This document shows, one piece after another, positions 1 through 32,276 of a stretch of DNA of 32,276 nt (position 1 is the stretch's first letter; each line of letters begins with the position of its first letter). The notes beneath the pieces are model-generated. The model was given only the letters and a program-made list of their open reading frames with translations, was not told where the DNA came from and ran no database searches. The DNA comes from Microcystis elabens FACHB-917 (GTDB lineage Bacteria; Cyanobacteriota; Cyanobacteriia; PCC-6307; Cyanobiaceae): assembly GCF_014698445.1 (NCBI RefSeq), contig NZ_JACJSZ010000036.1, positions 1-32,276 of the forward strand. Direction: 5' to 3'. Position numbers and translations under genes: made by a program.

Positions 1-102
1 CAAGCGGTCTCTGCCTGTGATGCAAGCGGGAATCAAGCTGCCGTCAAGGGTTCAGCAGGGCCAATGTTCGATCCGAACCGTCACACCCCCTGAACGGGTA
101 TG
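1..102 (-). mobile_element. End of a MITE-like element, cut by the window edge
   Basis: Positions 86-101 read CCCCCTGAACGGGTAT, nearly the same as the 16-bp right terminal repeat of the MITE at 27931-27946 (CCCCCTGAACGGATAC). On the reverse strand the similarity goes on past the repeat into a GTGACG stretch that is also present at the left end of the MITE copy at 26635. The piece therefore looks like the left end of a related element in reverse orientation, inserted in the transposase gene that follows. The rest lies outside the window, so its length and any gene it carries are unknown. Confidence 0.5.
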
Positions 103-486
103 CTTGATTTTCCAGCTAGTAGGATAACTCACACCAAGTTGCCTCTTAAGCTCCATCGCTGAGATCCCATTCTTTGCATGGGTGATCAAGAATATCGCCT
201 GGAACCATATGGACAAAGGTAGCTTGGTGGAGTCAAAGATTGTTCCCGCTGTTGCCGTCGTCTGGTGGCGGCACTGATTGCACTGGTACCTTTTGCGGCG
301 GTCGTCGTGGATCACGCCGAAGCTCTCACTCTCCCCACACCGCTGGCAACGGAAGCCCTCGGGCCATCGGGCAAGCTCCAGGGCCGCGAGGCACTTCTCC
401 TCTGTCCCATAGGCCTGAATGAATTCTGAGAGGGAAAACCCCTCCTGGTACTGAACCTTGTTCTGGGCCACGCGAGGGTCCTCCAC
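52..486 (-). pseudogene. IS1595-family transposase, N-terminal fragment
   Basis: The first 126 or so residues resemble the N-terminus of IS1595/ISXO2-type transposases. There is a zinc ribbon with two CxxC pairs (CQRCG near residue 47 and CNQCRHQ near residue 68), then the TAGTIFDSTKLPLSIWF stretch and the helix typical of the family just before the DDE domain. After SWKIKH the frame runs into the terminal repeat of another element and stops 18 residues later. The catalytic DDE-type domain, normally another 100-200 residues, is absent, so the gene is broken. The start ATG at 486 suits the family N-terminus. No matching terminal repeat was found upstream of it. Confidence 0.8.
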
Positions 487-566
487 TAGTTCACCAGTAC
501 CAACCTAGCGTCTGGTTGGCGGGTGGCCAGGGGCTTGCGGCGCTTTGTTGCTGATCAGGTGAACTT

Positions 567-1100
567 ATGGCCATTTCAGGCAATAGCCTTCGAGGCTTTC
601 ATGAGGCATTTAACTCTCCATACTCTTCGACAGAAGAACAGCAAGCCGCCAGGTCTGCATGGTTGCGCATCAACCAAGCTATCATAGACTATCTTGGATT
701 TAATGATCTTGAGGTTGCCTATGGCTTTGGCTTGGATCATTTGGACCTTGACGAAGATGCGAGCATACCTGAGGACATTGAATTGCAACTTAACCGTGGA
801 AGTCTATTCTTTAAGAAAGCTGATCAGGCGTGTGCATTCGAAGAGAGACTCAAGAGCTACGGCGCAGTTAGTAGAAGAAAACGGCTTTCATGGCGCTACC
901 GTTGGCCAGATGAATTGCGCGATGCCGTGCTCGCCCGGCTGCTGGCGCTCAACGCAGAGCGGTACGAGGAGGAGCAATCCCAGGGCTTGCATGGCGGCGG
1001 TTATAAGCAGAAGGGCAACGGTGCTGGCAAGCGCCGGAGCCGTCCTGCCAAGGCAGTCATGGAGCCTGCGGATACAGAGCAGATTGGGTTGGGGCTCTGA
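567..1100 (+). pseudogene. C-terminal tail of an Eco57I-like DNA methyltransferase
   Basis: The 177-residue frame starts with ATG behind an AGGTGA ribosome-binding site. Its second half (RGSLFFKKAD, then RKRLSWRYRWPDELRDAVL, then LLALNAERYEEE, then a basic tail) resembles the extreme C-terminus of large class I adenine methyltransferases of the Eco57I/PglX/DrmMI kind, as I remember them. No SAM-binding or NPPY-type motif is present, so the catalytic part is missing. The broken transposase just upstream may have replaced it. In class 1 DISARM loci a methyltransferase gene, drmMI, precedes drmA, and a decayed drmA lies downstream here, so this may be its remnant. It could also be an independent small protein. 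The base composition of 570-900 is more AT-rich than the surroundings. Confidence 0.5.
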
Positions 1101-1195
1101 GCCCAATTGCGCCAGTTCATCCGCCCATCTCACGTGGATGGATCCTCACGCCCCTTGGCTCGCGCACGACGCGTCTCTTCTCGCCGTACCGGCAC

Positions 1196-1240
1196 AGCCG
1201 GAGCACTGCCGGCGATCTGCCGTATGATTGCCGGTAGTGC
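1196..1240. promoter_or_regulatory. Four GCCG iterons at 11-bp spacing with an inverted repeat
   Basis: The core GCCG occurs at 1197, 1208, 1219 and 1230, exactly 11 bp apart, which puts all four on one face of the helix. The outer part also forms an inverted repeat, GCACTGCCGGC (1203-1213) against GCCGGTAGTGC (1230-1240), with one mismatch. It ends only a few bases before the start of the ribbon-helix-helix gene. Such proteins commonly bind arrays of short tandem or inverted sites near their own promoter, so this is a plausible self-regulating operator. The function is inferred. Confidence 0.45.
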
Positions 1241-1249
1241 CCCGTGTCC

Positions 1250-1537
1250 ATGACCTCCTCCGCAGGCCAACGCCCTCGGCGCCGCATGGCTGGCGACGCT
1301 CTCCGTGATCGCCTTTCGATCCCAGACATTGCTCGCCTCGAAGTCCGAATCGATGGTCAGCTCAACCAACAGCTGGAGTCCATCGCTGTGCAGCTCGGCC
1401 CAGGCGCTTCCAAGGCTGATGTGGTTCGCCGTGCGTTAGCGCTGTATCTCCTCGCCAAAGAAAGAGAAGCCCAGGGTGCCAAGCTCCAGTTCACCGGACC
1501 TGGGGCTGGAACCAGCGAAACCGTGATTAACATTTAA
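1250..1537 (+). CDS. Ribbon-helix-helix (CopG-like) protein
   Basis: This is a protein of about 95 residues. Its centre has the pattern of a ribbon-helix-helix DNA-binding fold: a short strand (RLEVRIDGQLNQQL), a first helix (ESIAVQLG), a turn, and a second helix (SKADVVRRALALYLLAKE). It probably acts as a dimeric repressor or antitoxin. A basic N-terminal arm (RPRRRM) precedes the fold. ATG 1250 is preferred over the upstream GTG 1244, but neither has a clear ribosome-binding site. The stop codon overlaps the next start (TAATG), so the two genes are translationally coupled, which suits a regulator/partner pair. The iteron array immediately upstream is a candidate binding site. Confidence 0.6.
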   Translation: MTSSAGQRPRRRMAGDALRDRLSIPDIARLEVRIDGQLNQQLESIAVQLGPGASKADVVRRALALYLLAKEREAQGAKLQFTGPGAGTSETVINI

Positions 1538-1794
1538 TGACTGAGACGGACCTCGGTCAACTCGCCGAGAGACTTAGTGGCCTTCAGGTCTCCTCACCGG
1601 AACACCCTGAGGATCGACGCCAGCGACACCGCAAGGAGAATGTGGCCTTGATCCTGATTGTGGGGTCAGCCACTGTTGCCGGTTTGGTCCTGCTCATCAG
1701 CACGATTCGACCGGTTCCCCAGCGGCAGGCAGACTGGGCCGTGGGAATTGTGCAGGCAGTCATCGGTGGCGCCGTTGGCTACGCTCTTAAATGA
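1537..1794 (+). CDS. Small two-helix membrane protein
   Basis: This 85-residue protein has an acidic/basic soluble N-terminus (residues 1-36) followed by two hydrophobic segments, about 37-57 (NVALILIVGSATVAGLVLL) and 68-84 (AVGIVQAVIGGAVGYAL). A short loop joins them and the chain ends right after the second helix. The start codon shares a base with the stop of the ribbon-helix-helix gene. I recognise no family. The arrangement of a small DNA-binding protein and a small hairpin membrane protein recalls toxin-antitoxin or holin-like pairs, but nothing in the sequence shows toxicity. It may simply be a membrane anchor. Confidence 0.5.
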   Translation: MTETDLGQLAERLSGLQVSSPEHPEDRRQRHRKENVALILIVGSATVAGLVLLISTIRPVPQRQADWAVGIVQAVIGGAVGYALK

Positions 1795-1811
1795 GTTATC
1801 CCCGAAATCTC

Positions 1812-1828
1812 TCATGTTCCCGACATGA
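1812..1828. promoter_or_regulatory. Dyad TCATGT-5-ACATGA upstream of a two-gene operon
   Basis: A perfect inverted repeat with 6-bp arms and a 5-bp spacer lies in the 140-bp gap before the gene at 1935. Its position suits an operator or the binding site of a dimeric regulator. No convincing -35/-10 pair was identified next to it. Confidence 0.25.
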
Positions 1829-1934
1829 TCTTCTCCCGCAGGAATCTCACTGCGTTTCCATAGAACGAGCATAGATCGTTAGATCGTCTAATTGGAAAAT
1901 CTGATCTAGGCTCCCTCGAGTTGGCATTGCCGCC

Positions 1935-2930
1935 ATGGTTCTCCCGTTCATCCTCGCCGGCGCTGCTATCGCCGCTGGCGGCTTCGGCCTCGGCAAGGGA
2001 GCCAGAGCAGTCGCCCGGGTCAACGAGGCCAAGGAGCTCGAGGAGCAGGCCCAGGGACGCTTCGAAGCGCAGAAGGTCGCCGTGGAGTCGGCCCGGAAGT
2101 CCTGCCAGGGCGTCCTGGAAGCCCTCGGACGACGCAAGCTCCGGGTGATGGACACGGAGATGCGGCGTTTCGCAGTGGCCTTCGGGCGGCTCAAGAACGT
2201 GCACCTCACGGACGTGCCCTCGATGGCCCAGATCCCGGCATCTGAACTCAAGGCCATGGAGCAGGCTTCGATCGGCTTCGGTGCTGTCGATGCCCTCAAG
2301 GCCCTGGCTGCCTCCGGCGCCGCAGGAGCCACCGCCGGCTTTGTGTCCTATGGCGCCGTCGGTGCCCTGGCCACCGCCAGCACGGGAGCGGCCATCTCGG
2401 GTCTTTCCGGGGTAGCCGCAGCCAATGCCACCCTGGCCTGGTTCGGCGGAGACGCCCTCTCCGCCGGAGGGCTGGGGATGGCCGGCGGTGCCTGGATCCT
2501 TGGTTCCATCGTCACAGGGCCAGTCCTGGCGATCGGCGGCATGGTGATGAGCGCCAAGTCCAGGGAGGCCCTGGCCAACGCGAAGGCCAAGGCGGCGGAG
2601 GCCGGCAAGGCGATCGAGCAGATGAAAGCGGTGGAAGCCGCCACCCACCTCATCCAGACCCGTGCCGAGCAGATTCACGCTCTGCTTCATGGCCTGTGGG
2701 AGCAACTCCGCCAGGCACTTCCCACCCTCGAGCGCGTGGTGGCACGCGAGCAGGAGTGGAGTCGCCTCACCCAAGCGGAGCGGGAGGCGGTGGCGGCAGT
2801 CACGGCCCTGGCCTACCTGATCCGCCAGCTCATCGATGCTCCCCTGTTCGATGCCAAGGGCCAGCCGATCGACGACACCCGGCGGCTGATCCAGGCCGCC
2901 CAGGAGCGCCTCAAAGCCGCCGATGCCTGA
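1935..2930 (+). CDS. Glycine/alanine-rich membrane-type protein, unknown function
   Basis: This 331-residue protein opens with a hydrophobic glycine-rich segment (residues 2-22). A charged, probably coiled-coil stretch runs from about 26 to 100. A central region of about 115-210 is packed with small residues and glycine-zipper spacing (GAAGATAG, GLGMAGGAW, GPVLAIGGMVM) and could make several membrane helices. The C-terminus is again helical and charged. I recall similar unassigned proteins with an ATLAWFGG-like motif in many bacteria, but know of no proven function. The stop overlaps the start of the next gene by 8 bp, so the two are co-translated. The alternation of coiled coil and zipper-like helices would fit a membrane-perturbing protein; that is inference. 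Confidence 0.65.
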   Translation: MVLPFILAGAAIAAGGFGLGKGARAVARVNEAKELEEQAQGRFEAQKVAVESARKSCQGVLEALGRRKLRVMDTEMRRFAVAFGRLKNVHLTDVPSMAQIPASELKAMEQASIGFGAVDALKALAASGAAGATAGFVSYGAVGALATASTGAAISGLSGVAAANATLAWFGGDALSAGGLGMAGGAWILGSIVTGPVLAIGGMVMSAKSREALANAKAKAAEAGKAIEQMKAVEAATHLIQTRAEQIHALLHGLWEQLRQALPTLERVVAREQEWSRLTQAEREAVAAVTALAYLIRQLIDAPLFDAKGQPIDDTRRLIQAAQERLKAADA

Positions 2931-4374
2931 ACCGAACGACGCAACCAAGCGCCCCGCCGGGGATGAATTCGCCGGTCTGCTGTCAGCAATCGGCGCCACA
3001 GAAGCGATTCGTCCCCTGGCCGAGGCCACGGCATCGGTGTTCAGCGACGCCGGTCAGCTGGAGAAGGTGCTGCAGGATTACGCCAACACAGGCACCGGCC
3101 AGTTGCAGGGTCGGGCCCTCGAATTCCTCGAGGTGCTCAAGTTCAACCGTGCTGCTGCCGAAGCCGGCTCCTCCCTGCGCGCCAGCGCAACGCACCTCAG
3201 TGATCCTGCAGCCGCCGCGGATGTCCTGATTCGCGACGGTCAGGACGTTCTCAAGGAAGTCCAGGCCAAGAGCTATGGCAGAGCCGCCGATGCCGTTCGC
3301 GCTCTGGCGGATCCGAAATACGAAGGGATGGAGCGCCTGGTCCCCAAGGATCAGGTTGGCCGGGTCCAGGAGGTCATCGAGCGCCACCAGAGCCGCTTCG
3401 GTGACATCAGCCCCAACAGTCCTGCCTATCGGGAGGTTGAAGACAACCTCACAGGACAACTCCAGGCCGACGGGATCGCGAGCGGCGGCACGACCCGGGC
3501 AGAGGCCGAATTCGCGGCTCAACACCCTGAGCTGGCGGCCCTGCAGCACAAGGGCATGGCAGCCCTCAAGGAGATCGGTTCCGCCGGTGTCGCGGGTGCG
3601 GCGATCGGCGGCAGTCTTCAGGGTGTGTTCAGCGGCCTCCACCAGAGCGTGCGGCTGAGTCGCAATGAAACCACCGCCACCGAGGCCGTGGTCGTCACCC
3701 TCAAGGCCACGGCCTCAGGGGCGATTCGCGGTGGTTCGGTGGCCGCAGGCTCCCGCGTGATTGCCATCACCGCCCGCGAGGTGGGAGTGGGCAAGGTGCT
3801 GGGCGACATGGGCCCTGGAGCCATGGCCAATGCCGTCTTCGAGGCAGGGCTGTCCACCCACCGCTTCCTCCAGGGAGAGATCTCCCACGACCAGTACCGC
3901 GATGAGCTCGGTGGTGCAGCCCTCAGGGCCACCGCCGCCACCTACTGCGGCATGGCCGGCCAGATGCTGATCCCCGTTCCCGTGGTTGGCGCCGCCGTGG
4001 GCGCCATCACGGGCTACGTGGCGGCCGCCGTCCTGGTGGAATCCGGTGTGCTGGGCGTGGGCGTCAACAACATCGTGGCGGTGGCCGAGGAACGCCGCCG
4101 CGTCGTGGAGCGGGAGTGCGCGGCCGCCATCCTGCAAATGCGTCACTGCCAGCAGGAGCTGGACGCGCTCGAAGACGACTACCGCCAGGGCTTCCGCCAG
4201 ACATTCGCCCCCCTGCTCGAGCAGATCCAGGCCCACCAGCAGGCAGGCCGCTACGACGGCTCCTTCAGCAGGCTGGTGCGAATGGGCGATGCCCTGGGCC
4301 GGTCACTGCCGTGGAGAACCCTGGAAGAGTTCGACGCCTTCATGCAGGACAGCAGTCTCGAACTTGTGCTCTAA
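2923..4374 (+). CDS. Large glycine-zipper protein with possible nuclease-like segment
   Basis: This 483-residue protein is co-translated with the gene before it. Residues of about 100-150 carry a soluble segment with an Asp-(x)n-Glu-x-Gln-x-Lys arrangement (ADVLIRDGQ... EVQAKSYG) followed by ADPKYEGMERLVPKDQ. That loosely recalls a PD-(D/E)xK-type core, but the match is weak. From about 215 to 385 the chain is rich in Gly, Ala and Ser with several possible membrane helices (GAAIGGSLQGVFSG, PVPVVGAAVGAITGYVAAAVL). A charged helical tail ends the protein. It meets the dual-OB gene tail-to-tail, with a 4-bp overlap. I do not recognise the family. Paired with the gene at 1935 in a defence-type island, a two-component membrane effector is a reasonable guess only. 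Confidence 0.65.
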   Translation: MPEPNDATKRPAGDEFAGLLSAIGATEAIRPLAEATASVFSDAGQLEKVLQDYANTGTGQLQGRALEFLEVLKFNRAAAEAGSSLRASATHLSDPAAAADVLIRDGQDVLKEVQAKSYGRAADAVRALADPKYEGMERLVPKDQVGRVQEVIERHQSRFGDISPNSPAYREVEDNLTGQLQADGIASGGTTRAEAEFAAQHPELAALQHKGMAALKEIGSAGVAGAAIGGSLQGVFSGLHQSVRLSRNETTATEAVVVTLKATASGAIRGGSVAAGSRVIAITAREVGVGKVLGDMGPGAMANAVFEAGLSTHRFLQGEISHDQYRDELGGAALRATAATYCGMAGQMLIPVPVVGAAVGAITGYVAAAVLVESGVLGVGVNNIVAVAEERRRVVERECAAAILQMRHCQQELDALEDDYRQGFRQTFAPLLEQIQAHQQAGRYDGSFSRLVRMGDALGRSLPWRTLEEFDAFMQDSSLELVL

Positions 4375-5039
4375 GGCTGAGCCGGAATCCATCCGGCCAG
4401 CAGCTTCCATCCCACAGCACCTTGATCCCAGTCGCTCATGGGTGGCGTCCAGGGCATGCCTAGGCTCAGACAGGCATAGCCCGAGCCTCCCACGGTCTCT
4501 CCTCGATTCAGACGTTCCATCAGCAGGCAGTCGGTAATGCTGATGTCATGCAGATGGATATGTTCAGCTGTGGTCAGAGTGGCTCCCCAACTTCCTGAAG
4601 ATTTCCTCGCCACCTGAAGCGATGTCACCTTGCGCAGCTCGAGGGTGGTTCGATCAGCGAGGGGTTTGGCCTCGATCTGATCGGGTCGAGTGTATTTCAT
4701 GTGAGAATGGAGAATCTGCCTGTCACGTGTCAGGTACGGTTGTAGATCCGTTGGCCGTGCTCGCCCAACTTTAGTCCATGGATAAGGATCGATCCAACGA
4801 TTCTCCTTTGCATAGCAGTAGTCAAAACCTGTCGGCCCCTCATGGGCAAGGTCCATCACGATCAGATCAAGGAGCTGCGGCTCCTGCCCCGACACCTGGC
4901 GCTCCCGGAACGGCACTTCACCTTTTGGAGTCTGGCGGCTCTCAGGACGCACCCACTGGCCGGTGCGCACGTCAATCCCGGCGATGCAGCGCTCTCCCTC
5001 CTTCTTGGAGTTGGCCAGGCAGAGCACCGTGGTTTCCAT
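4371..5039 (-). CDS. Dual-OB domain protein
   Basis: This 222-residue protein begins METTVLCLANSKKEGERCIAG followed by a GQWVRP motif. That is the opening of proteins annotated as dual OB domain-containing, which are predicted to bind nucleic acid through two OB folds. The C-terminal half includes the LLMERLNRGE and SLGMPW motifs. It is the last gene of a three-gene reverse operon, starting 3 bp after the stop of the second DUF488 gene. From memory, dual-OB genes often sit next to DUF488 genes in prokaryotic conflict loci, and this arrangement agrees. No catalytic residues are evident. Length and start look complete. Confidence 0.7.
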   Translation of the reverse strand: METTVLCLANSKKEGERCIAGIDVRTGQWVRPESRQTPKGEVPFRERQVSGQEPQLLDLIVMDLAHEGPTGFDYCYAKENRWIDPYPWTKVGRARPTDLQPYLTRDRQILHSHMKYTRPDQIEAKPLADRTTLELRKVTSLQVARKSSGSWGATLTTAEHIHLHDISITDCLLMERLNRGETVGGSGYACLSLGMPWTPPMSDWDQGAVGWKLLAGWIPAQP

Positions 5040-5042
5040 GCC

Positions 5043-5492
5043 TCAAAGATGGATGATCTCCACACCAGTGCCCAGGTGGTTCTGGAAGAACTCAGCGGCC
5101 AGGCGCCTGTGGCAGTGATGAGGGCTCGCCTCGCTGCAGAGCAGACACGCACCGTCCAAGGTTTCCGGGGAGAAGGAATCCTCCACATGCCGCCTGCCGA
5201 TCAGCTCGTTGTATGCCTTGGCATAGGCATCCCAGCTGATCTCACCTTTCTTGTAGCCCTTGAGAATGTCATCCGTGGGGGCGAGCTTCAAGGCGTGGTC
5301 ATAGCTCACGCCGGCCACCTTCTCCAGAAAGAAGGCAAGGTCATCGCGCTTTGTGAAGCCCGCCAGCTGCGACACATTGTTCAGCCGGGTGTCGAGAACT
5401 TTCTTCACGCCGCTGTCCTGAATCAAGCCGAAGAACTGCTTGGCGTTCTTCTTGGTGAATCCAATCGTATAGAGCTTGATCGTTTTCCCCAT
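5043..5492 (-). CDS. DUF488 domain protein (short form)
   Basis: This 149-residue protein has the three DUF488 signatures in order: an N-terminal strand LYTIGFTKKN (residues 7-16), DTRLNNVS with a following GF motif, and a C-terminal LLCSEASPHHCHR with Cys and His residues. DUF488 proteins (PF04343) have no settled biochemical role; the conserved Cys/His/Arg set suggests ligand or nucleic-acid binding. ATG 5492 is chosen because it places the family strand right at the N-terminus and leaves 7 bp to the stop of the upstream gene. The frame stays open further upstream but would overlap the other DUF488 gene. This is the middle gene of the operon. Confidence 0.8.
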   Translation of the reverse strand: MGKTIKLYTIGFTKKNAKQFFGLIQDSGVKKVLDTRLNNVSQLAGFTKRDDLAFFLEKVAGVSYDHALKLAPTDDILKGYKKGEISWDAYAKAYNELIGRRHVEDSFSPETLDGACLLCSEASPHHCHRRLAAEFFQNHLGTGVEIIHL

Positions 5493-5499
5493 GGCGTTC

Positions 5500-6201
5500 T
5501 CAGGCAGCCACGAGGGGCTTCGTGTAAGCGATGCGCTTGCCCTGCTGCCGGTAGGCCTCGGCAAGCTCCTCGTCCGCACTTAGAGGTGGGGTTGAAGGGA
5601 TCTCACGGCCCAACAGGTCCAGCTGCACCTCACCTCCAGCGGCTTCCAGCACACCAAGCCTGTGCAGGGCCTGGCGCATGCGCCGCTCTAATGCCGGGTG
5701 GCTCTCCAGCGATCCATCGCCAAGGATGTGCTCCACATCCACCCCCCGGTTCTGCAGGTGGCGGCTCACCAGGATGGCCCGATGGCAGGTGAGAGGGTCC
5801 CGCTCGGCACACAGCAGGGCCAGGGTCAGCCCCTTGCTCAGGCCGTGCATCACCCGCTCCAGACCCCTCTGGAAAGCCGGTAACCGGGCCACCCGCTCGT
5901 AGGCCGCCTGGAGGCCGTCATAGGCCGTCTCCTCCTCCCGCCGCGCACCCAACTCCTTCCCCAGGAACACGTAGCGGATGCCGTGACGGGGCAGCTCGGC
6001 CTCCAGCTCGGGCCGGTTGAACTGGGGCAGCCGCCGGCTGTAGGGCATCGAGCGCACGTCCGCCACCGCGTCGATCCCATGGCGCTGCAGCAGCCCCACC
6101 AGCTGGCTCAGGGTCTGGTTGGAATGCCCCACCGTGTACAGATGCACGGCTTCCAAGCCTCTCGTCGCCACCACTCTGCCAAAGGTTCCCAGCCAAGGCA
6201 T
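5500..6201 (-). CDS. DUF488 domain protein (long form)
   Basis: This 233-residue DUF488 protein carries LYTVGHSNQTL near the N-terminus, DVRSMPYSRRLPQF in the middle and LLCAERDPLTCHR towards the C-terminus, plus an added tail of about 70 residues (DLLGREIPSTPPL onward). The conserved Cys-x(4)-Pro-x(2)-Cys-His-Arg motif of the family is present. Translation may start at ATG 6201 or at a GTG nearer the conserved strand. It is the first gene of the operon and its 5' end lies head-to-head with drmA, so the promoters of both must overlap in about 50 bp. Two different DUF488 paralogues in tandem suggest a heteromeric complex; that is inference. Confidence 0.8.
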   Translation of the reverse strand: MPWLGTFGRVVATRGLEAVHLYTVGHSNQTLSQLVGLLQRHGIDAVADVRSMPYSRRLPQFNRPELEAELPRHGIRYVFLGKELGARREEETAYDGLQAAYERVARLPAFQRGLERVMHGLSKGLTLALLCAERDPLTCHRAILVSRHLQNRGVDVEHILGDGSLESHPALERRMRQALHRLGVLEAAGGEVQLDLLGREIPSTPPLSADEELAEAYRQQGKRIAYTKPLVAA

Positions 6202-6204
6202 GCT

Positions 6205-8118
6205 GTGGCAACACGTGCCCGTCTCCCTTTGACCCCCCTAAGCACCAGCGCGGCGGTGCGGGAGCAGCTGGTCACCGCCCTGGAGCTCGATCTGGTGGGC
6301 CCCACCCAGGCTGTGCTCGAGCGCTTCGAAGCCGCGGGCCTCACCGAGGAGGCCGAGCAACTGCGGGAAGAGCTTCTCGATCGCCCCCCCAACCGCTGGT
6401 ACCAGACCGGCTTCCTGATCCCCAGCGAAACCAGCCTGGAAGCCAGGGCCGACGAAACGGCGGACGACGAGTTCGCGGGCCTCGATGGCCAGAACCTCAA
6501 CCCCAGCCGCAAGGGAACCGCGGCAGCGGACGACACCGGCACCAGTGAACAGGGTCCGGCTCGCCGCGTGTTCTATCCCTCTTCCATCGGCCTCAGCGCC
6601 CTCCTTCCCCCCGGGGCCAGCCTGGAGATCACCATCCAATGGGCGAGCTATGCACCGACGGCTGCCCCGGAGGAATCGAAGGCAGAAGAAGCCTGGCGTC
6701 GTACCTCCTTCGAGCGGTTCCTCGCCATCCCCGCTGACCAGCTGGTGCTCACCAACCACAAGCCCCATCGTCTGCCTGTGCCAGACAGCGACGGGCTCTT
6801 CCTGCGTTGGCACCTGCGGCCGGCGCCGGAGGACCAGGGCTATCCCGCCGGGGCTATCCCGCCGGGGCCATCGCGCTGAGCCTGTTCCTCACCAATGAAC
6901 GCCGCTTCGAAGGGCGGAGCGCGGAGGACCGCGATCGGGCCAGTGCCTACCAGGTCCAGATGGACGTGACCTGCCCTGCCGGCTTTCTTCGGCGCAGCGA
7001 TCCGCGTGCTGCCGATCGGCCCGCCAACGACAGCGACTGGGATGCCCGCGTCAACAACCTCCAGTACCGCGCCGTCCACGAATTCGCCGTGGGCCACAAC
7101 ATCGCCGTCTCGCCTTCAACCGAGCCCGATGGCACCTGCCGCCGCATCCACACCACCTGGCTGCCGCAGGCCACCGTGGAGAAGGTCAAGCCGAGGGTGA
7201 AGGAGCTGATCGCAGCAGGGGTGGAGCTCTCGATGGCGGAACTCGATCGCCTCGCCAGCCAGGGTGCCGAGCCGGTGCAGGCGGTGCTCCTGCCCCTGGT
7301 GTCGGCCTATGAGGCCTGGATTCAGCAGCAGGCCGAGATCGATGGTCTCACCGAGCAGCAGCAGGCCACGGCAAACGAACTGCTGCAGGAGGCCGGGCGT
7401 CAGGCCAAGCGGATCCGCCGTGGCATCGAGGCCCTTTCCGATGAGCAGGTGCGCCTTGCCTTTGCCATCACCAACCGGGTGATGGATCGGGCTGCCCGCC
7501 AGCGCTTTGGGGTGATGCAGGGAAAGAACCCAGACACGGTGAAACCTGTCTGGCGGCCCTTTCAGCTCGCCTTCCTGCTGATGAATCTGGTGGGGATGCA
7601 GCAGCCCACAGACCCCGAGCGCGACACGATCGATCTGCTGTTCTTTCCCACCGGTGGCGGCAAGACCGAGGCCTACCTGGGTCTGGCCGCCTACACCTTG
7701 CTGCTACGCAGGCTGCGTCACGTTGGCGGCATCCGCTCGGCAGGCATGAGCGTGCTGATGCGCTACACCCTGCGGCTGCTCACCCTCGACCAACTCGGGC
7801 GGGCCAGCACCCTGATCTGCGCCCTCGAACTTGAGCGCCGCAGAACACCAGGCCTGCTTGGCGAATGGCCCTTCGAGATCGGGCTGTGGGTGGGGCAGAG
7901 CGGCACCCCCAACCAGATGGGCCGCAAGGGCGATGGCAACGACAACAGTGCCCGCGCCCGCGTGCTGGCACTGAAGGGCCGTGACAACAAGCCGATCCCG
8001 ATCGACACCTGCCCCTGGTGTGGCGTGGAGTTGGGTTGTCTGTCGCTGAATGAAAGCCGGGAGCCGGTCTATCGCGAAGTGTTCAAGTTGTTCCGAAACG
8101 GCCAGAACGAACATGGTG
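6205..8118 (+). pseudogene. drmA: drmA (DISARM helicase), frameshifted and truncated
   Basis: DrmA is the large helicase-like subunit of the DISARM anti-phage system. The N-terminal part (AAVREQLVTALELDLVGP, NRWYQTGFLIP) and the Walker A motif PTGGGKTEAYLG near 7645-7680 match the family. A 14-bp tandem duplication at 6838-6865 shifts the frame; with one copy removed the reading continues smoothly as DQGYPAGAIALSLF. After CPWCGVELG (about 8010-8035) the frame drifts into DrmB sequence. No DEAH box or second helicase domain follows, so several hundred residues at the C-terminus are gone. The start is uncertain: GTG 6205 and GTG 6256 are both in frame. It is certainly non-functional unless the duplication is an assembly error. 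Confidence 0.75.
6838..6865. repeat. 14-bp perfect tandem duplication inside drmA
   Basis: GGCTATCCCGCCGG occurs twice back to back (6838-6851 and 6852-6865). The 14-bp gain is not a multiple of three and accounts for the shift between the two open drmA frames. It looks like a replication-slippage lesion. Confidence 0.9.
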
Positions 8119-9588
8119 CCGGTGCGTTTCGTGCAGAGCTGTCCCAACGGCCACCTCAGCGACATCGACTGGCGCACCTTCGCCCACGGCAAGAAGACCA
8201 CCTGCAAAGCCACCCTCTGGCTGGACGAGGCGGGAGCCGGCAACGACTTCACCGAGATCTACGTGCGCTGAACCAATCCGAGCTGCAATGCTCGCCGCCA
8301 GCTCTCTGCCACCAAGCAGCGCACCGACCAGGAGGAAGGCGGTCTGCCGGTGCTGGGCTTCTGCGAAGGCCATCGACCCTGGCTTGGTGCCTATGGCCAG
8401 GAGGCCTGCAGGAACGACAAGGGCAAGACCTATCCCAATCGCCTGCTGGTCCGTTCCGCCAGCAACGCCTATTTCCCGGAGCTGATCTCCGCGATTTCCA
8501 TCCCGGAGCCGATCGATGCTGTTCGGGAGGTGATCACACGCCACCTCAGTTCCTTCGAGAAGATCAACTCGGCAGCCAAGCTTGAAGTGTGGCTGGAAGA
8601 CTTCTCCCCGGCCCCGATTGCCGAGGGGCTGCAGGGGTTCTCGGCGGAGCAGATCTACCAGGCCCTCGTTGCCATCCGGGGCGGTGAAACGCCCAGCGAG
8701 AACACCGAGGCGCTCAAGCGGCAGGAGCTTCGGGCCCTGCTGGGATCTGTCAGCGATCTCAAGAAAGGCGAGGGTAGCAGCCGCTTCGAGGCCGAACAGT
8801 TGGATCTCACTGGAAAGCCGGACTGGTTCACGGCCAAGGTCAACCGGGTGCTGAAGGTCCATCGCCTGCGCGAAGTGATGGCGCTGCTGGGTTTCACCCG
8901 TCTGGAGCCCGTGGTGAACCAGATCGATGGAGATCCCCTGGATCTGGGCGTGAAGAGGGCCGCAATCGACATCAAGGAACCCACCTGGCTGCCAGCGGTG
9001 GAGAACATGGGAGAGGGATTCTTCCTCAGCTTTGCTCCCGAGGCAATCAAGAGCTGGCTCAAGCGCGACGGGGTGCAGCAGCATCTGTCCAAGCACCAGG
9101 AAGCCTTCAGAACCTGGAACAAAGAGCACAACCTCACCGAGGAGACGTTCGGCTGGCCAGGTGGTGCCTATCTGATGCTGCACAGTCTGGCCCATCTGTT
9201 GATCACTGAAGCCGCCCTCGACTGTGGCTATGGAGCTTCTGCCATCAAGGAGAGGATCTATGCCTTTTCCGACATTGGCTATGGGATCCTCCTCTACACC
9301 GGTGGCAGCGGCTCAGAGGGATCGCTCGGTGGGCTTGTGGCCCTCGCCGACCGAGTGGATGAGCTGCTCCGGCTCGCACTGGAGCGTGGAAGGCTCTGCT
9401 CCAATGACCCCTTCTGCGCCGGCCACGATCCTGAAGATCCCATGGAGAAGCGTTACGCCCATGGTGCCGCCTGCCACGGCTGCCTCCTGATCGCCGAAAC
9501 CAGCTGTGAGCGGCGCAACGAATTCCTCGACCGAAGCCTCGTGGTACCCACCCTCCTGCAACAGGACGCGGCGTTCTTCAATGGGTGA
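8107..9588 (+). pseudogene. drmB: drmB (DUF1998, DISARM), truncated with in-frame TGA
   Basis: DrmB is the DUF1998 partner of DrmA. Family features appear in order: VPVRFVQSCPNGHLSDIDW near the N-side (8116-8172), NRLLVRSASNAYFPE (8436-8480), and the DUF1998 C-terminus with HSLAHLLITEAALDCGY, GGSGSEGSLGG and CHGCLLIAETSCERRNEFLDR. The frame is interrupted by TGA at 8269-8271, in VR*TNPSCN where a zinc-binding Cys would be expected; one base change from TGC or TGT explains it. The original N-terminus is missing because drmA sequence runs directly into it. The stop overlaps the GTG start of drmC. Confidence 0.8.
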
Positions 9589-10433
9589 GGACCGTGGCTG
9601 ATTTTCTGGCCGCCCTCAGCACAGCGCAGTTGGAAGCGCTGCAGGCAGCACTTGCTCAAGAGAGAAAGGCCACTGCCGGAAGTGAGGTTTGCTTTGAAGA
9701 CCCGCAGGCATTCCTCTCCCGGCTCGGGCTGGAGACAGTCATCGATGGCGAAGGACCCGGGTCCTCTCAGCTGGTGCAATGGCTTAGGGACTGGCGGAAA
9801 GCGGGGGGGAATGATCGCACCCTGGCGATGGCGGTGGGATCGGTTCTTGCCGCACGCCAGGCGCAGCGGTCCAGCCAGCGGGTGGAACTTGTCTGGTCAG
9901 GTCCGAGTCCCGGAGTCGGCACCATCACACGGGATCAGTCGGTGTTGGTCCGTCAGCTTGTAGAGCAAGCGCAGAAGCGCCTACTTCTGACGACTTACGC
10001 GATCTACCCCGGACCCTTCATCCGCGAGTTGCTGGGCCTGCTGCAGTAGCGGATGGCACTCTTGCCCACCTTGCAGGTGCGGCTGGTCTGCAACATCCAT
10101 CGTCCGAAAGGAAACACCAGCACACCCGAACAGCTGGTCAGACAATTCCGTGAGAAGACCTGGCCGGCATTGTGGAGAGTTGATGTACAAGATTCTCAAC
10201 CAGAGGTGTTCTTTGACCCACGCTCCACGTTCCTCCGCCCCGAGGCAGTCTGCCACGTTAAGGTCGTAGTTGCAGATGATGGGGTTCTGGTAACGAGTGC
10301 GAACCTCACCGACGCAGCTCAACTCCACAACTTCGAGCTCGGAGTGAGATTGTCTAGCCAACCTCACGCAGATGCAATCTGGCTGCACTTTCAGCGGCTT
10401 GTGAAGACCGGTCTTCTCAAGAGCCTGTACTGA
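9585..10433 (+). pseudogene. drmC: drmC (PLD-like, DISARM) with in-frame TAG
   Basis: DrmC is a phospholipase D-like protein, the third core DISARM subunit. The first half includes VEQAQKRLLLTTYAIYPGPF. The second half carries the PLD signature HVKVVVADDGVLVTSANLTD (H-x-K followed by N) and NFELGV. The two halves are in the same frame but separated by TAG at 10047-10049 (LLQ*RMALLP), so only a 154-residue product without the HxK motif would be made. The GTG start at 9585 overlaps the drmB stop (GTGA), the usual coupling in this operon. It is the last gene of the island before the thyX region. Confidence 0.8.
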
Positions 10434-10505
10434 ACACCGTAGTGAGCTTTGCATTCTCGCGGCTTAGGCTTTATCCATGCGGATAGGGCGATCAACTCTC
10501 CGCCA

Positions 10506-12593
10506 TCAGGGCGCCAGCCGCGCCCGGTGCAGCCGGCTCCTCCCGTACCACTCGGCGAATTCAGGCACCCACTGCTGCAGGTGGGGCCACATCAGGTCGC
10601 AGAGTTCGCGGATCTCCTGCTGGGCATCGAGCTTGGCCCGCAGGTCGAGGAAGTGCAGGAAGGCCCGCAGGGTGAAGCTGACCACGAAGTGCTGGCGGTA
10701 GTCGAAGGGCAGGATGCCGCGGGCGTGCTCCTCGGCGTAGCCGGCATCGAGCAGGTCGCGGTAACGCTCCGCCGCCGCCCGGCAGAGCTCCAGATCGATG
10801 GCCCGCTGGCCCTCGTCGTAGAGGTACTTCTTGCCCTGGCGGTCGCTGTAGTTGCCCACCGGCCGCAGGTAGAAGACCTCCTCCAGCTCCAGCTCCCCGT
10901 TGGCGGCCCGGCGGATGCGGTCGCCGGTGTAGCGCATCGAGTTGTGCACCACCAGGCCGTTGGCCACGAAGTTGTGCCACGGCTCCTGCACTTCCAGGTC
11001 GTAGGTCATCTGCGTGCCGAGGAATTCCACGTTCACCACCGTGAGGGGATGGGCCATCAGCCTGCGGCCCTGGGGGCGAGGCTTTTCCGGCCAGCCGGCG
11101 ATGGTCTGACGCGGGACGAAGGCGGCGGCGAACTCGGCCTCCAGATGGTGGTTGTGAAGCAAGACGTGAAGGGGCTGGCAGAGGGTCACGAGATTCTCGA
11201 TCTCGTAGCCCAGACCTGGATCCGCATAGACGGGCACCAGGTGATGGGCTTGCAGTTGCAGCTCGCTTCCTCGCCGGCCACAGCGCTGGCAGGTGTGATC
11301 GAAACGCTGATGCACCTGGGGGGCGACCGGCCTGGTCCAGGCGCCGATCAACACGCGCTCCGATGATGCACCCCCCTTCCAGAAGTGTGACGATGCGCCT
11401 CGACGGGTGATCCGTCGGCCATGGGCACGCCGCGCTTCGCGGGACGCTTCCGACAGCTGCAGGCGATAACCACCTCGCCCATTGTTCCAGGGCCGCATGC
11501 CCTTCTGGAACAATGGGCGTTGATTGAGGGTCAGTCCGAAGTGATGGACCCACTTCTTGATGGCTTCGACGGAGCAGCCCGCGAGTTCAGCCATCTCCTT
11601 GGCAGAAAGCCCGTCCTCCAGTCGTTGCTGCAGCCATGGCTGCTGGCGATGGAGAGCTGAAGGGTTGAGGTTCCAGGGTTTGTGACCAGGCGAAAAGCGC
11701 CTGTTGCGCTCCACCAGCTGGATCTGATGCCGACGGGCCCAGTCCCGGATCGTGGTGGTCGAACAGCCAGCACGCTCCGCCATCTCGTCTGGGGTCGCCC
11801 CGGTCTCGACCTGTTGCTGCAGCCAGTCCCTGTCCCGGTAGGCCCCGCTGCCCACCGCCACGTTCCCGTTGGCCAGCACCTGAGCCGTGCGTCGGAAGCT
11901 GCGGACGGTGCCATCCCTGCCCACCTTCAGGGACAGGGCCTCCCCCATGGTCTGCCAGCCATCCGGCGTGAGCAGGCGATGGTTGGCGGTGCAATCAAGA
12001 GTGCGGCCGTCCTCCATCGTCAGCCGATAGACCGGTTGCAGTCCACTGCAAATCACATCCTTGAGATGGCTCGTCTCGAAGACGTTCGTGTCTTCGTTCA
12101 GCACCCGCAGTCGCATCCCCTGCAGCCGCCTGCGGCAATCGCGCCGGTAGGTCCCGGGCCCTTCACCCTGACGGCCACGGATCTGCCGGTGTCGGCGCGT
12201 CCGCTCTCCGTTCGTCCAGAGATCGTGCAGTTCAGCGATCCGGATCTTGCGCAGACCCCCTCCTGCCTGCACGAAGGTGACCTCGGTGTCCCCGGCCAGA
12301 CATTGCACATCGAAGCTCACCCCTACCCGGTGGGTGCGGGCCTGCTGCATCACCGAATGGGGGAACCAGCCCACGTTGAGCACGATCTGGGCGTGCTCCA
12401 GGGGTCCGTAGTGGCCGCGCTCGCCGGCCAGCAGCCGCTTGACGCAGATCTCCCCGGCCTTGCGCTCGTCGGGCCAGCCGTCGCGGTCGGCGGCCACGAA
12501 GCCCTCGCTGTAGTCCTGGTGCATCCCGGCGTAGACGCACAGCTGCGGGTTAGGTGTGGCGGCGATCAGCTCGACCCGGAAACGGGGATCCAT
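10506..12593 (-). CDS. thyX: FAD-dependent thymidylate synthase ThyX, intein-containing
   Basis: ThyX methylates dUMP to dTMP using methylene-tetrahydrofolate and FAD. The spliced protein would be 241 residues, normal for the family. N-extein residues 1-97 end in QQARTHRVGVSFDVQ and the 144-residue C-extein begins SMRYTGDRIRR. Together they form the ThyX signature, here THRVGVSFDVQS in place of the usual RHR-x7-S. The intein sits between Gln97 and that conserved Ser, so the Ser is both the splicing +1 nucleophile and part of the active-site motif. ATG 12593 gives the normal N-terminus. The gene lies 52 bp downstream of txlA on the same strand. Activity depends on splicing; the whole 695-residue frame is open. 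Confidence 0.92.
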   Translation of the reverse strand: MDPRFRVELIAATPNPQLCVYAGMHQDYSEGFVAADRDGWPDERKAGEICVKRLLAGERGHYGPLEHAQIVLNVGWFPHSVMQQARTHRVGVSFDVQCLAGDTEVTFVQAGGGLRKIRIAELHDLWTNGERTRRHRQIRGRQGEGPGTYRRDCRRRLQGMRLRVLNEDTNVFETSHLKDVICSGLQPVYRLTMEDGRTLDCTANHRLLTPDGWQTMGEALSLKVGRDGTVRSFRRTAQVLANGNVAVGSGAYRDRDWLQQQVETGATPDEMAERAGCSTTTIRDWARRHQIQLVERNRRFSPGHKPWNLNPSALHRQQPWLQQRLEDGLSAKEMAELAGCSVEAIKKWVHHFGLTLNQRPLFQKGMRPWNNGRGGYRLQLSEASREARRAHGRRITRRGASSHFWKGGASSERVLIGAWTRPVAPQVHQRFDHTCQRCGRRGSELQLQAHHLVPVYADPGLGYEIENLVTLCQPLHVLLHNHHLEAEFAAAFVPRQTIAGWPEKPRPQGRRLMAHPLTVVNVEFLGTQMTYDLEVQEPWHNFVANGLVVHNSMRYTGDRIRRAANGELELEEVFYLRPVGNYSDRQGKKYLYDEGQRAIDLELCRAAAERYRDLLDAGYAEEHARGILPFDYRQHFVVSFTLRAFLHFLDLRAKLDAQQEIRELCDLMWPHLQQWVPEFAEWYGRSRLHRARLAP
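10941..12302 (-). other. Intein with HNH homing endonuclease in ThyX
   Basis: This is a 454-residue in-frame insertion. Splicing blocks are intact: Cys1 in CLAGDTEV, TANH at 105-108 (block B), and a C-terminal block ending VVHN with the His-Asn pair followed by extein Ser. Between them lie two similar modules, 159-213 and 222-276, each a helix-turn-helix (TPDEMAERAGCSTTTIRDW and SAKEMAELAGCSVEAIKKW) followed by an F-x2-G-x2-PWN motif. Next comes an HNH nuclease (HFWKGG at 306-311, CQRC at 338-341, HH at 352-353, Asn370, His379/His383). The second zinc pair is incomplete: CQPLH instead of CxxCH. The nuclease presumably cuts intein-free thyX alleles. Confidence 0.92.
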
Positions 12594-12645
12594 GGGCGGG
12601 GGTGCGGGGGAGTGGAGCGAGGCGACCGGCGAGGGTGGGGCCGGC

Positions 12646-13233
12646 TCAGCCGTGGCTGCGGGGGCCGGCCTGGGGGGCGGGCAAAGCGCCCGCCGCTGCA
12701 GGGGCGCCCTGGGCGGCGGCCGTTTCCTCGAGGGGGCTGACGGCCCCCACGCCCGCCAGCTGGGGCAGGGGCGTCCCGTCGGCCAGGGCGGCGGTGAGGG
12801 CCTCGAGTTCGGGGCCGCTGCGGGCGCCGATCGAGCGGCCCACGGAGCCGCCGGCGGCATCGAAGAACTCCAGCTGGGGGATGCCGTTGACGTCGTAGCG
12901 CTCCAGCTCCGGCTGCCAGCGGGGATTGTCGACATTGAGCAGCACCACATCCATCCGTCCCCGCTGCTGGCGCTCGATCCGCTCCATCGCCGGCGCCATG
13001 GTCCGGCAGGCCTCGCACCAGTCGGCGTAGAACTCCACCAGGGTGGGCCGCCCGTCGGCGAGGGCCACCGAGAACTCCGGCGACTGGCGGGCCAGGCGCT
13101 CCAGGGGCGCCTCCGGATGCAGGCCCCCCCGCAGCCACACCATCAGCACCACCAGCACGGCCGCCACGGCCGCCAGAACCATGCGCTCGCTGCGGCCGAG
13201 GGTGGTGGGGGGGGGACTGCCCGACGGGGCCAT
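12646..13233 (-). CDS. txlA: Membrane-anchored thioredoxin-like protein (TxlA/HCF164 type)
   Basis: This 195-residue protein has one N-terminal membrane helix (about residues 19-33) and a thioredoxin fold. The redox site WCEAC is at 72-76, followed by the cis-proline loop NGIPQLEFFD. The family faces the thylakoid lumen or periplasm and passes reductant to photosynthetic assembly, for example cytochrome b6f maturation. The length and the Pro/Ala-rich tail fit cyanobacterial TxlA. ATG 13233 puts a short Pro/Ser-rich leader before the helix. It is divergent from the ferredoxin gene at 13369 across about 135 bp that must hold both promoters, and it is followed by thyX on the same strand. Confidence 0.88.
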   Translation of the reverse strand: MAPSGSPPPTTLGRSERMVLAAVAAVLVVLMVWLRGGLHPEAPLERLARQSPEFSVALADGRPTLVEFYADWCEACRTMAPAMERIERQQRGRMDVVLLNVDNPRWQPELERYDVNGIPQLEFFDAAGGSVGRSIGARSGPELEALTAALADGTPLPQLAGVGAVSPLEETAAAQGAPAAAGALPAPQAGPRSHG

Positions 13234-13368
13234 GGGCGGGGGCGACACGGAACGGCGCCCACTCTGGCAGCGTCGGCCCATCGGCAGCGTCGCCCTCCCG
13301 CCGGGCTCCTGCGGGCGGGGGCCGGCCCCGGACATCGTTGCTAGCGTCAGTTTTCCCGGCGTGGAGCC

Positions 13369-13779
13369 GTGAAACGGCGCCTCACCCTCCATTTCCCTTC
13401 CGAGGCGGTGCACCAGCCGATCACCTACCGCCTCGCGGTCGACTTCGACATCGCCGCCAAGATCCTGCGGGCCCAGATCGCCCCCAACCAGAGCGGCACC
13501 ATGGTGGTGGAGCTCTCCGGCGACATTGACGAGCTCGACGCGGCGGAGGACTGGCTGGAGAGCCAGGGACTGGGGCTCAACCGTGCCCCCGGCGAGATCC
13601 GCATCGATCCGGAACGCTGCGTCGACTGCGGCATCTGCTCCAGCGTGTGTCCCAGCGGCGCCCTCCACTACACCCCGGCGAACCAGCGGCTGCATTTCGA
13701 GGCCTCCCGCTGCCTGGTCTGCGAGCAGTGCATCCCCAGCTGCCCGCTGGAGGCCATCACCCTGGTGCTGGAGCCATGA
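13369..13779 (+). CDS. NIL domain and two [4Fe-4S] ferredoxin motif protein
   Basis: This is a protein of about 136 residues. Residues 1-75 form a NIL domain (RRLTLHFPSEAVHQPITYRL onward), a small ACT-like module otherwise found at the end of methionine ABC transporter ATPases. The C-terminal part has two complete [4Fe-4S] motifs, CVDCGICSSVCP and CLVCEQCIPSCP. Cyanobacteria carry such NIL-ferredoxins, and an electron-transfer role is generally assumed. The start is GTG 13369. The stop overlaps the following gene's ATG (ATGA), so the two are translationally coupled. Confidence 0.88.
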   Translation: MKRRLTLHFPSEAVHQPITYRLAVDFDIAAKILRAQIAPNQSGTMVVELSGDIDELDAAEDWLESQGLGLNRAPGEIRIDPERCVDCGICSSVCPSGALHYTPANQRLHFEASRCLVCEQCIPSCPLEAITLVLEP

Positions 13780-14243
13780 AGGAGATCGTCCGGCTCCTGC
13801 TGCTGCCGCTGCAGGCCCCGATGCTGCTGGTGCTGGTGGGGGTCAGCACCTACCAGGGCATGCACTGGAGCCATGCCCTCGAGAACGGAGGCACCCAGGT
13901 GCAGGAGCTCACCACCCTGATCTGGTCGGCCGAGTGCCTGCAGGCCATGTTGATCGTGTTCATCTGCACCATGCCCGACCTGGTGATTCGCCAGCTGTCG
14001 ATGCTGATGGCCGCCAGCCGGGTGGTGAGCCTGGTTGTCACCCTGCTGCTGGTCACCGTCGGCGGCCTCTACCTGCTGCACCTCAACGTGCTGGCCAACG
14101 TGCTGATCATGGGGTCGGCGGTGCTGCTGGCCCGGCTCGATCTGCTGCGGGTGCGGGTGGTGCCGCCGCCGCTGGTGCTGGCCGGGGTGCTCACCCTGCT
14201 GGTGCTCGGCGGGGCCAACTTCGGCCGCATGCTGGTGCGCTGA
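13776..14243 (+). CDS. Conserved-type membrane protein, unknown function
   Basis: This 155-residue protein has about four hydrophobic segments: near 9-24, 50-68, 82-103 and 107-150 with a break at RLDLLRVRV. The loop after the first helix reads YQGMHWSHALENGGTQ. It is translationally coupled by a 4-bp overlap to the NIL-ferredoxin gene, so a membrane partner or docking protein for that ferredoxin is plausible. I do not recognise a named family. It converges with the lytic transglycosylase gene, leaving only 17 bp between the two stops. Confidence 0.75.
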   Translation: MKEIVRLLLLPLQAPMLLVLVGVSTYQGMHWSHALENGGTQVQELTTLIWSAECLQAMLIVFICTMPDLVIRQLSMLMAASRVVSLVVTLLLVTVGGLYLLHLNVLANVLIMGSAVLLARLDLLRVRVVPPPLVLAGVLTLLVLGGANFGRMLVR

Positions 14244-14260
14244 ATCCCCCCGGCAGGCCG

Positions 14261-16300
14261 TCAGCAGCCCGGCTCGCTCCCCTGCTGGTAGCTCCAGACG
14301 TTGCCCAGCACCTTCTTCACGTACAGGCGGGTTTCGGGGTAAGGGATCGCCTCCACCCACAGCTCCGGGTCGCTGCGCAGCTGGGGGTTCACCCACCCGG
14401 CCACGGCACCGGGCCCGGCGTTGTAGCTGGCCACCGCCAGCAGGGGGTCGCTGTCCCACTGGCGCAGCATGTTCGCCAGGTAGCGGCTGCCGAGGCTGGC
14501 ATTGCCGGCCGGGTCCTCCAGCACCGCCTTCGGCACCGGCGCGCCGGCCAGCTCGGCGGCGGTCTCCGGCATCAGCTGCATCAGGCCCGTGGCCCCCACC
14601 GGCGAGCGCACCGCCGGGGTGAAGCGCGACTCCTGCTTGGCCACCCCCAGCAGCAGCTCCATCGGCAGCCCGGCCTGGCTGGCGGCGGCACGGAAGGCGG
14701 CCTCGAAGCGCAGCGGATGCAGGCTGCGCTCCAGCTCCCGTTCCAGGGCGCACTGGTTGCCGTCCAGCTTCAGGCTGGCCTGCTCCAGCAGACCGAAGGC
14801 GGTCCAGTCGTCGCCGACCCCCTGGCGCAGCCGCCCCTCCAGCAGCAACTCCCGGCTGCCTTCCGGCGCCCGGCGCCCGCGGCGATGGCGCCAGGTCTCC
14901 CAGGCCTCGGTGCGCTGGTCCAGCCGCCACAGGCGATCGAGGGTCGGATCGCCGCTGGCCAGGGGCCGCCAGCCGCTGCCGCCGCCCGGGCCGTCGCCCC
15001 GGACGGGGGTGTGGGGCCCGGCGCCCAGCTGCAGATCCCCCTGCCCGAGCCGCACCGCGGCGCGCCAGCCGTAGTAGCCGCCCGGGTGGCGCCGCAGCAG
15101 CTGCTCCCAGGTGGCCCTGGCGGCGGCCCCGTCCCCGAGCTGCTGCTGCACGAAGCCGATCCAGAAGCTCTGGCGGGCGGCCAGGGGCGGCGGCAGCTGG
15201 TCGGTCGGGATGGCTTCCAGCAGGGCCAGGGCCGCCCGCCAGCGGCCGGCCAGCAGCCGCTCCCGCACGAGATCCCACTGCAGCGTGCGGCTGGCGGGGT
15301 CGAGGGGCCAGCGGCGCAGCAGGGCCAGGGCGGCGGCGTCGGTGGCGGGATGGGGGCCGTCCCCGGCGGGCTCGGCCTCCACGATCCGCCGGGCCAGCAC
15401 CGGGGCACTGTCGCGCCAGCGGGGCGGCAACCGGGCCAGGTCGGCGGCGGCGGCGGGGCTGCCCTGCTGGGCCAGCAGGCGCACGGCCGCCTCGGCCTCC
15501 GGTGCGGTGGGGGCGCTGCGGACCAGATCCAGCAGCAGCCGCTCTCCCTGGCGTTGCTGCGTCTCGTTTCCGGCCAGCAGGGCCCGCCCCAGGCTCAGCC
15601 GGCCGCTGGTCCCCAGGCCGGCCAGGGACGGGCCCAGGCAGCGCAAGGCGCCGTCGGCATCGCCCAGTTCGGCCAGGCCCTCCGCCAGCTGCCCCCGCTG
15701 CCGGGCGATCAGGTCCGGGCCGTCCTCCTGGCACACCTGCCGCAGGCGGGCTTCGGCGCCGGGCCAGCGGGCGCCCCAGCGGGCCAGGTGCAGGGCGCCG
15801 CGTCGCCGCTCGGCCGCCTCCGGGCCGGCGGCCAGGGCCGCCGCCAGGGCGGCGGGATGGGCCTGGAAGCGCTGCAGCAGCTGCCGGCGTTTGCCAGGAT
15901 CGCTGTTTCCCAGGGCATAGAGAGCATCGGCGCTGGCCGGATCCCCGGGGAAGCGCCGCTTCAGCTGGCGCCACAGGACCTCGGCCGTGTCGGGGCGATC
16001 GAGGGCTGCGGCGGCGAGGGCGTCCTGCTTCAGCACCAGGGCGGCCAGGGGATCGGGTCCCCAGCCCTGGCCCCGCAGCCACTGGCGCTGCTCCCGGGGA
16101 TCCCGGCTGCGGGCCGCCAGCAGCAGGCTGGCTTCCCGGCGCCGCCAGGGATCGGCATCCCAGTGCTGCAGCCACTCCAGCCGGTCGGTGGCGGTGGGCG
16201 GGGTGAGCGCCGGCTGGCGCGCCAGCAGGGCCCGGCCCCCCACCAGCGCCAGGCCGGTGCCCAGGCAGGAGAGCGACAGCAGCAGCGAAAGTCGGGCCAA
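14261..16300 (-). CDS. Soluble lytic murein transglycosylase (Slt70-like)
   Basis: This 679-residue protein cleaves peptidoglycan glycan strands to give 1,6-anhydro-muropeptides. An N-terminal hydrophobic signal/anchor (about residues 4-22) sends it to the periplasm. A long helical, TPR-like U-domain follows (about 40-520, rich in Leu-Ala-Arg). The C-terminal SLT domain has the catalytic glutamate in KQESRF (Glu557), GATGLMQLMPETA, and SYNAGPGAV. The order and length agree with Slt70-type enzymes. Unlike the broken genes elsewhere in this window, the frame is intact. It is divergent from the small membrane-protein gene at 16354 with only about 50 bp between starts. Confidence 0.9.
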   Translation of the reverse strand: MARLSLLLSLSCLGTGLALVGGRALLARQPALTPPTATDRLEWLQHWDADPWRRREASLLLAARSRDPREQRQWLRGQGWGPDPLAALVLKQDALAAAALDRPDTAEVLWRQLKRRFPGDPASADALYALGNSDPGKRRQLLQRFQAHPAALAAALAAGPEAAERRRGALHLARWGARWPGAEARLRQVCQEDGPDLIARQRGQLAEGLAELGDADGALRCLGPSLAGLGTSGRLSLGRALLAGNETQQRQGERLLLDLVRSAPTAPEAEAAVRLLAQQGSPAAAADLARLPPRWRDSAPVLARRIVEAEPAGDGPHPATDAAALALLRRWPLDPASRTLQWDLVRERLLAGRWRAALALLEAIPTDQLPPPLAARQSFWIGFVQQQLGDGAAARATWEQLLRRHPGGYYGWRAAVRLGQGDLQLGAGPHTPVRGDGPGGGSGWRPLASGDPTLDRLWRLDQRTEAWETWRHRRGRRAPEGSRELLLEGRLRQGVGDDWTAFGLLEQASLKLDGNQCALERELERSLHPLRFEAAFRAAASQAGLPMELLLGVAKQESRFTPAVRSPVGATGLMQLMPETAAELAGAPVPKAVLEDPAGNASLGSRYLANMLRQWDSDPLLAVASYNAGPGAVAGWVNPQLRSDPELWVEAIPYPETRLYVKKVLGNVWSYQQGSEPGC

Positions 16301-16353
16301 TGGCCGGGGGTCGGCGTCCGGGGCATTCTGGGCATCCGCCTGCGCCGCCCCCG

Positions 16354-16578
16354 GTGCGCCTGCCCTCCCTCCCCCCCCTGCCGCCGCTGTTCGACCGCCT
16401 GCCCGGCGCGGGCCAGCGACGCCGTGCCGTGGCGGTCAGCGCGGTGGCCGTGTTCGTCCTGCTGCTGCGCCCGCTCTGGCCCCTGCGCCTGCTGCCGGGC
16501 TGGTGTGTGGGCCTGCTGCTGCTCTGGGCCACCGCCGAGCTGCTGCGCTGGCGCTGGTGGCCGCCCCGCTGGCGCTGA
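16354..16578 (+). CDS. Small membrane protein, hypothetical
   Basis: This frame of about 74 residues starts at GTG 16354. A proline-rich N-terminus (LPSLPPLPPLFDRLP) leads into a basic stretch (GQRRRAV) and one or two hydrophobic segments rich in Leu, Val and Trp, ending RWRWWPPRWR. The membrane-like composition and the positive-inside basic cluster favour a real gene, but in DNA this GC-rich long open frames are common by chance and no ribosome-binding site stands out. It sits between slt (divergent) and glmM (same strand, 72 bp on). Confidence 0.4.
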   Translation: MRLPSLPPLPPLFDRLPGAGQRRRAVAVSAVAVFVLLLRPLWPLRLLPGWCVGLLLLWATAELLRWRWWPPRWR

Positions 16579-16650
16579 GCCCCGCCGGCTGCGGAGGCCG
16601 CGGCGTCACCGGGCACGGCGCGTAGCCTGCTCTCCAGTGATGGCAGCGGC

Positions 16651-18051
16651 ATGGGAGAAGCGGCTTCGCAGGCGGCGGGGTTCCCCCTCGGGGCCCCCCT
16701 GACCGACGGCGTGGCCCGCTTCGGCACCGACGGCATCCGCGGCCGCGTCGGCACCAGCGTCACCCCCGCCCTGGCCCTGCAGCTGGGCTACTGGACCGGG
16801 GTGGTGCTCCAGGCCGATGGGCCGGTGGTGATCGGCACCGATTCGCGCCGCAGCGGGCCGATGCTGGTGGCGGCCCTCAGCGCAGGCCTGATGGCCGCCG
16901 GCCGCGAGGTGTGGCAGCTGGGGCTGTGCCCCACGCCGACGGTGCCGGGCACGATCCGGCGCCAGGGGGCCGCCGGCGGCCTGATGGTGTCGGCCAGCCA
17001 CAACCCCCCCCACGACAACGGCATCAAGGTGTTCGGCGCCAGCGGCGCCAAGCTCGTGGCCGCCCGCCAGCAGGCGATCGAGGCGGGCCTCCAGGGCCGC
17101 ACCGCCCCGCCGCCGCTGCACGGGAGCGGTCGGGAGGTCTCCCGGCCCGACCTGCTGGCGGCCTATGTGGCGTCCCTGCGGGCCAGCACCGGCGGCCAGC
17201 AGCTCGAAGGCTGCCGCCTCGTGCTCGACCTCTGCTGGGGGTCGGCCACCGCCTGCGGTGAGGAGCTGTTCCGCTCCCTGGGGGCCGAGGTGCTGGTGCT
17301 GCACGGTGAGCCCGACGGCGAGCGCATCAACCAGGGCTGCGGCAGCACCCACCTGGAGCCCCTGAAGCGGGCGGTGCTGGACAGCGGCGCCGACATGGGC
17401 TTCGCCTTCGACGGCGACGCTGATCGGATGCTGGCGGTGGATGGCCGCGGCCGGGTGGTGGACGGCGACCAAATTCTTTATCTGTGGGGGTCGGCCCTGC
17501 GCCGCGAGGGTCAGCTTCCCGACGACCGCCTGGTGGCGACGGTGATGTCGAACCTGGGCTTTGAGCGAGCCTGGCAGGCCAGCGGCGGGGTGCTGGAGCG
17601 CACCGATGTGGGCGATCAGCACGTGCATGCCGCCATGGAGGCCCTGGGGGCCGGCCTGGGGGGAGAGCAGTCGGGGCATATCCTCTCGGCGCGCCACGGC
17701 ATGAGCGGCGACGGGCTGCTCACCGCCCTGCAGGTGGCCACCCTGATCCACGGCGGCGGCCTGAAGCTGGCCGAATGGATGGACAGCAGCTTCCAGCCTT
17801 ACCCCCAGCGGCTGGCGAACGTGACCGTGCCCGACCTGCAGCGGCGCCAGCAGTGGCAGCAGTGCGAACCGCTGCGGCTGGCGGTGGCCGAGGCGGAGGC
17901 GGCCATGGCGGGCCACGGCCGGGTACTGGTGCGGGCCAGCGGCACCGAGCCCCTGCTGCGGGTGATGGTGGAGGCGGCCGAGCAGAGCCAGGTCGATCAT
18001 TGGAGCGAGTCCCTGGCGGCCGCCGCCGAGGAGCACCTCAACCGGGCCTGA
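16651..18051 (+). CDS. glmM: Phosphoglucosamine mutase
   Basis: GlmM converts glucosamine-6-phosphate to glucosamine-1-phosphate for UDP-GlcNAc, peptidoglycan and lipopolysaccharide synthesis. The 466-residue protein shows the family motifs: RFGTDGIRG near residue 23, the phosphoserine loop [11 protein letters not shown] with catalytic Ser116, the Mg-binding [10 protein letters not shown], the sugar-binding GEQSGH, and the phosphate-binding [12 protein letters not shown] at the C-terminus. ATG 16651 adds a leader of about 20 residues before the first motif. An earlier ATG at 16639 is out of frame. The 3' end overlaps the relic of a reverse-strand hydrolase gene by 14 bp. Confidence 0.95.
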
Positions 18052-18410
18052 GCCCCAGCACCGGCGCCTTGAGCCGCGGAATCACATCGATCGGATAGAG
18101 GGGCTGGTTGGCGCTCGCCTCGCCCACCAGGCGGCCGTACCAGGCCACCCCGGCCTTCAGCTTCGGGTTGTGGGCGGCATAGAGCCAGGTGATCCGCCCG
18201 CCCCAGCAGAAGCGGGTGATGCCGAGACGTGAGCCGTCTCCGCCGCCGCTGGCGGCCGCCCAGGCGGCGGCAGACGTCCTGGATGTAGGGGTGGATGCCG
18301 AAGATCTCCTGCACCACCAGCACCACCGGCAGGCCCGTGCCGCTGGCGGGGCGGGCCCGGTAGGCCTTCACGGCCCAGCAGCAACTCACGGCGGCCGCGG
18401 AGACCTTGCG
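18038..18410 (-). pseudogene. Dienelactone hydrolase family, relic
   Basis: Two pieces in different frames are recognisable. The upstream piece reads [37 protein letters not shown] (about 18235-18370), the N-terminal region of dienelactone-hydrolase-like proteins. The second piece (about 18046-18230) contains [15 protein letters not shown], which includes the nucleophile-type Cys motif, then [16 protein letters not shown], and stops at 18038. The roughly 70 residues usually found between the pieces, and the C-terminal Asp/His part, are missing. The truncation coincides with the end of glmM. The gene cannot make an active enzyme. Confidence 0.7.
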
Positions 18411-18427
18411 GGCGAGGGCCCATCAGC

Positions 18428-20000
18428 TTAAAAGTGGCTCTCTGTGGCTTGCCCGCCCGCCGGGGCCAGCCCTGCGGCCGCTCCACCAGGCGGGCCAGCA
18501 GGGCCTTCACCTGCAGGTCGTGCTCCGTCATCGCCTCGATGCCCAGCAGGCGGGGGGGGCTCCAGCAGCTTCGGGGCCCAGCGGGGATCGGCGCCGGAGG
18601 CGGCCAGTTCGTCGCTGATCAGGGCCAGCGCCCCCGGCAGGTCGGCGATGCTGCGGGGCAGCAGCACGGTCACCTCCGCCCCCGAGCGCAGCTTGGTGTG
18701 GTTCACCACCTGCTCGCAGTGGCTGTTGGGCACCACCACCACCACCCGCTGGTCGGCGCCGCGCGGTTCGGTGCCCAGCACCCCCACGTCCACCACCTCG
18801 CCCGTGCGCCCGCCGATCTCCACCACATCGCCGATGGCGTAGCGATCGTCCAGCAGCAGCACCAGCCCGGCGACGAAGTTCCGCAGCAGTCCCTGGAACA
18901 CCAGCGCCAGGGCACCGAGCACGGCGCCGCTGGCCAGGACGGCATTGCTGGAGAGGTCCCGCAGCACCGGGATTCCGAGCACGGTCCAGAGGGCGAACAG
19001 CAGCAGGCAGGCCAGGTTGACGAGCCGCTTTCATCAGCACCACCAGCGGCTGCAGCAGCACATCGATGGCCGCCGGGATCTGGCCGGGCCAGGCCAGCAG
19101 CAGCACGGCGCCCATGGCGACCCCCAGCAGAAGCACCAGCGCCGCCAGCAGGCGGCTGAGCCACTGCGTCAGCCCGACCGGCAGGACATCGAAGCGTCCC
19201 GCTCGCTCCACCCGGCGGCGTTGCAGGCGGGGCAGCAGCCGCCGGCTCAGGTGCCACAACCCCACCACCAGGGCCATCAGCAGGGCCAGGGCCAGCGCCC
19301 AGCCCAGCGCCCAGCCCAGCGCCATCGGCTCGCGGCGATCGATCTGGTTCGGCTCGAACACCCGCCGGGCGCTGCGCAGGCGCCGTTCCAGCAGGACGCG
19401 CCACTGTTCGGCCAGCTCGGCGGCGGGGCGGCCGTTGAACTGGGCGTCCTGATCGGTGACCGTGAGCAGGGGGAAGGAGCTGGCCCGACCGGCCACGAGG
19501 GCCGCCAGCCGACGGCCGCCATTCGGCTCTTCCAGCAGCACCACCCGCAGGTCCTTGGGGGACCCCAGCAGGCCCAGGTGGTTGGGGTCGCAGGCGGCCT
19601 TCGACCCTTTCTGGCTGAGGTGATCGAGCAGCGCCTCCCCGACGCGTTCCCCCGGTATGCAGGGATTGCCGGGTTGGTACAGCTGGCTCAGGTTCCCCTC
19701 GATCACCCGGGCCCGCTCGGCGGCATCCGGCCCGGTGTCGCCTCCCGCGCCCACCGCGGGCGAGGCCACGGTGATCACCGGCACCCCCAGGGGGGTCGGC
19801 GGCGGCGCAGGGGGCGGCGGTTGCCTGTCGCCTGGATGATGGCAGCGGCGTTCCGCCCCGACCCCGTGGGAGACGGGTCGTGCTGGTGCCTTCCTGGAAA
19901 CAGTGGGCGGCACCGGGCCGGGAATCCGTCGCTCGCCGGGTGAGATCTCCACCACCCCTGGCGGCGCCACCCGGGTGACAGTAAAAGTCAGAATTTTCAT
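18428..20000 (-). pseudogene. Small-conductance mechanosensitive channel (MscS family), frameshifted
   Basis: Read from 20000 downward, the first frame has a long periplasmic-type region and two membrane helices (ALGWALGWALALALLMALVVG; LSRLLAALVLLLGVAMGAVLLLA, broken here by pairs of residues for length). It reaches LQPLVVLMK and is then shifted at about 19024-19031 by one extra base. The second frame supplies the pore helix and beta domain (ASGAVLGALALVFQ, RYAIGDVVEIGGRTGEVVDV, VVVVVPNSH). A run of eight G at 18552-18559 causes a second shift, after which EAMTEHDLQVKALLARLVERP completes the C-terminus. No signal peptide is seen at the 5' end and the 3' end runs into the hydrolase relic. Either true decay or sequencing error at homopolymers could explain it. 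Confidence 0.75.
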
Positions 20001-20006
20001 TGCCCC

Positions 20007-20561
20007 ATGTCACGCCCCTTCCAGAGAGTCAGGCAATGGGTCGCCAGCCGCCTGCGCGCCCTGGCCGCGCGGCTCTGGCCGGAGCCGCCTCCCCTTGAGC
20101 CTGCCCCGCAACCCGCGAAGATCGCCCCGGCGCCCGCACCCGTGGACGCCCTCTGCCCCGGCGTGCGGGAGCCCCTTTCGGTGGAGGCGGCCGTGCTCGG
20201 CAGGGACATGACCGTGCTCAAGCGGGAAGCCGCCGACTCCCTGGCGGCCCTGGGCGCGGCCCACGCGCTGGTGAGCTCGGCGCGGCTCGCCCAGGTGCAG
20301 GAGCTGCGGCCCCGCGTCATGGCGGGTCAGGTCCCCGGTGAGGCCCTGATGGCGCTCGCCGCCGAATACCAGGGATGGCAGGGCGACCAGGTGCGGATCT
20401 TCGATGCCCTGGCGCTGGTGCTGCGGATGCGGGTGCCCCGCGGCCTGGTGTTCGACCAGCTGGATCCCGGCCTGCAGGAGCAGGCCCGCTCCCACCTGGA
20501 GGCCCTGTCGCTTGAGTACCAGCGCCGCCTGCTGGCCGACCAGTTCCCCCCCTCGGCCTGA
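20007..20561 (+). CDS. Hypothetical protein, soluble, Ala/Leu-rich
   Basis: This 184-residue protein has a basic N-terminus (RPFQRVRQWVASRLRALAARLW), shown here as one short helix of alternating Arg and hydrophobic residues. A proline-rich linker (about 25-48) precedes a helical domain (about 55-180) with regular Leu/Ala spacing and a RVPRGLVFDQLDPGLQEQ motif. No transmembrane helix or known domain was identified. The N-terminal amphipathic helix could bind membrane. The start ATG 20007 follows an AT-rich stretch (GTAAAAGTCAGAATTTTCAT), the only promoter-like DNA nearby. The Mrp operon begins 83 bp downstream on the same strand, so the gene may be its leader gene. Confidence 0.6.
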   Translation: MSRPFQRVRQWVASRLRALAARLWPEPPPLEPAPQPAKIAPAPAPVDALCPGVREPLSVEAAVLGRDMTVLKREAADSLAALGAAHALVSSARLAQVQELRPRVMAGQVPGEALMALAAEYQGWQGDQVRIFDALALVLRMRVPRGLVFDQLDPGLQEQARSHLEALSLEYQRRLLADQFPPSA

Positions 20562-20644
20562 ATCGCGGCCGTGCCCGTCGGCTTCCGGACGCAACGGCTA
20601 CCATCCCGCTCCGCGACCCGGCCATCCTCCGGGTCATCCGGCCC

Positions 20645-21031
20645 ATGGATGCCTTCCGGCTGCTCGAGCTCCTGACCCTGATCGCGGTGCTGGTGGGGTT
20701 CGTGGGCCTGCTGCTGCGCCGCAACCTGTTCCTCAAGGTGCTGGCCATGGACGTGATGGGGTCGGCGGTGGTCGGTCTGTTCGTGCTTGTCGCCGCCCGC
20801 ACCGGCCTGCAGAGCCCGATCCTGGCAGAGTCCCTCGCCCCCGGTGCCGTCGCGGCCCCGGTGCCCATGGCCGACCCGATCCCCCAGGCCGTGATCCTCA
20901 CGGCGATCGTGATTGGCCTCTCGATCCAGGCCCTGTTGCTGGTGGTGGTCACCCGCCTGGCCCGCGTCGATCCCAGCCTCGATCTGGCCAGCTTCGATGC
21001 GGGTCATCTCGACGCCGGAGGCCGGCGCTGA
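20645..21031 (+). CDS. mrpC: Mrp antiporter subunit C (NuoK-like)
   Basis: This 128-residue protein has three membrane helices (about 5-22, 36-55 and 82-103), the layout of MrpC/MnhC, which is homologous to NuoK of complex I. Family residues appear in FVGLLLRRNLFLKVLAMDVMG and in DPIPQAVILTAIVIGLSIQA. It is part of a multi-subunit Na+/H+ (or cation/proton) antiporter in the cytoplasmic membrane used for pH and salt homeostasis and, in cyanobacteria, linked to inorganic carbon uptake. It is the first gene of a seven-gene operon, and its stop overlaps the ATG of mrpD. Confidence 0.88.
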   Translation: MDAFRLLELLTLIAVLVGFVGLLLRRNLFLKVLAMDVMGSAVVGLFVLVAARTGLQSPILAESLAPGAVAAPVPMADPIPQAVILTAIVIGLSIQALLLVVVTRLARVDPSLDLASFDAGHLDAGGRR

Positions 21032-22512
21032 TGCCGCCACTTCCCGGCCAGCCCCTCCTGATCGGCTGGTTGCTGCTGCCCTACACGGCGGCCTTCCTCG
21101 CGGCGCTGCTGCCCCCCCTCGCCCGCTGGCTGGCCCTGCTCTGCTGCCTGGCCACCGGCGCGGTGGCCATCGCGCTCCAGGTCGGTGCCCTGCCGGCGAG
21201 CCTCAGCCTGCTCGGCCCCTATGGGGTGGCGCTGCAGCCCGACGCCCTGGCGGCGCCCTTCCTGCTCCTCAATGCCCTGGTGTGCGGCGCCGTGGTGCTG
21301 GACGGCTGGCGCCGGACGCTGCCCGGGCCCTTCCTGCTGCTGCTGATGGTCCTGCATGGCGGCCTGGCTTCCGCCTTCGTGGCGGTGGATCTGGTGAGCC
21401 TCTACGTGACCCTCGAAGTGGTGGGGATCAGCGCGTTCCTGCTGATCCTGGCCAGCCGCTCGGATCGCTCCCTCTGGCTGGCGCTGCGCTACCTGCTGAT
21501 CGGCAACACGGTGATGACGCTCTATCTGGTCGGTGCCGCCATCGTCTACCTGACCCAGGGCAGCTTCCGGCTCGAGGCCGTGGCCGGAGCCGGGGTCGCC
21601 GCCCTGGCCCTGTTGCTGGTCGGGCTGCTCACCAAGGCCGGGCTGTTCCTCTCCGGCCTGTGGCTGCCGCGCACCCACGCCGAGGCGCCGGCGGAGGTCT
21701 CCGCCCTGCTCTCCGGGGTGGTTGTCGCCGCGGGAATCGTTCCCCTGCTGCGGCTGAGCGGCGTGGTGCCGGCCCTGGCGGCGGTGCTGCCCCTGATCGG
21801 TCTGGCCAGTGCCGGCCTTGGCCTGCTGTTCGCCCTGGCGGAGGCGGATGCCAAACGGCTGCTGGCCTGGAGCACCCTTTCCCAGATGGGGCTGGTGGTG
21901 CTGGCGCCGGTCGCCGGAGGGCTCTACGCCCTCGGCCATGGGTTGGCCAAGGCCGCCCTTTTCCTGGTGGCCCGCCGTTTCCCCGGCCGCGATCTGGCCG
22001 GCTGGGCCGGCCGGCCTCTGCCCGCCGCTGTGGGGATCCCGCTGTGGATCGGCTCCCTCTCGATCGTGGGTGTGCCGCCGCTGCTGGGCTTCTTCGCCAA
22101 GACCGACCTCGACCGGAGCCTCCCGGAGCCCATGGGACTGCTGCTCAGCCTGCTCGCCGTCGGCTCGGCGGCGATCTATGCGCGCCTCTGGGGCGCCCCC
22201 GTGCGGGGCGAGGTGCCGGCCCCACCTGCCGCCAGCACCCCACCTGAGCCCGCCTGGTCGCCCGGCGTGCTGCTGCTGCTGGCGGCGCTGGTGCTGCTCG
22301 CTGCCGCCGAGGCCAGCCGCAGCTGGAGTCCGGAGCTGGTGCCCGCGGCCGCCAAGGCGGCCCTGGTGCTGGCGGCCGGGGTGGGGCTGCACCGGCTGCT
22401 GCAGCCCCTGCGGTGCCGCCCCTGGTTCCGGCTGCCGGACCTGGAGGGTTTCCCCGATCTCGTGGGTGGCATCGGTGTGGTGGGGGCCGGCCTGCTGGTG
22501 TGGATGCGATGA
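21031..22512 (+). CDS. mrpD: Mrp antiporter subunit D (NuoN/NuoM-like)
   Basis: This 493-residue, highly hydrophobic protein has about 13-14 membrane helices and belongs to the proton-translocating complex I antiporter family. The key charged residues are there: Glu in YVTLEVVGISAF, Lys in LLTKAGLFLSGLWLP, and the RTHAEAP loop with its His. A later Lys in FAKTDL fits the C-terminal proton path. ATG 21031 overlaps the mrpC stop by one base. Only one MrpD is encoded here. Cyanobacterial Mrp clusters I recall often carry two MrpD-like genes, so a second may be lost or elsewhere. Confidence 0.9.
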   Translation: MPPLPGQPLLIGWLLLPYTAAFLAALLPPLARWLALLCCLATGAVAIALQVGALPASLSLLGPYGVALQPDALAAPFLLLNALVCGAVVLDGWRRTLPGPFLLLLMVLHGGLASAFVAVDLVSLYVTLEVVGISAFLLILASRSDRSLWLALRYLLIGNTVMTLYLVGAAIVYLTQGSFRLEAVAGAGVAALALLLVGLLTKAGLFLSGLWLPRTHAEAPAEVSALLSGVVVAAGIVPLLRLSGVVPALAAVLPLIGLASAGLGLLFALAEADAKRLLAWSTLSQMGLVVLAPVAGGLYALGHGLAKAALFLVARRFPGRDLAGWAGRPLPAAVGIPLWIGSLSIVGVPPLLGFFAKTDLDRSLPEPMGLLLSLLAVGSAAIYARLWGAPVRGEVPAPPAASTPPEPAWSPGVLLLLAALVLLAAAEASRSWSPELVPAAAKAALVLAAGVGLHRLLQPLRCRPWFRLPDLEGFPDLVGGIGVVGAGLLVWMR

Positions 22513-22946
22513 GACGCCTGCTGCCCCTGCTGCTCACCACCGGCTTCCGTCTGGCCGTCTGGTGTCTGCTGACCGCCGACCTGAGCCGCCTCAACCTGCT
22601 GATCGGGCTGGTGGTGGCCCTGCTGCTGCCCCGCGCCCACTCCCGGCCGCTGCCCCTGCGGGCCCTGCTGCGGGCGCTGGGGCGGAGCCTGCTGGCCGTT
22701 CCCCAGGCCTACCTGGAGGCCCTGCGGCTGGTCGTCGGGCGGGAGCCTCAGGAGGAGGAGATCAGTGAGGCCACCACCGACGGCACCATCCCCCTGCTCG
22801 TGTTCCTCGACGTGTTCCGCATCACCCTCACCCCCTTCACGATCGTGCTTGGCCTCGAGGACGGTGGACGCCGCTACCGGATCCACGCCCTCACACCGCG
22901 CCGCAGCCCGACCGCCGGCTCCGCCAGAGGAGGGCCCACCCCATGA
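22509..22946 (+). CDS. mrpE: Mrp antiporter subunit E
   Basis: This 145-residue protein has an N-terminal membrane part (LNLLIGLVVALLLPRA) and a cytoplasmic domain with RITLTPFTIVLGL and the segment RYRIHALTP, the pattern of MrpE/MnhE subunits. It begins at ATG 22509, overlapping the mrpD stop by 4 bp (ATGA). The C-terminal 15 residues are Arg/Pro/Gly rich and unremarkable. In the Mrp complex MrpE is structural and needed for full assembly. Confidence 0.85.
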   Translation: MRRLLPLLLTTGFRLAVWCLLTADLSRLNLLIGLVVALLLPRAHSRPLPLRALLRALGRSLLAVPQAYLEALRLVVGREPQEEEISEATTDGTIPLLVFLDVFRITLTPFTIVLGLEDGGRRYRIHALTPRRSPTAGSARGGPTP

Positions 22947-23191
22947 CGGTGCTGCTGTGGGGCATGGTGCTGGCCCTGCTGATCCCGATCGGGGTGGCCT
23001 GCCGGCCGTCCGATGTCTGGAACCGCCTGGCGGCCTTCTCCAGCGTCGCCAGCAAGGTGGCGCTGATCATCCTGGTGGTATCGGCGGTGCGGGGCGACCG
23101 CATGGTGGGGCTGGCCGGGGTGATCGTCCTGAGCGTCGGCAACGCCGGGCTGCTGCTGCTGGCCAACCTGCTGCGGGGGACGGAGCGATGA
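22943..23191 (+). CDS. mrpF: Mrp antiporter subunit F
   Basis: This 82-residue protein has three helices (2-18, 36-48, 54-77), the length and topology of MrpF/MnhF. The family motif around PSDVWNRLAAFSSVASK is present; in other species it reads as a DR-x-L-A-x-D-type loop, here modified. It overlaps the genes on both sides by 4 bp. Confidence 0.85.
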   Translation: MTVLLWGMVLALLIPIGVACRPSDVWNRLAAFSSVASKVALIILVVSAVRGDRMVGLAGVIVLSVGNAGLLLLANLLRGTER

Positions 23192-23493
23192 GCGTCGCCG
23201 TCCTGGCCGATCACGCCAGCCTGCTGCTGCTCGGGGCCGGGCTGCTGCTCTGGTTCTGGGGCACCTGGCCCCTGCTCGAGAGCCGCAGCTACCTGAGCAA
23301 GCTGCATGCCCTCTCGGTGGCCGACACCCTCGGTTCGGCGTTGATGCTGCTGGGGCTGCTGCTGCGGATCCCCGGCCAGTGGCCCCTGCTGCTGCTGGCC
23401 CTGGTGGCCCTGATCCTGTGGAACACGATCTTCGGCTACGTGCTGGCCAGCTGCTCGCTGGCCTCCCGCCGTGAGCCGGAGGCGGAGCCATGA
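23188..23493 (+). CDS. mrpG: Mrp antiporter subunit G
   Basis: This 101-residue protein has three membrane helices (about 7-27, 48-62, 66-88) and the MrpG/PhaG signature LSKLHALSVADTLGSALMLLG, here given as two halves of one motif (SKLHALSVADT and LGSALMLLGLLL). It begins at ATG 23188 with a 4-bp overlap and ends with an acidic tail. Its position between F and the DUF4040 subunit is the usual one. Confidence 0.85.
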   Translation: MSVAVLADHASLLLLGAGLLLWFWGTWPLLESRSYLSKLHALSVADTLGSALMLLGLLLRIPGQWPLLLLALVALILWNTIFGYVLASCSLASRREPEAEP

Positions 23494-24014
23494 GCGGCAC
23501 CGTGTCCCTGGCGGGCGATCTCGACCTGCTCCTGCCGATCACCGCCCTGCTGCCCCTCACCGCCGTGCTGCTGGTGAGTCAGTCAAACCCCTATCAGACC
23601 CTGGTGCTGCGGGGCATCCTCGGTTCGGTGTCGACCCTGCTGTACGCCCTGCTGGGCGCCCCGGACGTGGCGATCACCGAAGCGCTGGTGGGCACCTTGT
23701 TATCCACCACCCTCTATGCGGTGGCGCTGCGCTCCTCGATGGCGCTGCGGTTGACCTATCCGGCCGACGATCCCCCCAGCGAGGCCACGCAGGCGCTGCT
23801 GCGCGCCTGGCTGGAGCCCCTGTCGCTGCGGCTGCGCCTGCTGCCGCCGGGGCCGGAGGAGACCGGCGAGGCCGACGCCAGCCACGGCCAGCTCGGCCCA
23901 GGGCTGCGGCTGCAGCTGTCCAACCCCCGGCTGGCGGAGCGGCTGCAGGCCCTGGAGGGCTTTCGCCGCTGGCAGAGAAGCGGCGGTGAGCTGCGGCTGG
24001 GGGAGGGGTCATGA
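23490..24014 (+). CDS. DUF4040/MbhD-like subunit (C-terminal MrpA equivalent)
   Basis: This 174-residue protein has three N-terminal membrane helices within residues 1-85, including the motif GAPDVAITEALVGT typical of the MbhD/DUF4040 module. That module is the part fused to the C-terminus of the large MrpA in other bacteria. A soluble tail of about 85 residues follows with Leu/Arg-rich helices. In cyanobacteria MrpA is often represented only by this short part, and here no NuoL-like MrpA exists in the operon. The overlap with the next gene is again 4 bp. Confidence 0.8.
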   Translation: MSGTVSLAGDLDLLLPITALLPLTAVLLVSQSNPYQTLVLRGILGSVSTLLYALLGAPDVAITEALVGTLLSTTLYAVALRSSMALRLTYPADDPPSEATQALLRAWLEPLSLRLRLLPPGPEETGEADASHGQLGPGLRLQLSNPRLAERLQALEGFRRWQRSGGELRLGEGS

Positions 24015-24670
24015 CCTGGCTCTACCTGTTGGCCGCCACCGCCCTCTTTCTGGCTCCGCTGGCCGCGGCCCTCCCGGCGGCTCCACCCATCGGCCCGGTG
24101 ATCGCCTCGCTGGCCGCCACCACCGACGTCCCCAATCTGGTGTCGGGGGTCATCCTGCACACCCGCCTCTACGACACCATCGCCGAAGTGGTGGTGTTCA
24201 CCCTGGCCTCGATCGGGGTGCGCTTCCTGCTGGCGGGAGAGCCCACCAAGACGAGCATCCGGGCCATCGAGGATGCCCCCTCGGTGGTGCTCTGCCAGAT
24301 CGGCGCCACCATGGCCGCCCTGATCGGGGTGGAACTGGCCCTGCGCGGCCACCTCTCCCCGGGGGGCGGCTTCGCGGCGGGGGTGGCGGGCGGCACGGCC
24401 ATCGGCCTGGTGCTGATCAGCGGCTCCGCCCGCCTCTCCGATCGCCTCTACCGCCGCTGGCGGGCCGACCTCTGGGAGAAGGCCGCCGTGATCGTCTTCG
24501 TGGTCCTCTCCGCCTTCGCCCTGGGGGGGGTCCCCCTGCCGGCCGGCACCTTCGGCACCCTGGCCTCGGGGGGCTGGATCCCCCTGCTCAACGTTCTGGT
24601 GGCGGTCAAGGTGACCCTGGGTTCCTGGGCGATGGTGCAGCTGTTCGTCCGCCATCGGGGGTTGCTCTAG
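24011..24670 (+). CDS. mrpB: Mrp antiporter subunit B (MbhE-MnhB fusion type)
   Basis: This 219-residue protein joins an MbhE-like N-terminal half (residues 1-75, with TRLYDTIAEVVVFTLASIGV) to an MnhB/MrpB C-terminal half (about 90-219). The latter is marked by the GHLSPGGGFAAGVAGGTA motif with its His and Gly-rich turn. It has about six helices in all. It is the last gene of the operon; its stop is only 7 bp from the tail of the convergent gene at 24678, with no evident terminator between. Confidence 0.85.
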   Translation: MTWLYLLAATALFLAPLAAALPAAPPIGPVIASLAATTDVPNLVSGVILHTRLYDTIAEVVVFTLASIGVRFLLAGEPTKTSIRAIEDAPSVVLCQIGATMAALIGVELALRGHLSPGGGFAAGVAGGTAIGLVLISGSARLSDRLYRRWRADLWEKAAVIVFVVLSAFALGGVPLPAGTFGTLASGGWIPLLNVLVAVKVTLGSWAMVQLFVRHRGLL

Positions 24671-24677
24671 GCGCCTC

Positions 24678-25466
24678 TCAACGACCGCCGGGTGATGCGT
24701 TTGGGGGCCCAGCACCTCCCAGCAAGAATTGGTCGTAGAAACGGCACTTCATTGCACAGGCCTGGTCCACCTGATGCATGGCACAGGCCAAGGCCGCTTC
24801 GTCGGGGATCAGCTTGCTGATCTGCCGCGCCAACTCTTCGGCGTGGGTGAGGCCGCCAAGCAGGGTATCAGCGCCGATATCAGATTGCCGTCTGTCATGG
24901 ATCATGTGGTAGTAAAAGAATTCAGACTTGCTGCGCTCTGGAGTCTGAGCCTGGGACAGGCGCTCCGAGAGGCGAGGCCAAAGACAGGTGTACTCGACTG
25001 ACACCAGCACTTCCGCCCAGAAGCGGAGATAGCAGATCAGTGCTAATTCGTGAAGGGGCTGAGTCAGACAGCGCATGAGTTGCTCTTGGCTTTCATGGCG
25101 GACGGAACGTGTGATGCTGGATTCCGCAGTGGTCAGGATCTGTTCGCGAGAGGCGCCGAGAGAGAGGAGATCCTGAAACAGCAACTCGCGATGGGAGGGA
25201 AGGGCGACTCCCTTTGAACTGCGCGGAAACTCCTCATGCAGGATCAGGCGCACAGCGGCTTTGATGGATTCATCTTCGAGAGCATCGATCACGAACTCAT
25301 AGGCGTTCACGATCGACAGTGAAAGATGGCGTCTCTGGATGAGAACCGCCAGTAGCTCATCCCAGGCAAGGGCGTCACAATGGCACAGCAGCGGATGGGC
25401 CTGGAATTGGCCGATCCGGAGGGATTCGTGGCTGTTGAGTCGGTCGATCACGTTGCTAACTGGCAA
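24678..25466 (-). CDS. Heme-oxygenase-like diiron-type protein (DUF3865/CADD-like)
   Basis: This 262-residue helical protein has motifs of the heme-oxygenase-like metal oxidase fold: LHEEF (His77, Glu78, Glu79), PSHREL (His92), a helix with Glu152 and Glu158, and FYYHMIHDRRQSD with His187-x3-Asp191. In CADD-type oxidases a third ligand, His, stands three residues after the Asp; here that residue is Gln194, so the metal site may be altered. The motif GLTHAEEL (His208) follows. The overall pattern resembles the cyanobacterial DUF3865 family, whose substrate is unknown to me. It overlaps the upstream gene by 11 bp and is probably co-translated with it. Confidence 0.6.
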   Translation of the reverse strand: MPVSNVIDRLNSHESLRIGQFQAHPLLCHCDALAWDELLAVLIQRRHLSLSIVNAYEFVIDALEDESIKAAVRLILHEEFPRSSKGVALPSHRELLFQDLLSLGASREQILTTAESSITRSVRHESQEQLMRCLTQPLHELALICYLRFWAEVLVSVEYTCLWPRLSERLSQAQTPERSKSEFFYYHMIHDRRQSDIGADTLLGGLTHAEELARQISKLIPDEAALACAMHQVDQACAMKCRFYDQFLLGGAGPPNASPGGR

Positions 25467-26349
25467 AGAGAATCTTCAGGTCGTTCCGCCAGTTCTGGTC
25501 GGGCACTGGTGTGAACGGGCGAGCGACATTCCACATCAGCTCATAGTCGTTGAGTAATGTACCAGTGATCAAGGGATTGGCGGCCTGCAGATCTAGCTCC
25601 AGTTGAAAGGTGTGGATCGCCAGGGATCCATGCAGGAATGGGGCGGCGATCATGGTGGCACCGGCTCGGTAGATCGCCAGGGAAGGCAAGGTGTCATAAA
25701 GTCTGATTTCGAGCGGGCAGCTCGGCTGACTGCAGCGGATGGCCTGCTCCAGTGTTTCCAGGTTGGCGATCACACGGCTCTGGATGTCGATCACATGGTC
25801 CTGCAGCGAGAAGGTGTAGCGTTTCAGCACCTCTTCGCGCAATCGGGCGGCCTGGGAGTAGGGCCAGGCCAGCAGGACGCGCACAGCCACATCCTGTGCG
25901 AGGCAGCGAATGAGCTGGGGTCGGTAGTGGTCAAGATTGGGTGCAAAGGTCTGCAGGATATCAACCTTCTTTATCTCGCGTTGCTCGCATTGAGTCACCA
26001 CCTCCAAGGCGTGAGCAAAGGCTTCGGTGGGGAAGCTTTCATGGATTCTTGTCAGCCCGATGCCGTTGAAACCATGGTCAATCTGCTGGTACTGGCTGAA
26101 CAGAAAGCGATGCAGCTGTGGCAACTTGTAGCCGCGACCCTGGATCCTGAACTTCCGGTAGATGGTGCGAAGTCTCTGGGTTAAAGCCTCTTCCTCGATG
26201 GGGCCGTGAATGCTCTGGTAGGTCTCAAGCAGCTGATGCTTGGTCTGCCCCTGTTCCTCCTGAAGGCACAGAATCACTGCCATCTCGTGGGGTGTGAGTG
26301 CGTAATGCTGCTGTTGCCCGATGGCCTGCAGGAAGGATGTCCAGCTCAT
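25456..26349 (-). CDS. DUF5919-like protein with N-terminal winged helix
   Basis: This is a 297-residue protein. Residues 15-85 look like a winged-helix domain (LTPHEMAVILCLQEEQG, then a second helix and the RTIYRKF stretch). Residues 125-250 resemble DUF5919 modules: KKVDILQTFAPNLDHYRPQL, VAVRVLLAWPYS, and a C-terminal IRLYDTLPSLAIYRAG followed by APFLHGS. DUF5919 is found in regulatory and conflict-type proteins and is related in fold to PLD-like domains; no HKD motif is visible here. It is the first gene of a two-gene operon with the diiron-type protein, suggesting a sensor or regulator plus an enzyme. The assignment comes from memory of the motif. Confidence 0.5.
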   Translation of the reverse strand: MSWTSFLQAIGQQQHYALTPHEMAVILCLQEEQGQTKHQLLETYQSIHGPIEEEALTQRLRTIYRKFRIQGRGYKLPQLHRFLFSQYQQIDHGFNGIGLTRIHESFPTEAFAHALEVVTQCEQREIKKVDILQTFAPNLDHYRPQLIRCLAQDVAVRVLLAWPYSQAARLREEVLKRYTFSLQDHVIDIQSRVIANLETLEQAIRCSQPSCPLEIRLYDTLPSLAIYRAGATMIAAPFLHGSLAIHTFQLELDLQAANPLITGTLLNDYELMWNVARPFTPVPDQNWRNDLKILFAS

Positions 26350-26421
26350 GACCCGTACGTTCGATGGTCAGTGAATGGGGGTGCGTTCATCAATCCATGG
26401 TATCGCCTTGTTGTGGAAGGT

Positions 26422-26601
26422 GGAGTTGCTTCCACTTGCCTCCATCTGGTTCCACCTGTCCATGATTGACATCACTTGCGATCGTCTGGGAATGTCAGTT
26501 GGTCGCCTTTCCTATGGCAACCATGCTCGACTCACAGCGAGATCTTTATCGCCGCACTCAGGCCGATGAGCTGGATGACCCCAGCGACGAGATAGGTTTT
26601 G
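26422..26601 (+). repeat. Duplicated block, copy A (partner 29204-29382)
   Basis: This block and 29204-29382 are clearly homologous, with mostly single-base differences. Both cover about 90 bp upstream of a start codon plus the first 88 bases of coding sequence (MATMLDSQRDLYRR). A one-base indel upstream of the ATG puts the shared upstream DNA in different frames, so that DNA is not coding. It may hold a common promoter. Confidence 0.85.
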
Positions 26602-26626
26602 ATCGCCAGTTTTTCGGAGCAACGCT

Positions 26627-26634
26627 GTTGGAAC
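26627..26634. repeat. Left target-site duplication GTTGGAAC
   Basis: This 8-bp sequence directly abuts the left end of the composite element and is repeated exactly at 27947-27954 directly after its right end. Eight bases is the duplication length of IS1595-family elements. The paralogous coding sequence aligns across the junction when one copy and the element are removed. Confidence 0.9.
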
Positions 26635-26840
26635 GTATCCGTTCAGGTGGCGTGACGAGCCTCAAGATCCCAGTTACCTTGATCGGTCTCTGGATTTTCA
26701 AGATGATTGCACTTCAACCAAGAAGGAAAGGGGCTCCGGTGGCTGCGAGTGGGCAATTTCTGCCTTCTAGGAGCCGTCTGGACGCTACGGGTAGCGATCG
26801 CAGCCTCGTCAAACGCTATATCCGCCCTCTGAGCTGATAC
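26635..26840 (+). mobile_element. MITE copy 1 (206 bp)
   Basis: Left end GTATCCGTTCAGGTGG; the right end CCCTCTGAGCTGATAC is a decayed version of the same terminal repeat. The interior matches copy 2 in the same orientation over nearly its full length, for example around TCTGGATTTTCAAGATGATT and the GACGCTACGGGTAG stretch. It carries no gene. Confidence 0.85.
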
Positions 26841-26910
26841 GGCGTTTTAAATCACATCCATCAAGGCTTCAGATCAGTAGAATCTATCACGAGCGACTAG
26901 GTTTTTTCCG

Positions 26911-27639
26911 ATGACACTACGTTTCCTGAAATCTGCTTTCTTGTGTGCTTTCGCAGGCGCAGCCAGTCTTATGCCAATACAGGCACTTGCTCTGGACTTT
27001 CGCTTCTTTTTCAGTCCAAGCGGTTTCTTTCAGATAGTTCCGAATGGGGATGGCACATTTGCCGAGAATCCGGACGGGTCATTTGTTATTGACTATGAAG
27101 TTGAGGGCTTGATCACTGGTCTCAATGACAATCAGGAAAACCAGCTTCCTGTTCAACTTGAGATCACCAAGTCAAGAGACGATCTTCTGTCCCTAGGCAT
27201 CTACTCCTTTTTGGAAGGGTCAGGGTTTTCCGTATCTGATGGCCAGATCGAAAAGGCAAGCTGGACGGGTTTGTTGGAGTCACAGGAGCACTATCGCCGC
27301 CTTGGCTTTTGGGAGAACATTTGGGGGGGGGACATCTGGGCCGCCTTGGACAACGATCCCCCTGCGCTTCCGAAGCCCCCATTGCTCCCTCGAGAACCGA
27401 TTTGGATCGATGGGGTGGGCTACATCTGGCCCATCTGCGCTTGTACCACCATAGTCTTTCCTGATCTGACTCCTGGCTCCATGGCACGCTTTGAGCCTGT
27501 GGCTGCCGGTTCTCCAAGCTTCAGCCCACCTGCCGTTAGCCCCACCCCTGGCCCCCTGCCGATTTTCGGCGTGGCTGCGACCTACGGTTTCAGCCGTCGC
27601 TTGAGACGCCGCATTCGCGAGACCAGACCCACGGCCTGA
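26911..27639 (+). CDS. Secreted protein with PEP-CTERM-like sorting tail
   Basis: This 242-residue protein has an N-terminal signal peptide (basic MTLRFLK, then a hydrophobic core to about residue 28, with cleavage likely after ALA). The body is acidic and has no domain I recognise. The C-terminus (PGPLPIFG, a short hydrophobic run ATYGFS, then RRLRRRIRE) is the cyanobacterial form of an exosortase sorting signal: proline motif, membrane segment, arginine cluster. Such proteins are exported, cleaved and attached at the cell surface. The codon for Trp-Gly-Gly near 27323-27331 contains nine G in a row, a possible slippage site. The gene is the only cargo between the two MITE copies. Confidence 0.75.
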   Translation: MTLRFLKSAFLCAFAGAASLMPIQALALDFRFFFSPSGFFQIVPNGDGTFAENPDGSFVIDYEVEGLITGLNDNQENQLPVQLEITKSRDDLLSLGIYSFLEGSGFSVSDGQIEKASWTGLLESQEHYRRLGFWENIWGGDIWAALDNDPPALPKPPLLPREPIWIDGVGYIWPICACTTIVFPDLTPGSMARFEPVAAGSPSFSPPAVSPTPGPLPIFGVAATYGFSRRLRRRIRETRPTA

Positions 27640-27745
27640 GACTCTGCACGGACGGTGCTAAGAGCCCATCAGGACGAGTGCCCGCTTGGCCCGTGGAAAC
27701 ATGCAGGCCTAGCCGAGTACGTCATGTATTACCACCATAGATATG

Positions 27746-27946
27746 GTATCCGTTCAGGGGGCGGGACGAGCACCAAGATCCCAGTCGCCGCAATGGGTCT
27801 CTGGATTTTCAAGATGATTGCACTTCATCCAAGAAGGGGCTCCTGTGGCTATGAGTGGGCAACTTCAGCCTTCCGGGGGCCGTCGGGACGCTACGGGTAG
27901 GGTCCGCAGCCTCTTCAAACGCCATATCCACCCCCTGAACGGATAC
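27746..27946 (+). mobile_element. MITE copy 2 (201 bp) with perfect 16-bp terminal repeats
   Basis: The ends GTATCCGTTCAGGGGG (27746-27761) and CCCCCTGAACGGATAC (27931-27946) are exact reverse complements. The interior resembles copy 1. No coding potential is evident. Confidence 0.9.
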
Positions 27947-27954
27947 GTTGGAAC
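27947..27954. repeat. Right target-site duplication GTTGGAAC
   Basis: It is identical to 26627-26634 on the far side of the composite element. The base sequence after it (GGTGGCCACCGG) continues the interrupted paralogue. Confidence 0.9.
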
Positions 27955-28011
27955 GGTGGCCACCGGACGACCTTTGAATCAGCAACAACTTAGTCGTGAA
28001 GGAGGGTAACC

Positions 28012-28863
28012 ATGATGACCACTGATACCGTGTTCTCTAAATCCGGGTTGCAAGGTCTGACGGTGCGGCGCTTCGCGCCGATCGGAGTGGCGGCGGCTGC
28101 GGTGATACTGAATCCCCTGCGGGTGATCCCAGAGGGCACGGCGTGCGCCAGGCTACGCCTTGGCCAAGTGCAGAATCAACCGGTGCTGCCAGGATTGAAC
28201 TTAGTGATTCCATTCATTGATGACTTGGATTGCATGGATGTAAAGGTTAAGAGTTATCAGCGGCAAGTGGCAGCTTCCACATCCAATATCCAGGATCTGA
28301 ATGCAAAACTTGCTGTTCAGTGGAGAGTTCCCCCCTCCCAGGTGCCGCGGGTGCGCCGTGAATTTGGTTCGCTTGAGGCGCTGGCCACGGGGATCATTGA
28401 TCCGAAAGCGGAGGAGAGCTTCAAAACGGTGAGTTCGACGCGAAGTCTGGATTCGGCCATCGGCAATCGCGCTAAGCTGAAGGCTGATTGGGAGAGCATG
28501 ATCAAGGCTAACTTGCGCCCTTATCCGGTGGAAGTGATTGGGCTTGATGTGGTGAATTTAGCTCCCAGTGAAAAGGTCTCGGAAGCGATTGAGACCAAGC
28601 AGGTTGCCGAGCAGGAGGCTCTGGCGGCCACATACAAAGCCACCGCGAAGAAGAATGAGGCGCTCGGGGTGATTGAGGAGGCGAGAGGCCAAGCGGAGGC
28701 CAACCGACTCAAGGCCGAGAGTTTGCGGGTACCCGGCGCCCGTGAAGTGACGGAACTGGAGAAAATTCGTCTGTGGGCACAAAATGGATCGAAGGTGCCA
28801 ACCACCCTGATCGTCGGAGGAGAAGGGGGCTTTTGGTTGTCCAGAATGCTCGGCATCCGATAA
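28012..28863 (+). CDS. SPFH/Band 7 (prohibitin-like) domain protein
   Basis: This 283-residue protein has a hydrophobic N-terminal anchor (about residues 20-35). An SPFH domain follows (about 40-200) with RVIPEGTACARLRLG, VLPGLNLVIPFID and the VEVIGLDVVNL strand. A Glu/Ala/Lys-rich helix runs from about 200 to 240 (KQVAEQEALAATYKATAKK, EEARGQAEANRLKAES), typical of prohibitin/stomatin proteins that form ring or cage oligomers on membranes. The start is well supported by GGAGG about 8 bp before ATG 28012; a second ATG follows immediately. It lies between two broken pieces of a TIGR04222-type gene, so it may have functioned with that protein. Confidence 0.85.
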   Translation: MMTTDTVFSKSGLQGLTVRRFAPIGVAAAAVILNPLRVIPEGTACARLRLGQVQNQPVLPGLNLVIPFIDDLDCMDVKVKSYQRQVAASTSNIQDLNAKLAVQWRVPPSQVPRVRREFGSLEALATGIIDPKAEESFKTVSSTRSLDSAIGNRAKLKADWESMIKANLRPYPVEVIGLDVVNLAPSEKVSEAIETKQVAEQEALAATYKATAKKNEALGVIEEARGQAEANRLKAESLRVPGAREVTELEKIRLWAQNGSKVPTTLIVGGEGGFWLSRMLGIR

Positions 28864-29032
28864 GGCAAGCCAGCTGTTCTTTGGATGTGCAGCCCGTCCC
28901 TCTGCGGCTGTCCGTCTTCCTTGGCGGCAGCCATCGTTCCCATTGAGCCTGCCACACCACGGGGTCAGATGTATCCCAATGACCGGCTCCGTTGCTTGGC
29001 TGCGCCGATTCGCTGGTTCCCGTTGAGCTGTT

Positions 29033-29119
29033 TGGGGGCGGCTTGACGCTCTCAGGCTTCTGATGCAACGGCGACAACGGCAACAGGCACATCCAGGGTG
29101 TGCCTGTTGCGGTCATTGA
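29033..29119 (+). pseudogene. 3' remnant of a second TIGR04222-type paralogue
   Basis: GGCTTGACGCTCTCAGGCTT at 29040-29059 matches 30608-30627 near the end of the intact gene with one difference. Translation gives GRLDALRLLMQRRQ, comparable to GRLDDLRLLIEQAQ, and ends in a Cys-containing tail (GCACCGH) at TGA 29117-29119. An in-frame stop at 29024-29026 shows the rest is gone. The stretch 28864-29032 between the SPFH gene and this remnant shows no other gene. Confidence 0.55.
29080..29110. terminator. Strong hairpin, possible terminator
   Basis: GCAACAGGCACA and TGTGCCTGTTGC form a perfect 12-bp stem with a 7-base loop, located between the SPFH gene and the next one. There is no T-run after it, so it would be an atypical terminator. 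Part of it may only reflect the remnant coding sequence. Confidence 0.35.
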
Positions 29120-29203
29120 GGTTGTTGCCAAGCCTGGAAGGCAGCACCCATAGCAAACCAGGGTCATTTCACATACCCATTGGATCTCTTTGTGTTGACG
29201 GAT

Positions 29204-29382
29204 GGTGCTGCTTCCACTTCCCTCTATCTGTTTCCATCTGGCCATGATTGACACCACTCGCGATTGTCTGGGAATGTCAGTTGGTAGCCTTCCCATGGCA
29301 ACCATGCTCGACTCACAGCGAGATCTCTATCGCCGCATTCAGGCCTATGAGCTGGATGACCCTAGCCATGAGCTGGGTTTTG
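29204..29382 (+). repeat. Duplicated block, copy B (partner 26422-26601)
   Basis: Homologous to copy A in the upstream DNA and the first 29 codons of the downstream gene. Because the same upstream DNA is kept before both starts, promoter elements are likely within it. I could not settle a -10/-35 pair. Confidence 0.85.
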
Positions 29383-30716
29383 TGCGGCATTTGATGCGGC
29401 TACAGGGCTGGAGTCGCGAGCAGTGTCTACGTACGATTGAGGAATATAGGAAGTTTGTCTTTCTGGCAGCTATTGCTGACCATCAACTCGTGCCTTCCGA
29501 TCCAGTTGACCAGGTCTGGCACTTGCATCTGTTGTATAGCGAGCCCTACTGGGAGGACTTCTGCCCCAATGTTCTGGGCCGCAAGCTCCAGCATCGGCCA
29601 GCGCGGGGGGGCAGGCAGGAACGAGAACTGTTTCTCCGCTTGTACCGCGCCACCATCGACAGCTATCGCCAGTTTTTCGGCGAGCCGCGCCTGGATCTCT
29701 GGCCACCGGCCGATCTGCGTTTCGCCAGCGATCCCCAGATGCAGCGCATCCCCATCGGTCGTCGGCTGTCGGCCCGGATCCGCCTCGCCAGCCCACTCTG
29801 GCGCGGGCCTGGCCTGGTCTTACTCCTGGCTGCACTCAGCCTTCTGGCCGTGTGTGCCGTCGCCCCAACCCCCATGGCCCTGGCCACCAGTTCCACAGGG
29901 TCAGCACCCACAGCAACCGTCGATCCGCCGGCGATGCTTCTCCTTCTCCTCGCGATGGCGGTGGGGCTGGTCATTCGGCGCCTGATCCGCCGGCCGGATT
30001 CGCAGGCCACCATCCCGCTGCTCTCCGCTGAGCAACTTGCCTATCTGGCCCGTGGCGCGACGGGTGCGTTGGATGTGGCCCTCGCCCAACTGGTTGATCG
30101 AGGTGCGTTTCAGCCGAATAGAGACAAGAAGACGTTGAAACTCACATTTTTTGTTTCGCCATGTGTATCACCAATCGAGCAACAGCTGGTTCAGCGAAAC
30201 AAGCAGCTGGCTCAGACATCTTACAACATGCCAACCTATGGGAGCCTTGTTACGCCAGGCGCTTACGACTTTTCGTCGTTGAAGCAACATCTGAGAGAGA
30301 AAGGGCTGATGATCGGTCCGCTTTCTCTGGCGGCTTCGCGTTCCTTCTATTTGCTTTTATTCCCGCTGATTGTTTCCAGCGCGATGATCATGGCTCTTCC
30401 TTGCCCACGCGAGTTTCGCCACGCTTTTGGTTCTGTGTTGGTTGGTCCGTGGACCCTGGCTCTTGTCTTAAGTGCGTTTCTGATCCTTCCAGGCGGCCGC
30501 ACACGCTGGGGTTCGTCTGTGCTGTGGCATTACCAGAAACAAGGCGTCGCCCAAGATCCGATGATGCGCGTCGCTTTGTTGGGCCCCACGGCGCTGACGG
30601 GGGGACGGCTTGACGATCTCAGGCTTTTGATAGAACAGGCTCAACAGGATCTATCAGGCAGTGTTGGTGGAGGCTGTGGAGCTGGTTGTGGAGGTGGATG
30701 TGGTGGCGGTTGCTGA
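29295..30716 (+). CDS. TIGR04222-type membrane protein with Cys/Gly-rich tail
   Basis: This is a 473-residue protein. The N-terminal 140 residues resemble the glycine-rich-domain-protein module (VDQVWHLHLLYSEPYWEDF with its conserved Trp-His-x-His). Four membrane helices follow, in pairs near 175-195, 212-230, 350-370 and 378-398, with a soluble domain between the pairs. The protein ends in GGGCGAGCGGGCGGGC, five Cys in a glycine repeat, as in TIGR04222 membrane proteins. ATG 29295 is chosen because the deleted paralogue shares MATMLDSQ but not the frame upstream of it; ATG 29304 is also possible. The function of the family is unknown to me. A metal-binding or crosslinked tail is inferred. 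Confidence 0.75.
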   Translation: MATMLDSQRDLYRRIQAYELDDPSHELGFVRHLMRLQGWSREQCLRTIEEYRKFVFLAAIADHQLVPSDPVDQVWHLHLLYSEPYWEDFCPNVLGRKLQHRPARGGRQERELFLRLYRATIDSYRQFFGEPRLDLWPPADLRFASDPQMQRIPIGRRLSARIRLASPLWRGPGLVLLLAALSLLAVCAVAPTPMALATSSTGSAPTATVDPPAMLLLLLAMAVGLVIRRLIRRPDSQATIPLLSAEQLAYLARGATGALDVALAQLVDRGAFQPNRDKKTLKLTFFVSPCVSPIEQQLVQRNKQLAQTSYNMPTYGSLVTPGAYDFSSLKQHLREKGLMIGPLSLAASRSFYLLLFPLIVSSAMIMALPCPREFRHAFGSVLVGPWTLALVLSAFLILPGGRTRWGSSVLWHYQKQGVAQDPMMRVALLGPTALTGGRLDDLRLLIEQAQQDLSGSVGGGCGAGCGGGCGGGC

Positions 30717-30784
30717 GGTTGTGTCCAGCCCAGGCCACCAGCATCCCAACAATGTTGATGGCATGATTGGCTTCGGTTCCCGGA

Positions 30785-31160
30785 ACAGAGCTTCCGTTCG
30801 GCAGGGCAAGGCTGGAGGGAAGACCCGCGAGGAATCGATTGGTCGACGCAGCCATCACCTCGGCCTCGCAGCGATTGTTGACCATGCCACGGCAGGGCTT
30901 CTGAAATCCCAACGGCTGCTTGATCAGGCGGAATGGGTGATCACCCTTGGTAAGGATCTGATCGTGTTCAAGCACAAACCTGTGGCTGCTGGCGTGAGGT
31001 CGTGCACGTTGGCGGCGGTGGGTGCCAAGGAATGGATGGGTCCTGAGTCCTTGCCAACTCCCAGTGCAGCTTCGTTCCGACGTAGCACTGGTTGCCATCC
31101 AGGTCTGGGGCATCTCCAGACCTCGCTCCACAGCGTTGTTCACTTGGCTTCGCCGCGCTC
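30785..31160 (-). pseudogene. IS5-family transposase relic
   Basis: Fragments in three reverse frames match IS5-type transposases. DGNQCYVGTKLH is near 31100, GPIHSLAPTAANVHDLTPAA near 31005-31065, and DHPFRLIKQPLGFQKPCRGM with NRCEAEVMAASTNRFLAGL near 30810-30945 (family: EHPFRVIK-x-FGFxK...). Frame changes between the pieces show it is long dead. No terminal repeats were identified. Apart from this relic, 30717-31245 shows no supported gene. Confidence 0.7.
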
Positions 31161-31245
31161 CTTGATGCTGGGGCAGCATAATACCCTCAAAACGGGAACA
31201 ACATGATGATCAAGAACACGAAGTCTCAAGTCTCTCCCTCATTCC

Positions 31246-32196
31246 GTGGAGGCATGTAAAGCAGTGCAGAATCCCGAAATCGTGCTGGAGAACCTGTCGG
31301 AGGATCTCGGGGCGACTCTCCAGTTGGGTTATGCCTGGATCAGTAAGGGATCGTTGGATACGGCACGTACGGTGTTCGATGGATTGACGCGTTTGCCCCT
31401 CGAAAGCGGAGAAGCGCAGCAGGTGGGCCTCGGCCTGATCAGGATGGGTGATGTGCTCATGGAACTGGTGGATTACCCAGGAGCTCTGATTGCCTACCGC
31501 GCTCGCCTTGAGATCAGAAGCAACCTGAGTCAGCGGGATCCGAGTAACACGGAGTGGCAGCGCGAACTCTCATTGGCTCACGATCGAATCGGTGATGTAC
31601 TGATGGCGCAAGGGGATTTCTCCGGTGCACTGTCTGCTTACCGCGCAGGCCTGGAGATTGCTGAATCCCTTGTGCATCTAGATCCGGAGGATACGGAGTG
31701 GCAGCGCGATCTCGCGATCAGTCACAGCAACATCGGAAAGGCCCTGTTGGGTCAGGAGGATAGTTCTGGGGCGCTGGCTGCATATCGCACCGGTCTGGAA
31801 ATCAGAAAAACCCTGGCGCAGCTGGATCCGGAGGATACGGAGTGGCAGCGCGATCTCTCGATCAGCCACGACAGGATCGGCCAGACGCTGCAGGCGCAGG
31901 GGAATTGGTCTGCGGCCCTAGCTTCCTACCGCCAAGGACTGGCCATTGCCGAATCCCTTGTGCGTCTAGATCCGGAGAACACTGAGTGGCAGCGCGATCT
32001 CTCGATCAGCCACGACAGGATCGGCCAGACGCTGCAGGCGCAGGGGAATTGGTCTGCGGCCCTAGCTTCCTATCGCCAAGGACTGGCCATTGCCGAATCC
32101 CTTGTGCGTCTAGATCCGGAGAACACGGAGTGGCAGCGCGATCTCGCGATCAGTCACAACAAGATTGGCGATGCGCTAGGAGCCTGTTGCGCATAG
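31246..32196 (+). CDS. Tetratricopeptide repeat protein
   Basis: This is a protein of about 316 residues. After an N-terminal region (1-65) there are TPR-type units of 48 residues with the pattern NTEWQRDLSISHDRIGQ, then TLQAQGNWSAALASYRQGLA, then IAESLVRLDPE. Such units form helical solenoids for protein binding and are frequent in bacterial signalling and caspase/CHAT-type proteins; no effector domain follows here before the stop (ALGACCA). GTG 31246 is the only start in frame and lacks a ribosome-binding site. A better-looking ATG at 31203 leads in another frame to a stop after 18 codons, so a 5' frameshift is possible. Confidence 0.65.
   Translation: MEACKAVQNPEIVLENLSEDLGATLQLGYAWISKGSLDTARTVFDGLTRLPLESGEAQQVGLGLIRMGDVLMELVDYPGALIAYRARLEIRSNLSQRDPSNTEWQRELSLAHDRIGDVLMAQGDFSGALSAYRAGLEIAESLVHLDPEDTEWQRDLAISHSNIGKALLGQEDSSGALAAYRTGLEIRKTLAQLDPEDTEWQRDLSISHDRIGQTLQAQGNWSAALASYRQGLAIAESLVRLDPENTEWQRDLSISHDRIGQTLQAQGNWSAALASYRQGLAIAESLVRLDPENTEWQRDLAISHNKIGDALGACCA
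31552..32139 (+). repeat. Tandem 144-bp repeats encoding TPR units
   Basis: The EWQRDL codons recur every 144 bp (31552, 31696, 31840, 31984, 32128). The units at 31851-31994 and 31995-32138 differ at only two positions, so that pair is a recent duplication; the older units are more diverged. Confidence 0.9.
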
Positions 32197-32232
32197 ACCA
32201 CCCTGCTCTTCTCCACAGACACCCCTGAATCT

Positions 32233-32265
32233 GCCCAGATCCCTGTGATAGCAATGGATCTGGGC
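32233..32265. terminator. Hairpin downstream of the TPR gene
   Basis: GCCCAGATCC and GGATCTGGGC make a perfect 10-bp stem with a 13-base loop 36 bp after the stop codon. No T-run follows. Its location suits a transcript end, but the type is unproven. Confidence 0.4.
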
Positions 32266-32276
32266 GAGATAATGGG

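Follow-up and report, generated by a model that had tools for sequence, protein, structure and literature searches.

Two MITEs and the gene between them appear to have moved as a unit, without an internal transposase, into a site in the cyanobacterium Microcystis elabens FACHB-917 that is still empty in a relative. The unit was likely carried in one event by an IS66-family transposase acting in trans on its two outer ends, and this one-step movement is the simplest account of the data. The DNA analysed here, referred to as the window, is the whole stretch of 32,276 nucleotides at positions 1 to 32,276 of contig NZ_JACJSZ010000036.1. The genome it comes from is designated G000, its relatives in the genus carry other G numbers, and contigs are given as C numbers.

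Anatomy of the unit

The unit and its surroundings in the window are laid out as follows.

26514-26626, plus strand: left part of the target, the N-terminal piece of an internally shortened paralogue of the gene at 29202-30716; uninterrupted in G024
26627-26634: left target-site duplication GTTGGAAC; a single copy, as GTTGGCAC, in the G024 empty site
26635-26840, plus strand: MITE1, 206 bp; outer end GTATCCGTTCAGG intact, inner end degenerate (GTATCAGCTCAGA)
26841-27745: cargo segment, 905 bp
26911-27639, plus strand: cargo gene, 242 aa; signal-peptide-like start, tail PTPGPLPIFGVAATYGFSRRLRRRIRE, no Pfam or NCBIfam family
27746-27946, plus strand: MITE2, 201 bp; both ends GTATCCGTTCAGGGGG
27947-27954: right target-site duplication GTTGGAAC; the 8-mer occurs once in the G024 empty site
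27955-27977, plus strand: right part of the target, ..RWPPDDL followed by a stop
28012-28863, plus strand: flanking Band_7/SPFH gene, the first part of which stands in the same order in G024
29202-30716, plus strand: gene for a TIGR04222-domain membrane protein, a longer paralogue of the target remnant

The 8-mer GTTGGAAC is found in the window sequence at 26627-26634 and again at 27947-27954, and the unit without these repeats is 1312 bp long. MITE1 and MITE2 are direct repeats of each other, with 83% identity. The 8-mers on their inner sides, GGCGTTTT to the right of MITE1 and TAGATATG to the left of MITE2, differ from each other and from GTTGGAAC, and neither MITE therefore has a duplication of its own. 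By hand arithmetic, assuming equal base frequencies, two flanks would agree exactly over 8 bp by chance with a probability of ∼1.5e-5 for one given flank pair and ∼6e-5 over four flank comparisons. A search of the unit for a transposase was negative, as none of the three ORFs of at least 80 aa in or reaching into the cargo segment, a count that leaves out MITE1's own ORF, had a match in Pfam or NCBIfam. Two MITEs around a cargo, a duplication at the outermost ends only and no transposase inside make this a MITE-bounded composite. A sequence-only reading had given the coordinates, the approximate size and the shared orientation of the MITEs, the outer-only 8-bp repeat and the 1312-bp unit, and all of these were confirmed, the coordinates to the base. 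A promoter scan of 26600-28050 returned zero sites, shuffled sequences averaging 0.7.

The empty site and the target locus

The whole region was searched against a genus set of 42 genomes, in one of the searches with six candidates scored per genome, and each flank was also searched alone, with at most 17 or 18 candidates per genome. Among the 41 genomes besides G000, the right flank had matches in four (G024, G064, G026 in part, and G015 over 27 bp), as did the left flank (G024, G064, G002, and G019 over 27 bp), and the two flanks were found adjoining in G024 and G064. On G024:C50 (locus L036), the sequence aligns to the window without 26635-27954 over 581 bp with no gap, 507 positions being identical (87%), and the 8-mer is present once, as GTTGGCAC. 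This locus is the orthologous empty site. The sequence-only reading had proposed such a search and had claimed that two MITEs and a gene moved together without an internal transposase; the search was positive, and the empty site backs the claim. At the corresponding locus of G064, the aligned blocks lie 108 bp apart against 34 expected from the window, a gap too small to hold the unit or even a single complete MITE, so that G064 also lacks the unit there. In G002, the left flank is followed by a longer gene of the target's family and the right flank is unmatched, which makes this genome uninformative on the insertion. In the 42 genomes searched with the region, the composite was found only once.

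G000 and G024 have one and the same shortened remnant as the target, in which an N-terminal piece continues as ..WPPD.L and a stop. The resemblance of the joined target to the intact paralogue, pointed out earlier, is real, but the target was already an internally shortened remnant, as it is in G024. Since G024 carries the same remnant, the insertion probably interrupted no working gene. The orthologous empty site and the shared decayed target together indicate that the insertion is derived and that its cost to the host was probably small. Over 26514-30716, the order of TIGR04222 remnant, SPFH gene and start of the second TIGR04222-type gene is common to G024, so the duplication and shortening of the first TIGR04222 copy seem older than the insertion.

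These comparisons make it extremely improbable that two MITEs inserted independently around a pre-existing gene, so that the outer repeat would have arisen by chance. Single insertions are known for this MITE family, but the cargo is missing from the orthologous site in both G024 and G064, both MITEs lack a duplication of their own, and the empty-site junction coincides exactly with the outer 8-mer.

The MITE family and its IS66-type ends

The MITE family is rare within the genus. Five single full-length copies were found elsewhere in it, three of them flanked by a perfect 8-bp duplication.

G030:C68: single MITE, duplication GCGAAATG
G063:C59: single MITE, duplication CCCGCTGC
G024:C29: single MITE, duplication CCCGCGAC

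The other two, on G063:C109 and G063:C128, are without a duplication. Two further copies are partial, one on G064:C89 and one on G000:C100. The latter, a third copy in G000 (L068, G000:C100:119618-119749), has lost its left third, and its right flank is unlike the flanks of the composite. With MITE1 as a query for further copies, short matches only were obtained and nothing new. A scan of genomes for the MITE core pattern returned three stretches, two of which (L124 and L125) are the MITEs of G063:C59 and G030:C68, with identical flanks and ends. The third (L126), from a Bacillota MAG, is probably a chance match; MITE ends are absent from it at up to 3 mismatches. The core pattern did not occur in viral contigs, and a DNA search of the region against phages and plasmids gave no match.

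Ends that match GTATCCGTTCAGGGGGCGGGACG of MITE2, for instance GTACCCGTTCAGGGGGCGGGACG, occur in G000 and G063. Over its first 23 bp, the left end of MITE2 agrees at 22 of 23 positions with an IS66-like end of G000:C94 and at 21 of 23 with the element ends of G000:C34 and G000:C50. The same MITE end agrees with IS66-like ends of G063 in 28 of 31 columns; the ends in G063 and on G000:C94 lie near contig ends and are likened to the MITEs by their ends alone. As a control, other 23-mers of the window were compared on both strands, and the best scores were 15 (two 23-mers) and 19 (one), the last being probably an IS66-like end at window positions 89-101. That end, ATACCCGTTCAGG, lies near the contig start, which suggests an assembly break at a repeated IS66 element. 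Past the ends, the MITE interiors show no clear similarity to the stretches inspected.

Ten matches to IS66 transposases are spread over seven contigs of G000, and those on C34 and C50 are enclosed by MITE-like ends. The C34 element measures 1757 bp between its ends and holds one large transposase gene, identified as IS66 by both Pfam and NCBIfam (NF033517, 1e-81 for the protein), and the single large gene fits the single-ORF ISBst12 group. A plainly intact IS66 transposase was absent from the G000 assembly: the C34 gene has a stop near its C-terminus, the C50 gene is broken, and the C75 gene begins at a contig end. Of the complete IS66 elements, those on C34 and C50 were inspected, and neither has matching 8-bp flanks. 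IS66 elements elsewhere duplicate 8 bp according to a table in PMC3281130, and the available text of PMC12898284 gives an 8-bp direct repeat for ISDge4, of the ISBst12 group. As in MITEs derived from IS66 elements, the terminal inverted repeats of the copies described here are those of an IS66 element, and there is an 8-bp duplication (at three of the five single copies and at the composite). Judged from their sequence, we assign the MITEs to the IS66-family lineage, ISBst12-like and single-ORF. An earlier guess at the IS1595 family found no support, the ends matching IS66-family elements of the genome and genus in a comparison made with IS66 ends alone.

With such ends, the unit might be regarded as a once autonomous IS66-type transposon that carried a passenger gene and lost its transposase, the MITE-like ends being its terminal regions. 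The absence of an internal transposase would agree with this, and passenger genes are known from IS66 elements (the tIS66 type, for which ISPa75 with fosZ is an example in the available text of PMC12888890). We consider this origin very unlikely, as both terminal regions are complete MITEs, each with its own inverted ends, the same MITE stands alone with its own duplications in G030, G063 and G024, and all three cargo-segment ORFs of at least 80 aa match no transposase family.

The cargo gene

The cargo segment holds a single larger gene (26911-27639, 242 codons). Judged by eye, the start of its protein resembles that of a secreted protein, and its tail, PTPGPLPIFGVAATYGFSRRLRRRIRE, is what we take to be PEP-CTERM-like. 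The protein matched no model of Pfam, NCBIfam or PADLOC (Pfam and NCBIfam at E 0.1), and no curated profile for a PEP-CTERM sorting domain recognised it. Matches to the tail occur in all 42 genus genomes and, among the matches listed, all but the self-match fall within residues 156-242; a full-length match was seen in G000 only, again among the matches listed for these genomes. The body of the protein (residues 28-195) was found in 1 of 299 genomes of the order, which is G000. The one other match to the body, on C24 of G000, is weak (E 0.007); in BLASTP, this relative is 27% identical to the cargo protein over 214 columns, the tail included. At six candidates scored per genome, no copy of the cargo segment was found in its own genome or in the genus, save for the tail-coding stretch.

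An exosortase is encoded at G000:C2:58876, with cyanoexosortase A as the best model (132 bits, below the cut-off of 150). A tail common to many proteins together with an exosortase in the genome is what an exosortase substrate would show. From its N-terminus and tail, the cargo probably encodes a surface protein. The sequence-only reading had called it a surface-protein gene outright; we retain the label as such a prediction, in which PEP-CTERM-like describes the look of the tail and is no family assignment. The G+C content of the cargo segment (54%) is like that of its immediate neighbourhood (53-59%) and does not point to any special origin; that of the first 25.4 kb of the window is 68%. 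The window thus has a step in G+C, from 68% in 1-25400 to 53-59% in the stretches measured over 25456-32276. Elsewhere in the window, a ThyX-type thymidylate synthase gene with intein-like and HNH endonuclease domains lies at 10506-12950 on the minus strand; it is probably an intein-bearing thyX.

Mode of movement

In the course of events that we consider likely, the gene would have stood between two ISBst12-like MITEs of the IS66 lineage at its donor site. Acting in trans on the outer ends, the left one of MITE1 and the right one of MITE2, an IS66 transposase would have moved the 1312-bp unit in a single event, with duplication of its 8-bp target GTTGGAAC in what was by then a decayed gene remnant. 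The sole degenerate end, the right end of MITE1, is an inner one, which such a transposition does without. No donor site was found at which each MITE stands in a duplication of its own, and the cargo had no plasmid match.

The same structure could have arisen in two steps, by a MITE inserting alone at GTTGGAAC and a circle of a second MITE and the cargo later recombining into it. We regard this as unlikely. The final anatomy would be identical, with MITE, cargo and MITE inside an old duplication, and this route is the subject of speculation for MITESen1 composites in the available text of PMC13367494. A 32-bp identical run, GGTCTCTGGATTTTCAAGATGATTGCACTTCA, in both MITEs marks a possible place for a crossover. 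When MITE1 and MITE2 were compared with the copies of G030 and G063:C59, MITE2 was like these relatives at all eight decided sites within positions 1-50 (two undecided), and the pattern beyond the run was mixed. This amounts to no clean swap, nor does it speak clearly against one, since beyond the 32-bp run the relatives agree with MITE2 at eight sites and with MITE1 at nine, with two undecided. Recombination also requires a single-MITE stage at this site, which was seen in neither of the two relatives with both flanks (G024 and G064). Moreover, the flanks of the incoming MITE are unequal (TAGATATG and GGCGTTTT), so that it would have come without its own duplication, and the MITE copies are just 83% identical. 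Because recombination of such a circle into a MITE already in place gives the same anatomy, the term 'direct evidence' of joint mobilisation, used in the sequence-only reading, was somewhat too strong, although the anatomy it rested on was correct. Also by this route the MITEs would carry the gene, by recombination instead of a transposase.

Discussion

The MITE-bounded unit has counterparts in other bacteria. In TIME-COMPs, among them IMU, two MITEs in direct or inverted orientation surround a cargo; past movement was inferred from duplications at the outermost ends, and movement by a transposase in trans was shown for some (PMC4133298 and PMC13367494, in their available parts). The unit described here shares with them the order of MITE, cargo and MITE and the duplication at the outermost ends. 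TIME-COMPs belong to the Tn3 family and make 5-6-bp duplications, whereas this unit has IS66-type ends and an 8-bp duplication, more diverged bounding copies (83%), a non-resistance cargo and a cyanobacterial host. With its 8-bp duplication and IS66-matching ends, it does not have the makeup of a Tn3-derived TIME, as judged from a comparison with IS66 ends. Integrons and resistance regions bounded by MITEs have been described from Acinetobacter (available parts of PMC10969869, PMC6382973 and PMC3934969). They likewise hold genes between two copies of one MITE, but the MITEs measure 439-502 bp and the cargo is resistance genes.

Two IS66 systems come close in their ends. The terminal inverted repeats of the ISBst12 group (ISDge4, in the available text of PMC12898284), like those of the MITEs, start with GT, have CAG at positions 10-12 (...TCAG) and are bordered by an 8-bp repeat; ISDge4 is an autonomous IS with a single transposase gene, whereas the MITEs keep the ends only. 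In tIS66 (ISPa75 with fosZ, in the available text of PMC12888890), a passenger gene is also moved by IS66-type ends, but it lies within one element that retains its transposase genes, in contrast to two MITEs and no transposase here.

Within the open-access literature, with subscription journals mostly outside its scope, we found no MITE composite that is IS66-type or cyanobacterial. None is described in the available parts of PMC10969869, PMC13367494, PMC3281130, PMC12898284, PMC4133298, PMC12888890, PMC3189936, PMC2246112, PMC9208149 and PMC6382973. MITE composites with a cargo gene had been called seldom documented, which is true in relative terms only, given that TIME-COMPs, IMU and the Acinetobacter composites are already published. 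Since comparable arrangements are known from other bacteria, the unit is a clean new example and no new principle.

It is a natural instance of an enzyme-less pair of elements moving an ordinary, non-resistance gene, and an unusually clean one, with the orthologous site empty in a relative. Through it, MITE-bounded composites, well studied in their Tn3-type examples, come to include IS66-type ends and a cyanobacterial host. A wider role, in which pairs of IS66/ISBst12-type MITEs would be a gene-shuttling device of picocyanobacteria-like cyanobacteria for orphan sorted surface-protein genes and speed their turnover between relatives, is a doubtful generalisation from the one case seen. The unit itself points to one way in which a strain may acquire surface-protein genes that are specific to it.
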